NCBI GenBank assembly: GCA_015234045.1
Contig: JADFWU010000006.1
Span: forward strand, 1 to 64,000
Direction: 5' to 3'
DNA: 64,000 bases
From: Magnetococcales bacterium
Lineage (GTDB): Bacteria; Pseudomonadota; Magnetococcia; Magnetococcales; JADFWU01
Shown here piece by piece: positions 1 to 64,000 of the stretch. The notes beneath the pieces were generated by a model. The model was given only the letters and a program-made list of their open reading frames with translations. It did not search any database and was not told the origin of the DNA. A program made the position numbers and the translations under genes. The stretch's first letter is position 1, and each line of letters begins with the position of its first letter.

Positions 1-135
1 TCAGACTGTTCTCACCACCATGAACCAGGTTGCGCGGTGTTGGAAGCGATAGAGGAGGGGGATGTTGATCCACGTCGATTAGAGAGTCTTTGGCGGATTC
101 TGGACTCACTGCCAACAACGATTTCGACAGGATAG
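1..135 (+). CDS. rsgA: RsgA (small ribosomal subunit biogenesis GTPase), C-terminal end, partial
   Basis: The frame starting at base 1 is open to a TAG at 133-135 and encodes 44 residues; the rest lies left of the window. The peptide has the zinc-binding pattern of the RsgA C-terminus: it starts SDCSHHHEPGC, giving Cys-x-His-x(4)-Glu-Pro-Gly-Cys, followed by the usual A-V-x-x-A-I-E-x-G stretch. In the family, RsgA is a circularly permuted GTPase that acts late in 30S subunit maturation, and this C-terminal zinc domain helps bind the ribosome. The gene ends 70 bp before the tRNA gene and belongs to the host chromosome, not the inserted element. Confidence 0.85.
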   Translation, partial: SDCSHHHEPGCAVLEAIEEGDVDPRRLESLWRILDSLPTTISTG

Positions 136-147
136 TGATTTTCTAGG

Positions 148-176
148 TTGACCTCAGCGTCCAACCGCTCTAATCT
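148..176 (+). promoter_or_regulatory. Sigma-70-type promoter of tRNA-Arg
   Basis: TTGACC (148-153) and TAATCT (171-176) are separated by 17 bp and lie 29 bp upstream of the tRNA 5' end. Both boxes are close to consensus, and the placement between rsgA and the tRNA fits. Confidence 0.7.
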
Positions 177-205
177 TCCTTCTCCAACGACAGAACACAC
201 CTTTC

Positions 206-282
206 GCGCCCGTAGCTCAGCTGGATAGAGCAACTGGCTACGAACCAGTAGGTCGGAGGTTCGACTCCTTCCGGGCGCGCCA
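206..282 (+). tRNA. tRNA-Arg (anticodon ACG)
   Basis: The 77-nt cloverleaf has acceptor arms GCGCCCG (206-212) and CGGGCGC (272-278), discriminator G279 and an encoded CCA at 280-282. The anticodon stem ACTGG/CCAGT encloses the loop CTACGAA, giving anticodon ACG (read as ICG after deamination), and the T-arm contains GGTTCGACTCC. The 3' half (238-282) is repeated at 28659-28703, so this is the attachment-site gene of the integrative element. The copy here is complete, so tRNA function is kept after integration. Confidence 0.97.
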
Positions 283-284
283 TT
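238..284 (+). repeat. attL: 47-bp core repeat inside tRNA-Arg
   Basis: The segment from the anticodon loop (CTACGAACC) through the encoded CCA and two T residues is identical to 28659-28705. The match stops at base 237 on one side and 284 on the other. This is the expected product of tyrosine-recombinase insertion into a tRNA 3' half. Confidence 0.92.
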
Positions 285-313
285 TAATTCGAAGACATTT
301 CAGTTAGTTAAGT

Positions 314-348
314 AGGGATTCAAGAAAACTCTTGAGTCCCTATTTTTT
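314..348. terminator. Terminator after tRNA-Arg, also inside the integrase 3' end
   Basis: GGGATTCAAG (315-324) pairs with CTTGAGTCCC (331-340) with one G-T pair, and is followed by T7 (343-349 region). The integrase stop codon (340-342, minus strand) lies in the stem. The element thus supplies a new terminator to the tRNA in place of the native one, displaced to 28717. Confidence 0.75.
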
Positions 349-1413
349 TGCCATGTGAGACTCTGTGTGAGACTTTTGCCGAGCATGTTCATACATTGAA
401 ATTGCTTGGCGTTCTGCATCCCCCAGACTGTGGAGATAAATTTCAGTCGTTGTTCGGTTTTCATGACCGAGGATCCGTTGGATTGCTCCTACCGGTACAT
501 TGCTATTTTCCATCAATGAAGCTCCCGCATGTCTCAGAGCATGAAATCGAAAATATCTCACACCAGCTTTTTTACATAGCGTCCCCATGATTTTCTTCCG
601 GTCTTGATATGGTCCCTCTATTTTTTCTCTGGTCTTACTACTCCAATATGTTTGCCAAAAGACCCATGGCTTAGAAGGATCGCGCTCTTTATAACGGCGG
701 GACAGCACATCAAAGAGCTTGCCAGTCATTGGAACCTTACGGGGAGTCAAGTGCCCGCCTTTTTTCTTCCGCGTGTATAGGATCACTAAACGAGCATCAA
801 GATCTATATCATCCCAAATAAGTTGATTGACCTCACTGACCCTGGCCATCGTTTCTCGGATGGTCCATAGGTAATCTTGTGTATCAGGATCAGCAACGGC
901 AATGACTCGATCAACATCCTTAGCTGATGGGACATATTTGATCTTTTTCTCAATGGGCAAGGATTCCATTCCATCAACTGGATTTTCAGAAACCCATTTC
1001 CGCTTCTTGGCAAAATTGAAGGTGGCCTTCAATGATTGGATTTCCTTATTGGCTGTGATGGCGGATACTTTTGATCGTTCTAAAACGAACTGTTCTACCA
1101 TCTCGGTGGTTACTTCGTTGGTCAGTAGATGACCCCATTGTTTCACCCACCTCCTGGCCATATAAAGGTAATCCTTATAATGCCGCTCGGAGTTGTACGC
1201 CTTCACATGATCCAACCGCTTATTCACCAGATCCAAGAAGACCATGTCGGTTTGGGTCTTTTCCTTCACTACTGGTTGCTCCAGTTCCTCCCTTCTTTTT
1301 GCTTCGGCTTTTCGTGCCTGAGCCTTGGTTTTGTACCAGGCGTTTGTGTACCTGGCTCCCTTGCGGGTGAAGTCGTATCTCCACCCCTTTCCTCTTACCG
1401 AATAAACGCTCAT
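340..1413 (-). CDS. Tyrosine-recombinase integrase of the element
   Basis: The 357-residue protein fits a phage-type integrase. Its N-terminus (GKGWRYDFTRKG) is an arm-binding-like domain rich in basic and aromatic residues, followed by a SAM-like core-binding domain and the catalytic domain. The catalytic signature is visible: Arg in MARVSEVNQLIW, the H-x-x-R box in FHALRHAGASL, then ILGHENRTTTEIYLHS with His and the nucleophilic Tyr. The gene ends 55 bp from the attL core and points at the tRNA, the usual layout for tRNA-targeting integrases. It should catalyse site-specific insertion and excision at the 47-bp core. The upstream HTH gene overlaps its 5' end. Confidence 0.95.
   Translation of the reverse strand: MSVYSVRGKGWRYDFTRKGARYTNAWYKTKAQARKAEAKRREELEQPVVKEKTQTDMVFLDLVNKRLDHVKAYNSERHYKDYLYMARRWVKQWGHLLTNEVTTEMVEQFVLERSKVSAITANKEIQSLKATFNFAKKRKWVSENPVDGMESLPIEKKIKYVPSAKDVDRVIAVADPDTQDYLWTIRETMARVSEVNQLIWDDIDLDARLVILYTRKKKGGHLTPRKVPMTGKLFDVLSRRYKERDPSKPWVFWQTYWSSKTREKIEGPYQDRKKIMGTLCKKAGVRYFRFHALRHAGASLMENSNVPVGAIQRILGHENRTTTEIYLHSLGDAERQAISMYEHARQKSHTESHMAKK
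354..372. promoter_or_regulatory. Candidate integrase arm-type sites, left end
   Basis: TGTGAGA occurs at 354-360 and 366-372, a 12-bp spacing, inside the last codons of the integrase gene. The same heptamer pair with the same 12-bp spacing occurs at the right end (28522 and 28534), plus one inverted copy there. Paired short repeats flanking both att cores are typical of integrase arm sites; the role is inferred. Confidence 0.5.
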
Positions 1414-1642
1414 AAAGGTCCTCTTTCTTTGGAAAAATGAGAGAACCCCCGAGCTTCACAGCACCCAAATCCTGCCAGTTCTTATAAACCCATGACGGGC
1501 TCTTCTGGAGAAACTGGGCAACCTCCTCAACGGTCATTATGGACGGTTCTGTGTTATGGTCAATGTCATGCGTAGGCATAGGGATTCCCTCCACAGGAAT
1601 TCCGATGCGACACTTCTTACATACCCACATTTCAATGGGCAA
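1220..1642 (-). CDS. Excisionase-like helix-turn-helix protein, overlapping the integrase 5' end
   Basis: The open frame spans 140 residues. A small N-terminal part has a CKKC pair. The central part matches the HTH_17/excisionase pattern: TVEEVAQFLQKSPSWVYKN followed by a wing that ends in a predicted basic segment. These proteins bind att DNA and bias the integrase toward excision or regulate its gene. The C-terminal third (1220-1413) is read out of frame with the integrase start and is basic and low in complexity, so either the tail is dispensable or the two genes truly overlap by 194 bp. The start is uncertain: the frame opens with a TTG at 1642, and an ATG follows at 1630. Confidence 0.6.
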   Translation of the reverse strand: MPIEMWVCKKCRIGIPVEGIPMPTHDIDHNTEPSIMTVEEVAQFLQKSPSWVYKNWQDLGAVKLGGSLIFPKKEDLYERLFGKRKGVEIRLHPQGSQVHKRLVQNQGSGTKSRSKKKGGTGATSSEGKDPNRHGLLGSGE

Positions 1643-1747
1643 AGCGGGCTAAGAGCGACCTTTGGTCTACCAGTGCGAATTGCCCGCGGATGCGGTCCCG
1701 ATTTACGGCGCTGTTTCCTTTTGATGCGTCGATCAGACTGGTTTGAA

Positions 1748-2083
1748 CTAACGACGAGTGACAACCACATCGTTTTCAGAGAAGAACTTTACCCACTCAG
1801 ACAAGTTTCTGGCCCGTTCCCTCAACCAGAATTGCCATATATCCACAGCGATTAGAGGGATAGAGTGGATCGGTTCTGCAAGTACATTTGGTGGAAACCT
1901 TTGCTCAATGACACGTCTACAAAGATCCTCAACACCTGTGAGTGACTTCACATCCAACAAGCCGAGATAGATATCCTCAGCCATTGAACTATATGAATCA
2001 TAATTACACCAAAGGATATCCACCGGATCATGTAGATCCAGGATAAGATTAACTAAACTTATTGCATTAGATATAGCTTTCAT
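1748..2083 (-). CDS. Hypothetical protein, 111 aa
   Basis: I do not recognise a family. The protein is mixed alpha/beta in composition, with a hydrophobic N-terminus (AISLVNLILDL) that is too short and charged to be a clear signal peptide, and a Trp-rich centre (IWQFWLRERARNL). It lies between the DUF5131 gene and the HTH gene and is transcribed in the same direction, 20 bp after the DUF5131 stop, so it is probably the tail of the polymerase operon. Confidence 0.45.
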   Translation of the reverse strand: MKAISNAISLVNLILDLHDPVDILWCNYDSYSSMAEDIYLGLLDVKSLTGVEDLCRRVIEQRFPPNVLAEPIHSIPLIAVDIWQFWLRERARNLSEWVKFFSENDVVVTRR

Positions 2084-2103
2084 CTACTTTACACCTTTCT
2101 CAG

Positions 2104-2829
2104 TTATGAATCTGTTTTGACTACTTGTTGTGGCATCTCGTCCCAGGTCACACCCTCCAACATGCGCCCGGCGACTTTAGGCTTTCGACCACCCCATTGC
2201 TTGAAGAAAAAGGGTGTGCCGGCAGCCTGACATTGATCCCTGATGTCTGTTACCCACTCTGCTTTCACAGGACGTGATCGCGTTCCTACTTCACCACCGA
2301 CAATAACCCAATCGATTCCATCCAGATCCAGGTCGTGCATTGCGCCCAGGAGTGGTTCAATGGATAAGAATTTTACGGATGCAGTGGTGAATCTGAGATA
2401 ATCGATTCGACGCTGATATTTACTGCTTTCAACGGTCACTCCCAACCATACATTGTCAGGCCATTCGATCATCTGCTCTATCTCACCAAGGCGATGCGCG
2501 CGCTTGGTGAGAACCTGGAATATGTGATGATCAGCACGACGCATTACATCAATGACCTGTAGGATGTATTCAGTTGGCACATCCTTATGGAACAGATCAG
2601 CCATAGAACATACAAATACGAGTCCTGACTTCTTCCAATCCAAAGGTTGATCCAATCGATTTGGCCTCAGAGTCACTCTGAAGGGGTCATCAACTGGATA
2701 TCCATACCGACCTTGGAGTCTGCGTGCCATTGCAAACGCATAGCAATTGTCACAGCCACTGCTGTACTTGGTACAGCCAGTGACGGGGTTCCAGGTTAAC
2801 TCGGTCCATTCAATCTTCGTTTTAGCCAT
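2104..2829 (-). CDS. Phage Gp37/Gp68-like protein (DUF5131 family)
   Basis: The 241-residue protein opens with the family signature KIEWTELTWNPVTGC followed by a cysteine cluster, C-x(7)-C-x(2)-C in CTKYSSGCDNCYA, as in radical-SAM-like proteins. It continues with FVCSMADLFH, FQVLTKR and WLGVTVESS, all typical of DUF5131. Full family length is about 240 residues, so it is complete. The biochemical role is unknown; members are frequent in phages and integrated elements. I chose the ATG at 2829 because GGAGAG lies 8-13 bases upstream and the gene then starts just after the upstream stop (2835). It is the third gene of the polymerase operon, with almost no spacing. Confidence 0.85.
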   Translation of the reverse strand: MAKTKIEWTELTWNPVTGCTKYSSGCDNCYAFAMARRLQGRYGYPVDDPFRVTLRPNRLDQPLDWKKSGLVFVCSMADLFHKDVPTEYILQVIDVMRRADHHIFQVLTKRAHRLGEIEQMIEWPDNVWLGVTVESSKYQRRIDYLRFTTASVKFLSIEPLLGAMHDLDLDGIDWVIVGGEVGTRSRPVKAEWVTDIRDQCQAAGTPFFFKQWGGRKPKVAGRMLEGVTWDEMPQQVVKTDS

Positions 2830-2834
2830 TGTAT

Positions 2835-3956
2835 CTACTCTCTCCAATCTTCATCGTCATACATGTCGAACTCACCTTCATCATCTACCATCAAGACATC
2901 ATCCTCAGCGATCATCCCGTCCTCAACCAGTTTCTTGGCTTTCTTCCAGGCGTCGTAACCGGTTGCATTGACCGACAATCCCTTCAACTCCAACGTACGG
3001 TTACAGTGACGGTGTTTATCCAATGCTCGTTCAATATTGGTGACACCGCTCTGAATCAGACAGTCGATAGTCTCCACCATCTCCTGATACCGGAGTGTCC
3101 CATCCTCATTGAGAAAGTGCCGCTCGTATGACTGACCATATTTGTTGCGAAGCTGCTCAAACTGCTTCTGGATCGATTTATACTGGTCCAACGATTGATA
3201 GGTGTGCTGTGTAATGCTCCACTCTTTAATGAACCCAAGCCGGACTATATTGTCTCCAGGAACCAGATCAGATTGATCAAACTGCTTAATCTTGTGCGTG
3301 TACTCCTTTGTCTTCAGAATATTGGTTCGAGCAAATAGATCAGGGCGTTCTATGATCTCCGGCTCACGCAGTGACCTCAGAAACTCACCTGATGACGACT
3401 CTTCATCGTACCGATCACCGATGCACATCTCATCACCATCATCCAGTACCAGCGCCCGCTGATTTCCACGCTTTTTTTCATATGAACGCATCTTTGTCTT
3501 GATACCGGTATCGTCAGGATCAGACTTTGATGGAGGACGCTCCAGTTGATAGTTGGCAGATCCATGGAAGGTACCGGTATGGTAAAAATCCTTCATATCA
3601 ATGGTGTATCGACCAATTCGGGACTCATAATTGATTATGGGCTCGTCATCACCGACACCGTCACCTTCAATACCATCACGTTCTACGGAAATCGTGGTAA
3701 ACGGCATGTTCAGGACATCGATATTGGATGAATAGATCGACTGAAGGTGCTCCATCATGACTGCATTGACCCAGTCATTGGCATCGCTACCTATCAGTTC
3801 GGTCTCAACCTGACCATCTTTGATCAGTCTGAGGACGGTTTGATCACCGTCATCGTCAACCCAATCCAGGTCAATACGATCGTACCCACCGAGTGATCCG
3901 TATCTGACATTGGGATTGGACTCACGGTATAGATTGAACAAGTCGGTTGCAGTCAT
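2835..3956 (-). CDS. Putative C-terminal (palm-end/thumb) part of a split family-B DNA polymerase
   Basis: The 373-residue acidic protein starts with an ATG that overlaps the stop of the polymerase palm gene (ATGA, 3953-3956). GGAGG lies 10 bases upstream, so it can be translated independently, or coupled. The upstream gene ends 18 residues after its catalytic motif-C aspartate, leaving out the rest of the palm and the thumb, which every family-B polymerase needs. This protein is in the right place to supply them. It contains KMRSYEKKR (residues about 150-160) and a segment running LVPGDNIVRLG, then KYGQSYERHFL and DGTLRYQEMVETID, which I associate from memory with regions downstream of the ITDG motif in unsplit relatives. 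That assignment is an inference; alternatively it is a separate accessory subunit. Confidence 0.55.
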   Translation of the reverse strand: MTATDLFNLYRESNPNVRYGSLGGYDRIDLDWVDDDGDQTVLRLIKDGQVETELIGSDANDWVNAVMMEHLQSIYSSNIDVLNMPFTTISVERDGIEGDGVGDDEPIINYESRIGRYTIDMKDFYHTGTFHGSANYQLERPPSKSDPDDTGIKTKMRSYEKKRGNQRALVLDDGDEMCIGDRYDEESSSGEFLRSLREPEIIERPDLFARTNILKTKEYTHKIKQFDQSDLVPGDNIVRLGFIKEWSITQHTYQSLDQYKSIQKQFEQLRNKYGQSYERHFLNEDGTLRYQEMVETIDCLIQSGVTNIERALDKHRHCNRTLELKGLSVNATGYDAWKKAKKLVEDGMIAEDDVLMVDDEGEFDMYDDEDWRE

Positions 3957-5728
3957 TGAATGGTATCCTCCACTGGGTAAACAACGTTATTTAGGTCAAT
4001 GACCATCCCATCTGTGATGACCTGATACCCTTGGAATGCACTCTCCATGTACCACATCAACGCCCGGACAGATGCAGTGATGTTGTTGGCGACCAACAGA
4101 TTTGAAACCTCCATAAATTGACTACTAATCACTCCTGGAATTCCGTTAATTATCAGCTTCCTGAGCTCGGCTTCAGGAGCTTCTTTCCCAAAGGTCAGAC
4201 GCTGTTCCAACAGCTTATTGGTGCATAGTTCACCCATGGTTTCTGCATACCAAGCATGGCACTGTTCCTCGTAAAGAACCGTGCGCGTATTCCCCTTTGA
4301 AATTTCAAGCTGACAACCACTGCTTCCAGCATGGTTGTCGTGCAAGGCCCAAAACTCTTCTGGCGTTTTACACCGTTCTGAAGCTGGATACATAACGAGC
4401 ACCTGGACGTACAGTCGATCCAGCAGTTCATCTCGTTGCTCTGGAGAACAGACATGGAGGATGTATTGGATGGCATCGTGATTGATGACAGTGTTTTCGA
4501 TCCAATGAGTGAAAATCTTCACTTCACCGCGTCCATGATCATCATCCTGGTACCAGTATCTTTTCTTCTTTTTCCCGATATCAAAACGGCTTACAAAGAA
4601 GGTATTCGGAAATTCTAGTGGACTCAAAGAGTCCATCGATACAGTTGCATACCAATGGAGTGGGACCAGCTCATCACCAAATTGATCCAGGCACTGACGC
4701 AGGGTGGGCTTAATGACACCAGCACCTTTTCTATTGAAGAATAGGACGACAGGGACTCCAACGATGTACGGTTGAGCTCGACTCCCTTCACCGTAGCAGG
4801 ACTGCACATCGACATCGCACAATGCCCCGTATGCGTTGGAGTCAGTTGGACGAACATTCCTGCACCGACCACCAGTTGAAAAACCGGCCAGGTAGATTGT
4901 CGTATCAGTCTGTGATCTGAAATGATCGGCCCCACACTTCGATAGGATACCCATCAACTGTTTTTGACGGCTCTTATCATCAGGTTGGATCTCCATCATC
5001 TTGAACAAGAGGGCTTGCATAAGATCCCGTATTGACCCACCGATGGTCAGTCGTGGTATGTATCCATCTTTCCAATAGTCAGCGACACTGAGTGACCCCC
5101 ACATCTCTTTCATGAGGTCACGATATTTTTCGAGGATGCGGTACATAGTCAAATCACCGAGGGCGTAGCGATCAAAACGGTATAATCCGCTCTCATCTGG
5201 ATCTTCGAGATAGACCTGATCCATTCGCCCTTTTTCATCAGAGCTGATGATGTCTTTGTACGGCATTTCAACGCCAACGGTTTTGGATACCTGATCCAGG
5301 CTCATGTAACCCATGATGCTTAATGTATCCACGAAACTGAGTGTGATGCGGTATTCGTATGACTGGTCATCCTGACGGATAGTAGCTATCCATGGCATCT
5401 TGGCAGGATGGCCGAAATTGCTCCCTGTCTTCAGGTTTTTTCCATCATGATGGATCCATTTCCGGCGAACGGCATTGTCGATATCGATCAGATATTCATC
5501 AGTGAAGCTGAGATACAACTCAGCCTGCAAGAAGTGACCGTATAGCTTGATGTTGAGGGTGTTTTTGACAGCATCAAGCTGTTCTCTGTCCTCCTCACGA
5601 CGCACGCTGATGTCGTATCCTTGATCACGCATGTAGTCGATCATAACGATACCGGATCTGAACACTTTGTGGCGAAATTGACCATAGAATCCACCATCGG
5701 CCTCAATGTCAGGATTATTCATCGCCAT
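3953..5728 (-). CDS. Divergent family-B (phi29-like) DNA polymerase, exonuclease plus palm, ends at motif C
   Basis: The 591-residue protein shows the ordered motifs of a proofreading family-B polymerase. HFLQAELYLSF (residue 65 on) resembles the Exo II region. SFVDTLSIMGYMSLDQVSK (D134) matches the segment before Exo III in phi29 polymerase, and YALGDLTMYRIL (Y188, D192) matches the Exo III Y-x(3)-D. Polymerase motif A is CDVDVQSCYG (D307), motif B is KLIINGIPGVISS (K524, N528, G532) in the pattern K-L-x-x-N-x(3)-G-x(3)-S, and motif C is ITDG (D573). The usual second Asp of motif C is absent. The protein stops 18 residues after D573, so the thumb must come from the next gene. The start at 5728 has GGAGGTG upstream. 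It probably replicates the element; whether it is primed by the element's primase or by a protein is not shown. Confidence 0.78.
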   Translation of the reverse strand: MAMNNPDIEADGGFYGQFRHKVFRSGIVMIDYMRDQGYDISVRREEDREQLDAVKNTLNIKLYGHFLQAELYLSFTDEYLIDIDNAVRRKWIHHDGKNLKTGSNFGHPAKMPWIATIRQDDQSYEYRITLSFVDTLSIMGYMSLDQVSKTVGVEMPYKDIISSDEKGRMDQVYLEDPDESGLYRFDRYALGDLTMYRILEKYRDLMKEMWGSLSVADYWKDGYIPRLTIGGSIRDLMQALLFKMMEIQPDDKSRQKQLMGILSKCGADHFRSQTDTTIYLAGFSTGGRCRNVRPTDSNAYGALCDVDVQSCYGEGSRAQPYIVGVPVVLFFNRKGAGVIKPTLRQCLDQFGDELVPLHWYATVSMDSLSPLEFPNTFFVSRFDIGKKKKRYWYQDDDHGRGEVKIFTHWIENTVINHDAIQYILHVCSPEQRDELLDRLYVQVLVMYPASERCKTPEEFWALHDNHAGSSGCQLEISKGNTRTVLYEEQCHAWYAETMGELCTNKLLEQRLTFGKEAPEAELRKLIINGIPGVISSQFMEVSNLLVANNITASVRALMWYMESAFQGYQVITDGMVIDLNNVVYPVEDTIQ

Positions 5729-6038
5729 GGGACACCTCCATCATTGATCGCTCGAAATCAGGATGGACGTAAATGACACCTTCAGACTCATGAATACCCT
5801 TAATTTGAACGGTGATTCCAGTTCTTGATCGCGATTTCTCGGTTTCAAGGAAGTCGTCAATGTCACCGCTCACAAACTCGGTATCAATTTCCAATGGCAC
5901 CACGATGTTCAGTGGTTTTGATGGCACTTTGACCATCTTCTTCATCGGGACTTCATCAGTCATCAGCTCCTTGTCAATCAGGTATTGACGCCCCCGCATA
6001 TGACGAGAGTCTGCAAGTAGTTTTGGCTTATTCGTCAT
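5715..6038 (-). CDS. Hypothetical protein, 107 aa, first gene of the polymerase operon
   Basis: I do not recognise a family. The N-terminal part is basic (KPKLLADSRHMRGRQYL) and the C-terminal part is beta-rich (ITVQIKGIHESEGVIYVH). GGAGG sits 7 bases before the ATG. The end overlaps the polymerase start by 14 bp, which points to translational coupling. A small, partly basic protein translated with a polymerase could be a processivity or single-strand-binding factor, or a priming protein, but nothing in the sequence shows this. Confidence 0.6.
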   Translation of the reverse strand: MTNKPKLLADSRHMRGRQYLIDKELMTDEVPMKKMVKVPSKPLNIVVPLEIDTEFVSGDIDDFLETEKSRSRTGITVQIKGIHESEGVIYVHPDFERSMMEVSHGDE

Positions 6039-6183
6039 GGTTAAACCTCCAAGGGTTTAAGGTTGGAGGCACATGTAAAGATCAAGGTTGACCATTGGCC
6101 AACGATCAGAAAGGGGTTATCATCGAAGGATGATGACCATACCGATCCGGCGTACATGCGCCCCATTGGTTTGGTGCAAAAGA

Positions 6184-6229
6184 TCGATGACGCTGGCTTA
6201 TTCCTTGGCCGGGAGACCAGCGTCATCGA
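6184..6229 (-). terminator. Hairpin between two leftward genes
   Basis: TCGATGACGCTGG (6184-6196) pairs perfectly with CCAGCGTCATCGA (6217-6229). It lies 20 bp after the stop of the gene ending at 6249 (minus strand), without a clear U-run, so it is a candidate terminator or attenuator ahead of the polymerase operon. Confidence 0.5.
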
Positions 6230-6248
6230 CTTGCTTTATGCTTTTACA

Positions 6249-6473
6249 CTATCCATGCGGATCGTTTTCGTATTGTTCATCAAGCAACTTGTCCATATCC
6301 GCCTCACGTTGCTCATCAAGAAATTTGTCCAATTCCACTTCATGTTTCTGAAGCTCTTTCATGGATTCCAAAGCATCTTGATGCTCTTCACACCATCCAC
6401 TTTCATAAGGATCAAGCTCAATATATTCTAGTTCACTGTAATCGATCTTTTTATTGTTCATATTGTTCACCAT
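6249..6473 (-). CDS. Hypothetical acidic protein, 74 aa
   Basis: The protein is strongly acidic with two short repeats of the type LDEQREADMDK and LDEQYENDPHG near the C-terminus, so it is probably a helical, charged peptide. No family is recognised. It lies in the leftward gene train between two hairpins, so it may be its own transcription unit. The start could also be the ATG at 6461. A short acidic protein in a replication region could be a DNA-mimic or a regulator, but this is speculative. Confidence 0.5.
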   Translation of the reverse strand: MVNNMNNKKIDYSELEYIELDPYESGWCEEHQDALESMKELQKHEVELDKFLDEQREADMDKLLDEQYENDPHG

Positions 6474-6484
6474 ATCAATAAAGA

Positions 6485-6518
6485 ACTAATAAGAGGGAAT
6501 CAACACCCCCTTATTAGT
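6485..6518 (-). terminator. Hairpin after the gene ending at 6547
   Basis: ACTAATAAG (6485-6493) pairs with CTTATTAGT (6510-6518), extended by GGG/CCC inside. It is placed downstream of the leftward gene 6547-7026. Confidence 0.5.
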
Positions 6519-6546
6519 AGTTGCTATTCGTTAGTTGAACTAAACC

Positions 6547-7026
6547 CTAAACGACTGGTTCGATCGTTGTAGGATCGATGTGCTGCTTGTGAAACTTAGT
6601 CTGCGACTCATCAGTGGTGACCTTGAATCGATACTTACGCCCTTTGAGAGCTATCAATTTTTTATTGATCTCTACCGTGTCGAAGTTACCACTGAGAATT
6701 TCTGCCAGATTCGTGGCCTTCATATTCATGACGAACACAGTCAACAGATTGAACTCATTGTTGATATTTCTACTGCTGACCCTGGTGCCAGTATCAAATG
6801 TTATTTCAACATCTTCTGGCTTCCCCTTGACCATGAACCTGCTATTGAGATTGTAAACTACCCAGGATCGACCATTGTCAGGATTTCTCTTGGTGCGCTC
6901 TACAATCTCACTACCAAGATAGGTGCCTTCACCCATCCCGTTTTCATCAACCACAGCTTCTGAGTCTGCAAGAATAGTTTTTGGCACAGCAACAGCGCTG
7001 ACCATTTTATGACTTACTCTCTTCAT
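6547..7026 (-). CDS. Hypothetical protein, 159 aa
   Basis: I do not recognise this protein. It is beta-rich with a middle segment NIDVEIT-like (GKPEDVEITFDTGTRVSSR), and the C-terminal half is basic (LIALKGRKYRFKVTTDES). GGAGAG precedes the ATG by 6 bases. It has its own terminator-like hairpin and lies between the glycosyltransferase and the polymerase operon. An oligonucleotide-binding fold is possible from composition and position, but no motif proves it. Confidence 0.55.
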   Translation of the reverse strand: MKRVSHKMVSAVAVPKTILADSEAVVDENGMGEGTYLGSEIVERTKRNPDNGRSWVVYNLNSRFMVKGKPEDVEITFDTGTRVSSRNINNEFNLLTVFVMNMKATNLAEILSGNFDTVEINKKLIALKGRKYRFKVTTDESQTKFHKQHIDPTTIEPVV

Positions 7027-7175
7027 TCTAACTCTCCATTATCATTGGGAGATTGCAATTTAATGGATGGGGGAGCGATGAGGACGATTCACATCCTGGG
7101 AACAGGATGTTAAAGTGATGCTGAGCTACGCCACTCACCGGTCCCATCCGGTGTTTAGAAGTCTACCGCTCCCCT

Positions 7176-7200
7176 CATTCCCGTTTCGCACACGGGAATG
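7176..7200 (-). terminator. Terminator of the glycosyltransferase gene
   Basis: CATTCCCGT (7176-7184) pairs perfectly with ACGGGAATG (7192-7200) around a 7-nt loop. It lies 9 bp past the stop of the leftward gene 7209-8060. The 175 bp between here and the next gene at 7026 hold nothing else that I recognise. Confidence 0.6.
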
Positions 7201-7208
7201 GGGTTTAT

Positions 7209-8060
7209 TCATTCGTTTACATAATGATCACCTCCATTTTCAATTCCATCAGCAAGCTCCACATGCAATTCACCATCCTGGAAAAAATACCTCTCTTCAG
7301 GGAACGGAAACTGACGGCAGATAGCAGAGTTGCTTTTCACTCGGACCATTCCAGCAAATCGGCGCTCAAGCAGACGCGCTGTACTGTGTCCCTCGGAGCT
7401 ACCAAATCTGAAATGCTTCTTCTTAGCTGTACCACCATCAGCGGTGCGATGAGGCTGATATCGATGGTGATACATTGGTACATGGACAGCACCAACCCAG
7501 TGACCGTGTTGCCAAGCCCGAAGTGACATGTCCACGTCTTCAAGCAGAGTCAGATCTGGATCGTAGTTCCCGTGCTCTTCAAAGAACCATCGTGGAAAGC
7601 ATGTAAGAACGATGTTCGCTTTGAGAAATGCAACTGAATCCTTGGTGAACGACGGCAGATAACGTGTCATGCTGCCAATCGCACCAACACTGACGAACCT
7701 GGGTTCAGCGGCCATCAGTTGGAAGATTTTGTCCAATGCGTTGGGAGCGGTCAGCTTCGCATCATCATCAAAGTTGAAAACCAAGTCACATCCATCATCC
7801 AGTGCCTGTTGAGTACCGACGTTACGGGCCAGTCCAACACCACACTCGGTAGGCATGTCGATAACACAGATGTCATCAACATAATCCAAACGTAAACCTC
7901 GATCCCATCCATCAAGGATCCGGTAACGGTCATCACTGTTGTCAACGATGTAAACGGTGACTTGATGACCGGCATACAGACCAAGGGATTTCAGACACTC
8001 CCGGATCATTTCTGGGCGATTGTAGTATGGCACTACGATGCCCACCTTTCTTAAAACCAT
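7209..8060 (-). CDS. Family 2 glycosyltransferase
   Basis: The 283-residue protein has a GT-A fold start, VGIVVPYYNRPEMIRECL, with a nucleotide-sugar binding edge VYIVDNSDD. The metal-binding DxD region is NFDDDAKLTAP (residues about 95-105). A later LLEDVDMSLRAW gives the ED pair typical of GT2 catalytic loops. There is no membrane segment, so it is a soluble enzyme that transfers a sugar from a nucleotide donor to an unknown acceptor. GGAG sits 8 bases before the ATG. It follows an 82-aa gene by 14 bp and lies among replication genes, not surface-polysaccharide genes. The acceptor could be DNA or a protein of the element, but the sequence does not tell. Confidence 0.85.
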   Translation of the reverse strand: MVLRKVGIVVPYYNRPEMIRECLKSLGLYAGHQVTVYIVDNSDDRYRILDGWDRGLRLDYVDDICVIDMPTECGVGLARNVGTQQALDDGCDLVFNFDDDAKLTAPNALDKIFQLMAAEPRFVSVGAIGSMTRYLPSFTKDSVAFLKANIVLTCFPRWFFEEHGNYDPDLTLLEDVDMSLRAWQHGHWVGAVHVPMYHHRYQPHRTADGGTAKKKHFRFGSSEGHSTARLLERRFAGMVRVKSNSAICRQFPFPEERYFFQDGELHVELADGIENGGDHYVNE

Positions 8061-8074
8061 AAGTAAATCTCCAT

Positions 8075-8323
8075 TTAGTTCTGAAGCTCCTGTTGCTGCT
8101 GTTCGAGACCTTCCTGGTAATCAGCAACCCAATCTATGATGCGCTCTTCCAGCTCATCTGATCTTTCCAACCAAATTTGAATATCAACAGCCAAGCGGTG
8201 ATCACCCATACGCCAGGCTTCATCACGAACCATCTTGTAATCCAGGAAACGATCTTCTTTGACCATCTCTCGCAGTTCTTCCATCGCACAGCCCATTTCA
8301 TGATCAACGACATTCTTGTCCAT
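8075..8323 (-). CDS. Hypothetical protein, 82 aa
   Basis: The small acidic, helical protein (EELREMVKEDRFLDYKMV, then RSDELEERIIDWVADYQEG) ends in a Gln-rich tail. It has a strong ribosome-binding site, GAGGAG, 6 bases before the ATG. It sits 14 bp upstream of the glycosyltransferase gene and is probably co-transcribed with it. No family is recognised. Confidence 0.55.
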   Translation of the reverse strand: MDKNVVDHEMGCAMEELREMVKEDRFLDYKMVRDEAWRMGDHRLAVDIQIWLERSDELEERIIDWVADYQEGLEQQQQELQN

Positions 8324-8486
8324 GCTTATCTCCTCTTAACTTCATGAATACAAACAGTAATGATACAACACGACAATCCCAATTTATTTCAGATATAGTC
8401 TCCTTCTATAAGTTAAAGTGGATTCAAACATCATGGTCGGCGGACTCTGATCGAATCCGTCCACAATGATGGTCGAAACCCAGGCA

Positions 8487-8517
8487 TGAGGAGGCCACTG
8501 ACTTTGTGGCCTCCTCA
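8487..8517. terminator. Perfect 12-bp hairpin after the parB-like gene
   Basis: TGAGGAGGCCAC (8487-8498) pairs perfectly with GTGGCCTCCTCA (8506-8517) around a 7-nt loop, 63 bp past the leftward parB-like gene. There is no U-run, so it could also act as a protein-binding dyad. The rest of 8324-8579 shows no gene that I can support. Confidence 0.5.
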
Positions 8518-8579
8518 CCAACATTTACTCTGCCATGCTGCCTGATGAACTGTTCATCTCACTGCTAGGCAAATTCACA

Positions 8580-9812
8580 CTAAGACTGGAAAATGGGGGC
8601 CTGCCGAACAACGTCAAACTGATCGACAAGATTCCTCAAATCTTTGGGAAGTTGATTAATTGGAGGATCATCAAGATTTTTACTATGATCATCCGACCAC
8701 ACATCAGCCAGATCGGGACTGATCACGTAAAGCTGGACGTAATAAAGCTGCTGTATCCGCCGCTGAGCCTTTTCTCTCTCAACATCAGGGATTGGTTCCT
8801 CATTAACCTCCGTTGGGACAGAGGCTAACATCGCATCAAGATCAAACAGCCCTTCAAGCAGATCACGTGAGGCTGTTATAGATTGCCAGTCAATCCCAGA
8901 CACGTGTTTGTTCAAGCAGGATTCACTGTGAGGGAGAGGCTCAGGAGGAGGAGCAGAGATTGATTTATTCAGTTCACCATAAGTTTGTTTAACGATCTTT
9001 CGGAAACTCTGTTCACGATCGTCATCACCTTCAAGCTCATCAAGTGCTGCATCTTTGACCCGATCATGCACAGTCTGTATCAACTGTTTCTGATGATCCT
9101 TGGATAGCTTGGCCATCTTATTGCCAAAGGACAATGTAACCCCTTCTTGGGTCACCCAAGCCTGGATTTCAGGGAGAGCGTCTCTTTGGAATTTTGCAGC
9201 ACGCTGAACTGAAGTCCGACTGATGGAGTGTAAATTGGCGGCTTCGTCCTGGGTCAATGCTTCTTTTGAAGCATTCGATTGCCCCTTAGAAAGCGTGGCC
9301 ATTGAAACAGCAACCATAGCCTTCTGTGAGGTTGACATATGACGGTGCAGTTCATTGCTTCCGATAACAAACTGGAGGATATCCTTCTCGGTGGGCTCAC
9401 GACCCAACATACCGGAGAGATAAACGAATAGGGGTACCATCCCATTCTTTTTGCTAACTTCAACGCGGTTTCGACCGGCGAGGAGTACCGGATTGCTTTC
9501 TGAAATCAGAACACACGGCTCACGCTGACCATGCTTCGCCATATCAGCGGCAAGGGATAACAAACGACGTTCCGATTGCATCGGATATTTATCAGCAGCG
9601 GGATGCACATCCAGTTTTTCCCAATCATCACGAGTGAACACTTTCTGCGAAGATGTCGATCTTAATGGGTTGGTGCCTTCCCGATCATCATCGTCACAAT
9701 GGGTACCTTTCGCATACATTTTGAATTCAGCATATTGCTTTTGCTGATACTCTTTTTCAGTCAACTGATCGCAGCTTTCGTACTCAGAGTTATCCATTGA
9801 ATTTTCAAACAT
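8580..9812 (-). CDS. ParB/Spo0J-like partition protein
   Basis: The protein has about 410 residues. Its N-terminal ParB-like domain includes HPAADKYPMQSERRLLSLA followed by the GRNRVEVSKKNG box (the G-R-x-R motif of the CTP-binding ParB/Srx fold). A central helix-turn-helix follows: LTQDEAANLHSISRTSVQR. The acidic C-terminal third has no recognised domain. ParB-like proteins bind centromere-like sites and help DNA segregation, or act as regulators in phages. No parA gene is adjacent, so it may work alone or as a regulator. I chose ATG 9812 (AGGTG just upstream) over GTG 9818. The iteron region beyond its 5' end is a plausible binding site. Confidence 0.78.
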   Translation of the reverse strand: MFENSMDNSEYESCDQLTEKEYQQKQYAEFKMYAKGTHCDDDDREGTNPLRSTSSQKVFTRDDWEKLDVHPAADKYPMQSERRLLSLAADMAKHGQREPCVLISESNPVLLAGRNRVEVSKKNGMVPLFVYLSGMLGREPTEKDILQFVIGSNELHRHMSTSQKAMVAVSMATLSKGQSNASKEALTQDEAANLHSISRTSVQRAAKFQRDALPEIQAWVTQEGVTLSFGNKMAKLSKDHQKQLIQTVHDRVKDAALDELEGDDDREQSFRKIVKQTYGELNKSISAPPPEPLPHSESCLNKHVSGIDWQSITASRDLLEGLFDLDAMLASVPTEVNEEPIPDVEREKAQRRIQQLYYVQLYVISPDLADVWSDDHSKNLDDPPINQLPKDLRNLVDQFDVVRQAPIFQS

Positions 9813-10025
9813 TTTCACACCTATTTTGTTGTTTTCGCACCAGTGGGTGCGGTGGATTTACACACAAGTTACTCAGCCCAACCAATGAGGCATGAATAAC
9901 CCGACGAAAAAGATTGATATTTGGTTTCACACCCCACCTTCGTGATGGTGACAGGTGAGGTGTGGATGATCCTATCCCGGAAACTGGGTCTCCTTTATTG
10001 TTCGACGTTGCCATCACCGTCAGTC

Positions 10026-10072
10026 TACACCACTACACTAGTGGTGTAGTGGTGTAGTGGTGTAGTGGTGTA
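10026..10072. repeat. Tandem 8-bp iterons (GTGGTGTA x4) with inverted copies
   Basis: GTGGTGTA is repeated four times without interruption at 10041-10072. It is preceded by the inverse TACACCAC at 10026-10033 and a partial inverse at 10034-10040, so the block can also fold into a long hairpin. Confidence 0.8.
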
Positions 10073-10123
10073 GTATGATAAATTCCCCCACCTCTGTCAA
10101 CAATAAAATACGCCACTACAGTA

Positions 10124-10139
10124 TTAGCGTAATAGCGTA
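10124..10139. repeat. Second-class 8-bp iterons, left pair
   Basis: TTAGCGTA (10124-10131) and ATAGCGTA (10132-10139) lie head to tail. The same octamer reappears at 10296. Confidence 0.65.
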
Positions 10140-10295
10140 TTCCTCGTGCAGATCCTTAAGAGAAGTTCGAATTAAAAAACAATGTATTGAGTGTATTTTT
10201 AAATGGTTATGATGTTCTATATGACGGAGTTGCATGGTTTGTTTTTTCTCAATTCAGAGCAGATTGCGCATTTTTATCTGATCGCCTATACTTGG

Positions 10296-10319
10296 TTAGC
10301 GTAGTGCTGTATTAGCTTA
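10296..10319. repeat. Second-class 8-bp iterons, right triplet, just upstream of the rightward gene
   Basis: TTAGCGTA, GTGCTGTA and TTAGCTTA follow each other in 8-bp register, combining the two octamer types of this region. They overlap where a promoter for the gene at 10346 would lie, so an operator role is likely. Confidence 0.6.
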
Positions 10320-10345
10320 ATGGTGACTTTATGGGAGATATTGCG

Positions 10346-10843
10346 ATGAGTGACGATACGAAAGAACCGTCAAAGCCAACCCGCTTGAGGCACAAGTCCA
10401 TCTATATGATGGATTACAGTTTTTATGATGGGATAAATTCAATTAATAGGAAGGATGGAAAACCTAAGAAATCTGATTGTCGTTACTTATCGTTCGGACT
10501 GTCGCAGTGGAGCCCGAATGAAATCTCGATCAAATTTTTGAGATACACGGGCAACAAATGGAGCCGACTTTCTGAGGAACTACCGATTCATCGGTTCATT
10601 GACTCAGCAATATTTCTGACTAAGGTTCTGTTTTCAAAGAACGAAATCGTGAAGTTTGAAAAGGGCACCTTCATGCATCAAGGTGAAGATGTGTTTCTTG
10701 AGAAGGAACAAAGAAATAGAAGAGAACTTGAACATTATGAAGAGTTTACAGACGATTATACTGGTGAGTATTCAAGGGCAAAAGAGAGACTGGGGAAGCT
10801 AGCTGATATCTTGATCGAACTGCGAAACAAAGGAGAGATATGA
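10346..10843 (+). CDS. Hypothetical protein, 165 aa
   Basis: No family is recognised. The N-terminus is basic and polar, the centre has aromatic and Ser-rich stretches (YLSFGLSQWSPNEISIKFL), and the C-terminus is a charged helix with a coiled-coil look (YSRAKERLGKLADILIELR). ATG 10346 is preferred over 10331 because GGGAG lies 8 bases upstream. It is transcribed away from the parB-like gene, right after the iterons, and is followed by a perfect 13-bp hairpin. Its position suggests an iteron-binding regulator or replication factor, without direct proof. Confidence 0.5.
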   Translation: MSDDTKEPSKPTRLRHKSIYMMDYSFYDGINSINRKDGKPKKSDCRYLSFGLSQWSPNEISIKFLRYTGNKWSRLSEELPIHRFIDSAIFLTKVLFSKNEIVKFEKGTFMHQGEDVFLEKEQRNRRELEHYEEFTDDYTGEYSRAKERLGKLADILIELRNKGEI

Positions 10844-10954
10844 CACCAAGCAGTGGCGATCAGTGATGAACCAATCATCGTCATGGAAAATGGCGGAACT
10901 GAATTCACCCCCCTATATATATCGACATTGCACCATGCGAGCAGAGACTGACAT

Positions 10955-10984
10955 TGATCCAGGTCACGACGGTGACCTGGATCA
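10955..10984 (+). terminator. Perfect 13-bp hairpin after the 165-aa gene
   Basis: TGATCCAGGTCAC (10955-10967) pairs perfectly with GTGACCTGGATCA (10972-10984) around a 4-nt loop. There is no long U-run. The remaining 325 bp up to hsdR are non-coding as far as I can see, with an AT-rich stretch at 11222-11290 that probably holds the hsdR promoter. Confidence 0.55.
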
Positions 10985-11309
10985 TCCATTCTGAAACCAT
11001 CCTGCTGCCTTCTAAAGAGCTGGATGATTCAAAATTAATTTCCCTCTGATGCTTAATCCTCCCCATCCTCCCCAATTTTTCCGACGGCAGACGAAATCGG
11101 CATCGTTACACCCTCTATGCCACTCCATACGCGCTTGAAGCACCGAAGGCGCACACCGGGGCGGAAAACATCATCAAGCCAACATGGCGGCTTCTAGACC
11201 CTGAGCTGAGATCGTGGTATTCTTTTAAATAGTAAAATTATATTTATCCTACTGAATAGAAACAGTAAATACTGGATTGCCTTAATTCAAAATCATAAGA
11301 GGGTGTTGG

Positions 11310-13679
11310 ATGGATTCAGCGACGAAACGATCCCTCAGCGAACGGGATATTTGTACGAAGTTCATTACTCAGGCCATCCAACAGGCTGGATGGGATCTCC
11401 ATACCCAAATTCGGGAAGAGGTCACCTTCACCGCAGGTCGCGTTATCGTGCGCGGCAAACTGATCAGTCGTGGAAAACAGAAGCGCGCTGATTACGTCCT
11501 CTACCACAAACCCAACATCCCCATCGCCGTCATCGAAGCCAAAGATAACACCCACTCAGTCGGCGACGGCATGCAGCAGGCTCTGGATTATGCAGAGCAT
11601 CTCCAGGTTCCATTCGTCTTCAGCTCTAACGGTGATGCTTTCCTTGCTCACGACCGAACCGTCACTCAGGGCACCAAGGAATCGGAACTGAAACTGACAG
11701 AGTTTCCATCACCTGATGAACTCTGGCGTCGATATTGTGATTGGAAAGGACTGGATGAGCCCGCTAATTCCATTGTGACCCATGATTATTATGTCGATGG
11801 AAGCGGCAAGACTCCTCGGTACTATCAGCACAATGCCATCAACCGCACTGTCGAAGCAATTACCACAGGTCAGGATCGCATTCTGTTGGTGATGGCCACC
11901 GGTACTGGCAAAACCTACACCGCTTTTCAAATCATCTGGCGCTTATGGAAATCCAGAGCCAAGAAACGTATCCTCTTCCTTGCTGATCGCAATATTCTAG
12001 TGGATCAGACGCGCACCAACGACTTCAAACCGTTTGGTCAGGCGATGACCAAGATCCAGAAACGTCAGATTGACAAATCCTTCGAGATTTACCTGGCGCT
12101 CTATCAGGCAGTCACCGGTACTGAAGAAGAGCAGAACATTTTCAGGCAGTTCAGCCCAGGTTTTTTTGACCTGATTGTGGTAGACGAGTGTCATCGTGGC
12201 AGCGCCGCTGAGGATTCAGCATGGCGTGAGATCCTGGACTACTTCTCATCAGCCACACACATCGGTCTGACTGCCACCCCAAAAGAGACCAAAGAGGTCT
12301 CCAACATCACCTACTTCGGTGACCCTGTTTATGAATACTCACTTAAACAGGGTATTGATGATGGATACTTAGCGCCTTATAAGGTGGTACGAATCGATAT
12401 CGACCGCGATCTGCAAGGATGGCGGCCTGAATCGGGTAAACGGGATGAACAAGGCTACGAAATTGAGGACCGCATCTATAATCAGAAGGATTTTGATAGA
12501 AATTTGGTTTTGAGGCAGCGTACAGAGTTGGTAGCACGCAAGGTCACCGAGTTTCTCAAGTCTACTGGTCGTTATGATAAAACCATTATTTTCTGCGAAG
12601 ATATAGACCATGCTGAACGGATGCGCAGCGCTCTTGTCAACATGAACCCTGACCTTGATGCTGAAGACCGGCGCTATGTGATGCGTATCACCGGTGACAA
12701 CAATGAAGGCAAGTCGGAGCTGGATAATTTTATTGATCCTGAAAGCCGATACCCAGTCATTACCACAACGTCTCGGTTGATGACCACTGGTGTGAATGCT
12801 GTCACCTGCAAGCTGATTGTTTTGGATCGGCGTATCCAGTCTATGTCAGAGTTCAAGCAGATTATTGGACGCGGCACCCGCATCGATGCGGATTTCAACA
12901 AGTTCTTTTTCACCATCATGGATTTCAAGAAGGCGACTGACCGGTTCGCTGATCCAGACTTTGACGGTGATCCAGTGGTGATATATGAACCAGGACCAGA
13001 CGACTCACCAGTCCCACCTGAAGATGAAGACGGTACAGATAGTATTGAAGGTGGTGAACCTGGTGATGACGGCAGCACCATAAGCGACCCGTTCCCACCG
13101 GATGAGCCTGGAGAACCCAGACGAAAATATGTGGTTAATGATGTCACCGTCTCTGTGGTTGCAGAGCGGGTTCAGTACTATGGCAAAGATGGAAAGCTGA
13201 TCACTGAATCTCTGAAGGATTACACCAAGAAGACGGTTCGACAGGCGTTCACCTCCATGGATGACTTTCTGAACCGATGGCGTGATGCTGATCGGAAGAA
13301 GGCAATCATTCAGGAGTTGGAAGAGCATGGTGTGCTATTTGAAGCTTTGGCCGATGAGGTGGGACAGGATTACGGTCCATTTGACCTGATCTGTCACGTT
13401 ACATTTGATCAACCGCCACTAACGCGTCGTGAGAGGGCTGAGAATGTCGTTAAGCGCAACTATTTCACCAAGTACGGTGATGAGGCGCGTAAGGTGATGG
13501 AGACGCTACTGGAGAAGTACGCTGATGAAGGGATTGAAAACATCGAAGAAATCGGAGTACTCAAGGTTCAGCCCTTCAATCAGATTGGAACCCCCATTGA
13601 AATCATCAGAGCGTTTGGTGGTAAGAAACAGTATCAACAAGCTCTTAACGAGCTTAAACAAGCGCTGTATGCTGCATGA
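11310..13679 (+). CDS. hsdR: Type I restriction enzyme, R subunit (EcoEI-like)
   Basis: The 789-residue protein is the restriction and translocation subunit. An N-terminal PD-(D/E)xK nuclease region is seen as [20 protein letters not shown]. The SF2 helicase motor has Walker A in [12 protein letters not shown], Walker B in VVDECHRGS, motif III LTATP and motif [12 protein letters not shown]. The C-terminal part after a Pro/Gly/Asp-rich linker (about residues 560-605) is the subunit-binding region. The length fits the short EcoEI type rather than the EcoKI type. AGAGGG precedes the ATG by 8 bases. It is the first of four overlapping or adjacent genes (hsdR, mrr-like, hsdM, hsdS). As part of the complex it cuts unmodified foreign DNA after ATP-driven translocation. 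Confidence 0.96.
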
Positions 13680-14887
13680 CCACAACATCAATGAGACATA
13701 AGATGACACGCCAGACCAATCAGAAAGTTCGCATCCCCTTATTCCCTCTCTACTCTGAGGTGCGTTATCTGCTGAACATTTGGCAAAATGTTTCAAAGCA
13801 AGCAGTCTCAGCAATGATGCGCTCAATACGAGATCAGACAGGCACACCTCAAAATCCCGTAGATTGGACAAATCCTGATGAATGGATCGCAACGCGGCTG
13901 GATGGCGAGCATCAACAGCTTGCACAGCGCATTTGGAATGAGAGCGATAAAAAGGTCAATCCCCGTTACGTTTATGGAGCCTACCTGTTCATCAATACAT
14001 ACGCTCTGCTGGAAATTAGTCCAGAGGGCGCTTATCAACTAACCGATATTGGACGGGATTTTATTGAAGAAAACCCCGCCACTATCAAGGTATTGGATGA
14101 GGCCGAAGGTATACTCCAGATCCTTCAAATTCTCTCAATCCATTCACCAGCAAAGCGTGGTGATCTGTTGCCAGAGTGGGAAGAATTTTTACAAGAGTAT
14201 TCAAAATATCATGCACAAGGAGCTATGAGCGACACCTTGTCAAGGAGGATGACGAATATCGTTGAACGAGGGCTGGCTTCAAAGAAAGGCAACACTTACA
14301 CCATCACCGACATGGGAGTCCATTACACGTCGGGAATGGCTTCGGATAAGATACAGGATTCACAGCGTTCTGCATTATCTGCAATTAAAATCCACAATGA
14401 CAAACAATCCACAGCACTGCGCGATAAACTGACAGTCATGGATCCATACCGGTTTGAAATGCTTGTCAAAGACCTCCTGGATGCCATGGATTATGAAGAT
14501 GTAGTCGTAACCAAGCAGAGCGGTGACAAGGGTGTTGATGTAGTCGGTAACTACCAATTCGGCATCACCCAGATCAAAGAAGTGGTGCAAGTCAAGCGTC
14601 AGAAAGCATCGGTAGGTCGGCCCATTCTGGATCAGCTTCGCGGCGCACTCCCATATCATCAAGCCATCCGTGGCACGATTATCACTCTGGGAAAATTCGC
14701 CCAAGGTTGCAAAGATGCAGCTCTTTTCCAAGGAGCCGCACCCATTACGCTCATTGATGGCGACAAGTTGATTGAACTACTGCTTAAACATGAGATAGGC
14801 GTCAAGAAGCACCAACGCACACTGCTTGAAATCGACGATACCTACTTTTCCGAACCTGATGAAAACGTGAAAAAGGACACCGAATAA
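13676..14887 (+). CDS. Mrr-like restriction endonuclease embedded in the type I operon
   Basis: The 403-residue protein has an N-terminal helical/winged-helix part ([16 protein letters not shown] onward, with [13 protein letters not shown] and [11 protein letters not shown] repeats as in Mrr_N). The C-terminal Mrr_cat nuclease domain reads [19 protein letters not shown], then GDKGVDVVG (metal-binding Asp) and [13 protein letters not shown] (Q-x-K). The start overlaps the hsdR stop by ATGA, and hsdM starts 3 bp after its end, so it is tightly co-expressed with the type I genes. Mrr enzymes usually cut modified DNA; here it could widen the system to phages that escape by modification. The pairing is seen, the function is inferred. 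Confidence 0.85.
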
Positions 14888-14889
14888 CC

Positions 14890-16335
14890 ATGTCGATCAC
14901 CACCACGATCAAAGGTATCCAGGACATCATGCGTAAGGATGTCGGCGTTGACGGCGATGCCCAGCGCATCAGTCAGCTGGTGTGGATGCTCTTTTTGAAG
15001 ATATTTGATGATCAGGAGCAGGAAGCGGAACTGATGGATGAGGATTACACCTCACCGATTCCGGAAAACCTGCAATGGAGGAGTTGGGCTGCTGAAGATG
15101 AGGGTATGACCGGCGAAGAGCTGATGGCCTTTGTCAATAACGATCTGTTCCCCACACTCAAGAATCTCTCTGTAGCAACGGACAGTGATCAACTCGGGCT
15201 TGTGATTCGCAGTGTCTTTGAAGATGCATACAACTATATGAAATCCGGTCAGTTGATGCGGCAGGTGATCAACAAGATCAACGCCGTCGATTTCAATAGC
15301 AGCCAGGATCGTCATCTGTTCGGTGATATCTACGAGAAGATCCTCAAGGATCTCCAAAATGCAGGCAATGCAGGCGAATACTACACACCCCGCGCCGTCA
15401 CCCAGTTCATGGTGGATCAGGTGAATCCGCAACTTGGTGAAAAGGTACTTGATCCGGCATGTGGGACCGGTGGTTTTCTCACCTGCACTATTGAGCACAT
15501 CCGCAAACAGGTCAAGAACGTTGACGATGAAGAGCGGTTGCAGGCATCGATTCATGGTGTTGAGAAAAAGCCACTCCCTCATATGCTCTGCGTCACCAAC
15601 ATGATGCTGCACGGTATCGACATACCCATCAACGTTCGTCACGACAACACCCTGACCAGACCGATCCGGGATTATGGTCCCAAGGATCGTGTTGATGTCA
15701 TCGTCACCAATCCGCCTTTTGGTGGAGTTGAAGAGGATGGTGTCGAGAAAAATTTTAAAGCTGGTTTTCAGACCAAAGAGACAGCAGACCTCTTCCTTGT
15801 ATTGATCATGCACCTGCTGAAACCGGGTGGACGTGCCGCTGTTGTATTACCCGATGGCACGCTATTCGGTGAAGGTGTTAAAACCCGTATCAAAGAGAAG
15901 CTACTGACGGACTGTAATCTCCATACCATCGTTCGGTTACCCAACGGCGTTTTCAATCCATACACCGGTATTAAGACCAATCTGCTCTTCTTTACCAAGG
16001 GTACACCTACCAAAGAGGTGTGGTTCTATGAGCACCCCTATCCACCGGGGTACAAGAGCTACTCCAAGACCAAGCCGATGCGTATTCAGGAGTTCAAGCC
16101 TGAGAAAACGTGGTGGGAGAATCGTGAGGAGAATGAATTCGCATGGAAGGTACCGGTAAAGACGATTGTAGAGAGTGGCTTCAACCTGGATATCAAGAAT
16201 CCACATGATGATAGCGAAAAGATCGGTGATCCTGACGAGTTGCTGGAAGAGTATCAGGCCATCCTGGCAGAGGTCGGACAGACTCGGGATGCATTGAAAG
16301 CCGAATTGATAGCAGCATTGGAGCGTGACCAATGA
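14890..16335 (+). CDS. hsdM: Type I restriction-modification, M subunit (N6-adenine methyltransferase)
   Basis: The 481-residue protein has the N-terminal helical HsdM domain (MRKDVGVDGDAQRISQLVWM) and a Rossmann methyltransferase domain. The SAM-binding motif I is DPACGTGGFL (residues about 195-205) and catalytic motif IV is NPPFG (about 278-282), the N-P-P-F form of N6-adenine methylases. GEYYTPRAVTQFM precedes it, as usual in type I M subunits. The gene's last 4 bases overlap the hsdS start (ATGA). With HsdS it methylates the host recognition site and protects host DNA; with HsdR it forms the restriction complex. Confidence 0.97.
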   Translation: MSITTTIKGIQDIMRKDVGVDGDAQRISQLVWMLFLKIFDDQEQEAELMDEDYTSPIPENLQWRSWAAEDEGMTGEELMAFVNNDLFPTLKNLSVATDSDQLGLVIRSVFEDAYNYMKSGQLMRQVINKINAVDFNSSQDRHLFGDIYEKILKDLQNAGNAGEYYTPRAVTQFMVDQVNPQLGEKVLDPACGTGGFLTCTIEHIRKQVKNVDDEERLQASIHGVEKKPLPHMLCVTNMMLHGIDIPINVRHDNTLTRPIRDYGPKDRVDVIVTNPPFGGVEEDGVEKNFKAGFQTKETADLFLVLIMHLLKPGGRAAVVLPDGTLFGEGVKTRIKEKLLTDCNLHTIVRLPNGVFNPYTGIKTNLLFFTKGTPTKEVWFYEHPYPPGYKSYSKTKPMRIQEFKPEKTWWENREENEFAWKVPVKTIVESGFNLDIKNPHDDSEKIGDPDELLEEYQAILAEVGQTRDALKAELIAALERDQ

Positions 16336-17945
16336 CGCCGGAGACCTTCTTTCAACACTTCGAGCAATTCGCAGATACTCCGAACGCAGTTGCCAAGATG
16401 CGTGAGCTGATCCTTCAGTTGGCGGTTCAGGGTAAGCTGGTACCACAGGATCCAAATGATGAACCGGCATCGGTGCTGTTGGAGCGGATCCAGGTCGAGA
16501 AGGAGCGATTGATCAAAGAGAAGAAGATCCGGCGTGGGAAGAAGCTGCCGCCGATTGATCTTGATGAGGTACCGTTTGAGGTGCCGGAGGGGTGGATTAA
16601 TTCCCGCCTTGGGGAACTGGTAGAGCTAGAATATGGCAAATCATTACCAGCAAAAACAAGAACTGAGTCTGGTGAATATTCAGTATTTGGATCTAATGGA
16701 ATAGTGGGGACACATAACCAGTTTCTCGTTGAAGAACCAGCAATAATTATAGGAAGAAAAGGTTCAGCTGGTGCGCTTAACAAGGCTAATGGTTCATTCT
16801 GGCCAACTGATGTCACCTATTACGTTGTTCCTCCGGCTGGTATTGATCTGAATTACTGCTATTTACTTCTCAAAAGCCTCAAGCTGGATGAGTTAGGGAA
16901 AGGTATTAAACCTGGCCTAAATCGTAGTGAAGCATACAATCTTATGACGGGCCTACCACCACTCGCTGAGCAAAAACACATTGTCGCCAAAGTGGACCAG
17001 CTCATGTCCATTTGTGACCAACTTGAAGCCCAACGTGATGCGCGCCGCAAGACACAGATCCAGCTCAATCAGAGTGCTTTGAACAGCCTCACCACAGCAC
17101 CGGATCAACCATCGTTCAACAACGCATGGACACGCATCCGAGACCATTTCGACCTACTCTACGATCATCCACAGACCGTCGCCCAACTCCGTCAGACGAT
17201 ACTGCAACTGGCTGTGATGGGTAAGCTGGTACCACAGGATCCGAATGATGAACCGGCATCGGTGTTGTTGGAGAGGATCAAGGTAGAGAAGGAACGGTTG
17301 ATCAAAGAGAAGAAGGTTCGGCGACAAAAGGCGGTGCAGACGATTGATTCTGGTGATGTGTCGATTAAATTACCTGAGGGATGGGTCGTTTCCTCCATCG
17401 GCGATGTTATTCTATTCGATATTGGTGGAGGCACACCTTCAAAACGCAATCCAGAATATTGGGATGGGGATATTCCATGGGCAAGCGTGAAAGATGTCGG
17501 AAAGGCTAAACATCTTGATCAAACAATTGATAAGATAACAGATCTTGGTCTTGACAAGAGTAGCTCCAATCTAGTGCCAGCTGGCAATTTAATCGTTTGC
17601 ACAAGAATGGGATTGGGAAAGATATCGATCAACACGATAGATGTTGCGATTAATCAAGATCTGCGTGCTTTATTCCTTCCAACTGAAATAGACATAGACC
17701 ACTTCTACAATTATTTTCTGACACGGCATGTTACAGGCAGTGGTATGACCGTCAAAGGGATCAAGCGAGCAGAACTCCTCGCTATGCTAATTCCACTCCC
17801 ACCACTCACTGAACAAAAACGCATCGTCACCAAAGTGGACCAGCTCATGACTCTCTGCGATCAGTTGGAATCACAGAGCACCAACGCCAGGGACCATGGG
17901 CAACGGTTACTGAATGCGACGGTAGCGGGATTGGTAGCGGCATAA
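16332..17945 (+). CDS. hsdS: Type I restriction-modification, specificity subunit
   Basis: The 537-residue protein has two target-recognition domains and two conserved helical spacers, visible as an internal repeat. The first copy contains LILQLAVQGKLVPQDPNDEP and VEKERLIKEKKIRR, the second TILQLAVMGKLVPQDPNDEP and VEKERLIKEKKVRR. Each target domain ends with LPPLAEQKHIVAKVDQLM or LPPLTEQKRIVTKVDQLM. The two variable domains (about residues 90-210 and 350-470) differ, so the target is a bipartite asymmetric sequence. The high similarity of the repeats could allow domain exchange by recombination. Confidence 0.96.
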   Translation: MTPETFFQHFEQFADTPNAVAKMRELILQLAVQGKLVPQDPNDEPASVLLERIQVEKERLIKEKKIRRGKKLPPIDLDEVPFEVPEGWINSRLGELVELEYGKSLPAKTRTESGEYSVFGSNGIVGTHNQFLVEEPAIIIGRKGSAGALNKANGSFWPTDVTYYVVPPAGIDLNYCYLLLKSLKLDELGKGIKPGLNRSEAYNLMTGLPPLAEQKHIVAKVDQLMSICDQLEAQRDARRKTQIQLNQSALNSLTTAPDQPSFNNAWTRIRDHFDLLYDHPQTVAQLRQTILQLAVMGKLVPQDPNDEPASVLLERIKVEKERLIKEKKVRRQKAVQTIDSGDVSIKLPEGWVVSSIGDVILFDIGGGTPSKRNPEYWDGDIPWASVKDVGKAKHLDQTIDKITDLGLDKSSSNLVPAGNLIVCTRMGLGKISINTIDVAINQDLRALFLPTEIDIDHFYNYFLTRHVTGSGMTVKGIKRAELLAMLIPLPPLTEQKRIVTKVDQLMTLCDQLESQSTNARDHGQRLLNATVAGLVAA

Positions 17946-17955
17946 GTGACAACCT

Positions 17956-18966
17956 ATGAATCACAATCCCTTTATCAGCGCCTATGCTTTTGAAAAGCGG
18001 TTTGGACTACCACGATTACGCCTGACTATTGAAAAGGCTGAATTAGCCTATGCAATGTATGAACCTGAAACCATTGATTGGTGTAAATGCATTGTTGAAA
18101 CAGTCTGCAAGCACATTTTAAAGGAGAATAATCCAGATTACGTCGATGACGGAAAAACAGATTTAGCGCCATTGATGAAAGAGGCGTTAAAGGCGGTTGA
18201 CGTACCAGACCCAAAGATTCGAAGCGGTATTACATCTATTGCATATGGCATTGCCGAAACACGTAATAAAGACAGTGTTGCAGGTCACGGGAAAGCAGGT
18301 GATAAACCACTTATCAGTAAAACAGAAATCCAAATTTTCGCTTCTGTCTGTGACAATGTGGTAATGGTGCTCTTGGCACATCTTGATAAAAAGCCACCTG
18401 ATATAAGACACACCACCGTAGTATTTGATCAGCTGGAATCATTGTTACGTCTTGGTGAATATAACAGAATCACCGATTCATCAGTTGAGGTTACCTATGA
18501 TCAGGACGAAGGTCTATTATTCATCGACGGGAAAGAATTGAGACCGTCTGAAATCCTATATCATTTTGACAGGGAGACGTATGCTGCCAGAATTCAGCAA
18601 GCGAAGGAATCAGCTGCTGACTCTACCGAAGACCGGGCTGATGCTATCAAACAAAAGATTGAATCGCTCGTCTATGATCTCCTGCTGGAGCATTGGTACG
18701 ATGATTACAATCCCAACCACTTTGAATATGAAGATCCCGAAGTCTGGATAGATTCGTTTAAAGAAAATCTTGAAAAGGGTGAACTGACCGCCTTTGGCTC
18801 AGTCCACAGAGAGATGCGGGTTGACGTATCATCTGATGAATACCAGACCAAAAGTGGTGCTGACGAGATTGTCGTACATCTCTATTGGATGATCGATGAA
18901 GAGAACCCAGATGACTTCGAAGTAGATTCTGATGAATTGATTCTTGAAGAAATTGACTGGGTTTAA
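17956..18966 (+). CDS. Abortive-infection-type protein (Abi_C-like)
   Basis: The 336-residue protein starts 10 bp after hsdS and is transcribed with it. Residues about 85-115 contain IAETRNKDSVAGHGKAG, the R-N-K-x(n)-H-G signature of the Abi_C family, within a helical domain. The C-terminal half is very acidic (EEIDWV end) and unrecognised. Abi_C proteins are known from phage-exclusion genes and may act as nucleases or toxins after infection; the mechanism is not visible here. Its place at the end of the restriction operon suggests a second line of defence. The 283 bp after it hold no gene. Confidence 0.72.
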   Translation: MNHNPFISAYAFEKRFGLPRLRLTIEKAELAYAMYEPETIDWCKCIVETVCKHILKENNPDYVDDGKTDLAPLMKEALKAVDVPDPKIRSGITSIAYGIAETRNKDSVAGHGKAGDKPLISKTEIQIFASVCDNVVMVLLAHLDKKPPDIRHTTVVFDQLESLLRLGEYNRITDSSVEVTYDQDEGLLFIDGKELRPSEILYHFDRETYAARIQQAKESAADSTEDRADAIKQKIESLVYDLLLEHWYDDYNPNHFEYEDPEVWIDSFKENLEKGELTAFGSVHREMRVDVSSDEYQTKSGADEIVVHLYWMIDEENPDDFEVDSDELILEEIDWV

Positions 18967-19249
18967 AGTCGATCATAACTACTCTGTGATCACACACATC
19001 ACCACATGTTTTCTCCGGCAAGGCCCGTCACAGGTAAATACGTCATTTGACGCATTTATCTGAAACTGTCCATACCATCAATTCACACACCTCCCACTTC
19101 ACCATCTTTGGCGCACCACCATATACCCCAATATATACGACAATTGCGCCACACAACTGAATAAATAAGCAAATAATTTCGGCTGCTTCACGTCCAACAA
19201 GCCTTCAATAACAGTAGATTATGATTCGCTCAGATATAAGGAGAGTCAC

Positions 19250-19450
19250 ATGACCGTACTGGAACAAATTGAGGCCGGTGAACCTGTATTCACCATTGAA
19301 GAAGTGGCAGAACGCCTGAGGAAGCCAACCGACTATATCCGACGGATAGTGAGAGCCGGTCGAATACCGGTGATCAAGATTGGAAAGAGGTCTCAGCTGG
19401 TGTTGAGGAGGGATTTGGACGCCTTCATTGAACAGGCGTACCAGGAATAG
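19250..19450 (+). CDS. Excisionase/MerR-type helix-turn-helix protein, 66 aa
   Basis: This short protein is of the HTH_17 type: VFTIEEVAERLRKPTDYIRR gives the helix-turn-helix and VIKIGKRSQLVLRRDLDAFI the wing and recognition tail. AAGGAGAG lies 7 bases before the ATG. It lies 111 bp before the start of the primase-helicase and is probably co-transcribed with it. It may act as a recombination directionality factor or as regulator of the replication gene. Confidence 0.82.
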   Translation: MTVLEQIEAGEPVFTIEEVAERLRKPTDYIRRIVRAGRIPVIKIGKRSQLVLRRDLDAFIEQAYQE

Positions 19451-19561
19451 AAATTTGAGACCGTGCCCTCTCGGTTGAGAGCACGGTCAGAGGCTAGCCA
19501 ACCGAACAACCACGACATTGCAGCGGTTGGCATCAATTTGATAATGAAGAGAGATGATCTG

Positions 19562-22500
19562 ATGAACACAGAGATTGAAAATCAGAATGAAGAGTTGGTC
19601 ACTGTATTGAGGACCGCGCCGGATAAACGTGCTACCAAAAAGTGGGTCAAACGGAGTGACGGTACAATTATTCTGGAGAAGTTTGACACTGGTGGAATTT
19701 ACACCATGGACCGGCATCCCGTTTCAGGGATCTATGAACTGGGGGCATTACTTCAACGGATTGAGAAGGATCCACGGCGGCTCATTATCCGTGGTGAACC
19801 ATTGCCGGAAGTTCAGTTACTTGAGCAACAGCAAGCCCCTGAACCTGTAGCGGTATCAGCCAGGAAACACTCTGCACCAAACAAACCAGCTTTTTTCATG
19901 GAACGAGCCCGGCCATGGATGATGATTGATCTTGACAATATTTCATGCCTTGATCAGATTAATCCGGCGACTGATCCAGAGAAAGCAGCCAGATCATTGT
20001 TATCCATTCTACCTGATGAACTTCAGGGGGTGACCTGTGTTGTGAAATGGTCATCCAGCCAGAATGTCGGAGGGAGTGGATTCTCAGCCCATGTTTATTA
20101 TTGGCTGGATCGACCATACGGTGAGCAAGAGCTGAAAGTATGGGGACGACACGTCAATAATAAAGTTGGTTTTAAGTTGATTGATTTATCAACGTTTCAG
20201 ACCGTTCAGTTGCACTTCACAGCGGCTCCCATATTCGATGGTATGGATGACCCGCTGCCCAATCGGCTGATGGTCATTGAAGGTTCATCTGATGAGGTGA
20301 GCCTACCAAAGATCCCAGAAAAGTCGGAAACTGGAAAAACTATCCATGGTGGTGCATACACCCCGAAAACGGTGGAGTATCACTTATCAAAAATGGGCGA
20401 TGGACCAGGTCTAAACGGGTTTCACCGTCCCCTACTTTATGCGACTTTTTCTTATGTGATGAATTTTGGAGTACCTACTGATCGTAGCCCGCTTTTGGCT
20501 CAGCTACGATCAGCTATCGTGGCAGCTCCGAAGAGTAGCGACAGAGAAGAAAGAGAGATCGAAGAGTACAAGAGTGACTGGAAACTCAATGCCATGATCG
20601 ATGGCGCCATTGAGAAAACCCAATCAACCAGGAAGGCCTTCACCTCTAAGTTTCGTCTCCCATCTGGTGAAAAGGCAGAAGTCACAAGGACAGCTGACGA
20701 ATACCTCGGCGACGTTGACTTCAAGCCAGGAGCTAATTTTATCAAGGTCCATAAAGGCGGTGGGAAGACGACCTCTCTCAGAAAATCAGATATCGTTAAC
20801 TTTTCCTCGTCAAACCGAGTCCTTTTCATCACATTCCGTCGCTCATTAGCTGGAATGACATCCCATGCATTCGGTACTGCTCACTACCTGGAGTGCGATG
20901 ACAAGATGCTTCAGATGGAGAATGGAGTGGTCATCTGTGCGGATAGTTTATACAAACTGGACCCTGGCACAAAATTTGACACCGTTATTTTAGACGAATC
21001 TGAGCAAATAATCAGCCACTTCATTGCTGAAACAATGAGTTTCAGGTTGAAGAATTTCGATCAGTTCCGCCGATTAGTCCATCAGGTTGGTACCGTTGTC
21101 TGTTTAGATGCTGATTTATCTGATCTGACGTTCGACACCGTTATGGCGGCTCGACCCAAAGATGAAACTCCATATATTCTGATCAACGAGTACCAAGCGA
21201 ACAAAGATCGCACAATACACGTCTACTCATCAAAAGAGGAGGTCTGGCGGCAGGTGAAGTCAGCTTTGCATGGTGGAGGTAAAGTTTACTTTGCAACCAA
21301 TTCGAAGAGAGAGGCGAAAAAACTCCATCATGATCTAAAGACTTTTGACTCTGACCTACGCGGTATCTGCATTAGCTCCGACACCAGCCAGGAAGAGGCT
21401 TCTCTGGATATCATCCGTGACGTCAATGAGCACTGCATCAAGTATGATTATGTCATTGCCACTCCGTCCATTGTCTCAGGTATCAGCATTGACGTGGAGC
21501 ACTTCACCCACGTTTTCGGTATCTTCAATTCCATGAGTACCACCTACCACGATGCGTTACAGGCTTTGAGCAGGGTGAGAACAATTGACGCACTGCATGT
21601 CTACCTGGACCCATGTATGGGATATCTCGAAACCGATTCAGAGAAGATCGGACTGGATTGGATAAAGAGTCACGAGGATAAGGAGCATCTTGTTGGAATT
21701 TCGTTGGATGGTGCCCGATTCTGCCGCCATTCTGTGTTTGAAAAATTGGCTCAGGAGGTGACCGCTCATCAGAACGAGAGCAAGAATGACTTTAAACGTC
21801 ACTTTCTGACCAGTGCCATAAACGAAGGGTACGATATCAATTTTGTTGAGTATGATCCTGCGGCCATCGAAGCAGGAAGAGCTGATCGTCAATTGGCTAC
21901 AGAAGAGCTGAAAAATGAATTGGTAAATGGCATTTTGGATTCTGATGTCATTGACGATGATGAGTTCGATGATCTCAAGAAACAGATGGATCACGGCATC
22001 CTGTCTGTTGAAGATCGGTACAAACTGGACCGTCGGTGGATCACTGACTTTTATGGAGAGGTGAATCGGGAGATCGTGATTGAAGACAACGATGGTCGAT
22101 TCAGAAAAGCATGTCAGAACTTTTTCACCGTGACGACTGATCCAGAGCTGGTGATGATGCAGGACGTACCCAAATTCCAAAATCCGAACACCTCGTTGCT
22201 CGACCTGAAAATCGATACCCCTCTGAATCACTTTGGACGCGTATTATTGAAACCACTTGGCGTTACATTCAACGGTGATGGAAAAGCGGTGTATGACGAT
22301 AGAGCGATCACTGGTACAGAGTTGAGTGAAAACACTGAGTTCATGAAACCGATCAGTAATCAGTTTGAGCTCTTTAAGACGACCTTTGGTCTCAATATTG
22401 GCGAGAAACGATTTAAAGCCAAACCAATCCAATGGATCAACAGAGCACTATCTGTCATTGGATTAAGAGTGGTTGGGACTGGAAAACGTGGTCCAAACGG

Positions 22501-22837
22501 GAGAGAGTATAGGATTGACCAGGCACGATTGAAACGGCTGAATGAACTGCACCACCGACACCAGGGAAAAATCAGTGTGTCTCGTGTCAGGAAAAATCTT
22601 TTCAATGAGCGTGGCAAGGGGATTCTTAAGGTGTTGGGATTGTTTTCATCAGACAGTCATGCACAACAATCTACAACTTATGACGAAGCTGTTGATCAGG
22701 TGTCATCAGTTGATGGGAACGAGATGGGAATTGATGAGCTGGATTATATTGAATTGGATAGGCAGACCTCCGCCTTGGGGGCGGCGGCTGCCAGAGTGAG
22801 TCACGAACGACCGCTGCCGCAGGCGGCGGGAGGGTGA
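19562..22837 (+). CDS. Archaeo-eukaryotic-type primase fused to UL9-like origin-binding helicase
   Basis: The protein has about 1,091 residues. The N-terminal third looks like an AEP primase: MMIDLDNI (D123 and D125, the D-x-D metal site), FSAHVYYWLDRP (S175 and H177, the S-x-H site) and a third region around LHFTAAPIFDGMDDPLP. The centre is an SF2 helicase of the herpesvirus UL9/origin-binding type, with Walker A VHKGGGKTTSL (K402), Walker B VILDESEQ (D478, E479), SIVSGISIDVEHF, and motif VI QALSRVRTIDALHVY (R671, R673). The C-terminus has an unrecognised domain and an Ala/Arg tail encoded by the first GC-rich repeat of the downstream hairpin region. The frame is open from 19463; ATG 19562 is preferred (GAGAG upstream). 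It probably opens the origin and primes DNA for the element's polymerase. Confidence 0.8.
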   Translation: MNTEIENQNEELVTVLRTAPDKRATKKWVKRSDGTIILEKFDTGGIYTMDRHPVSGIYELGALLQRIEKDPRRLIIRGEPLPEVQLLEQQQAPEPVAVSARKHSAPNKPAFFMERARPWMMIDLDNISCLDQINPATDPEKAARSLLSILPDELQGVTCVVKWSSSQNVGGSGFSAHVYYWLDRPYGEQELKVWGRHVNNKVGFKLIDLSTFQTVQLHFTAAPIFDGMDDPLPNRLMVIEGSSDEVSLPKIPEKSETGKTIHGGAYTPKTVEYHLSKMGDGPGLNGFHRPLLYATFSYVMNFGVPTDRSPLLAQLRSAIVAAPKSSDREEREIEEYKSDWKLNAMIDGAIEKTQSTRKAFTSKFRLPSGEKAEVTRTADEYLGDVDFKPGANFIKVHKGGGKTTSLRKSDIVNFSSSNRVLFITFRRSLAGMTSHAFGTAHYLECDDKMLQMENGVVICADSLYKLDPGTKFDTVILDESEQIISHFIAETMSFRLKNFDQFRRLVHQVGTVVCLDADLSDLTFDTVMAARPKDETPYILINEYQANKDRTIHVYSSKEEVWRQVKSALHGGGKVYFATNSKREAKKLHHDLKTFDSDLRGICISSDTSQEEASLDIIRDVNEHCIKYDYVIATPSIVSGISIDVEHFTHVFGIFNSMSTTYHDALQALSRVRTIDALHVYLDPCMGYLETDSEKIGLDWIKSHEDKEHLVGISLDGARFCRHSVFEKLAQEVTAHQNESKNDFKRHFLTSAINEGYDINFVEYDPAAIEAGRADRQLATEELKNELVNGILDSDVIDDDEFDDLKKQMDHGILSVEDRYKLDRRWITDFYGEVNREIVIEDNDGRFRKACQNFFTVTTDPELVMMQDVPKFQNPNTSLLDLKIDTPLNHFGRVLLKPLGVTFNGDGKAVYDDRAITGTELSENTEFMKPISNQFELFKTTFGLNIGEKRFKAKPIQWINRALSVIGLRVVGTGKRGPNGREYRIDQARLKRLNELHHRHQGKISVSRVRKNLFNERGKGILKVLGLFSSDSHAQQSTTYDEAVDQVSSVDGNEMGIDELDYIELDRQTSALGAAAARVSHERPLPQAAGG

Positions 22838-22887
22838 GATCATTCAGGATCATTTGGAATCAGTGCCTGTCATGGCACTAATTCCAA

Positions 22888-22950
22888 CCAACTGACTCTT
22901 TATTTTTTAAGAAAGATCAATCAGTTGGTGAATCCAACTGATTGATTCAG
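22888..22950. repeat. 63-bp direct repeat, copy 1
   Basis: Runs from CCAACTGACTCTTT to GATTGATTCAG. It contains an inverted repeat CAATCAGTTGG / CCAACTGATTG (11 bp, 5-nt loop) after an AT-rich run. Copy 2 lies 187 bp downstream. Confidence 0.9.
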
Positions 22951-23074
22951 AATACTGAGTAATCATGACTGAATGATATCCACACTGGTTCGCCGCTACC
23001 CCTTGAGGGGGCGGCGGGAGGTGATGATAAGATTACAACATCGTTAAGATCATTCAGTACCTGAATGATCTTTG

Positions 23075-23138
23075 CCAACTGACTCTTTATTTTTTTAAGA
23101 AAGATCAATCAGTTGGTGAATCAAACTGATTGATTCAG
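23075..23138. repeat. 63-bp direct repeat, copy 2
   Basis: Differs from copy 1 by one extra T in the T-run and one C-to-A change in the right arm of the stem. It is preceded directly by the perfect 12-bp hairpin AAGATCATTCAG / CTGAATGATCTT (23046-23072). Confidence 0.9.
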
Positions 23139-23460
23139 GATGTTGAGATGGTCCTAGCCTCTCGCCGCCACGCCTTTTGGCGTAAGGTGGCAAAAGAAGT
23201 CAGCTGAGTGATCCTTCACCTTCCGCCGGATGCAGCACCCCAGCTGCATCCGAGCGCAAGAAACAAGAGGTTGAGGTAATCACCGTTGTTAAAGGCGTTC
23301 TTTGGACTTCTACAGTCGTTTTAGAATTAGACCCAACACCGGGCCGCCGCAAAGCGTCAGAGTTGCATATAAGACCTTGAAAAAGAAGTGCAATAGTGAT
23401 CTGAGTCACCGGGTCGCCCAACGACCAGGTGACTGACATAGAAACAATCATGATAAGCTA

Positions 23461-24348
23461 TCATTCATCGGTATCAGACTGACCCTCACCTGCCTCCACC
23501 TCCTCAGTTACCTGATCCAGCATCCTACGGCCGATATTGTTGAGAATCAGTGCCAATGCAGGGTCCATTGTCCTTTTATTCTCCTCCATCACCTGTTCGA
23601 TGGTCATCTTCGGTTCCTTGGATAGTTCCAGCTCCTCCAATCGCTTACGATGCTTCTCAGCTTCAATGACCGCTCGACGCTTTCTGGCGACTTCAACTCC
23701 GTACTCGGGTATAAATTCACCTTTGAATGCTTTCGATACGATAGCCTCCAGGTACCGGATCGGTCTCTTGATCCTTCCACCTTCCATGGCACCTGCCAGT
23801 TCATCCAATACTGACTGTCTCAACTCCTCCCCCTCCAACTGACTGAGCAATTTGGCTACTCCTGATAGCTGCTCAGTTGCTAAGTCTTCTGGTAATATCA
23901 ACTCAGTCAGTACTTCACATGGAGTTTGTTGTTTGGGAGGTGGGGGGTGGATTATTATTTCTTTTCTTCTTAGGTATAGTATATTGTTATTAATACTTCG
24001 CGCGTGCGCACGCGCGGGGGTAGAGAAATTCGGGATTTCATCACTCACTTCATAGATTTTCACCCCTTCAGAAGTCACCGATCCTGAATGGATCAACCAC
24101 CCTGCATCCTCCAAGATTTTCACCGTTATCTCAACGTCGCCTATATCGAAACCGGTGAGTTCACTGATTGTCCTGACAGAGGGATTCAACTCTTCATCCA
24201 TTTCGTCGGAACGGCTGCAAAATGCGAGAAGGACTAGAATGGATCTTGGTCTCCTGTGAAAACGTTTGTCGCGGAGCAGTTCTATCGGAAAAAGTGCGTG
24301 AGTCGGTGCTGACACCGATCTCTGCACTGGGTCTTGGTTGGTACTCAT
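23461..24348 (-). CDS. Winged-helix initiator-like protein (STY4528-type)
   Basis: The 295-residue protein has a winged-helix N-terminus (LFPIELLRDKRFHRRPRSIL, then VRTISELTGFDIGDVEITV). A Pro-rich low-complexity linker (IIIHPPPPKQQTP) follows, and then a C-terminal part DELAGAMEGGRIKRPIRYLE with SKAFKGEFIPEYG, which resembles the STY4528 family of integrative elements. Such proteins look like phage O-type initiators and may bind origin DNA. AGGGTG precedes the ATG. The gene converges on the primase-helicase across the hairpin region. Inside it, an AT-rich stretch next to an 18-bp alternating CG palindrome (23999-24016) is unusual. Confidence 0.6.
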   Translation of the reverse strand: MSTNQDPVQRSVSAPTHALFPIELLRDKRFHRRPRSILVLLAFCSRSDEMDEELNPSVRTISELTGFDIGDVEITVKILEDAGWLIHSGSVTSEGVKIYEVSDEIPNFSTPARAHARSINNNILYLRRKEIIIHPPPPKQQTPCEVLTELILPEDLATEQLSGVAKLLSQLEGEELRQSVLDELAGAMEGGRIKRPIRYLEAIVSKAFKGEFIPEYGVEVARKRRAVIEAEKHRKRLEELELSKEPKMTIEQVMEENKRTMDPALALILNNIGRRMLDQVTEEVEAGEGQSDTDE

Positions 24349-24448
24349 TGGTTCACCCTTTTTGAAAGCAGGGTGTCAACAGTTGTAGATTGATTCTGAC
24401 TCCTGAAAATGAGAGTATCAAATCAACTGGGACACCCTGGTTAAGGAG

Positions 24449-24497
24449 GGCTCGAAAAACCATCCTAAGCCTGGCAGCTGATCGGATTTTTCGAGCC
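24449..24497 (-). terminator. 11-bp stem after the DUF2787 gene
   Basis: GGCTCGAAAAA (24449-24459) pairs perfectly with TTTTTCGAGCC (24487-24497) around a 27-nt loop. It lies 18 bp past the stop of the leftward gene 24515-24916. Confidence 0.55.
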
Positions 24498-24514
24498 TTT
24501 CCCGTTTGATCTGA

Positions 24515-24916
24515 TCAACATGGCGTCACACTCACTTCGTAAACACCGGATCGGTGATATTCACAGAAGTTGGCTTGCCAGATGCGGAACATGGGTTTTC
24601 CAGCTTGTATTGGATACTCCAGTCCCATCTGTTGAAAGAGTCCCAGTGAGAAGTCAAAATCCAGCTCTTTTTCCAATTCTGCGTAGGGCGGTGGTCCAAC
24701 ATAGGCTAAGTCGGTCACATATTGGATCTGACCTTTCCCGTTGATCATCACTTCAACAGGGTGGTATCCACCGGTTTCAGCTGAATAGCTAGGGTCATGA
24801 AACACAACGATAACGCCTTCACCTATTGAGATGTCTGTACCGTTGATCGACTCCTCCAGGATATTGGCAAAACGTTTGGTCACATTGACCGGATATCCTT
24901 CTGTATTCACTCTCAT
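24515..24916 (-). CDS. DUF2787 family protein
   Basis: The 133-residue protein matches what I know of DUF2787: FHDPSYSAETGGYHPVEVMI, then YVTDLAYVGPPPYAELEKEL, then DFDFSLGLFQQMG and FRIWQANFCEYHRSGVYEV. The length is normal for the family. The function is unknown; members are found in integrative elements and plasmids of gammaproteobacteria, which supports the origin of this island. GGAGG lies 7 bases before the ATG. The start overlaps the upstream gene's stop by 4 bp, so the two are translationally coupled. Confidence 0.8.
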   Translation of the reverse strand: MRVNTEGYPVNVTKRFANILEESINGTDISIGEGVIVVFHDPSYSAETGGYHPVEVMINGKGQIQYVTDLAYVGPPPYAELEKELDFDFSLGLFQQMGLEYPIQAGKPMFRIWQANFCEYHRSGVYEVSVTPC

Positions 24917-25215
24917 TTCCCAGCCTCCAGGTATTCACGGGATTGACAGACCATGACAGCCACCTTTTCCCTAACCTCTTGAAAGAGGCTGAGGTTTCTG
25001 GACAAAACGCTCATGCTGTAGGCGATCAAAGTGCAGCCACTGCTTTCAGCAAGCCTCTTTGCTTCTCTGAGACCAAGACAGTAGTCATCGTCCCGGTTGT
25101 CGTCTTCCAGTTCATGTACCAAACAACCGCTCCTCATGTTAATATATCTCCTCACTTCTCTTTGCTGAATCCATATTGGTGCACTTCCAGGTCCATAGTA
25201 AGCAATAAACCTCAT
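24913..25215 (-). CDS. Degenerate serine-recombinase (resolvase) N-terminal-like protein, 100 aa
   Basis: The protein aligns by eye with the catalytic domain of small serine recombinases: RFIAYYGPGS stands where Y-x-R-V-S-T is expected, IQQREVRRYI matches the next helix, then AKRLAESSGCTLIAYSMSVL, and SRNLSLFQEV matches the L-x-R-N region. The usual R-V-S-T and the D-R before L-x-R-N are altered (GPGS and SV), and there is no DNA-binding C-terminal domain. It is probably inactive as a recombinase and may have become a regulator. AGGAG lies 8 bases before the ATG at 25215, which is preferred over the GTG at 25224. Confidence 0.5.
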   Translation of the reverse strand: MRFIAYYGPGSAPIWIQQREVRRYINMRSGCLVHELEDDNRDDDYCLGLREAKRLAESSGCTLIAYSMSVLSRNLSLFQEVREKVAVMVCQSREYLEAGK

Positions 25216-25304
25216 CTCAACCACTCCTATAAGTTATCTTTAGTTGTTTTGCTAGACGCGCTTGTCCTTCAACTCCTTTCGGTGCGCCGGTTACAGCTTA
25301 TTGA

Positions 25305-25892
25305 TCAGTCATTCCAGAAGTCTTTGAACCGTTCTGGAGATAACTGGGTATATCTGACAGTGTGTTGGATGTTTCTGTGGCCAAGATAGTGTTGGATCGC
25401 TCTGGTATCCTGACCATCATTAGCAAGTTTAAATCCGATCGAGTGTCTCAACATATGGGGATGGATCGGCATACCGATCTTGGCTTTCTCACCAGCACGG
25501 TATACGATCTTCCTAAATCGAGCCGGTGTGATCGGACCTTTACGTTCACTAATAAACACGAAATGTTGATCAGGATAATTCCGGCTGACTTTACGAAGCG
25601 CTCGGATTTCTGACCCACGAAGTGGATGTGTGCTCGGTTGACCATTTTTCAAACGATGGACATGAAGGAGAGATTGCTTAAGATCGACCTGATTCCATTT
25701 CATGGTCGTCAATTCAGACACTCTCAATCCATGTGAGTAGGCCAGTAGAATCATGGTAGCGTCACGGTGACCATGGCGGCCTTGCCTTCTCGCCGCCCTG
25801 ATCAACGATTCCACCTCATTGGGAGTCAGATATTCACGACTCCTGAGGTCAATATTTCGTTGGCGACGCGGTGGTGATGGTTGCTCTTTCAT
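25305..25892 (-). CDS. Small tyrosine recombinase, catalytic domain only (FimB/FimE-like)
   Basis: The 195-residue protein consists of the catalytic domain without a core-binding domain. Key residues are visible: Arg in YSHGLRVSELTTMKW, H-x-x-R in HPHMLRHSIGFKL, then HYLGHRNIQHTVRYTQLS with His and the nucleophilic Tyr. The size and pattern resemble FimB/FimE-type inversion recombinases and the small recombinases of integrative elements. GAGGAG precedes the ATG by 8 bases. I found no clear pair of inverted target repeats next to it. It could invert a segment, resolve dimers of the excised element, or assist the main integrase. Confidence 0.88.
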   Translation of the reverse strand: MKEQPSPPRRQRNIDLRSREYLTPNEVESLIRAARRQGRHGHRDATMILLAYSHGLRVSELTTMKWNQVDLKQSLLHVHRLKNGQPSTHPLRGSEIRALRKVSRNYPDQHFVFISERKGPITPARFRKIVYRAGEKAKIGMPIHPHMLRHSIGFKLANDGQDTRAIQHYLGHRNIQHTVRYTQLSPERFKDFWND

Positions 25893-26358
25893 CAGTCAAT
25901 TCTCCTCTCAATTGCAAACAAGCCCAAAAACGAACGTTGGTGAGCCTTTCTCGACAACGGTCAAGCCCCTGGTATCAGGCGGTTCAGTTTTTTGAACAAG
26001 CCCGTCAAGAGGCTAAAACGGGCGTCTTTTACTCGGTTTTTTTCCTTGTTTGGTAACATGTTGGTCAGTTCTTTTCTCTTGGAAGTTTTCGGGAATGGTG
26101 GCTGTTTTTTAAAGGCCACACCCTATTATCCCAAAAACAACCGAAGTTTACAAAAAAAAATTACATGTTTTATGTTTATTTTCAACCTATTATGCTTGTT
26201 AAAGGCTTCAGTTGGAGAAAGAGTTTTCAGGAAGGATTGTTGTGATGGTCCATGAAGGGATTATTTGTTGGTGCAGGTATTACCCAGCTCGACTGTTGTG
26301 AAAGGCCTGTGAACCAACATTGAACGGTGAATTAACGTTAAAAATCAAATAGTTAGAG
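25893..26358. other. Intergenic region, no supported gene
   Basis: The 466 bp between the recombinase and the 74-aa gene contain an A/T-rich stretch with long A and T runs (26140-26200) and a weak stem GCCCGT/ACGGGC around 26001-26025 followed by TCTTTT. Short open frames here have no ribosome-binding site and unlikely composition. The divergent promoters of the flanking genes must lie here. Confidence 0.5.
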
Positions 26359-26583
26359 ATGAATATGAATAAGTCAAAGAGATTACTGACAATGAGTGGT
26401 GGGCCAGTCGATGAGGCGGTGAAAAAATCCCACTATGTTCAAACCGATAAGAAGGGATGGGTAATGACCTTGGTTGTACCAGCGAATGCCAAGGTGCCTA
26501 CGGGCTTTTTAAAAACATTGGTCAACGTGCTGAAACAGATACCAGGATTGACATCTGTCCAACTGGTTAATACGAGTAAGTGA
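26359..26583 (+). CDS. Hypothetical protein, 74 aa
   Basis: The small basic protein has a Lys-rich N-terminus and a central hydrophobic strand (GWVMTLVVPANAKVPTGFL), then a helix (LKTLVNVLKQIPGL). No family is recognised and there is no transmembrane segment of full length. The ribosome-binding site is weak. The 320 bp after it hold no other gene I can support; some C/G-rich inverted words occur near 26615-26660. Confidence 0.45.
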   Translation: MNMNKSKRLLTMSGGPVDEAVKKSHYVQTDKKGWVMTLVVPANAKVPTGFLKTLVNVLKQIPGLTSVQLVNTSK

Positions 26584-26907
26584 TGAGCTGATTCACAGGA
26601 AGCAGTGACTCAAAACACCAGATTGGGCAGAGGCCCCAAGCCGGAGCCCAATCTGGAGCAATTATTGGCACATATTGATGATGTCCCACTTTTTCTCTTG
26701 TGAGCCTGTATTTCGGGTTCATTTGGTTTCGGGGACACCGGCCCAAAAAATTTAATCCGCGCTGTCCAGAAGGCTTATACAGCCTTACCTCTGGGGACAA
26801 GCCTGTTTTCGTTTTGGTGAAGCCTCAAAACCACCCTTTTGGGGTGTAGCATACTGATAATCAAGCTGTTACTATGGATTTATATTCTAACAACTATGGT
26901 GACGGCG

Positions 26908-27447
26908 ATGAATTATTCTCAACTCCTTCAAGAGCTCCAAAAAGCCAGTCTGTTCGATCTCTACCGGCTTCAGGCCGGTATTGAGTCGATGCTGGATCAA
27001 CCTGATCGAATCAACGCAATCAAACGCCGTCTGCGACTCGGAATGAGGATCACCTATTTTAATGATCAAGAAAACCGCTTGATCCCTGCCATTGTGGAGG
27101 AAATCCACCGTACCCAACTGCATGTCCAAAACACGGAAGATGGTGAGCGTTGGATCATCAAGTTCTACAAGGTCAACCTTGATGGTGTCGATACCGATAT
27201 CCATTCCCAACCGGGCAATGTAGATCGGAATCAGCTCAAAGTTGGTGAAATGGTGGGATTCCACGACCGTCAGCAGCGTGAGCGGTATGGTGAGATTGTC
27301 CGTTTGAACCAGAAGACAGTCACTTTGCACACCAATCACGGTGAAAAATGGCGCGTTGCCTACAGCTTACTGTTCAAGGTGATGGAAGGTGAGAGTAGGG
27401 GAGCGGGTGAGCTAGGATTGATAGAGGGCGATATTATTGAGAGATAA
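26908..27447 (+). CDS. Hypothetical protein with two SH3/KOW-like repeats, 179 aa
   Basis: After a helical N-terminus ([20 protein letters not shown]) the protein contains two similar beta-barrel-like units: [19 protein letters not shown] to [10 protein letters not shown], and [19 protein letters not shown] to VAYSLLFKV. Each starts with L-x-x-G-x-x-[IV]-x-[FY] and contains an x-G-E-[KR]-W strand, so it is an internal duplication with the look of SH3/KOW-type nucleic-acid or protein binding domains. The start is uncertain; 26908 begins at the conserved-looking MNYSQ. The stop overlaps the 5' side of the next gene's leader by 10 bp, pointing to co-transcription. Confidence 0.6.
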
Positions 27448-27490
27448 TGCAAATGCGTCAATTGACGTATTTTTCAACCAGGTGAACAAG

Positions 27491-28324
27491 ATGCCAAACA
27501 ATTATCCAGATCCGGTTTCTCGCTTGTTGACATATGGTGCTCTGAAAGAAGATCCATATGGGAAACCATGGCCGGACTATCTCAGTGAACTCGGGCTGAA
27601 TGCACTTCATATTCCTGACTTGATCAGGATAATCCAAGATACAGACCTGCAACAAGCGGATGAGTTTGATGATAAGGCATGGGCTCCTCTACATGCATGG
27701 AGGTGCTTGGGTCAATTACGGGCAGAGGCAGCAATTGAACCGTTGCTGTCCCTTTATCAGTCATTGGATGACGACTATCTGATACCGCAGGAAATGCCCA
27801 GGGTATTTGAGCTCATCGGACCAGCGGCCATTCCAGCGATTCATCTGTTCATGGAAGAATGTCCAGCCAGTGCTGAATACCGTCTTCGTCTTCCAGAGTG
27901 TCTTGAAAAGATTGGGTTGGCTCATCCTGAATCCCGCTCAGAATGTGTTTCGATACTAACCCATCATCTTGCTCAATATACTGATGACATTGAGTTGAAT
28001 GGATTCCTGGCATGGGCTCTGTCTGACTTGAAAGCGGTTGAGTCAATTGACATCATCAGGGAAGCATATCGGCGGGATATTGTTGCAATCGCATTAATTG
28101 GTGATCTGGAAGATGTTGAGATCTCATTGGGGCTGAGGTCAGAACGAGACACGCCACGACCGTATTACAGTGCTATTGAGCTTCCATCATTTCGAGATGA
28201 TCGGCCTCGGGTGCCGTATATTCACCCTGATACTTTCGTTCGCGATGGACCAAAAATCGGTCGAAACGATCCATGCCCATGTGGTAGCGGTAAGAAGTAC
28301 AAAAAATGCTGTGGTAGAGCCTGA
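27491..28324 (+). CDS. HEAT-like repeat protein with C-terminal SEC-C zinc motif
   Basis: The 277-residue protein has helical repeats in its body ([20 protein letters not shown], then [17 protein letters not shown]) and a C-terminal SEC-C motif, [20 protein letters not shown], with the C-x-C-x(8)-C-C zinc ligands. SEC-C motifs occur at the end of SecA and in many proteins of unknown role, where they mediate binding. AGGTG lies 7 bases before the ATG at 27491, which is chosen over the frame start 27437. It is the last gene inside the element and follows the repeat-barrel gene closely. The 198 bp after it hold no gene. Confidence 0.82.
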
Positions 28325-28521
28325 AATTCTCGACACAATCATTGATGGCGGCATCATCCAGGATGAGATCACATGGTGATCGGTACTTTGGCGCTAATCA
28401 ATATACCCCTTTATAAGAGCCCGTTGCGCCACAGACAGCATCGTCCGAAATATGAGAGCTGGTGATGAATACTGGATACGAAAGCCATAGCCCCATCGAC
28501 CATTCTGGAAGTCGTATCCTG

Positions 28522-28571
28522 TGTGAGAATCTGTGTGAGAAAACGGTTCCAAAATAGGCAAAAGTCTCACA
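28522..28571. promoter_or_regulatory. Candidate integrase arm-type sites, right end
   Basis: TGTGAGA occurs at 28522-28528 and 28534-28540 with 12-bp spacing as at the left end, and the inverse TCTCACA is at 28565-28571. The inverse copy extends the match to the left end: GGCAAAAGTCTCACATG reads in reverse like the sequence around 354-380. Confidence 0.5.
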
Positions 28572-28658
28572 TGATGGAGAAAATCAGCAATAATAAAATA
28601 TGTTCAAAATCATAATTTTCTGAGTAAACAAGGAGGTTGTGAAACTCAGGGGAAATGC

Positions 28659-28705
28659 CTACGAACCAGTAGGTCGGAGGTTCGACTCCTTCCGGGCGCG
28701 CCATT
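28659..28705 (+). repeat. attR: 47-bp core repeat (tRNA-Arg 3' fragment)
   Basis: Identical to 238-284. It lacks the 5' half of the tRNA and is therefore not a functional gene. It marks the right boundary of the element. Confidence 0.92.
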
Positions 28706-28716
28706 AAAATCAAAGG

Positions 28717-28746
28717 CTTAGACTGATTTCGGTCTGGGTCTTTTTT
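28717..28746 (+). terminator. Native tRNA-Arg terminator displaced by the element
   Basis: CTTAGACTG (28717-28725) pairs with CGGTCTGGG (28730-28738, several G-T pairs) and is followed by TC and T6. It lies just after attR, where the tRNA's own terminator would have been before insertion. The next 200 bp, up to 28955, hold no gene I can support. Confidence 0.55.
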
Positions 28747-28955
28747 GTTTTGGAATGGTGACTTGACCTCGTTCTGCGACTTTTGATTGCATGGTTTGGC
28801 ATCCTGTAAATAGCAACTGGACGCTTAAGTCATTAATAATAAGTTGGTTTCTAGGATTTGTAGCCTGACCACAGTCGTAAACACTGCTATTGGGAAGAGG
28901 TCCCAATAGATGAATTACAACCCACGAACTACATCAATCTGAAGCACTGGGTGCA

Positions 28956-29654
28956 TTAATGGTCGCGCCGATGCCGTATCTCACGCCATACTCTCTCAGC
29001 TTCATCTTCATCACCACTGCGATGACAGGTAACGCAGTTCTGAAAATTGCGTATACCTTCCTCCAAATGTTCATGTCTAACCTTCGAAGGGGAGTGTTCA
29101 TGACAACCATAGCAGCTGTACTGATCATATTTTTGATCAGGATGGCAGGAGGCGCAGTCAGCAGGGTGGTGACGGTCAAAACGGAATAGGCGTGTATGAT
29201 CAAATGTTGCTGGTTTCCAATGTTGATTCGTATGGCATGAGTGACACGCCTGTTTGATATTTCTGTGCAGTCTATCTGTTGGTAAGGTGTGGCAACTGGT
29301 GCATTGGGATCGGTGTTTCTTACTCAATAGGGCATGATCAAAAGCCTGAGTTGCTTGCTTGTTTTCGGTGCCTCTATGATCCGTATGGCAGTTGACGCAA
29401 GAGCGCTCTTGTAACTGTTTATGGTGAAATTTTCTATTGGGCTTTAGGCGGTCGATTTCCAATGGTTTATGGCAGGTGACGCACTTTTTATCACTCGGAC
29501 CCAGTAGAGTGGTATGACACTCAAAACAGTTCGCTTCAATTTTTTTGTGACCGTTGATGATCTGGCCGGGATTGAGAAAAAATTCTGGAAATTGTAATGC
29601 CAGAAAGAGTCCGATGGCAGATAAAATAATGAAAATAACGCCTTGCTTGCTCAT
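28956..29654 (-). CDS. Membrane-anchored octahaem c-type cytochrome
   Basis: The 232-residue protein has an N-terminal membrane anchor (VIFIILSAIGLFLALQF) and eight C-x-x-C-H haem sites: CFECH, CVTCH, CVNCH, CTSCH, CHSCH, CASCH, CYGCH and CVTCH. Many extra His residues can serve as distal ligands (FHHKQLQ, FDHALLSKKH, FDHTRLF), as in class III (cytochrome c3/c7) proteins. The domain lies in the periplasm. Its stop/start junction with the cytochrome b gene is 1 bp, so the two should form one electron-transfer unit, from quinol through cytochrome b to periplasmic acceptors. The exact acceptor is unknown. Confidence 0.9.
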   Translation of the reverse strand: MSKQGVIFIILSAIGLFLALQFPEFFLNPGQIINGHKKIEANCFECHTTLLGPSDKKCVTCHKPLEIDRLKPNRKFHHKQLQERSCVNCHTDHRGTENKQATQAFDHALLSKKHRSQCTSCHTLPTDRLHRNIKQACHSCHTNQHWKPATFDHTRLFRFDRHHPADCASCHPDQKYDQYSCYGCHEHSPSKVRHEHLEEGIRNFQNCVTCHRSGDEDEAERVWREIRHRRDH

Positions 29655-29655
29655 A

Positions 29656-30222
29656 TCACCATTTCCAGAAAATAAGGACTGTCACGATGTGTAATAAGAC
29701 CAGCAAAGCAAAGGTGATGGTGATAGGGATGTGAACGATACGCCATTTTTTCATCATGCCGACCAACAACGCATCCCAATAGAGGTGCGCGTCTATGGTT
29801 TCAATATCCATCCCTTTTTCACGCAATGTTTTTCTTCTTTCAGAGACTATGGTTCTGGACTTTTTAAACAGATACTTCCCGGTCAAGCCGCTGGCTACAG
29901 CAATCATCATGGCCGCCATGGTTACCCAGGGTAGCAGAGCATTAAAGTGAATCCCGCCGTGAACCAGGATTAACATTGCACCAATCCAAGATAAAGTTTC
30001 ATGCAGTCGAAGCAAGAGCGGTGGTCGTCCCCGCTGAATCCATTTGCGTTTCCGAGCAGAATAGAGAAAAGAAACAACCAGCAGACCGGTACCAACATAA
30101 CCCGCTTCACGTCCCCAATCCAGATGGCCAGTGAAATGCAGACCCCAATCAACGGTCAGGGCTGTCACTATCATTAAAGCAAAGAAGGCAAGGTGTCTGA
30201 ACGTTTCACGGACCGTTCGCAT
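29656..30222 (-). CDS. Cytochrome b561-type membrane protein
   Basis: The 188-residue protein has about four transmembrane helices: LAFFALMIVTALTVDWG, GYVGTGLLVVSFLYSA, LSWIGAMLILVHGGIHF and ITITFALLVLLHIVTVLIF. Membrane-embedded His residues suitable for haem b occur in LRLHETLSW, ILVHGGIHF and LLHIVTV. The cytoplasmic loop carries KKSRTIVSERRKTLREKG. It probably passes electrons between quinol and the adjacent multihaem cytochrome. The gene follows the rhodanese gene by 23 bp and precedes the cytochrome c gene by 1 bp, in one leftward operon. Confidence 0.82.
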   Translation of the reverse strand: MRTVRETFRHLAFFALMIVTALTVDWGLHFTGHLDWGREAGYVGTGLLVVSFLYSARKRKWIQRGRPPLLLRLHETLSWIGAMLILVHGGIHFNALLPWVTMAAMMIAVASGLTGKYLFKKSRTIVSERRKTLREKGMDIETIDAHLYWDALLVGMMKKWRIVHIPITITFALLVLLHIVTVLIFWKW

Positions 30223-30245
30223 AATGGGAACCTGTTCTCAATCTC

Positions 30246-30680
30246 TTATTTTCGGGTGGTTGGATTGCCTTCTCTAATCCATTGAGTAATACCATGCTCA
30301 ACGTTATAGAGTTTGGTAAAGCCGAGTTTTTCCACAAGATGTGTACCCAATACACCGGATCGATTCCCTGTACGACAGATAACAATTACCGGTTGATCAC
30401 TCTTTTGTGCAGCCAAAAATTGATCAAAAAATTGTGGATTCAACTGGCCCTTTTTGTTCACAAAGGTCAATTTCTGACTGCCAGCTACGATCCCCGTATC
30501 ACGCCACTCTTCAGGGCGACGGATATCATACAGTGGAACACCTTCAGCCAGTAATAATTTCAGCTTATCATTATCAATATTGGTATAAGGCGGCTCTGAG
30601 CAGCCAGATATGAATAATACGGCACTCACAGCCAAAATCAACACGCGCAGTGATGAAATGTGTCGCACTAAATTTCTCAT
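30246..30680 (-). CDS. Rhodanese-domain lipoprotein
   Basis: The 144-residue protein has an N-terminal signal with lipobox LFISGC (Cys about residue 27), so it should be a lipoprotein facing the periplasm. A single rhodanese domain follows: LYDIRRPEEWRDTGIV, then the active-site loop VICRTGNRSG with the catalytic Cys, and KLYNVEHGI at the end. It may transfer sulfane sulfur, or only bind. It is the first gene of the cytochrome b/cytochrome c operon, which suggests a link of that operon to sulfur or thiol redox chemistry (inference). Confidence 0.88.
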   Translation of the reverse strand: MRNLVRHISSLRVLILAVSAVLFISGCSEPPYTNIDNDKLKLLLAEGVPLYDIRRPEEWRDTGIVAGSQKLTFVNKKGQLNPQFFDQFLAAQKSDQPVIVICRTGNRSGVLGTHLVEKLGFTKLYNVEHGITQWIREGNPTTRK

Positions 30681-30719
30681 GAGGTTGTACCTTGTTCAAT
30701 ATAAATAGGAGTAACGCAG

Positions 30720-30832
30720 TTGACTGCGTCAGCCCCGCGTGGCTCAAAGGGCCACACAATGAATAGACTGCGTAGCAGCCGTCCCAGCCCAAAGGGCTGG
30801 CATGCCGAAGGCACAGCCGCGAAGCGGCGCAA
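30720..30832. repeat. Run of short GC-rich hairpins (REP-like)
   Basis: Successive small stems are visible: GTGGC...GCCAC, CAGCCC aaa GGGCTG, TGCC gaa GGCA and CCGC gaa GCGG. They lie upstream of the rhodanese gene and downstream of cspA. Such clusters occur as REP-type intergenic repeats; a REP-transposase remnant is present elsewhere in the window (44986). Confidence 0.5.
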
Positions 30833-30897
30833 TAACAACACCTGGGCTTCCACTCAGGTTGTGATTCATTGTCTAATTTAGGATCGAAATCACTATG
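30822..30897 (-). repeat. Dispersed 76-bp repeat, copy A
   Basis: Read on the minus strand this segment matches 37316-37391 with only scattered differences. Both copies could encode a peptide DPKLD[ND]ESQPEWKP, so they are probably remnants of one coding sequence spread in the genome. Confidence 0.75.
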
Positions 30898-30949
30898 CCA
30901 TGGCAGTATGATAAAGCCATAATAGTCAACACGCCTAGGGTAGGCACAA

Positions 30950-30985
30950 AAAAAAGCCACCCCCAAAAGGGACGGCTCTTTTTAT
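30950..30985 (-). terminator. Terminator of the cold-shock gene
   Basis: On the minus strand AGCCGTCCC, a TTTTG loop and GGGTGGCT form a stem followed by T8. It lies 25 bp past the cold-shock gene stop. Confidence 0.75.
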
Positions 30986-31007
30986 GCGTCTTGCGTAACG
31001 GGTTCGC

Positions 31008-31220
31008 TTAAAGAGCAACCACGTCCTGTGCTGCGGGACCTTTAGGGCCAGCAACGACAGAAAACTCAACCTGCTGACCTTCGGACAGGGATTTGAAGCC
31101 TGAGCCGGAAATGGCCGAATGATGAACAAAAGCGTCACCTTGGCCGGAATCACGTTGCAAAAAGCCGAAGCCCTTGTCGTCATTAAACCACTTCACTGTA
31201 CCAGTTTCACGTTCTGACAT
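31008..31220 (-). CDS. CspA-family cold-shock protein
   Basis: The 70-residue single cold-shock domain starts [15 protein letters not shown], with RNP1 (KGFGFL) and RNP2 (DAFVHHSAI), and ends [13 protein letters not shown]. The length is exactly that of the family. It binds single-stranded RNA and DNA and works as an RNA chaperone. ATG 31220 is chosen because the family starts a few residues before GTVKWF; the frame could begin 6 codons earlier. The long untranslated stretch upstream is typical of cold-shock mRNAs with regulated leaders. Confidence 0.96.
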
Positions 31221-31602
31221 GATGAAAACTCCATTCACGAAACAAAGATGGGTGTTGGTGTACGTTTGGGCAATACCACCGGGAATTTCATGGGCTGTGA
31301 AGAGTCTTGGATCATCAAACGGCTGTCTGTGAACCTGAAGAGTACTTATGAACAGCTAACAAAGAAACGATGCCAAAAGGTTGGCGACCACGTATGGAAA
31401 TATGCTTTCAAATCGACTACCAATTAAACTAGCCTATAAAATATCATTCCAATTTTTGAGAGTCAATTGCTAAACTGAGCCTCTTTTTTGTTTTGGATAA
31501 ATTCTTGTAGTATTAAATAGGGTTTTACCCATATAATGACAGTCAATATATTGTTTAATATATTGATATTCTTGTAATAATGGATATTGTTGAGGCAACA
31601 AA
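31221..31602. other. Divergent intergenic region, cold-shock leader
   Basis: The 382 bp between the cold-shock gene and the LON-domain gene hold no gene. The part near cspA is its probable 5' leader. The part from 31480 to 31600 is very AT-rich, with repeated TATTG words, and probably holds the promoter of the rightward gene. Confidence 0.45.
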
Positions 31603-32010
31603 ATGCAGCTTTCCGATTTGTCCGAAGAGATTGAGATCCCACTGTTTCCACTGCATACGGAACTGCTTCCTGCGCATCAGTTAGCATTGCGTATCTTTGA
31701 GAACCGCTATTTGGATATGGTGAAACAGGTGGCTGGTAAAAAGGAGTCCTTCGGCATTGTCCGCATTCTGGCTGGTAACGATATCGGAGAAACACCAACC
31801 ACTGTTTCACAAGGTGTGTTGGCAACCATCATAGATTTTGAAACATTGTCCGATGGATTATTGGGCATCACCATTCTCGGCGGGCGTCGGTTCCAAGTGC
31901 GGCAAACATGGGTTTTGAATAATGGTCTCATGATGGGCCGTGTTGCACCGTTCGTTCAACATGTGTGCGTCAATTCAGTTGAAATAAACGCTAATGGTAT
32001 GCATCACTAG
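31603..32010 (+). pseudogene. Truncated LON N-terminal-domain protein
   Basis: The 135-residue frame starts like stand-alone LON substrate-binding-domain proteins: IEIPLFPLHTELLPAHQLAL, RIFENRYLDMV, then VLATIIDFETLSDGLLGITI and GRRFQV. Full members have about 190-220 residues. After GLMMGRVAPF the sequence (VQHVCVNSVEINANG) no longer fits, and it stops against the converging gene at 32007. The C-terminal helical part is missing, so the gene is probably a remnant. Confidence 0.65.
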
Positions 32011-32426
32011 GTCAGGTTTGGTGAACTGGCAATGGAAATGCCAGTGAGTGGTGTGCCGCCTACCAGGTCTGGTTTTTTTACGCCATGACCGCCATGTACT
32101 GGAATCAATGATAATGTGCCATCCAGATAATCAGAGAGTGTTTTCTCCAAATCGGTTTCTGATGTTGCGATGGCTTTAACATTATAGTGAGCCATGCGTT
32201 GTTGGAGCCAGAGTGCCATCATGCCGGAAATGAGCACATCCACTTCATCCAATGGATGCGGCTGATCAGCGGGATGTTGATGAAACATCTGTTCCATCTC
32301 CAGGGTAAGTAGTTTTTTATCTACGATTTGTTGAGCGTCATCTATCTGGAAGATCCAAAAGTTGCGGCATTTGCCAGGGTGGCCGGTGACGCTTTTTTTG
32401 TTTTGACTGCTGATAGCGATTTTCAT
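32007..32426 (-). CDS. NifX/NifB-type dinitrogenase iron-molybdenum cofactor-binding domain protein
   Basis: The 139-residue protein has the family start MKIAISSQNKKSVTGHPGKC and FWIFQIDD, and the glycine-containing core LISGMMALWLQQRMAHYNV followed by KAIATSETD. The family binds iron-molybdenum or iron-sulfur clusters as carrier proteins; many members are outside nitrogen fixation. No nif genes are near. It starts 3 bp after the DmsC-like fragment, so it may once have belonged to a molybdoenzyme gene group. The last 28 residues are low in complexity. Confidence 0.78.
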   Translation of the reverse strand: MKIAISSQNKKSVTGHPGKCRNFWIFQIDDAQQIVDKKLLTLEMEQMFHQHPADQPHPLDEVDVLISGMMALWLQQRMAHYNVKAIATSETDLEKTLSDYLDGTLSLIPVHGGHGVKKPDLVGGTPLTGISIASSPNLT

Positions 32427-32428
32427 AA

Positions 32429-32629
32429 TTAGGCAATCTGTTGATAGTAAAGATTCTGTGAATGTCTTGACTGAGCCAGGAAAAGCCATCTTTCCAGGAA
32501 GAGCCCAACAAGCTGGATGCCGAATGCACCATGGAAGACCATTTTAATCCCAGTGATCCAGCCGACACCCAATAATGCCACAGGAACTGGAAAAGCCAGC
32601 AATAAAAATGACCACTTGACCGTATTCAT
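32429..32629 (-). pseudogene. DmsC-like membrane anchor, C-terminal fragment
   Basis: The 66-residue hydrophobic frame carries two membrane segments and ends GLFLERWLFLAQSRHSQNLY, which resembles the end of DMSO-reductase-type anchor subunits (DmsC, about 270-300 residues). The N-terminal four-fifths are absent and the upstream DNA is a repeat-rich region with a MITE. It is followed directly by the NifX-like gene. The DmsC assignment is from memory of the ending and is moderate. Confidence 0.5.
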
Positions 32630-32728
32630 GAAACGGTCGCTTCGATGTGAAGGCGGGAATCCTGTTAAGACCCTTTAGATTCCTGCTTTCGTAGGGAATG
32701 ACGGGAACAGGATAGTCTGTTCAATATT

Positions 32729-32886
32729 AGGGCCACGGAAAAAATTAATCATCCCATTCACTGGTCTCTTGATCCGTCCACTGCGTTCCAGAAAGGGTTA
32801 CGTGAATAAGCACGCGCCCCTTTCTGCGCCTTTCGGACGAATCAATATCCTGCGCGACTGGGATGATTAATTTTTTCCGTGGCCCT
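32729..32886. mobile_element. MITE-like element with 28-bp perfect terminal inverted repeats
   Basis: Bases 32729-32756 (AGGGCCACGGAAAAAATT...) are the exact reverse complement of 32859-32886. The element is 158 bp, without coding capacity, and has an inner stem CAGAAAGGG/CCCTTTCTG. Fragments of the same element lie at 37122-37148 and 57905-57952. A second common-looking repeat word (TTCCTGCTTTCGTAGGGAA) precedes it at about 32680-32700. Confidence 0.85.
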
Positions 32887-33163
32887 TAGACTCAGAATAC
32901 ACCCGATTTGGACTATTAAGTAGCTTAACCTGCCTGTCAAGGCATGGAAACCATAAATGACTATTTTGAAATTACAGATATATTTCAAGACATTTCTCGA
33001 CAATTAAGCAATGACGACAGCATATACTCAGCACCATTAATTGAATAATCACTACGCAATGCCCTATAATCACCTTATTAATTAGATACTCAGAAATAAC
33101 GGTGTCCGTCAGGGGTTGAGGGACCACAGATCTACAACTGTAGACCTTTATAGGAGAGAGAAC
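32887..33163. other. Intergenic leader of the PPK2-family gene
   Basis: There is no gene in this 277-bp stretch. AT-rich DNA at 32955-33100 probably contains the promoter. Confidence 0.4.
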
Positions 33164-34018
33164 ATGGGGAAACGTTCCCGCAAGGAGAGAGAAGAACGCA
33201 AAGCACGCAAAGCGGCTAAACGTGGTGGGAAACGCGGCAACAAGCAGCCCAAGGCACCAAAGACCATTGAAGGCGGCATTCCGGTTCCGGGTCGTAAAGC
33301 GCGTGATCCTTTCTACACCACCATCATGCCCATTCAGAATGAGCTGTTGAAGCTGCACACCAAGCTTAAAGACGATAACGAGCGGGTAATGGTGATCGTT
33401 GAAGGCCGTGCCACGGCTGGCAAAGCCGCCTTGATCAAGCGTTTTACCGAGTTCATGCTCCCCAAAGGTGTTGGCACATTCCGCAAAGATCCACCTACCG
33501 AGACCGAAGCGCAAGAGTGGTATTTCCAACGCTTTATGCGTGAGATTCCTGCTGCTGGTCAGGTCATGTTCTACAATCGCAGCTACTATACTCGCGCCTG
33601 GGTTGATGCAGTGACCGGTGCATGCAGCGAGACTGAAGTTGATCAAGCCATGGCGTTCATTCCAGCCCTTGAGAAAACACTCATGGATGCTGGTGTGAAA
33701 ATTATCAAGCTTTGGCTCTCTGTCTCTGCTGGTGAGCAGAAAAGCCGCGTAGAAGCCCTCAAAGGCACCGTCAATGCTTGGCAAGTTGAAGAGAACATGA
33801 ATTACGACACCCTGGACAATCGTGAAGCCTTCACCGCTGCGCGCGATAAGATGTTCGCCGCCACATCACAAGAGGGTGCGCCTTGGGTTGTCATTGACGC
33901 TAACGATGAAAAACAGATGCAGATCAATGCACTGCAATATTTCACCAGCCTGTTTGACTACGATGAGAAACGTACTGATCTGTTGAGCTATGACGAACAG
34001 ATTATCAAGGTAGTCTGA
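33164..34018 (+). CDS. PPK2-family polyphosphate kinase-like protein lacking catalytic aspartates
   Basis: The 284-residue protein has a very basic N-terminal tail (KRSRKEREERKARKAAKRGG) and a PPK2 fold. The Walker A region reads EGRATAGKAALIKRF where active enzymes have G-x-D-A-A-G-K-G-G, so the Asp is Ala. The Walker B region reads FYNRSYYTRAWVDAV where F-D-R-S-W-Y-N-R-A is expected, so the Asp is Asn. The rest (FRKDPPTETEAQEWYFQRFM, EKTLMDAGVKIIKLWLSVS) is well conserved. PPK2 enzymes move phosphate between polyphosphate and nucleotides; with both Asp gone this copy may be inactive or altered. AGGAGAG precedes the ATG. Confidence 0.85.
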   Translation: MGKRSRKEREERKARKAAKRGGKRGNKQPKAPKTIEGGIPVPGRKARDPFYTTIMPIQNELLKLHTKLKDDNERVMVIVEGRATAGKAALIKRFTEFMLPKGVGTFRKDPPTETEAQEWYFQRFMREIPAAGQVMFYNRSYYTRAWVDAVTGACSETEVDQAMAFIPALEKTLMDAGVKIIKLWLSVSAGEQKSRVEALKGTVNAWQVEENMNYDTLDNREAFTAARDKMFAATSQEGAPWVVIDANDEKQMQINALQYFTSLFDYDEKRTDLLSYDEQIIKVV

Positions 34019-34063
34019 TCTATTGAAACAGGTTTCACGATGATTTTAATTTCGTGATCACGC

Positions 34064-34101
34064 AAAAAAACCGGGCGCTCATTTGAAGCCCGGTTTTTTT
34101 T
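34064..34101 (+). terminator. Strong terminator after the PPK2-family gene
   Basis: ACCGGGC and GCCCGGT form the stem with an 11-nt loop, flanked by A7 and followed by T8, so it may work in both directions. Confidence 0.85.
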
Positions 34102-34203
34102 GCGAGATCTGATTTCACTGATTTTTCATTTGGACATTTGGATCTCTAAAAGTACACTGTTTGTAACAGCTGAGAAAGAAACGATATACAAAGGTCACTT
34201 TCC

Positions 34204-34470
34204 ATGAACATCAGCCTTTCTTCAACACTTGAAGACTACGTTAACAAACGATTACATGAAGGCCATTATGCCTCTGCAAGTGAAATAGTCAGTGAGGGAT
34301 TGCAGCTTCTGATTGAGAAAGACCAAGAGAGAGCAGAAGAATTTCTTGCGTTGAAAAAAGAGATTCAGATTGGCCTCGATCAAATAGACCAAGGAAAAAC
34401 GGTCCCAATGGAGGACGTGTTTTCCAAAGCCAATGCAATTATTGCAAAAGCAAAAAATGAGCAAGTTTGA
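34204..34470 (+). CDS. parD: ParD-type antitoxin
   Basis: The 88-residue protein begins MNISLSSTLEDYVNKRLHEG with the ribbon-helix-helix pattern of ParD, then YASASEIVSEGLQLLIEKDQ and a C-terminal helix that binds the toxin. It overlaps the toxin gene by 14 bp. It should repress its own promoter and neutralise ParE. The region is AT-rich relative to its neighbours, suggesting acquisition. Confidence 0.93.
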   Translation: MNISLSSTLEDYVNKRLHEGHYASASEIVSEGLQLLIEKDQERAEEFLALKKEIQIGLDQIDQGKTVPMEDVFSKANAIIAKAKNEQV

Positions 34471-34750
34471 GTTTTCAGAGCAAGCAGAAATTGATCTATT
34501 GGAAACAGTCACCTATATTTCACAGCATAATGCTTTAGCTGCTGAAACATGGCTCAATAAAATAATATCAACATGTTATAATATTTCTCAGTCCCCACTA
34601 ATGGGACGAGAAAGACCAGAACTTGGTAGGGACATCCGCTCCTTTCCTATTGGTCGGTTCATTATTTTTTACCGTCCTATTGAAACAGGAATGTATGTTG
34701 TACGTGTCTTGCGTGGATCAATGAACTTAGACCAAATTTTTGAAAAGTAA
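34457..34750 (+). CDS. parE: ParE-type toxin
   Basis: The 97-residue protein begins FEFSEQAEIDLLETVTYISQ and contains PLMGRERPELGRDIRSFPIG followed by RFIIFYRPIETGMYVVRVLRG, the usual ParE/RelE-fold toxin pattern with C-terminal basic strand. The family poisons DNA gyrase. ATG 34457 lies inside the end of parD, the standard coupled layout. Confidence 0.93.
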   Translation: MSKFEFSEQAEIDLLETVTYISQHNALAAETWLNKIISTCYNISQSPLMGRERPELGRDIRSFPIGRFIIFYRPIETGMYVVRVLRGSMNLDQIFEK

Positions 34751-34830
34751 GCTGTAAACCTCCCGTGATTAGGAGACGCTGGTAGAAAGTCATTGAGCTA
34801 TAAATAATATTACAGCTAACCAAAGGTAAT

Positions 34831-34852
34831 CGGTAAGATGTCCCCTCATTTT
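34831..34852 (+). repeat. Isolated copy of the GGTAAGATGTCCCCT repeat
   Basis: CGGTAAGATGTCCCCTCATTTT resembles the repeats around 45-47 kb that go with the REP-transposase remnant. Confidence 0.6.
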
Positions 34853-34874
34853 CCCTTTACGGCCATAAACTGAA

Positions 34875-35465
34875 ATGACTAGACTTTCCAAAATAGAGAT
34901 ACAAAAACTTGAGTCGAAACTATCCACTTGGTTTCAACCTAAAGATATGTTGACATGTTTTCGTCAAATATCTAATGATATTGGGTCAGAGGTTTTCTTT
35001 AATCAGGCTGGGCTAGCCTTCTTGAGGGATGCATATATCGGAGCTAAATTTGGAAAAATCCGGAATGCTAACAAAGTTAGATTAATTACAGAAAATCAAC
35101 CTGATTTTGAAATCATTATTAATAAAACTACAATGAAATTTGAAGCAACTGAAGTATTAAGAAAGGGCCGGAGACGAGGTTCAGAGTATCAACCTAAATG
35201 CACTGGCGAAGTAGTTTTCTGCTCTCCTGATGAACTGGAAGTAGATGAAGAACAAATTCTTCAATCTATTAAAGATGCGATAAACAATAAAAATAAAAGA
35301 TATTATCCTCCAGATACTCATTTAATCGCATATGTAAACATCCCGTTTATAATGTGGTATGACAGAGACTCCATACTCACGCGGCTTAAGAAATACACGC
35401 AGAGTCAATGCATTCAATTTCAATCTGTTTGGATTCTTTGGAATGATCGAGTTGATAAATTATGA
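34875..35465 (+). CDS. Hypothetical protein with nuclease-like core, 196 aa
   Basis: The protein is AT-rich in coding and unlike its neighbours. The segment NQPDFEIIINKTTMKFEATE has the spacing of a PD-(D/E)xK core (P-D-F-E, then a strand with E-A-T-E), with Glu-x-Thr in place of the usual E-x-K. A basic patch KGRRRGSEY follows. No family is recognised by name. It lies after ParDE and a repeat, so it is probably an accessory, possibly defensive gene. The 200 bp after it hold nothing I recognise. Confidence 0.55.
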   Translation: MTRLSKIEIQKLESKLSTWFQPKDMLTCFRQISNDIGSEVFFNQAGLAFLRDAYIGAKFGKIRNANKVRLITENQPDFEIIINKTTMKFEATEVLRKGRRRGSEYQPKCTGEVVFCSPDELEVDEEQILQSIKDAINNKNKRYYPPDTHLIAYVNIPFIMWYDRDSILTRLKKYTQSQCIQFQSVWILWNDRVDKL

Positions 35466-35663
35466 ACAACCTAACGACCTCTTTACGGGGCTGCCACCTA
35501 GCAGACTCCTTGCATTAATTAGGGGAACACCTTAATAATTTAATTTTTTATATGTAAGACAATTCATTCATCTAGTAATAAGAACACTACTCCAAAGGAT
35601 AATTGTAAACTATTGGATCAGCACTTACGTATTATAGAGTTTCCCACATAGTACCTATTCAGG

Positions 35664-35936
35664 TCATGTCAAAATCTTCACAGCAGCTATCAGTAATGCA
35701 GTTTGCCCCATCAATAAGCCAATCATCCATTTGATTATTTCCACTTTTAAAGTGGTCATTTCATGGCGCAATTCAAGTTTGACACCTTCCACATCAGCCT
35801 TGGTAGCCAGTTCCTGAAGCTGGCTGGCTTGAACCTCTTTTAGCGCTTCCGCTTGGGCTTTAGCTTGTTCCTCAGTGATTCCGGCAGCCTTCAGCGCTTC
35901 AACATATTTAAGCGTATCAAAAGTAATTGCTGTCAT
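35664..35936 (-). CDS. Coiled-coil membrane protein, DUF1640/CCDC90-like, 90 aa
   Basis: The protein has the pattern ITFDTLKYVEALKAAGITEE followed by an Ala/Lys/Glu-rich coiled coil (QAKAQAEALKEVQASQLQEL) and ends with a transmembrane helix (WMIGLLMGQTALLIAAVKIL). This is typical for the small DUF1640 proteins. GGAGATG precedes the ATG. The function is unknown. Confidence 0.85.
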   Translation of the reverse strand: MTAITFDTLKYVEALKAAGITEEQAKAQAEALKEVQASQLQELATKADVEGVKLELRHEMTTLKVEIIKWMIGLLMGQTALLIAAVKILT

Positions 35937-35987
35937 TTCTTCATCTCCTTGGTTTCCAATATACCATCTTTCAGGATTAATTGTGAA

Positions 35988-36452
35988 TCAAAACCGTTCG
36001 AGTGGTTGTAAATTTCCATGGTCCTTGATAGACCGATTTTTATAGGTAATTGCCAACCCTTTATCCAATAATAGCTTGCCTACATCGACACCATCTGCCA
36101 ATACCCGCGCAATAATTCTAAAGTATTTGCCGGGAGACACTTCTGTGAGGTGGATTGTTTGGGCGTTTTGGAGGATTTTTGTTACGGTGTCGCGGGCTTT
36201 GATGGCTTTTTCTCGGCCTTGTGGGGTGTTGCCTCGGAGTTCTGGGGTGTCGATGCCGCGTAGGCGGATTGAGATGCTTTGGCCGAATACCGGGTGTTGG
36301 TTGGGGATGTTGAAGCGGATTGTGTCGCCGTCGTAGTTGCTGAGATAGGTTACGTTGGAAATGTCTGGGTATACCTTTTGTGCTGATTCTGATTGTTGGG
36401 CGTGGGATAGCGTGGCTATCAAAAGAATGCATAGCAAGACGAGCCTGTTCAT
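35988..36452 (-). CDS. Secreted thermonuclease-like (SNase) protein
   Basis: The 154-residue protein has a signal peptide (LVLLCILLIATLSHA) and an SNase OB-fold: YDGDTIRFNI, then IRLRGIDTPELRGNTPQGRE with the catalytic Arg and Asp/Glu set, and YFRIIARVLADGVDVG near the end. It should be a calcium-dependent nuclease outside the cytoplasm. The DNA coding its middle part is locally G/T-skewed on the plus strand. Confidence 0.88.
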   Translation of the reverse strand: MNRLVLLCILLIATLSHAQQSESAQKVYPDISNVTYLSNYDGDTIRFNIPNQHPVFGQSISIRLRGIDTPELRGNTPQGREKAIKARDTVTKILQNAQTIHLTEVSPGKYFRIIARVLADGVDVGKLLLDKGLAITYKNRSIKDHGNLQPLERF

Positions 36453-37149
36453 GTTTCACCAGGATAGGATAGCGTTTTTGAGGCCTGTTTTTCGGTGATT
36501 TTCTACCGATTTGCTATGCATATGGTGTTTCATAAACCCTGTCTTTCGGTCTCCAGCTTTTTGTACTAAATCGCCGGGAACCGAAATCCAGGGTCCATAA
36601 ACAAACTCATCTGCATACCGGGCAAAACAAACCCCTTTCATAGGGCATGTCGGACCAGTATGACGCAGTGGATCATTGGTTTATTGCTTTGGAATCAACA
36701 ACACAAAGCGTGTAATTTTCCTCAAATCAGCTCAAAATTTGAAGGAGATCCAAGTATGCTGCCCACAGTCGCGTACAGAACACAGCCGTGACACAGCCTT
36801 GGCACCATGTGCCGGTATTCCGTAGACAATCAAACCAATGATCGCCACATCCAGTATTAGCTTACCGGACGTTTGCGCCACCTTGGTCTGTGCGACAATC
36901 GCTTGTGATGGGGGGAGTGATTTTGTACAGTATAGCGCAGCATCAGCATGGCTTACCTCCTTGCTGGTGTTAGGCTCTCGGTGGTGGTGTAAACACTGCC
37001 GAGGGCTGTTAATGAGTTTTGCTGGCCTGGGAAGACTCAGCGTTATTAGATTAACCATCACCCTAGTGTTTGGTCAATAGGAAAATTTTCAGTCAGATCG
37101 TTGGGAAATATACCCTATCTAAGAGCCACGGAAAAAACTAATCATTCCT
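36453..37149. other. Gene-poor remnant region
   Basis: About 700 bp without a gene I can support. The minus frame 36456-36641 contains CFARYADEFVYG, which is similar to the YADD box of group II intron reverse transcriptases but has nothing else of that family around it. Other open frames have unlikely composition. A MITE fragment lies at its right end (37122-37148). Confidence 0.45.
37122..37148. repeat. Terminal fragment of the MITE-like element
   Basis: AGAGCCACGGAAAAAACTAA and the following ATCATTCC match the terminal repeat of the element at 32729 with few changes. It abuts the antitoxin fragment. Confidence 0.75.
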
Positions 37150-37302
37150 TCATTGGGATCTGGGCATATAAATATCCCCAGATTTGAGATAAATCATCTC
37201 CTTGATCGCTACCCAATCATCGGCGCTCAACACCACAAAGTCAGACCCATTAGGACGTGTGACTTTCAACGGTGTATGGTTCTCCGCCACATCATCCACC
37301 AT
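37150..37302 (-). pseudogene. Truncated YefM/Phd-type antitoxin
   Basis: The 50-codon frame reads VDDVAENHTPLKVTRPNGSD, then FVVLSADDWVAIKEMIYL, the middle and end of a YefM-type antitoxin. In frame upstream, after a stop codon, NLQS precedes the Met, as in the A-N-L family motif, but the N-terminal DNA-binding start is gone. No toxin gene is adjacent. It is probably a relic. Confidence 0.65.
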
Positions 37303-37315
37303 GGATTGCAGATTC

Positions 37316-37391
37316 TATAGTGATCTCGATCCGAAATTAGACGATGAATCACAACCTGAGTGGAAGCCCTGGTAATGTTTTTGCGCCGCTT
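37316..37391 (+). repeat. Dispersed 76-bp repeat, copy B
   Basis: Matches 30822-30897 in inverted orientation. The plus-strand reading gives DPKLDDESQPEWKPW and a stop. Confidence 0.75.
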
Positions 37392-37468
37392 TTGATATGC
37401 GAGGCAGATCATCAGAGCAAAAATATCACCAGGACTGGAACGGCTGACTGTTCAAATTTAAAACGAAA

Positions 37469-38806
37469 TCACTGTACAAAGTATTTATCAATCAACGCCT
37501 GCTTCATCAACAACTCACCGGCATCAAAACATTCAGCCAGCGTTTGCCAGCCCAGATCCAAGGCATTTTCCAAGGGCATGGAGACATTGATATCCATGAA
37601 ACGTTCTCGGAACAGTCCGCCAAACTTCAACAATTTATGATCGAAATTGGAAAGCTCAAAGGCCATTGCTTGTTTTTGCTCTGCCTCTTTGGCACCGGAG
37701 TAAAAGCGAATCAAGGTGTTCATGAGCTGTCCGTGGTCTTCACGGGTGACTTTGCCGATGACCAACTGTTTCAGGCGCGACAAAGAACCAAAGGGATCAA
37801 TCACGCCATTATGTAGATAAAACTGACCTTCGGTTATATATCCGGTATTGTCCGGCACCGGATGGGTGACATCATTTCCGGGCATGGTGGTAACACCAAG
37901 AATGGTGACTGATCCGCCTTGGGCGAAGTTACAGGCTTTTTCATAATGGGTTGCCAATTGGGTGTAGAGATCGCCCATATAGCCACGATTTGAGGGCACT
38001 TGATCCATTGATACACCCACTTCTTTCAAGCCATCGGCAAAGGCGGTCATATCGGTGAGAAGGACTAACACCCGCTTACCTTCATTGACGGCAAAATGTT
38101 CTGCCACGGTCAACGCCATATCCGGCACCAATAGCCGCTCAACTACGGGATCTGATGCTTGATTGATGAACATCACTGTTCGGGAAAAAACGCCTGCCTC
38201 TTCGAGTGACGTACGGAAAAAGTGATAATCATCAAAGATCAACCCAAGCCCACCGAAAACAACGATATCTGAATCCGCCTGAATACCGATCCGTGAGATA
38301 AACGCATTATACGGCTCGCCTGCTACCGAGAAAATCGGGATTTTCTGACTCTCGACCAGACAGTTGAACAGATCAATCATCGGCACATCGGTGCGAATCA
38401 TATTGGAAGGCAATTTTCGACGCATGGGATTGGCACTAGGACCGCCCAGAGGAACACGCGGTTCCTGTGACAGATCCGGGCCACCATCAATAGGACTGCC
38501 ATTGCCACGAAACACACGGCCTAGAATATTTTCAGAATAAGTAACGCCCATGGGATGGCCAAGAAACCGCACAGAGGCATCGGTTGAAAGCCCCTTGGTT
38601 CCCTGGAACAACTGCAAGGTCACACTCTCCATACGCAGATCAATCACCTGAGCCAATGACAAAAAGCTCGGCTGATCCTCCACCACAGCCAACTCGCCAA
38701 AACGCGGACCATTGCCCTGTTCTACCAGTCGTTTTGGCACCTGGATTCGGATGATATCACCACGAATTTCCAATACTTTGGAGTAGCGAATCAGTGCATT
38801 GACCAT
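37469..38806 (-). CDS. atpB: V-type ATP synthase subunit B
   Basis: The 445-residue non-catalytic hexamer subunit contains GDIIRIQVPKRLVEQG near the start, GRVFRGNGSPIDGGP, MIDLFNCLVESQKIPIFSVA, and no complete P-loop (a Ser/Ala stretch replaces it), as expected for B. VLLTDMTAFADGLKEVGVS and PGNDVTHPVPDNTGYITEGQ are typical of the V/A family. ATG 38806 has GGAG 9 bases upstream. It is the last gene of the operon, 25 bp after subunit A. Confidence 0.95.
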   Translation of the reverse strand: MVNALIRYSKVLEIRGDIIRIQVPKRLVEQGNGPRFGELAVVEDQPSFLSLAQVIDLRMESVTLQLFQGTKGLSTDASVRFLGHPMGVTYSENILGRVFRGNGSPIDGGPDLSQEPRVPLGGPSANPMRRKLPSNMIRTDVPMIDLFNCLVESQKIPIFSVAGEPYNAFISRIGIQADSDIVVFGGLGLIFDDYHFFRTSLEEAGVFSRTVMFINQASDPVVERLLVPDMALTVAEHFAVNEGKRVLVLLTDMTAFADGLKEVGVSMDQVPSNRGYMGDLYTQLATHYEKACNFAQGGSVTILGVTTMPGNDVTHPVPDNTGYITEGQFYLHNGVIDPFGSLSRLKQLVIGKVTREDHGQLMNTLIRFYSGAKEAEQKQAMAFELSNFDHKLLKFGGLFRERFMDINVSMPLENALDLGWQTLAECFDAGELLMKQALIDKYFVQ

Positions 38807-38830
38807 GACCGTGTACTCCTTCATCCACGT

Positions 38831-40636
38831 TTAACTATCCGCTGCAATCTGTTCCAACTGACTCAACAGACTATCATAGTCCGGTGATTTTTCTCCGGCG
38901 TAGTTCAGATTCTTAAACAGGCCGGTTACCGTGATAAAATGGTGCCGTGCTGCATCTTTATCTGCGAAGGTATACGTCCGATTGACCAATTTATAGATCA
39001 GATTAAAAACCACCTCCTGCCGCGCCAAAGAACAGCTGGCATCCACAGGATCAAACGCATCCTGTTGCAGATAGGCATCATCCAACAACCGGGCTTTCAA
39101 GAAGGTGACAAAATCATCCAGATTAATACCCTCTTCACCGGTCACCTGCATCATCTGGTTAACACGGTCACCCTCTTGGAGCAGTGCCAACAGCGCACCC
39201 ACCTGTTTATCCCAATTACCAGAGAACTTTTTAGTAAACCAAGGTGCCAACTGCTCCAGATAGCGCGACCAGGAGAGCAATGGATCAATGGCCGGATAAA
39301 ACCGTTTATAGGCACGGTCGGCACTGAGTCCCAGGAACGATTTTACCGTACCCAGAGTGGACTGCGTCACCGGTTCATCAAAGTTGCCGCCTGCTGGAGA
39401 GACCGTACCCACCAATGTCAGCGCACCTATATCACCATCCCGACTTTGAATAATCCCAGCCCGTTCATAGACCGACTTGATAGAGGAGTCCAAATAGGCG
39501 GGGAACGCCTCTTCACCGGGAATCTCCTCCAAACGCCCTGACATCTCACGCATAGCCTGTGCCCAACGGGATGTAGAGTCGGCCAGAATCAATACGTTAA
39601 AACCCATTTGCCGATAGTATTCACCCAGCGTGATACCGGTAAAAATTGATGCCTCACGAGCAGCCACCGGCATGGATGAGGTATTACAGATAATGATGGT
39701 TCGATCCATCAATGAGCCACCGCCGCGCGGGTCGGTTAGTTTAGGAAATTCGGTGATGATCTCCACCACTTCCCCGGCCCGTTCACCACAGGCAATGACA
39801 ATGACGATATCCGCTGTTGAATACTTGGCCATCAAGTGTTGCAGAACAGTTTTCCCAGCACCAAAGGGACCGGGAATACAGGCTGTACCACCTTGAGCAA
39901 TGGGAAAAAAGGTATCAATAATCCGTTGTGTGGTGATGAGCGGTTCACTGGGATAGAGCCGTTTGCACAGGTTTTTTTCCAACATATGGGTCGGTAATGG
40001 ACGACGCACAGGCCATTTTTGGGACAGTGTCATGGTCTGTTCCCTGCCCTTTTCATCCTTGAGATGCGCCACTGCCATATCAATGGTAAAGGCACCCTGT
40101 TGAATCCAAGTTACCACCACTTCACCGGGTTGATCGAACGGCACCATGATTTTATGCGCTAAACGCCCTTCTTGAACCGTGCCGATCACATCGCCTGCTT
40201 TTAATCGTGTACCCACCTGTACTATAGGAACAAAAGACCAGGAGCGCTTCCTATCCAAGGCGGACTCTTCGGCACCCCTTGGCAAGAATGTACCGTACTG
40301 CACGGCTAACTCTTCCAGAGGATTTTGCAAACCATCATAGACCTGACCCAACAAACCCGGCCCTAATGAGACAGAAAGCATTTGACCGGTTTGAACTACC
40401 GGATCACCGATCCCAACACCTCGGGTATTTTCAAACACCTGAGCATGGGCTTCTTTTCCGTTTACCCGCATAATTTCCGCTTTCAAACGCACCGGATATT
40501 CTGCACTGCCCTGTTGCGGACAGATTTCCACCATTTCATTTTTCATCAAAGGGCGGGCGTTGGAGTCAGCCATTCGGATCGTGACAAAACTCTCTTGGAC
40601 AGCTATGATTCGGGCCGGATTATGCTGTGCGTTCAT
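38831..40636 (-). CDS. atpA: V-type ATP synthase catalytic subunit A
   Basis: The 601-residue subunit has the catalytic P-loop PGPFGAGKTVLQHLM, preceded by the long non-homologous insert of V/A-type A subunits (about residues 120-190). It continues with CGERAGEVVEIITEFP, SSMPVAAREASIFTGITLGE and ADSTSRWAQAMREMSGRLEE. It hydrolyses or makes ATP in the V1 head. ATG 40636 is chosen because GGAGG lies 9 bases upstream, giving a 17-bp overlap with the DUF2764 gene. Confidence 0.96.
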   Translation of the reverse strand: MNAQHNPARIIAVQESFVTIRMADSNARPLMKNEMVEICPQQGSAEYPVRLKAEIMRVNGKEAHAQVFENTRGVGIGDPVVQTGQMLSVSLGPGLLGQVYDGLQNPLEELAVQYGTFLPRGAEESALDRKRSWSFVPIVQVGTRLKAGDVIGTVQEGRLAHKIMVPFDQPGEVVVTWIQQGAFTIDMAVAHLKDEKGREQTMTLSQKWPVRRPLPTHMLEKNLCKRLYPSEPLITTQRIIDTFFPIAQGGTACIPGPFGAGKTVLQHLMAKYSTADIVIVIACGERAGEVVEIITEFPKLTDPRGGGSLMDRTIIICNTSSMPVAAREASIFTGITLGEYYRQMGFNVLILADSTSRWAQAMREMSGRLEEIPGEEAFPAYLDSSIKSVYERAGIIQSRDGDIGALTLVGTVSPAGGNFDEPVTQSTLGTVKSFLGLSADRAYKRFYPAIDPLLSWSRYLEQLAPWFTKKFSGNWDKQVGALLALLQEGDRVNQMMQVTGEEGINLDDFVTFLKARLLDDAYLQQDAFDPVDASCSLARQEVVFNLIYKLVNRTYTFADKDAARHHFITVTGLFKNLNYAGEKSPDYDSLLSQLEQIAADS

Positions 40637-41333
40637 GAGAATCATCCTCCCGAAAGAGCCCACTGGATTGACCTAGCGCATGATCAACCAGCGCGTTGAA
40701 TTTCTCTCCAGCTTGTTTTTTTTCGTAGTGACTCCACCAGCGCACCAACTTCCAGCGCTGCACATAGATCACCACCGCTTCAAAATCAAATTGATGCCAT
40801 TCGGCATACTGTCCCAACTGCGTCCAAACCAGAGAGAGCACTAATCGCTCCATCTCCAATGTTTGTTTATTTTCCAATAGTTTTCTGGCTTTAGGTATCC
40901 AGGTAAACACCCGATCCACACCCAGTCCAGGCGCATTCCAGTTGCGTTGGATCTCACCCACCCAGCGACCGAAACCCCATGATGGATCGGTTGGTGGTAG
41001 ACGTTCACCACGCATCTGACGGCGGAGCGCAACCAGTACTGTTCGCATCTCCAATCGTTGGTGAACCATTTTGCGTAACGTCTCGGTTGTCAGAGCCGGT
41101 TCGACCTTTTTATAGCGGTGTTGCACATCGAGATCGGTCTGTTTTTCCGGTTCGTTGGCCCATTCAAACAGAGATTCAATCCGGTGTAGCCGTTTGGCAT
41201 CTTCGGCTTCTAAAATGGTGAGCCGCTTGTTGAGGCTGGTCCAGGAGAGCGGAAGCTCTCGGGTATCAAACAGCCTACCCAAATAGGGCATGCTGGAAAT
41301 CAACATCACATAGCGGTCAGGATTGGACATCAT
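40620..41333 (-). CDS. DUF2764-type protein of the V-ATPase operon
   Basis: The 237-residue protein begins YVMLISSMPYLGRLFDTREL and PLSWTSLNKRLTIL, and contains PTDPSWGFGRWVGEIQRNWN. It stands between subunits E and A, where bacterial V-ATPase operons of the chlamydial type carry a DUF2764 gene. It may replace the missing C-type or stalk function, which is an inference. The start overlaps the end of subunit E by 4 bp. Confidence 0.72.
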   Translation of the reverse strand: MMSNPDRYVMLISSMPYLGRLFDTRELPLSWTSLNKRLTILEAEDAKRLHRIESLFEWANEPEKQTDLDVQHRYKKVEPALTTETLRKMVHQRLEMRTVLVALRRQMRGERLPPTDPSWGFGRWVGEIQRNWNAPGLGVDRVFTWIPKARKLLENKQTLEMERLVLSLVWTQLGQYAEWHQFDFEAVVIYVQRWKLVRWWSHYEKKQAGEKFNALVDHALGQSSGLFREDDSHERTA

Positions 41334-42016
41334 TTCACCATCCCTTCCAACAGTGCCCTAAAGCGCGGCAACATATATTGAAGCAACTCTTGGGTCAGCG
41401 CCTTGTCACTCATATCAAGAACAACATTGTCCTCTTTGATACGAAAACGCAGACCGCCTTTATCATCATCCGCCACACCAAATGAAACCCCTTCACGCAG
41501 TATATCCCGATTGATTAAACGGATAAAATGGGTGAGCGGTCCCTTTTCCAGCTCCTCTTTTGAACCCGTAGAACTCTCTTGACTCAGTTTATCCTGTGGT
41601 AGAAGCACTTCCAGTTTTTGGGCTTCCTCGGCATGTTCACGAAGCCGTCCGGCAATCACCAGAATGATTTGTTGTAACAGCTCTTCCCGTTGCAGCTCAG
41701 CGCCTACCAATCGACCCACCTCTCCAGTGAATCGGTTGACCAACTGCTCTTTGAGAGAGAGCACGGTATCCCGCGCGGCAATCTTCAACGCCTCACGTCC
41801 GGCTGAGGCCATTTGCCGGGCATCTCTCTTGGCACTTGTGCGAAGTTGATCGGCCTCTTCCTCGGCTTGTTTAAGAATCCAATCCGCGCGAGACTCCGCT
41901 TCAGCAACCAGTTTAGCCGCCTCTATACGCCCTTTTTCCACGCCTGCTTCACGCAACTTGGCAACGAGCGTATCAATACCGGAAGAGAGCACTTTTTCAT
42001 CTGCGTGAGTGTTCAT
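41330..42016 (-). CDS. atpE: V-type ATP synthase subunit E (peripheral stalk)
   Basis: The 228-residue protein has a long Ala/Glu/Lys-rich helix (LVAEAESRADWILKQAEEEA then DQLRTSAKRDARQMASAGRE) and a C-terminal globular part ending TQELLQYMLPRFRALLEGM. This is the typical composition of the E subunit, which links V1 to subunit I. Confidence 0.88.
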   Translation of the reverse strand: MNTHADEKVLSSGIDTLVAKLREAGVEKGRIEAAKLVAEAESRADWILKQAEEEADQLRTSAKRDARQMASAGREALKIAARDTVLSLKEQLVNRFTGEVGRLVGAELQREELLQQIILVIAGRLREHAEEAQKLEVLLPQDKLSQESSTGSKEELEKGPLTHFIRLINRDILREGVSFGVADDDKGGLRFRIKEDNVVLDMSDKALTQELLQYMLPRFRALLEGMVK

Positions 42017-42028
42017 GACGCGCCCCTC

Positions 42029-42478
42029 TTAGGTGTTGAGCAGTCCCGCCAACAGCACCAATGCAAAGATAAATGCAAACACCGCAAACCCTTCAACCAT
42101 CGCTGCGGGTGCCAAAGATAAACCAAAAATCTCCGGCTTGGCTTTAGCCGCATTAATAGCCGATGCACAACAGCGCCCTTGATAGATGGCACTAAATAAC
42201 AACACCACACCCACCAAAAAACCAATAACCGCCATGCCCGGCGCTTGAGTGGCATTGAATACGCCGTTCAAAGTGAACATTACCACAATGCCGTATACCA
42301 CCTGTGAAGATGGCATGGCAGAAATACCGATAAAGCGTCCATAACCGCCTTCAGTCTCCAACATGGCACCGATGGCCGCTTGTCCGGCAATGGCACAACC
42401 GATGATGGAACCAATAGCACCTAACGCCATGGGCGCATAAATGCCTAACCAACCCGATCCAATCTCAAAGCCGTTCAT
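42029..42478 (-). CDS. atpK: V-type ATP synthase subunit K (membrane ring)
   Basis: The 149-residue protein has four transmembrane helices, two hairpins of the proteolipid type. Gly-rich helices are IYAPMALGAIGSIIGCAIAG and GMAVIGFLVGVVLLFSAIYQ. The ion-carrying Glu is in AAMVEGFAVFAFIF (fourth helix). Gln residues in PSSQVVYG and IYQGRC sit where Na+-binding NtpK has Gln ligands, so Na+ coupling is possible. This is inferred by position only. Confidence 0.92.
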   Translation of the reverse strand: MNGFEIGSGWLGIYAPMALGAIGSIIGCAIAGQAAIGAMLETEGGYGRFIGISAMPSSQVVYGIVVMFTLNGVFNATQAPGMAVIGFLVGVVLLFSAIYQGRCCASAINAAKAKPEIFGLSLAPAAMVEGFAVFAFIFALVLLAGLLNT

Positions 42479-44277
42479 GGTTTTATCTCCTTTTTGGCAA
42501 AGGCCTGGAATGGGTAGCCTTCCTCGGTGATGGCCCAGTTGAAGAACTCAATAAAATTCAATCGCAAGCCATGAACAAACCCACTGATCAATCCCAAGCC
42601 CAGATTGACGCTATGACCCAAAAATAGAACCAGCAAACTCAATAACAGTCCTACACCAGGCATGGTTTGCTGAATCTGTCCTGCAATATCATTGAATGTC
42701 ATGGCCAATGAGCCACTGGCCAAACCCAAAGCAAACAGACGTAAATAACTGAGAATATCGCCAAACAGTTTGGTCGCGCCGGTCAGCACAATAAAACCAT
42801 CAAAACCGCGCATTAAACCCGATTTAAGGTCATTCACAGGTCGTTGACTGCCGTACAACGTCACCGCCAACACGCCCATGATCATCAACACACCACCCAC
42901 ATTTGAAAGCGTGTCACTCACCTGTCCCTGACTTAACCACCAGATCAAACCACCTACCGTAATGGAAATCCATCCCAACGGCTGAATTTTATTGAACAAT
43001 CCATTCGACTGCCATGCAACCATCGTGTTCGCTAAACCAACATGCAAACAGCCAATCATCACAGATAGCTGGATCATGGCATCATAGTCATTCAGATCAA
43101 TTATTTTAAGATAAGCCAACGGATGCCCAGGCGATGGCATCAAACCAAAGTAACTGCCAACCATCACGCCATAGATCATGGACGCAATAAGAATGGCCTG
43201 AAACATCGACCGAAAGCGCAATCCTTTTTCACTTTTTCCGAGTTTATTCCAATACAGCACCATCACCCCAGTTAGCAGCATGGCATAACCCGCATCAGCC
43301 AGAATCATGGCGAAAAAAATCGCAAACGAAAAAAACACCAATACCGAAGGATCCCAACAGTGATAGCACGGTGTTTCATAAAAACCGACCAAATCCTGAC
43401 CACCTTCAAACACCGCCGGATTACGCAACAGTGTCGGCGGATTATCCTTGATACTCGGCACTTCGGCTGTGATGGCCAGCCCCCATTTTTCACCAAGTTT
43501 TTTTATCTTTTTCAGCTGATCACACGGCAACCAACCTTGCAGAATAAAAACACCCTGTCGCGCAATAACCTGCGCTTCTGCATATTTCAAGGCGGCTTGA
43601 TCCTCAGCCTGAGCAAGGTTGGATGAGATCAGATAGATCCACCGACTCAGTGCCTGACGCTCCCAATCCAGGGCATCCAGCTCCTGTGCCAATGATTCTG
43701 TCTCTGCCTCCATCTCCTTAATGGAAGACAATGGCATCGAAAGTGGACGAACCGGCAACATCTCCTGACTCGGTTTTTCAGGAGCCAAGACAACAATATG
43801 CATGCTCTGCGAATCCTGCCCCACTGCTTGCCATGGCCAACTAAGCGTATCAAGCATCTCTTTATGCCTGTTTTCAATACGATACAACCAAAGCTGGTAG
43901 CCTTGAAGCGTATCAGCATCCGGCAATGAAAATGAGCCCCACGGTGCCAATTGTTTCAGTTGATGTTGTAGATATTCCAACTGATCACCCACTTCACGGC
44001 GGCGCTTTTGATTGATCAACACTGCATCGGTCACCTGACTGATATCAAAGCCAGAATCATTCACAATCTGTCGCCGACGCGGTGAGACTTGCAGCAAATA
44101 ATGCAACGCCTTATAGGTATCCTCAGCCCGAAGCGAAAGAGTATTCTTCGCTGAACGCCGTTTCTGAGAAATAGGAATCAGATGCAAACTTCCAAGTTCC
44201 AACATCCCGGCCAGCACAGCTTCCTGATCCTGTCCCATGCCACATAGTGTCACTTTATAGAGAGGTACGATGCTCAT
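42475..44277 (-). CDS. atpI: V-type ATP synthase subunit I (a-subunit homologue)
   Basis: The 600-residue protein has a soluble N-terminal half and a C-terminal membrane half of about seven helices. FVGFYETPCYHCWDPSVLVF type segment (here LVGFYETPCYHCWDPSVLVF) leads into the membrane part. The functional Arg helix region LSYLRLFALGLASGSLAMTF carries the conserved Arg. LGHSVNLGLGLISGFVHGLR and LNFIEFFNW close the protein, as in the family. It forms the ion channel at the ring and overlaps both neighbours by 4 bp. Confidence 0.95.
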   Translation of the reverse strand: MSIVPLYKVTLCGMGQDQEAVLAGMLELGSLHLIPISQKRRSAKNTLSLRAEDTYKALHYLLQVSPRRRQIVNDSGFDISQVTDAVLINQKRRREVGDQLEYLQHQLKQLAPWGSFSLPDADTLQGYQLWLYRIENRHKEMLDTLSWPWQAVGQDSQSMHIVVLAPEKPSQEMLPVRPLSMPLSSIKEMEAETESLAQELDALDWERQALSRWIYLISSNLAQAEDQAALKYAEAQVIARQGVFILQGWLPCDQLKKIKKLGEKWGLAITAEVPSIKDNPPTLLRNPAVFEGGQDLVGFYETPCYHCWDPSVLVFFSFAIFFAMILADAGYAMLLTGVMVLYWNKLGKSEKGLRFRSMFQAILIASMIYGVMVGSYFGLMPSPGHPLAYLKIIDLNDYDAMIQLSVMIGCLHVGLANTMVAWQSNGLFNKIQPLGWISITVGGLIWWLSQGQVSDTLSNVGGVLMIMGVLAVTLYGSQRPVNDLKSGLMRGFDGFIVLTGATKLFGDILSYLRLFALGLASGSLAMTFNDIAGQIQQTMPGVGLLLSLLVLFLGHSVNLGLGLISGFVHGLRLNFIEFFNWAITEEGYPFQAFAKKEIKP

Positions 44278-44873
44278 GCCACTACCTCCCTTTTTCGTTT
44301 GGCAATTTTGGCTTGCACCACCTCAACCCGTTGTGCATCGGCCAGATAGATCTGTATACGGCGGATATTGTCCCGCGTGCGCGGAATCAGAACTTTTTCG
44401 AAAAGATTCACACGTTGAGTAATCACCCGAACCGCCTGCCTGATCAGTTTCTGACGTTGTTCGGCAACTCGAATACGCAAACGCAGCGTTAGCGCTTGTT
44501 TCAGATAATGAATCAACGGTTCAATCCAATGCGGCGTAGCCAACAACGGATAATCAGCAATGGTAAAGGAGACGTTATGCAAAACAGGCAGGCGCAATCC
44601 AAGCAGGTTTTCTTCCTGCATCTCAACATCAGAAATAGTAACCAACTCAGTCATCACCATGCGCGGTGTGGTGAGCATAGGCAGTTCATTACAAACCGTT
44701 TGAAGCAAAACATGCTCTTCATTCTGGATGGCATTAAGCGCCTGACGCATTCGATTGCGCTCCATAATCAACTGCTTACGCTTCAAATCCAGAGCAGGAA
44801 GATACTCCTCAAACACTTTGAGCTGTTTATTCTGATCCGCCAGGGATGATTTATTCATCGCCAGCCGCGCCAT
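44274..44873 (-). CDS. atpD: V-type ATP synthase subunit D (central rotor stalk)
   Basis: The 199-residue helical protein begins LAMNKSSLADQNKQLKVFEE, then LPALDLKRKQLIMERNRMRQ, and ends FEKVLIPRTRDNIRRIQIYL with DAQRVEVVQAKIAKRK, the signature ends of subunit D. It is the first gene of this operon, whose order is D-I-K-E-DUF2764-A-B. Chlamydial-type operons have E-DUF2764-A-B-D-I-K, so here D-I-K has moved to the front. No F or C gene is seen. Confidence 0.92.
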   Translation of the reverse strand: MARLAMNKSSLADQNKQLKVFEEYLPALDLKRKQLIMERNRMRQALNAIQNEEHVLLQTVCNELPMLTTPRMVMTELVTISDVEMQEENLLGLRLPVLHNVSFTIADYPLLATPHWIEPLIHYLKQALTLRLRIRVAEQRQKLIRQAVRVITQRVNLFEKVLIPRTRDNIRRIQIYLADAQRVEVVQAKIAKRKREVVA

Positions 44874-44985
44874 GATGGTAACCTCCCGATTATTGTTACT
44901 TGGTTGGTCGGGTTACCGAATACAGTCAATCTGAAATCATTATAAATCAGCATGTTATAAAATCACAGTTCACAAAAGATGCAGA

Positions 44986-45240
44986 TTGACTCTCTCTTAC
45001 ACCTATTGGAGTGACTTAACAGGAGGTTTGTTCAAAAAAAACCATGTCAATTTGAGTGCAGTGCCAACAACGACAACCGCACTAGACAAAGCTATTGGAG
45101 AAGCACATAGAGGGTATTCACAGCGAATTAACTTTAGAAAAGGATGGCGCGGTCATCTCTGGCAAGGCCGTTTGAAATCGGTAAGGTGCCCCCTGATTTT
45201 GTACCGTTTTATTGACTATCAGGGCCGCATCAGGATACTA
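44986..45240 (+). pseudogene. REP-associated (Y1, RAYT-type) transposase fragment
   Basis: The frame carries KKNHVNLSAVPTTTTALDKA, then IGEAHRGYSQRINFRKGW and RGHLWQGRLKS, the central family pattern of Y1-type REP transposases (I-G-x-A-H-R-x-Y, then G-H-L-W-Q-G-R-F). Both ends are missing, including the catalytic His pair and Tyr. It is followed at once by the first of the GGTAAGGTG repeats (45178). The fragment is a remnant. Confidence 0.75.
45178..45200 (+). repeat. REP-like repeat copy in the transposase remnant
   Basis: TCGGTAAGGTGCCCCCTGAT plus TTT. The same word recurs at 46169, 46208 and in inverted form at 46032 and 47159. Confidence 0.7.
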
Positions 45241-45299
45241 TCCTGTTGTTGATAACTATTCAATTTTCAGTACACATCAGGAATAAACGAGATTTTCGA

Positions 45300-45509
45300 A
45301 TGGGTAAAAAACTAACCGCCAAAGAAGCAAAAGAGCTTGCGGAGTTGGAAGCACAACACGGCGCTGATATGTACAATTCTGCTGTCGTTGCTGTGTCAGG
45401 TATGGTGTTCGGCAATACTGGTGACACTGCTGATGACGACGCTATTCTTAAACGTTACAAATCCAATTTATCCGAAAAAAGCGATGGATTTGGAATGTTA
45501 GATGGCTAA
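45300..45509 (+). CDS. Hypothetical protein, 69 aa (module gene 1)
   Basis: The small protein starts KKLTAKEAKELAELEAQHGA, a charged helix, followed by VVAVSGMVFGNTGDTADDDA and an acidic end. No family is recognised. It overlaps the following gene by 8 bp, so they form a coupled pair, flanked on both sides by REP-like repeats. The layout (small gene overlapping a larger one) resembles antitoxin-toxin pairs, but there is no motif proof. Confidence 0.5.
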   Translation: MGKKLTAKEAKELAELEAQHGADMYNSAVVAVSGMVFGNTGDTADDDAILKRYKSNLSEKSDGFGMLDG

Positions 45510-46002
45510 AAAACCCCATGACTGGATTAATGAGTGGCGTCACGATCCAAGTAAAAGGCTAAAAATTCTTCGCCGTAAAAACACACTGACCCACAAGTAC
45601 AACGCCTTTGCTGAAAAGCATAAATGGAAAAAAACGGAGCTTAATGGGCAGATATTGGCGAACTGTGTCTATAGTTATTACTTGGAGGTACAGCGCCATA
45701 AGGAGTTTCATGGTATTGATAACGCTGATGGTATTAAGAAAGCGGCTTATTTAACCAAGTGGCTGCTGAAGACCAGGCCGATCCAGGTTCTTAATGACAA
45801 TACGCGATCCGAGACGGCAAAGTATCCTTTACTTGCCAATGAAGGATTTGCTTTGAGCGTAGCGTTGACCTTTTTGGATATTAAATGGAACGCAGTGCCC
45901 AACGAGGTAATCACCAGGCTTTTGTACGATTTTCACTATCGCCCAGTCGTGGCAGAAACTTTGATTACAAAGTTTCTATTACTGAAAGAAACTTACAGTT
46001 GA
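45502..46002 (+). CDS. Hypothetical protein, 166 aa (module gene 2)
   Basis: The basic, helical protein starts KKPHDWINEWRHDPSKRLKI and contains YSYYLEVQRHKEFHGIDNAD, then LTKWLLKTRPIQVLNDNTRS and VALTFLDIKWNAVPNEVIT. I do not recognise the family. It is translated together with the 69-aa protein upstream. The pair sits in a repeat-rich accessory zone next to a nuclease gene. Confidence 0.55.
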   Translation: MAKKPHDWINEWRHDPSKRLKILRRKNTLTHKYNAFAEKHKWKKTELNGQILANCVYSYYLEVQRHKEFHGIDNADGIKKAAYLTKWLLKTRPIQVLNDNTRSETAKYPLLANEGFALSVALTFLDIKWNAVPNEVITRLLYDFHYRPVVAETLITKFLLLKETYS

Positions 46003-46008
46003 AGGAAA

Positions 46009-46080
46009 ATCAGGGGAAAATCAGGAACAGGAAATCAGGGAGCACCTTACCTATTTTATAAAAGATGTCCCCTGATTTGG
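46009..46080. repeat. Inverted REP-like pair downstream of the two-gene module
   Basis: AAATCAGGGAGCACCTTACC (46032-46051) faces AAGATGTCCCCTGATTTGG (46061-46079). The two can form a stem that works as a terminator-like structure. A near-identical pair lies at 47159-47210. Confidence 0.75.
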
Positions 46081-46168
46081 TTATTGGAACGTTTGGATAT
46101 TCAATTAACAAGGCCTCTCAAACCAAGGAGAGCAGGTAGAAAACCATCATCCAATCAATAATATTATG

Positions 46169-46245
46169 AATGACCAAGGGAAATCGGTAAGGTGTCCCCT
46201 GATTTACAATGACCAAGGGAAATCGGTAAGATGTTCCCTGATTTT
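46169..46245 (+). repeat. Two direct copies of a 37-39 bp REP-like unit
   Basis: AATGACCAAGGGAAATCGGT followed by AAGGTGTCCCCTGATTT occurs at 46169-46205 and, with two changes, at 46208-46245. The second copy ends 15 bp before the Mrr-like gene. Confidence 0.85.
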
Positions 46246-46259
46246 GGAGAGTTTGAAAA

Positions 46260-47096
46260 ATGTCTAAATTCCCACGAGTCGTAGATTTGGTCTGGCCAAC
46301 CATGCAAGCCCTTCAGATCCTTGGGGGGTCTGGTTCCAATGAAGAGATTCTAACTACGGCTATTGAGGTCATGAACCCTCCTGAGGAAATCCAGAATGTT
46401 CCTCACTCTGACGGAAGGCAGACAAGGCTTGCATACAGATTAGCCTGGGCAAGAACAGTGCTAAAAAAAATGGGAGCGATTACCAACAGTTCCCGCGCAG
46501 TGTGGAGCATCACGCCTTCAGGTGAGAGCATGACAGAGGAACAGGTTCTCAGAGAGGCACCTATCATCACGAAAAACACCAGTAGTTTGGATTCCAGAAC
46601 AGACACAGAGCTTGAAGACATTGATATTAATGCCGCTGGTGATTGGAAACAAAAGCTTTTAGAAATTCTCCGCGACATTCCCCCAAATGCTTTTGAAAAA
46701 CTGACACAACGCATTCTCAGGGAGAGCGGTTTCATCAAAGTTGAGGTTACCGGTCGTACAGGAGATGGGGGAATTGATGGTCAGGGCATCCTAAAAATGA
46801 ACTTAATTTCATTTCAGATATTCTTTCAATGCAAAAGGTACAAAGGAACCGTTGGTGCTGGTGATGTCAGAGATTTTCGCGGGGCGATGCAAGGTCGAGG
46901 TGATAAGGGGCTGTTCGTAACTACCGGCGCTTTCAGTGGTTCAGCAAAGAATGAAGCCACACGCGATGGTGCGCCAGCTCTTGATCTCATTGATGGTGAA
47001 GCACTTTGCGATCTTCTCAAGGACCTCAATTTGGGTGTGCGTACTGAAATGGTAGAGCATGTCACAATAGATCCAGAAGTATTCGGGGTTGCGTGA
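46260..47096 (+). CDS. Mrr-like restriction endonuclease
   Basis: The 278-residue protein has a winged-helix Mrr_N part (VWPTMQALQILGGSGSNEEI, then YRLAWARTVLKKMGAI) and an Mrr_cat nuclease part: PPNAFEKLTQRILRESGF, GDGGIDGQG with the metal-binding Asp, and IFFQCKRYKGTVGAGDVRDF with the Q-x-K. It ends ALDLIDGEALCDLLKDLNLG, as is usual. The enzyme family cuts methylated or otherwise modified DNA. It stands alone, flanked by REP-like inverted pairs on both sides, which suggests movement as a unit. Confidence 0.92.
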   Translation: MSKFPRVVDLVWPTMQALQILGGSGSNEEILTTAIEVMNPPEEIQNVPHSDGRQTRLAYRLAWARTVLKKMGAITNSSRAVWSITPSGESMTEEQVLREAPIITKNTSSLDSRTDTELEDIDINAAGDWKQKLLEILRDIPPNAFEKLTQRILRESGFIKVEVTGRTGDGGIDGQGILKMNLISFQIFFQCKRYKGTVGAGDVRDFRGAMQGRGDKGLFVTTGAFSGSAKNEATRDGAPALDLIDGEALCDLLKDLNLGVRTEMVEHVTIDPEVFGVA

Positions 47097-47158
47097 CCAA
47101 AGAAAGAATACATGCCCTGATAAGATAGAGATGTTAGCTATTGAGGAAAATCGGGTCA

Positions 47159-47210
47159 AAATCAGGGGAAAACTTACCTATTTTATTAGTAAGATGTCCC
47201 CTGATTTGGA
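47159..47210. repeat. Inverted REP-like pair downstream of the Mrr-like gene
   Basis: AAATCAGGGGAAAACTTACC (47159-47178) faces TAAGATGTCCCCTGATTTGG (47190-47209). It is the counterpart of the pair at 46032-46080. Confidence 0.8.
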
Positions 47211-47403
47211 GTAGCAAAGGAAAAGGAAATCAGTGACCGTGTCAATCTGCTATATGAACATTTCTACATGATTAGATTTTTGATGCGTTTGCCCTTGTCC
47301 CACCCTGCTGAATCCAATAACGATTATTAATGCTTATACGAGACTTGATTTGACCAAACGATCTATAAATAGCTCTAATAGCTACTTTGTAGGAGCGATT
47401 AAC

Positions 47404-47637
47404 ATGATTACCATTACCGCAAGAGAAGCAAAAAACCGCTTTGGGAATCTGATGGACCAAGCTCAACGGGAACCTGTGATCATTGAAAAAAACGGTCGTC
47501 CTGTGGCTGTTGTGCTCTCTATTGATGAGCATCAACGTACTGAACAACTTAAGCTTGAAAAGCTCCAACGGGATTTGGATAAAGGCATTGCCCAAGCAAA
47601 CAGAGGTGAACTGTTGGATGGTGATTTCAGCGCATGA
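47404..47637 (+). CDS. Phd/YefM-type antitoxin, no toxin partner seen
   Basis: The 77-residue protein starts MITITAREAKNRFGNLMDQA and continues REPVIIEKNGRPVAVVLSID, the full Phd/YefM N-terminal DNA-binding pattern. The C-terminal toxin-binding helix is present (LEKLQRDLDKGIAQANRG). No toxin gene follows within the 65 bp before the next gene. It may be an orphan that still represses related operons. Confidence 0.88.
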   Translation: MITITAREAKNRFGNLMDQAQREPVIIEKNGRPVAVVLSIDEHQRTEQLKLEKLQRDLDKGIAQANRGELLDGDFSA

Positions 47638-47702
47638 TGGAAGAAAAGAAGCCATAATTTACGATTTTCAAACATTTTTTTAATCCGTAGGCATTTCATT
47701 TC

Positions 47703-48728
47703 ATGATGATTTTTCGGTTACTCCTTCTTTGTTTACTGAGCACCCTCAGCGCCAATGCCACTGCTGCTGTGCTGCATGTCGGGCCGGGTTCGGTTTATAG
47801 TGTGCCGAGTCAGGCGGCTAACGTGGCGAAGGATGGTGATATTATTACCATTCAGGCGGGTAGCTATAAAGATTGCGCGGTTTGGAAAGCGAATAAATTG
47901 ATTATTCGTGGGATCGGTGGGATGCCGATTGTTAAGGATAAAATGTGCCACGGTAAAGCGATCTGGGTTGTTACTGGGGATCATATTATTGTTGATACCA
48001 TCGCCTTTTCTGGTATGAAGGTGCGGGACCGCAATGGGGCTGGTGTTCGGATTGAAGGACGGGATTTGACCATTCGCAATGCGCTGTTTCAGGATGGTGA
48101 GTCCGGGGTTTTAGGCGGTGGTCAGCGTCCTGATGATCATATTGTTATCGAAAATAGTCGGTTTGTGCGGCTTGGTCGCAATGGTCAGGCACATCCGATC
48201 TATATTAATCACGCCAGCATGTTTACTCTGAGTAACAGCATTGTTCAGGATTGTCTGAACGAAGCAAACTGCGTAAAAAGCCGTGCCCATCAAAACATCA
48301 TTGTCAATAACGTTATTGATAGCCGACTTGGCGATAGTTCTTGGGAAATTGACATACCAAACGGCGGAAAAACAGAGATTGAAGGAAATTTAATCATCCA
48401 AAGCGAAAAAAGTGTCAACCGTGGTTTACTTGGTTATGCCATGGAATACACGCCAGCTGATCGAAACCATACACTGATCATCCGCAATAACCTATTCATC
48501 AATGACCAGAGCAAAGGACGCTTTATTGATATTAATCGACACCTGAAACCAACGATCACAGCGCACAATAACGGGTTTGTCGGCCCAGGCAGGATAAGTG
48601 AAAAAGTACCTGCCCAGACCGATAACGATTTCTTTAATAGTCGTGCAGAAACCGTTAAGTTTCTCAATATTAATCGCACCGATCCACGTGCAAAATGGCG
48701 CGAATATCTATTAGGAATCAGCAAGTAA
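47703..48728 (+). CDS. Secreted right-handed parallel beta-helix protein
   Basis: The 341-residue protein has a signal peptide (RLLLLCLLSTLSANATAA) and then a start LHVGPGSVYSVPSQAANVAK as in surface-associated beta-helix proteins. Repeated strands follow, with regular Ile/Val and Asn positions (IVVDTIAF-type turns, VIENSRFVRLGRNG, NNVIDSRLGDSS, IIRNNLFINDQ). It probably binds or cuts polysaccharide outside the cell, but no lyase active site is evident. The 3' end lies in a 123-bp exact duplication shared with the converging gene. Confidence 0.78.
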   Translation: MMIFRLLLLCLLSTLSANATAAVLHVGPGSVYSVPSQAANVAKDGDIITIQAGSYKDCAVWKANKLIIRGIGGMPIVKDKMCHGKAIWVVTGDHIIVDTIAFSGMKVRDRNGAGVRIEGRDLTIRNALFQDGESGVLGGGQRPDDHIVIENSRFVRLGRNGQAHPIYINHASMFTLSNSIVQDCLNEANCVKSRAHQNIIVNNVIDSRLGDSSWEIDIPNGGKTEIEGNLIIQSEKSVNRGLLGYAMEYTPADRNHTLIIRNNLFINDQSKGRFIDINRHLKPTITAHNNGFVGPGRISEKVPAQTDNDFFNSRAETVKFLNINRTDPRAKWREYLLGISK

Positions 48729-48938
48729 CCCGTTCAACTGTTCATCCCATGCCGACAGATCGGCAACCGCTGGCAAACAGCGACCCGCCACACAAAGCGC
48801 TGCGCCATTCGCATCAAATGGCGCGAATATCTATTAGGAATCAGCAAGTAACCCGTTCAACTGTTCATCCCATGCCGACAGATCGGCAACCGCTGGCAAA
48901 CAGCGACCCGCCACACAAAGCGCTGCGCCATTCGCATC
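48693..48938. repeat. Exact 123-bp tandem duplication at the junction of two converging genes
   Basis: 48693-48815 and 48816-48938 are identical. Each copy contains the last 36 bp of the beta-helix gene and the last part of the DUF255 gene. Copy 1 supplies the real end of the beta-helix gene and copy 2 the real end of the DUF255 gene. The junction shows AA microhomology. Confidence 0.9.
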
Positions 48939-50861
48939 AATCCGCCCGTCCATTTCACTGGGTAGCTGTTCACCGTTCTCAACAGACCAGCAAACAGGAT
49001 CAGGCAGATAATGTTTGCCCATTTTTTTGAGAAATGACTCACGCTCCGGCCCAACACAAACCACTTCAGCACCACCCGATTCCAACAGATCATCAGCCAG
49101 TAGAAGTTGACCAAATCCGCCCACACCACGCTGATACCACGGCCCAAAAAAGGCCACTGTTTTACGAGCCAGATCGGCATAATGCGACTCTCCTGTCACT
49201 GCCGCCATTCGTGCCAACACATTGGCCGCTGTACCATTTCCAGAGGGCGTTGCATCATCGAATCCACTTTTGGGACGAACAATGACATCCTGCTGGCCTT
49301 CCGGTGTCATGAAGAACCCTCCTGCCGGATCGGAAAAGCGTTGGATCATTTCATCCACGGTTTGTTTGGCGCGTTGTTGCCACTGTGCCGAATCATCAAA
49401 CACCAATGCCGCTTCCAAAAACGCATCCGCCAATTGAGCATAATCGTTGAGAAAAGCTGGCGTGTGCCGTTGTCCATTACGCCATACCGCATACCAAATC
49501 CCTTGTTGATCATCACGCATGGTTGTGGTGACGAACTCCAGGCAGTTTCGCGCCATATCAAGAGCGTGTTGATCGTCTGACAAAGCACTATGACGCAACA
49601 AACCACGCACCATCAAGGCGTTCCAACCCAATAACACTTTATCATCTCGACCCGGCTGTTCCCGCTTATGCCGAACCTGTAACAGTTGGTCAGCGATAGT
49701 TGACAGTCGTTTCTCAGCATCAGCACCAAACCGTTTTTCCAATGCCTGCATCGATTCCGCACGCACCGGAATGGATCGCCCTTCGAAGTTGCCACCCTTT
49801 TTAATGCCCCAAGCCGCCAAAGCCAGTTGTGCATCTTCAGCGGAAAGAACGGTATTGATCTCTTCCGGTGTCCAGACTGCATAATCCCCTTCACCGCCGC
49901 TGGTATCGGCATCCAAAGAGGCAGCAATACCGCCCTCTTTCAACACCATTCTACGTTGAAGCCAATTGACAATCTGCTCACGTGCCCGCTTTCGTTCAGC
50001 GTCCACCCCCAACAGCGCGTCACACTCCGATAACACCAAAAGCAGTTGCGCGTTGTCATAGAGCATTTTTTCAAAGTGCGGCACAATCCAAGCATCATCC
50101 ACACTATAGCGCGCAAATCCACCGCCAAGCTGATCATGAATTCCACCGGCAATCATACAATCCAAGGTAAAGGAAACACCCTCCGCCGCCCGACCATCAC
50201 CGGTACGAAAGGTATGACGCAACATCAAACGCAGATCCGGTATATGTGGAAATTTCGGCGCTGGACCAAACCCACCCTGCATCCAATCCATCGCCTCTAT
50301 CAACTGTGGTGCAATTTGTCTGGACCACCCGCTACTCTGTTCACCGCTTTCGGTTATCTGGCTATTTTGCCGTAATGCTTGAACCAGTGTATTGCCCTGT
50401 GTTTCCACATCCGTGCGTTTTTGAGTCCAAGCACGCATCACACCTGCCAGAATCTGCCCAAAGGCAGGCATGCCCTGGCGCGGTTGCTTGGGAAAATAGG
50501 TGCCTGCGAAAATCGGTTTCAAATCCGGTGTTAAAAACATCGATAGAGGCCAGCCACCAGCCCGTTGTGCAATCAAATGGTGCGCGTTTTGATAAATCTG
50601 ATCCAGATCAGGGCGCTCTTCTCTATCCAGTTTGATATTGATAAAGTCCCGGTTCAAAATCTCCGCTGTCTCCTTATCCTCAAAGGATTCATGAGCCATC
50701 ACATGACACCAGTGACACGCACTGTAGCCGATGGACAGGAAAATAGGCTTATCCTGAGCCTTGGCCGCCGCTAACGCCTCTGAACACCAGGGATACCAAT
50801 TCACTGGATTACTGGCATGCTGTTGGAGATAGGGACTGGTTGCCTGTTTCAGTCGATTCAT
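48834..50861 (-). CDS. DUF255 / YyaL-type thioredoxin-domain protein
   Basis: The 675-residue protein has an N-terminal thioredoxin-like domain: [20 protein letters not shown], then [20 protein letters not shown] with a C-x-x-C pair, and [13 protein letters not shown]. An (alpha/alpha) barrel similar to sugar epimerases follows ([39 protein letters not shown]). This is the standard form of the SPATA20/YyaL family, whose substrate is unsettled. ATG 50861 is chosen because GAGGAG is 6 bases upstream and the family begins N-R-L-x-x-x-x-S-P-Y-L. Confidence 0.93.
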
Positions 50862-51054
50862 CAAAACTCCTCGGAATTGCTTTACATCGGCACGCGGACA
50901 ACGTAGAAAACTAGTGAGTGATCCTCTGTTAATGGACACCAAGCTATTGGAACAGTTCATCCCATGCTTGCAAACAAAGATCCACTAACCACTGTTATTT
51001 TCCTTATGAAACCATTCTTACTCTATATGGATCTCGATCTGTGCTCCATGAACT

Positions 51055-52878
51055 TTGACCGACAATACGAAAAAGCTGATGCCTGAATCACAGGCACTAT
51101 CCATACTCTCCTCGATTTTTGGCTTCAACAGCTTCCGAGGTGCTCAGGAAGAGATTATCAATCACCTGATCCAAGGCCAAAGCGCTTTGGTATTGATGCC
51201 CACTGGTGGCGGTAAATCCCTCTGTTTCCAGATTCCCGCCTTGATCCGGCCTGGATTGGCGGTGGTAATTTCTCCGCTCATCGCCCTGATGCATGATCAA
51301 GTCACTTCCCTGCAACAACTGGGTGTTCGCGCCGCTACGCTTAACTCTTCCCAAAGCGCAGAACAGAACCGTAACACCTGGAGAGCCATAGCCTCAGGTG
51401 AAATAGACCTGCTCTACATGGCACCAGAGCGTCTCCTGAATGAACAAACTCTGGAGTTTCTGAAACAACGACAAATAGCCCTACTCGCCATTGATGAAGC
51501 CCACTGTGTTTCCCAATGGGGTCATGATTTCAGACCAGATTATCTTGGACTTTCAATACTTTCAGAACATTTTCCCGATGTACCGATGTTGGCTCTCACC
51601 GCCACCGCTGATGCGCCTACCCAGTCCGAAATCATAAAACGACTGAATCTTGGCGATTCCCGCGTTTTTATCGCTGGATTTGATCGACCCAATATCCGCT
51701 ACCGTATTACGGCAAAAAATCGGGCTAAAAATCAGTTGTTGGATCTATTACGCACCGAACATGCCGATGATGCCGGTATTGTCTACTGTATGTCGCGTCG
51801 AAAAACCGAGGATATCGCTGAATTTCTCAGAAACGAGGGATTCAACGCGCTGGCCTATCATGCCGGTCTACCCGATGCCACACGCAAACGACATCAGGAT
51901 AGATTTCTACTGGAAGAAGGCGTGATCGTGGTAGCAACCATTGCCTTTGGTATGGGCATCGACAAACCCAACGTCCGCTTCGTTGCCCACCTGGACCCAC
52001 CAAAAAGCATCGAAGCCTACTACCAGGAAACCGGACGCGCCGGACGTGATGGCCTACCCGCTACCGCTTGGATGAGCTATGGCCTGGAAGATGTGGTCAA
52101 ACTGCGCCAGATGATGGCCAACTCCGATGCAGAAGAGCGTTTTAAACGCATTGAAAATCAAAAACTCGATGCCCTGCTCGGACTGTGCGAAACCACCGAA
52201 TGCCGCCGACAAGCCCTACTCCGCTACTTTGGCGAAGAACTGAAAGACCCCTGCGGCAACTGCGACACCTGCCTGACACCGGTAGAGACTTGGGACGGCC
52301 TGGAAGCGGCTCAAAAAGCCCTCTCCTGCGTATTCAGAACCGGACAGCGCTTTGGCGTGAGCTACCTGTCCCAAGTGTTGCGCGGCAAATCCAGTGATCG
52401 TATGGAAAGTTTCGGCCATACCCGAGTGTCTACCTTTGGCATCGGTGAAGATCTGGATGATAAAACCTGGCGCTCGGTCTACCGTCAACTGGTGGCGATG
52501 GGTTTCCTATCCGTAGATATGGAAGGCTACGGCGGACTCAAACTCACCGAACGCAGTCGCCCGGTACTGCGTGGCGCAATGGCGGTAAAATTCCGTAAAG
52601 AACCAAAACGCCTGCCCCGCACCAAAACCAGATCCGCGAAAAAATCCCTGCCCGATAATGTCGATCCTATTTTATGGGAAAAACTCCGCCAACTCCGCCT
52701 ATCCATAGCCAAAGAACAGAGCATTCCGCCTTATATCGTGTTCCACGACACAACGCTCCAAGCCCTTATCCAAATCCGCCCGCGCACCATGCTGGACATG
52801 CGTTCAGTGCCCGGAGTAGGTGATAAGAAATTAGAGAACTATGGCGAGATATTCTTAAAGGCGTTGTGGGAGGAGTGA
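51055..52878 (+). CDS. recQ: ATP-dependent DNA helicase RecQ
   Basis: The 607-residue protein has motif 0 and Walker A ([35 protein letters not shown]), [28 protein letters not shown], and motif [18 protein letters not shown]. The zinc region is [13 protein letters not shown] with CGNCDTC. A winged-helix RQC part follows, then an HRDC domain at the C-terminus ([20 protein letters not shown]). It unwinds DNA 3' to 5' in recombination repair. The start codon appears to be TTG at 51055, without a strong ribosome-binding site; ATG 51079 is an alternative. Confidence 0.97.
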
Positions 52879-52895
52879 CCACCCACAGCACCACA

Positions 52896-53732
52896 TCAGA
52901 AAAGCAGATAAACGCCAACACCCGCCACCGCTAACCACAAGTTTGTGATATTGCTCACCACGATGTTGAGTACCGCTGCCACGGTCATATCCCTGCGTAG
53001 CAAGGTCAGGGCTGACTTGAATTCAGGCCAGCTTGTCAACGTTGCCAGCACCAGAAAACCAATCAGCCCTTTAGGTGCATGAGACGCGGCAGAAGCAACG
53101 TTAACAACCGGATCAAGAAAATACCCCGCCGCCGTGAGAATCAAAAGCGAAGGCACAAACCAGAGCTTATGTACTGCCAACGCTTCTTCTTCATCGGGCT
53201 CCTGCTCAGTTGGGCGTTTAAAAAACAGCGCCATGGAAACAACCAGAGCGACACCAGCCCAAAGCGCATAGTGCCCAGGATCAAGCAGGTAAAACACACC
53301 AGCCAAACTGGCAGTAATAATCACTGTGGAAAAAAAGTAGACCGGACTGACAGAAAGCACCGACTTCACATGACGCATCAATACCGCTGCCAACAGTAAA
53401 AGCAGTGGATTCATATAATTGGAACCAAGTGGTGTCGAAGAAGCAAATAGAATATCGCCGTTAATCAATCCAACAATCACAACCAGCGCTTCTGGACCAT
53501 TGGTCAAAAAACCGGTCAGCGTGCCAATACCGCGCACATTTTTCATGGTTTCGATGATCACCTCAATAGAAGTGCCCACCATGAACATAATCACAATAAT
53601 GCCCGCAGCACCAAGAAAAGCCCCTTGCACATCACCATCAAACAGAAGCGCTGAACCGCAGAAAAACAACACGGTGAGCACCCAGGCACCGATGTCAACA
53701 AGACCAATTGATTCAAGAATAAATTTTTTCAT
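52896..53732 (-). CDS. Sodium/calcium exchanger-type membrane protein
   Basis: The 278-residue protein has about nine transmembrane helices. Exchanger-type alpha repeats are suggested by GFLTNGPEALVVIVGLINGD with FASSTPLGSNYMNPLLLLLA (G-x-x-E and G-S-N-x-x-N) and by FLVLATLTSWPEFKSALTLL with ILNIVVSNITNLWLAVAG. This is the two-repeat layout of the Na_Ca_ex family, with Pro-Glu in both repeats. The transported ion cannot be read from the sequence. It converges with recQ, 17 bp apart. Confidence 0.8.
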   Translation of the reverse strand: MKKFILESIGLVDIGAWVLTVLFFCGSALLFDGDVQGAFLGAAGIIVIMFMVGTSIEVIIETMKNVRGIGTLTGFLTNGPEALVVIVGLINGDILFASSTPLGSNYMNPLLLLLAAVLMRHVKSVLSVSPVYFFSTVIITASLAGVFYLLDPGHYALWAGVALVVSMALFFKRPTEQEPDEEEALAVHKLWFVPSLLILTAAGYFLDPVVNVASAASHAPKGLIGFLVLATLTSWPEFKSALTLLRRDMTVAAVLNIVVSNITNLWLAVAGVGVYLLF

Positions 53733-54154
53733 CGCTGATTAACCATATTGTTACACTTGTGAGGTTGAAATGATTTATGAATACAAGATCAATTTGTTAT
53801 CATGATGTTCCATAAAGCAGCATTATAGAACACTATGAGTATAGCAAATTATACGTCTCAGACGGGATATGGTATAGAGAGAATAACTGGTCAATCTTTT
53901 TTGTTTTGTGACAGAGCAATTGCCCACACCCCTGCTATTCCCCCTTGACAACCAAAGCCTTTCCTTACTAATTCTCATTGATTTTACATATAAATTCACA
54001 AATAATTCATAGTAGGTTGCTCTATTGCACATGCTTAGTGTATTTTTTTGCTGTTGTTAGTTTCTTGTATGCGTTTTGCGCCTCCGGGAATCAGCAACCG
54101 GTTTGAGAGTCTCAACCGCTCTTGAACTTTCTCAAACTTTTGGTTTGGGACCCA
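53733..54154. other. Intergenic region, no gene supported
   Basis: The 420-bp AT-rich stretch has no open frame with reasonable composition. The first part should hold the promoter of the exchanger gene, transcribed leftward. Confidence 0.45.
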
Positions 54155-54198
54155 TAAAAAAGCCACTTCAATCCTTTGGATTGAAGTGGCTTTTTTTT
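54155..54198. terminator. Bidirectional terminator after minE
   Basis: AGCCACTTCAATCC (54161-54174) and GGATTGAAGTGGCT (54178-54191) are perfect partners with a 3-nt loop, flanked by A6 and T8. It lies 20 bp past the minE stop. Confidence 0.92.
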
Positions 54199-54218
54199 CT
54201 TATTTTATTCTTTCCAGG

Positions 54219-54521
54219 TTAGGCGCTTTGCGTCTGAGTTCGGATGGTATAACCGCCACCGGCTTCCAACTCAACAATAGGCACGTTCAACTCCAGGAAC
54301 TCACAGCCGTCTTGATGTTCCACCTGAACTTTGACTTGATCCCGCTCCACTGGGAAATATTTGGCCAACACCTGGAAGATATCTTCCTGAAGTTCGGTCA
54401 GATAATCCGGCATGCCTGCACGGCTGGAACGCTCCAAAGCAACCAACACCTGTAAACGCTCTTTCGCTACGGAAGCAGATTTTTTTCGATATGATTTGAA
54501 AATCGATCCGAGAAGAGACAT
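54219..54521 (-). CDS. minE: MinE, topological specificity factor of division-site selection
   Basis: The 100-residue protein starts SLLGSIFKSYRKKSASVAKE (amphipathic membrane-targeting start), then RLQVLVALERSSRAGMPDYL (MinD-contact strand) and EVLEL-type end (CEFLELNVPIVELEAGGGY). It is about 12 residues longer than the E. coli protein. It stimulates MinD ATPase at the membrane to drive pole-to-pole oscillation. It is 6 bp after minD. Confidence 0.95.
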   Translation of the reverse strand: MSLLGSIFKSYRKKSASVAKERLQVLVALERSSRAGMPDYLTELQEDIFQVLAKYFPVERDQVKVQVEHQDGCEFLELNVPIVELEAGGGYTIRTQTQSA

Positions 54522-54527
54522 AGCTGC

Positions 54528-55340
54528 TTAACCTCCGCCAAAAATGCGTTGTAATAAGCTTGGCTTACGCTCCTGCAAAAAGCGCATTGGACGATTCTCA
54601 CCAGCGATCCGACATACCGCATCTTCATAGGCCTGAGCAGCACTGGTTCCCGCTTCCAGAATCACCGGCAAACCGGCGTTTGAAGACTGAAGCACCTGGG
54701 TAGACTCAGGAATAACACCCAACAACGGTACATTGAGAATGTCGTTGATATCGTTCACGCCCAACATCTCACCCTTCTCCACCCGTGAAGGTACATAGCG
54801 GGTGACCAATAGATGTTGGCGCACTGGCTCGTCACCATTCTTGGCGCGAAAGGTCTTGGCATCCAACAGACCCAAAATCCGATCCGCATCACGCACTGAA
54901 GAGACCTCTGGATTGGTGACAATCAACGCTTCATCGGCAAAGTACATTGCCATAAACGCGCCTTTCTCAATCCCGGCCGGAGAGTCGCAAATAATGTAGT
55001 CGAAACTCTTTTTCAACTCCATGATGATGGATTCCACACCTTCCATGGTGAGGGCATCCTTATCCCGTGTTTGGGATGCGGCCAGGATGTACAGGTTTTC
55101 GACCCGTTTATCCTTGATCAAGGCCTGGGACAGGTTTGCATCATCGTGAATCACGTTGATGAAGTCATAAACGACTCGGCGTTCACACCCCATGATCAAA
55201 TCAAGGTTGCGTAAACCAACATCAAAATCGATGACAACGGTCCTGAATCCCTTCTGGGCCAGACCTACCGCAAAACTGGCACTGGTGGTGGTTTTACCCA
55301 CGCCCCCTTTACCCGATGTGACGACAATGACTTTTGCCAA
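54528..55340 (-). CDS. minD: MinD, membrane-associated ATPase of division-site selection
   Basis: The 270-residue protein starts AKVIVVTSGKGGVGKTTTSA with the deviant Walker A (K-G-G-V-G-K-T). It continues with FDVGLRNLDLIMGCERRVVY, DYIICDSPAGIEKGAFMAMY, and an amphipathic C-terminal helix RKPSLLQRIFGGG. A TTG start at 55340 gives exactly the family length and has GAGAGG 8 bases upstream; the longer GTG start at 55361 is less likely. It recruits MinC to the membrane. Confidence 0.96.
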   Translation of the reverse strand: MAKVIVVTSGKGGVGKTTTSASFAVGLAQKGFRTVVIDFDVGLRNLDLIMGCERRVVYDFINVIHDDANLSQALIKDKRVENLYILAASQTRDKDALTMEGVESIIMELKKSFDYIICDSPAGIEKGAFMAMYFADEALIVTNPEVSSVRDADRILGLLDAKTFRAKNGDEPVRQHLLVTRYVPSRVEKGEMLGVNDINDILNVPLLGVIPESTQVLQSSNAGLPVILEAGTSAAQAYEDAVCRIAGENRPMRFLQERKPSLLQRIFGGG

Positions 55341-55544
55341 TTGGGATTCCTCTCTTTTCACTCTTGAAATATTTCATGGATGAGGAACACTGTCCGCCAT
55401 CCTCCGACCATGCATTTCCAATTTGGAATGGTCATGGTTAATTATATTCGCTAACGTTCATCACAAGGGGACAAACCTCCCCCTTTCCAGACTCTGAAAG
55501 ATCACCAGGTGACCTTCATCTCAGGTGTTGCCTATTCAATCTAT

Positions 55545-56375
55545 TCAAACCAGCGGAGCAAATTCCAACAGATCATCCGCCAGCCATATCTGCGCTGGAC
55601 TGCAATTGAATTCTCGAGGAATAAACTCACTCACTTGATAGATTCCAGCAATCGCCACCAACTGAGCATCCAGTTCATGACAAAAGATCCGTGCTTCAGT
55701 ATCACCACCAGCACCCGCCAACGCCCGACCACGTAGCGGCCCGTAGACATGAATATTGCCGTCCGCCAACACCTCACCGCCACCATTGACTGGACCCAAC
55801 ACAATCAAGTCGCCATTACGTGCATAAACCCGCTGACCACTACGCACTGGATGATCAATAATCCGCGTTGCCGTTTTTTCAACAGGGGCTTCACTGTCTT
55901 CAGGGATTTTAGGAAGAGGCGCTGTGGGAACAGGCTCGGGTTCGGGTTCGGGTTCCGGTTCAACTACCGGCTCTTTCGGAAGAACCATTGTCTCATCCGC
56001 AAAAACCCCCAGCCCCAATGAACGGGCTGAACGCTTGAGAGAGTCCGTGCCATAACGCACACCAACCGGCACCAACCGACGGGCACGTAAGATGGTCACC
56101 ACTCCACGGAGATCAAGAACCGGACTGAATTCCGATTTTGCCGCCTCGGAAAACATGCTCAGATCGAGCATCACAGGCGCATCACGAAAAAAGTCGCCAG
56201 ATTTTTCCAAACTCAAGTCCAAATGGGCCTTAATCGCGTTGAGATCTGGACGCAATAGCCGCAAGCTGGTCAAATTGATGGACGTACCACGAAAATCAAT
56301 GGCATCCTTTTCAATAGGCGCTGGTTTTTCAGCGGGTTGCTCTGGATCAACCGGTTTTTCTTGCAACTGACTCAT
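55545..56375 (-). CDS. minC: MinC, septum-site inhibitor
   Basis: The 276-residue protein has the N-terminal FtsZ-inhibiting domain (FRGTSINLTSLRLLRPDLNA, then FFRDAPVMLDLSMF), a Pro/Glu repeat linker (PEPEPEPEPVP, about residues 140-150) and the C-terminal beta-helix domain that binds MinD (VRSGQRVYARNGDLIVLGPV, then NIHVYGPLRGRALAGAGGD). It is the first gene of the leftward min cluster, but it is separated from minD by 204 bp. Confidence 0.95.
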   Translation of the reverse strand: MSQLQEKPVDPEQPAEKPAPIEKDAIDFRGTSINLTSLRLLRPDLNAIKAHLDLSLEKSGDFFRDAPVMLDLSMFSEAAKSEFSPVLDLRGVVTILRARRLVPVGVRYGTDSLKRSARSLGLGVFADETMVLPKEPVVEPEPEPEPEPVPTAPLPKIPEDSEAPVEKTATRIIDHPVRSGQRVYARNGDLIVLGPVNGGGEVLADGNIHVYGPLRGRALAGAGGDTEARIFCHELDAQLVAIAGIYQVSEFIPREFNCSPAQIWLADDLLEFAPLV

Positions 56376-56891
56376 AATGCCCAACGGTCCTAAGTTCTTT
56401 CAAAATACGCAATCAAAACCATCAGCCATATTCATTACAGAAACATGACAAAAAGGCTGCTCCCTAAACACCGGAAACAGTCATGATGGCGATTTAATCA
56501 ATCACTGCCTACTCATTGAGGTGAGAAAAACAGGTACGCCCGCTCGGCAACGGCTGGTCAAACCAACCCTGTCGAATTTGTGTTTTTATGGATCTTCCCT
56601 CTGAAGGTAACCGAGTAGAAAAGATCCGTCAAGCATGCGTGTGATTCGCTCTGTCACCCGCATTCACTTTAACTCAAACATATCTACATTCCACACCCGG
56701 CATTATTTGCCCCTTTCATCATTATCGGCAAATAATACCATGAACGCCCCTCCTCTATCCTGACTCAGGATTTCAAATATTATATCACAAAATCAATTAA
56801 TTAAACATATAAACTGAACTTGGCAAGCTTCTTGATTTCCCATTTAAGACAACGCATTAGTTCCAGTTTGCTCAACACTTGGAGAACTGTC
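56376..56891. other. Divergent intergenic region between minC and the ankyrin gene
   Basis: The 516 bp contain no gene that I can support. The right part (56700-56820) is AT-rich and may hold the ankyrin gene promoter. The frame open from 56820 is judged to begin at 56892. Confidence 0.45.
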
Positions 56892-57392
56892 ATGTCATCA
56901 CCGAATATCCGTCACACTCTGGCGGTTGCACAGGATCAGCTGGATGACACTCTGACCCATATCAAGACTCTATCTGAAAACCTACCCTTGCCCAGATCGT
57001 TTCGACTATCTGGCTTGGCCTTGATCGTGCCTGCCCTACTGCTTTCCAGCTTTGTGGATCGGCCCGGCACATCGCCCACGACCCTTGTCAGTCAAATCAA
57101 ACCTGCGTTACACAGCCAAACCCAGATCACCCCGACTCAATGGGATGCATTTAACATTCATGTCATGCTTGATCGTGGAGAGTCATTTGATGTGGTTGAC
57201 CTGCGTGGTCGTACTGTACTGATGTGGGCGGCTGAAAGTGGACAGTTTGAGATCGTCTCTCGACTGCTTGAACATGGTGTTAACGTCAATGACACTGATC
57301 AGTGGGGTCGATCTGCCCTACATATGGCAATCGCAAATAATCATCGTGAAATCGTGAAATTATTGATGGACCATCAAGCAAACCTGACATGA
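56892..57392 (+). CDS. Membrane-anchored ankyrin-repeat protein, 166 aa
   Basis: The protein has one transmembrane segment (LSGLALIVPALLLSSFV, about residues 38-54) and a C-terminal pair of ankyrin repeats: LRGRTVLMWAAESGQFEIVS and QWGRSALHMAIANNHREIVK with LLEHGVNVND between. It may serve as a protein-binding domain in the periplasm. GGAG lies 7 bases before ATG 56892. The partner is unknown. Confidence 0.8.
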   Translation: MSSPNIRHTLAVAQDQLDDTLTHIKTLSENLPLPRSFRLSGLALIVPALLLSSFVDRPGTSPTTLVSQIKPALHSQTQITPTQWDAFNIHVMLDRGESFDVVDLRGRTVLMWAAESGQFEIVSRLLEHGVNVNDTDQWGRSALHMAIANNHREIVKLLMDHQANLT

Positions 57393-57403
57393 CAATCCTA
57401 CAA

Positions 57404-57490
57404 ACCGAATGACACAGAAGTGTGTCATATAAAAAGTGTGTCGCCTCGTGAAACAGTTGTGACACACCGAATGACACAGAAGTGTTTCAC
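57404..57490. repeat. Repeated TGACACA dyad between two genes
   Basis: ACCGAATGACACAGAAGTGT occurs at 57404-57423 and 57466-57485, 62 bp apart. In the first copy TGACACA and TGTGTCA (57410-57427) form a dyad, and another TGACACA-like word lies between. It could be an operator or part of the ankyrin mRNA 3' end. Confidence 0.6.
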
Positions 57491-57506
57491 ACAGTGCACA
57501 AAAAAC

Positions 57507-57531
57507 AGCCGCTCATATGCGGCTTTTTTTA
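57507..57531 (+). terminator. Terminator upstream of the NtrC-type gene
   Basis: AGCCGC and GCGGCT around a 6-nt loop are followed by T7. It ends the transcription unit of the ankyrin gene. Confidence 0.85.
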
Positions 57532-57808
57532 TTTTATACTCTTAAATCATAGTGTTATGGCATGCCTGCAAAACTGGCACGCCTCCTGCTAATATCAAGA
57601 TACCATGAGCAAACTGTGACGTAACAAACTCAACCAACAGCAAGCCCTCAGCTGTGTTCATGGTAATTAAATTTTGGTTGACTACGTCACGAACGCCATG
57701 GGCGACTATACGCGATGTGTTTTCGGACCCCCCTCCCCACCCATCTCGTTAGTCGCCCTGGTTCTTTTTATTACTCTCCTTTGCTCCTTTTTGGGAGCAA
57801 TACAAGAC

Positions 57809-57897
57809 CCGTCAAGTCTGTCCGTTTTTTTCACTCTCATTTCTTTGAGATCCGTGGCAACCCTCCAGAAAAAAGAGTATTCTGACAGACTTGACGG
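57809..57897. repeat. 89-bp element with perfect 14-bp inverted ends
   Basis: CCGTCAAGTCTGTC (57809-57822) is the exact reverse complement of 57884-57897. It has no coding role that I can see and lies directly left of the MITE fragment, so it may be another small mobile repeat. Confidence 0.65.
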
Positions 57898-57904
57898 AGT
57901 GTTA

Positions 57905-57952
57905 GAGTCACGGAAAAAATTAATCATTCCAGTCGCGCAGGATATTGGTTCG
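57905..57952. repeat. MITE fragment upstream of the NtrC-type gene
   Basis: The segment GTCACGGAAAAAATTAATCA through CAGTCGCGCAGGATATTGGT matches, in reverse, the right end of the element at 32729-32886 over about 48 bp with a few changes. It is open in frame with the regulator gene, so the long upstream reading frame is an artefact of the insertion. Confidence 0.8.
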
Positions 57953-57994
57953 CCTTCCGTGTTGATTCCAGCTTTCTCAAGGGGGAGAGAAGCG

Positions 57995-59779
57995 TTGGAA
58001 AACGCCATTCTACTTGTTGATGATGATAATAGCGTTCGTTCGGTATATGGTGCTTTTATCCAAAAGGCAGGCTTTCACGTGCATATGGCCGAAAGCTATA
58101 CCGAAGCACTAAACATTATCAGTAGCGTCAATTTTGATTTAATTATCACAGATATCCATCTTGGTGATAACAACGGGCTCAATCTCGTCAAAGAAGTCCA
58201 TGCCCGTGAGCTTGACACCTATATTCTGGTTATTACCGGATATCCCGACTTTCAAACCGTTCAAGAGGCACTGCGCTTTGGCGCGTTTGATTATCTATCC
58301 AAGCCCATTCGACGTGAAGACCTGATCCTGGCCATCCATCGTGCCATGGATCATAAGGCCATGCGCGATGAACGCACGCGTTTGCGTCGTGATCTTCAGG
58401 CCATCTTTCGTTCGGTAAAAGATGCCATCATCACTGTTGACACCCAGCTGAACATTTTAGCAGTCAACCAGGCTGCTGACCGACTTTGCCAGCTGAACCA
58501 TCAACAAGTCAGCCAACCCATGACTACTGAAAACAACAACAACTGCATCCATCACTGCCGTGAAGCCGTTTTAAAAGTACTCAAAACGAGTAACACTGTT
58601 GAACTGACCCGTATCAGCTGTGAACATGCAGACGGCTCACCGTTGATGATCAATGTAACCGTCTCACCGCTTGTGGATGAATCAGATCACACCATGGGTG
58701 CTGTTCTTGTCATACGAGATGAAACCCGAATTGCAGCGCTGGAAAGAGATCTTAACGCACGTCGCCAATTTCACCGAATTGTCGGTCAAAGCGCTACAAT
58801 GCAGAGGATCTACGGTCTGATTGAGGATCTTAGCCGGGTTGAAAGCACGGTGTTAATCCATGGTGAGAGCGGCACAGGCAAAGAGTTGGTCGCCGAAGCA
58901 CTCCACTATGAAAGCGCACGCAGAGACAATCCATTGGTTAAGATCAACTGCGCCGCATTGACCGATACACTGCTCGAAAGCGAACTTTTTGGCCATGTGC
59001 GCGGTGCATTTACCGGTGCCCATCAGGATAAATTGGGTCGCTTTGAGTTGGCAGACAAAGGCACAATTTTTTTAGATGAAATCGGTGATATCTCGCCACA
59101 AATGCAAACACGACTGCTCAGAGTCCTTCAAGAGCGTGAGTTCGAACGGGTTGGCGACACCCGCACACGACAGGTCGATGTACGCGTGGTTGCCGCGACC
59201 AATGTTAATCTCAAAGAACGAGTAGAACAGAAGAAATTTCGGGAAGATCTCTACTATCGACTGAAAGTCGTGGTCATTCCGTTGCCACCTCTCAGACAAC
59301 GCCGGGATGATATTCCACTACTGATCAATCATTTCATCAATCGATTCAACACCCTGTTCAACAAAGAGATCAATGGTGTCACTGAACAGGTACTCAAGAC
59401 GTTCATGAATAATAACTGGCCGGGCAATATTCGTGAGATTCAACATGTAATTGAACATGCCTTTGTGGTCTGCCATCAACCCGTTATTGATATGGATCAC
59501 CTACCGCCAGAGTTTCGTGATAGCCCGATATTCCAACCCGTTCAGACAGCGCATAACCCGCTATCTACAACATATGATCAAGACGCAAAGTTACCAAACT
59601 CAACCGATCAACAAAGCGGTCCAGCACATCAACTGAGCGAAAAAGAGCAAATTGTCATTGCACTGAATCAAACCGGATGGGTGAAAGCACGGGCAGCGCG
59701 TTTATTGGGATTTAGCCGCAGCACCATGTATCGTAAAATGCGGTCCTATAATCTGGAAGATGCTCCAGAATCGTGGTAA
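57995..59779 (+). CDS. NtrC-type sigma-54-dependent response regulator with PAS domain
   Basis: The 594-residue protein has a receiver domain (AILLVDDDNSVRSVYGAFIQ, phosphor-acceptor in DLIITDIHLGDNNGL, Lys in YLSKPIRREDL), a PAS-like sensor (VKDAIITVDTQLNILAVNQA), and an AAA+ domain with GESGTGKELVAEAL, the sigma-54 loop GAFTGA and GTIFLDEIGDISPQMQTRLL. A Fis-type HTH follows (ALNQTGWVKARAARLLGFSR). It activates sigma-54 promoters after phosphorylation. I chose TTG 57995 because GGGGGAGAGA lies just upstream and the receiver begins right there; the frame is open from 57674 across a MITE fragment. It converges on a histidine kinase, 18 bp away. Confidence 0.92.
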   Translation: MENAILLVDDDNSVRSVYGAFIQKAGFHVHMAESYTEALNIISSVNFDLIITDIHLGDNNGLNLVKEVHARELDTYILVITGYPDFQTVQEALRFGAFDYLSKPIRREDLILAIHRAMDHKAMRDERTRLRRDLQAIFRSVKDAIITVDTQLNILAVNQAADRLCQLNHQQVSQPMTTENNNNCIHHCREAVLKVLKTSNTVELTRISCEHADGSPLMINVTVSPLVDESDHTMGAVLVIRDETRIAALERDLNARRQFHRIVGQSATMQRIYGLIEDLSRVESTVLIHGESGTGKELVAEALHYESARRDNPLVKINCAALTDTLLESELFGHVRGAFTGAHQDKLGRFELADKGTIFLDEIGDISPQMQTRLLRVLQEREFERVGDTRTRQVDVRVVAATNVNLKERVEQKKFREDLYYRLKVVVIPLPPLRQRRDDIPLLINHFINRFNTLFNKEINGVTEQVLKTFMNNNWPGNIREIQHVIEHAFVVCHQPVIDMDHLPPEFRDSPIFQPVQTAHNPLSTTYDQDAKLPNSTDQQSGPAHQLSEKEQIVIALNQTGWVKARAARLLGFSRSTMYRKMRSYNLEDAPESW

Positions 59780-59797
59780 CACCTCACATCTATCCCG

Positions 59798-61696
59798 TTA
59801 TTTAGCGAATAAAATTTCATGAACACGTTGCGCCAATATTTCACGGGAAACCGGTTTTTGCAGATAGCCAACAAATCCCAACGCCTTCGCTTGATCAGCA
59901 GTTAACGCCTCGGAATAACCAGTACATACCAGCACCGGAAATACCGATACCAATCCCTTAACATGCGCTAGAAGATCTACACCACTCAGACCAGGCATGG
60001 TCTGGTCAGTAATCATCAAATCCACCTCATCTGAATGACTGGTCAGATAGGTCAGAGCCTCCGTAGGATCAGTAAACCCTTTTACCGAATATCCCAACCG
60101 CACCAATGTGGCAACAGTCATCCGCACCAATGCATCTTCATCATCAACAAACACAATTCGACCATGGCCCAGTGGCGCATGCGTTTGATCTGGTGTTGAA
60201 TCCACCTCAACATCATGGGGTATTGCTGGAAAATATACCCGAAAGACGGTTCCGAAATCGGGCTTACTTTCAACAGTAATAACACCCTTGTGCGCCGCCA
60301 CAATGCCATGCACCACCGACAAGCCCAATCCTGTTCCCTGACCTAACACCTTGGTAGTAAAAAAAGGATCAAAGATTCGTTCCTGAATTTCAGGCCCCAT
60401 ACCAACACCGTTATCCCGCACTGTTAGCATGACAAATTCTGAATCGTTCAACTCATACTGATCCAAGAAGTGCTTATCAGGGTGAACCATCTGTACAGAC
60501 ATCTCCAACACCCCGTTGCGCCCTTCAACCGAATGGGCAGCGTTGGTCATGAGATTGATCAATACCTGATGGATCTGGCTGGGATCAGCATTAATCGGTC
60601 GCAGTTGATTCGCCACACGGGATTCAATGGCAACCGAAGAGGGCAATGTTGCCCGCATGAACTTCACCACCTCTTTTGCAATTGGTCCCATATTCATGGG
60701 CTGATACCGCTTTTCATCCTGACGACTAAAAGTCAGCAGCTGTGCGACCAGATCCCGCGCCCGCACACCAGAACGAAATATCTCTTCCAGATAGCCCAAT
60801 ACCGGCTCTTCATCAACATAGTCTTGAGCCAGTTCGGAGTAACCCATAACCGCACCAAGGATGTTATTAAAATCATGGGCAATGCCACCAGCCAAAGTCC
60901 CAATAGCCTCCAACTTTTGCGACTGACGCAACATACGCTCCAGCTGGTTTTCTCGTGTCATATCCCGATATACCGCGACAAAATTGCTGATCTCGCCCGT
61001 TGCATCACGAAGTGGCGAGATAATCGCATCCACTTCAAAAGTGGTGCCCATCTTGTGTCGATTTACAATACGTCCATGCCAACTTTCACCTCGCAACAGC
61101 GTTTGCCAAAGATCTTGATAGAAGAGCGCATTATGGTGATTACTCTTCAGAAACCGCGTTGTTTTCCCTTCTATCTCTTTAGCCGAAAAGCCACTCACAT
61201 GTTCAAAGGCCGGGTTGGTGTATTGGATATGACCATTGGCATCCGTAATCAACACCATTTCATTGGCTTGCTCCACCACAGCTGCCAAACGATCCCTTTC
61301 CCAAGCTACATCCTGTTGCTGTGTCTGTTTTCCTACCGCCTCTATCAGTGCAATTTCCAAACGATCCAGATTTGAGAATGGAATCACATCGACAACACCG
61401 GCACGCATCAATGCAACCGCTTGCTGCGTCTCAATGTTATCTGAAATAACAAATACCGGTAGAACCAACTGTCTATTGGAGAACAATTCAAGCATCTGAA
61501 AAGGCTCAACATGAGCAATATCATATCCAAACACAACCGCATCGAACTGATGGGTAGCCAAACTGGCAACCAGGGTGTTTGTATCAATCACTATTTTCCA
61601 GACAGGTTGGATGGTCCCGAATTCGTGCAGGTATAATGATTGACTCAGTGCCTTTTCAGGACCATCAACAACAAGAATCTGAATGGGTTTGACCAT
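59798..61696 (-). CDS. Hybrid histidine kinase (receiver-like, PAS, kinase, receiver)
   Basis: The 632-residue soluble protein has an N-terminal receiver-like domain (IQILVVDGPEKALSQSLYLH; the Asp site is altered), a PAS/PAC domain (VLITDANGHIQYTNPAFEHV), and a HisKA H-box GGIAHDFNNILGAVMGYSEL. The ATPase domain has N-box MTNAAHSV, VRDNGVGMG, FDPFFTTK and GQGTGLGLSVVHG. The C-terminal receiver (GRIVFVDDEDALVRMTV, DLMITDQTMPGLSG, QKPVSRE) is intact. No membrane segments are seen, so it senses inside the cell. It may be the partner of the converging NtrC-type regulator. Confidence 0.94.
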   Translation of the reverse strand: MVKPIQILVVDGPEKALSQSLYLHEFGTIQPVWKIVIDTNTLVASLATHQFDAVVFGYDIAHVEPFQMLELFSNRQLVLPVFVISDNIETQQAVALMRAGVVDVIPFSNLDRLEIALIEAVGKQTQQQDVAWERDRLAAVVEQANEMVLITDANGHIQYTNPAFEHVSGFSAKEIEGKTTRFLKSNHHNALFYQDLWQTLLRGESWHGRIVNRHKMGTTFEVDAIISPLRDATGEISNFVAVYRDMTRENQLERMLRQSQKLEAIGTLAGGIAHDFNNILGAVMGYSELAQDYVDEEPVLGYLEEIFRSGVRARDLVAQLLTFSRQDEKRYQPMNMGPIAKEVVKFMRATLPSSVAIESRVANQLRPINADPSQIHQVLINLMTNAAHSVEGRNGVLEMSVQMVHPDKHFLDQYELNDSEFVMLTVRDNGVGMGPEIQERIFDPFFTTKVLGQGTGLGLSVVHGIVAAHKGVITVESKPDFGTVFRVYFPAIPHDVEVDSTPDQTHAPLGHGRIVFVDDEDALVRMTVATLVRLGYSVKGFTDPTEALTYLTSHSDEVDLMITDQTMPGLSGVDLLAHVKGLVSVFPVLVCTGYSEALTADQAKALGFVGYLQKPVSREILAQRVHEILFAK

Positions 61697-61739
61697 CGGT
61701 ATTATTCCAGAATAATTGGCATTATTGCGTCACAAGGCA

Positions 61740-63731
61740 TCACTCCTCCAAAGCCTGTCGTGCCTCTTGTGCTTCCTGCTCATGGGTTTCAATGGCAAGC
61801 GTTATCTCTTCCCACTGTTCCATTTTGACATTAAGACTTTGTTCAATAATTCTATTTTTATCTAACAATTCAGACAGTTGAATCTTATTTTCTGACTCAT
61901 ACAAGGTTGTGTCTGCCAGCTGTTCATCCAGACTGTTTTTCTGCTCTTCCAGGCTGTTGATATCCGATTCCAATTTGGATAGCTTCTTACGCAATGAACG
62001 GGTTTGTTGATGCAGCTGATTACGAATTTTAGCTTCCTGGCGCTTGCGGTCTCGGCGATCAGTAGTATCACGCATTTTAGCTGGCGCATTGGTTTCCGAT
62101 GCAGTGTTTGATCGAACCGGATCCCGCTTACCTGCCACCTGTTCCAGGTAGTCATCCAACGTACCATCCATTTCAACAATCTTTTTATCACCGATCAGCC
62201 AGTGTCCGGTACAAACATTTTCCTGTAATGCCCGATCATGGGAGACCAGTATCAACGTACCAGCATAGTCGGCCAGCCCCTCTTCCAATGCGGCCCGAGA
62301 TGCCATATCCAGATGGTTTGTCGGCTCGTCCAACAGCAAGACATTGGCACCAGATAAAAACAAACGCGCCAAGGCCAAACGGGCTTTCTCACCACCTGAA
62401 AGCACTGAAACCTGTTTGAATACCGTTTCCCCTGAAAAAAGAAACCCGCCCAATACCGACCGCAATGCGGTTTCATTGATACGACGATCCGCCAACTCTC
62501 CAGCGGACTCCAGAACAGTCTGCTCCGGCTTCAACGCTTCCAAAGCATGTTGGGCAAAGTAGGCCACCTTGACCCGGTCGCCACGGATAATCTGTCCTTC
62601 AGAGGGTTCCAACTGACCGGACAACAGTTTCAGAAGTGTCGTTTTACCGGCACCATTGGGACCGAGCAAACCGATTTTCTGACCTCTTTCCATGCTCAAA
62701 TGCACACCGCTGAATACGGTATGATCATCAAAAGCATGTCCCACTTGGCGCAACGCCATGGTTTCCCGTGCACAGGCTGGCGGTTCAGGCAGGCGAATTC
62801 GAGCAATCTCCTGACTGCTTTGCGGCATTTTGATTTGGTCGATCTTGGCCAATTGCTTGACCCGGCTTTGAACCTGACGCGCTTTAGTCGCTTTGGCTCG
62901 GAAGCGTCGAATAAATTGATCCAACGCTTCAATCCGTTTGGACTGCTTGACCGCCTCTTTTTCCAATCGGCTCAACATATCGGCTTTTTGCACTACATAA
63001 TCATCAAATGTTCCGACATAACGGGTCAACGCCCCCTGCTCCATCTCAACGGTAACCTGGGATACCCGATTTAAAAAATCCCGATCATGAGAAATGATAA
63101 TCAGTGTGCCGGGCAGTCGGCCAATATAGTTTTCAAACCACTGAATGGATTCGATATCGAGATGGTTTGTCGGTTCATCCAACAACATCAGATCAGCACG
63201 GGAAAACAGCAATTGCGCTAAAGCAACCCGCATACGCCAACCACCAGAAAAATCACCCAATGGCCGATCAAGATCACCATTTTCAAAGCCAAGTCCCAAC
63301 AGCAACGCACCGGCACGCGACTCCGCTTCATAACCGCCAATCTCTTCCAAGCGGTGGTCCACAACACCCCACGCCTCTGCTAACTGGCTGGTCTCTGTAC
63401 CTGCCACTGCATGGTTCATATTTGTTTGCAGTTGGTCACGCTGTTGGCGCAATGCGATGAGTTCTTCATCGCCATGCAAAACGGTTTGTATCAACGAAAG
63501 ATCAGAGGATGCCAACTCCTGACGCAGCACGCCAATTCTAGCCCGCTCCCTGACAATCAAATCCCCTTCGTCAAATGGCTCACGCGCCTCAATCATACGA
63601 AAAAGGGTCGTTTTCCCGGTCCCATTTGGCCCGATCAGACTCACCTTCTCACCGGGATGGATCACCAGATTACTGTCCTCTAGAATGGTCTGAGGGCCAA
63701 AAGTTTTGGTCAGCCCCTTTATTCTCAGCAT
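61740..63731 (-). CDS. ABC-F family ATPase (Uup/YheS-like)
   Basis: The 663-residue protein has two ABC domains without membrane parts. Walker A boxes are LIGPNGTGKTTLFRMIEA and LLGPNGAGKTTLLKLL, signatures DFSGGWRMRVALAQLL and LSGGEKARLALARLFL, and both DEPTNHLD boxes. The interdomain linker is basic (QFIRRFRAKATKARQVQSRV). A C-terminal coiled coil (SLRKKLSKLESDINSLEEQK) is like that of Uup. ABC-F proteins act on the ribosome. The start ATG at 63731 begins MLRIKGLTKTFGPQ. Confidence 0.95.
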   Translation of the reverse strand: MLRIKGLTKTFGPQTILEDSNLVIHPGEKVSLIGPNGTGKTTLFRMIEAREPFDEGDLIVRERARIGVLRQELASSDLSLIQTVLHGDEELIALRQQRDQLQTNMNHAVAGTETSQLAEAWGVVDHRLEEIGGYEAESRAGALLLGLGFENGDLDRPLGDFSGGWRMRVALAQLLFSRADLMLLDEPTNHLDIESIQWFENYIGRLPGTLIIISHDRDFLNRVSQVTVEMEQGALTRYVGTFDDYVVQKADMLSRLEKEAVKQSKRIEALDQFIRRFRAKATKARQVQSRVKQLAKIDQIKMPQSSQEIARIRLPEPPACARETMALRQVGHAFDDHTVFSGVHLSMERGQKIGLLGPNGAGKTTLLKLLSGQLEPSEGQIIRGDRVKVAYFAQHALEALKPEQTVLESAGELADRRINETALRSVLGGFLFSGETVFKQVSVLSGGEKARLALARLFLSGANVLLLDEPTNHLDMASRAALEEGLADYAGTLILVSHDRALQENVCTGHWLIGDKKIVEMDGTLDDYLEQVAGKRDPVRSNTASETNAPAKMRDTTDRRDRKRQEAKIRNQLHQQTRSLRKKLSKLESDINSLEEQKNSLDEQLADTTLYESENKIQLSELLDKNRIIEQSLNVKMEQWEEITLAIETHEQEAQEARQALEE

Positions 63732-63824
63732 TGTCTATGCTCCGCAGTATTCATTGCTTTGTGTGGAAACCCCTTCTTTGCGTGGCCCATCAGATACTCT
63801 GTTCAGGTAATAATTGAATTTTCT

Positions 63825-63856
63825 ATTCAGATCTGGTCCAATTCAGATCTGGTCCA
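63825..63856. repeat. 16-bp tandem duplication
   Basis: ATTCAGATCTGGTCCA occurs twice in a row (63825-63840, 63841-63856), followed by ATTCAACAGGACCA. It lies in the divergent promoter region between the ABC-F gene and the gene at the right edge, so it may be an operator pair. Confidence 0.75.
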
Positions 63857-63922
63857 ATTCAACAGGACCATGCAGATTCGTTTGAATCCGTCCCCTTCTG
63901 CTCAGATAGGCATTGCAAAATC

Positions 63923-64000
63923 ATGAAAAGTCGTTCATTTGGACCATTAAAACCGAAACGCTCAACCAACAGCGAATCCTCCCTGGATAAAATCGTCCAG
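63923..64000 (+). CDS. Start of a rightward gene, partial
   Basis: An ATG at 63923 opens a frame with no stop up to the window end (26 codons, MKSRSFGPLKPKRSTNSESS). The basic, Ser-rich start and its divergent position from the ABC-F gene fit the beginning of a real protein, for example a DciA/DUF721-like one, but 26 residues do not allow a family assignment. Confidence 0.4.
   Translation, partial: MKSRSFGPLKPKRSTNSESSLDKIVQ

Follow-up and report, generated by a model that had tools for sequence, protein, structure and literature searches.

A predicted family-B DNA polymerase of the PolB_SITDG group, covered by three overlapping genes in a Magnetococcales integrative element

Is a family-B DNA polymerase that appears interrupted in a Magnetococcales genome one enzyme made in separate parts, or a broken gene? 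The window analysed here is a stretch of 64,000 nucleotides (assembly GCA_015234045.1, contig JADFWU010000006.1, positions 1 to 64,000). An earlier note, made from the sequence alone, had read a 591-aa gene and a 373-aa gene on its minus strand as a polymerase split in two just after motif C. Both open reading frames, their ATGA overlap at 3953-3956 and the GGAGG ahead of the second gene were as described there, and so were the order of motifs A, B and C in the 591-aa protein and its stop 18 residues past Asp573. The polymerase was indeed split; however, two was not the right number of genes. A third gene of 107 aa, which carries the Exo I motif and shares 14 nt with the 591-aa gene, had been overlooked.

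Three genes along one family profile

Homologues were sought in PLSDB, IMG/VR, GenBank phages, PDB, 48 Magnetococcales genomes and about 400 Pseudomonadota genomes. The unsplit homologues that the earlier note had proposed to look for were found as intact ORFs of 963-1242 aa on cyanobacterial plasmids in PLSDB (Scytonema, Stanieria, Calothrix, Moorena, Rivularia and Geminocystis), where they were annotated as 'hypothetical protein' or left unannotated. The 591-aa protein matched the Scytonema homologue with 35% identity over 97% (E 2e-101). When a family profile of 981 positions was made from eight relatives, nearly all unsplit, the three ORFs tiled it without loss, indicating that one enzyme is divided among three ORFs and that no part of it is lacking. 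The genes, ribosome-binding sites (RBS) and motifs are listed below in the direction of transcription.

6046..6050, minus strand: GGAGG RBS of piece 1, 7 nt from the ATG
5715..6038, minus strand: polymerase piece 1, 107 aa, N-terminus with Exo I; profile positions 23-77 matched at 5751-5921, E 1e-9
5877-5885, minus strand: Exo I DTE codons, inside piece 1
5735..5739, minus strand: GGAGG RBS of piece 2, inside piece 1, 6 nt from the ATG at 5728
3953..5728, minus strand: polymerase piece 2, 591 aa; profile positions 79-650 matched at 3965-5680, E 1e-148; phrog_36870, E 1e-19
5153-5167, minus strand: Exo III YALGD, in piece 2, within the remainder of the exonuclease domain
4790-4819, minus strand: motif A, in piece 2
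4133-4159, minus strand: motif B, in piece 2
4007-4018, minus strand: motif C (ITDG), in piece 2
3967..3971, minus strand: GGAGG RBS of piece 3, inside piece 2, 10 nt from the ATG
2835..3956, minus strand: polymerase piece 3, 373 aa, remainder of the palm and thumb/C-terminus by homology; profile positions 652-954 matched at 2991-3959, E 5e-62

Piece 1 matched the N-terminus of a 751-aa homologue in another Magnetococcales genome (G022), including the Exo I DTE (BLASTP E 5e-12). The 373-aa protein, proposed in the note as the missing C-terminal part, proved to be just that: in addition to its profile match, it matched the C-termini of seven plasmid ORFs, and its identity to the C-terminus of the Calothrix plasmid homologue was 33% over 308 aa (E 1e-40). 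Beyond the equivalent of Asp573 there are 280 residues in RB69 polymerase, 117 in that of phi29 and 265-377 in the intact homologues checked, showing that the 591-aa protein, with 18, cannot be complete alone. No internal stop was present across the 1071 codons of the three ORFs. At the level of sequence, the 591-aa and 373-aa ORFs were confirmed as encoding the predicted middle and C-terminal portions of a single, divergent family-B DNA polymerase, and the three overlapping genes were shown together to cover the whole of the predicted PolB_SITDG enzyme. An alignment by eye suggests that GSANYQL...IKTKMRSYEKK of the 373-aa protein stands where RB69 has KKRYAL...LKIMGLETQK past motif C. Directly downstream of piece 3, a DUF5131 gene (2104-2826) starts near the end of the 373-aa ORF and may share the operon.

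Among the 48 Magnetococcales and about 400 Pseudomonadota genomes, the only convincing further copy was that of G022 (contig JADFZS010000090.1). There, the regions of all three pieces shared one frame until a run of about nine G, after which the frame changed. The idea that G022 shares the split was rejected, as its break lies elsewhere, at the G run. This frame change (positions 3467-3480 of locus L003, on a contig of about 5x coverage) may be a genuine break, slippage or an error in the homopolymer, and it looks like one of the latter two. Scans of IMG/VR gave one distant relative (L007) and no further one; GenBank phages yielded no relatives and a chance match only, and the PDB sequence search with family profiles returned unrelated chance matches only. 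Other distant relatives came from linear plasmids: those of Stanieria and Gloeothece, for which a telomere resolvase is annotated, and that of Chondrocystis; the Stanieria homologue matched phrog_36870 end to end. Linear phage-plasmids that encode a PolB of their own are a possible reading of the linear cyanobacterial plasmids L019, L020 and L021, where annotation gives two a telomere resolvase and one of these a terminase as well, and of the phage-like IMG/VR contig L007, with terminase-like and portal-like ORFs.

Some of the plasmids with a homologue are just 4.6-5.9 kb long and the polymerase is by far their largest gene, suggesting a family of plasmid replicases. On a 4576-bp Geminocystis NIES-3709 plasmid (NZ_AP014832.1), a polymerase ORF of about 1000 aa takes up most of the molecule and is absent from the listed genes, probably as a result of crossing the start of the record.

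Catalytic motifs and the PolB_SITDG group

Motif A (CDVDVQSCYG, residues 304-313), motif B (KLIINGIPG, 524-532) and motif C (ITDG, 571-574) followed one another in the 591-aa protein with the spacing of the family, as in a family-B polymerase. The exonuclease carboxylates were also present, with Exo I DxE as DTE in piece 1 and Exo III YxxxD as YALGD in piece 2, both conserved across the family; the assignment of Exo II was not clear-cut in the split polymerase. Motif C had been thought to lack its second Asp, which was not borne out. The residues I-T-D-G aligned to D-T-D-S/G, showing that the first Asp is replaced and the second kept, and the same ITDG was observed in all 12 other family members examined. 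When columns invariant in these 12 members were considered, 38 of 39 residues were retained: 35 in the 591-aa piece, two in piece 1 (D and E of Exo I) and one, an H, in piece 3. The sole loss was Tyr531 of motif B, replaced by Pro (Y531P). The branch length of the split polymerase was 1.26, compared with 0.78 for the G022 copy. Both the substitution and the long branch fit relaxed selection.

PolB_SITDG was named by Kazlauskas et al. 2020 (PMC7544198) as a divergent PolB cluster with a hydrophobic residue in place of the first motif C Asp, and was reported only from cyanobacteria and algae (PMC7544198). Motif C of the split polymerase reads VITDG and fits the (S/T/V)ITDG pattern of that group. 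The motif order and the relatives on cyanobacterial plasmids are likewise shared, and sequence analysis showed the predicted enzyme to belong to PolB_SITDG. From their motif and hosts, we infer that the plasmid homologues found here are the published PolB_SITDG set. By contrast with that set, the split polymerase is encoded by three genes instead of one, has Pro for Tyr in motif B, and resides in a chromosomal integrative element of Magnetococcales (Pseudomonadota). The group appears to be biochemically uncharacterised.

None of the three window proteins matched known PolB profiles directly, and the link to these runs via family members only. PF03175 aligned over motif A of the Moorena homologue (E 1e-5, slightly under the curated cut-off), PHROG DNA polymerases aligned over motifs B-C of the Stanieria homologue (E 2e-6 to 2e-5), and PRD1 polymerase aligned at motif B (hhalign E 8e-4); an unrelated control gave nothing. 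These links are weak, yet they fall on the right motifs. AlphaFold reached a pLDDT of 36 for the 591-aa piece with a 3-row alignment, and of 33 for the intact L007 homologue, both models being too poor for use.

A related description comes from Lee et al. 2016 (PMC4814812), whose passages on plasmid Pp6859 of Porphyra pulchra treat orf4-orf5 and cyanobacterial homologues as a novel POLBc subfamily, with Calothrix 336/3, Moorea and Rivularia among its species. The red algal plasmid copy is likewise spread over two ORFs. As differences from the present locus, pseudogenes occur among the organellar copies, and those passages describe no three-gene arrangement.

Origin of the two splits

The junctions were compared with chance by simulating 1-nt frameshifts in 21 window genes (28,286 cases) and scoring an in-frame GGAGG-ATG before the old-frame stop. 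Such a restart was created in 0.32% of the cases, giving approximately 1e-5 for both junctions; under looser rules the joint chance was 6e-3. The first junction (107/591) alone had a chance of 0.3% under strict rules and 8% under the loosest. It is the fairer test, because the locus had been chosen partly for the ATGA overlap whereas this junction had gone unreported. A restart at both junctions, expected at 0.3% each, makes two sequencing errors unlikely. The GC content by codon position was gene-like in each ORF in its own frame, with the frame switching at the two junctions, and the longest homopolymer at either was at most 3.

These results bear on whether the true gene is a single ORF that appears broken through indels introduced during sequencing or in putting together a metagenome-type assembly. 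The draft genome comprises 117 contigs, and the G022 copy, broken at its G run on a contig of about 5x coverage, illustrates how such a break may arise. However, the short homopolymers, the rarity of the restart found at each junction and the independence of the first junction from the choice of locus argue against an artefact, which we consider improbable. Programmed ribosomal frameshifting, +1 and then -1, would yield one full-length protein from the three frames, and the frame order 0, +1, 0 with short overlaps permits it. It would need two different types of shift, no -1 slippery heptamer was found ahead of the 591-aa stop, and the canonical RBS and ATG at both junctions suffice for expression, making frameshifting very improbable.

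The main rival to a functional enzyme is decay, in which two real frameshifts occurred once the element was trapped in the chromosome, leaving pieces that are still translated yet non-functional. The loss of the motif B Tyr, the long branch and the integrated state of the host element are all in its favor, and decay does occur among the homologues of red algal plastids and liverwort mitochondria (PMC4814812). Against decay stand the absence of internal stops, the retention of every profile position and of all but one invariant residue, the codon-position pattern kept in all three frames, and restart sites well placed at both breaks. We regard decay as unlikely, though a serious contender. As judged from its sequence, the split polymerase is probably functional but divergent. 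Both splits lie inside domains (exonuclease and palm) and not between them, which was counted against a working complex.

Polymerases of family B in two pieces are known from Aeromonas phages 25 and 44RR (gp43A/43B), Methanobacteriales (PolB3) and Nanoarchaeum equitans (PMC2988022, PMC4104785). In phage 25, the 43A and 43B halves purify together and have activity (PMC2988022). Here, too, a family-B polymerase is predicted to be made as separate polypeptides; however, the known cases consist of two pieces and belong to another PolB branch. Their splits are tied to a homing endonuclease, intercistronic sequence or inteins (PMC2988022, PMC4104785), whereas the genes here overlap without an insert. 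Because the junctions contain no extra sequence, we dropped the idea that the splits arose from an intein or a homing endonuclease. No three-piece PolB was found in the literature searched, which was a limited selection.

The host element and a three-part replicase

The polymerase genes lie in an integrative element of about 28.4 kb at tRNA-Arg, which also encodes a type I restriction system. Its main features are as follows.

227..294, plus strand: left attachment repeat, tRNA-Arg 3' end, 68 nt, 90% identical
340..1413, minus strand: tyrosine integrase, adjoining tRNA-Arg; Pfam Phage_integrase, E 5e-25
6547..7026, minus strand: 159-aa gene upstream of the polymerase; phrog_36249, E 4e-5
19463..22837, plus strand: CyRepA1-family plasmid replication protein; NCBIfam NF042913, 328 bits (cut-off 200)
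28648..28715, plus strand: right attachment repeat, 68 nt, 90% identical

With the polymerase and CyRepA1, the element brings together two replication modules that occur on cyanobacterial plasmids. On the linear plasmids of Stanieria, Gloeothece and Chondrocystis, the gene directly upstream of the polymerase matched phrog_36249 with E 3e-74 or better. Just past the CyRepA1 gene, at 22880-23160, strong hairpins are clustered together with a pair of 57-nt direct repeats (93%); the DNA fold z-score was -9.4, and the region is a candidate replication origin of the element. A family-2 glycosyltransferase and a 412-aa protein, ParB-like by eye, are encoded near each other at 7209-8060 and 8580-9818; the former was weakly similar to TET-associated glycosyltransferases (E 0.007), with possible DNA modification. 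A second, short tyrosine recombinase of 195 aa (25305-25892) was also observed within the element.

The relatives make one protein where three overlapping genes are found here, suggesting an enzyme probably assembled from three separate parts. One mRNA would give three proteins by translational coupling, with termination and reinitiation at a GGAGG-ATG inside the preceding gene, and these would assemble non-covalently into one polymerase. The Exo I carboxylates, with the opening strands of the exonuclease domain, would come from piece 1. Piece 2 would complete that domain and contribute motifs A, B and C, and the thumb and last part of the palm would be provided by piece 3; the pieces would then be obligate subunits. 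The polymerase may copy the excised element with the CyRepA1 replication protein, and perhaps also with the 159-aa protein as an accessory. A three-gene PolB_SITDG with coupled translation, co-assembly and a role in replicating the element is the best explanation of the locus, with a probability of about 0.65; co-assembly, activity and the replication role are what we infer. It is on balance probable that this is a natural three-subunit family-B polymerase, split inside domains at both places, with elements of the active sites distributed among its subunits and a single-Asp ITDG, serving as the replicase of a non-cyanobacterial integrative element.

Two-piece PolBs were already known, and the three-gene PolB is the new feature. 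A polymerase in three pieces, cut where nature tolerates it, would be useful for testing the reassembly of exonuclease and palm domains. For the family, the finding adds a magnetotactic lineage and integrative elements to the range of PolB_SITDG.
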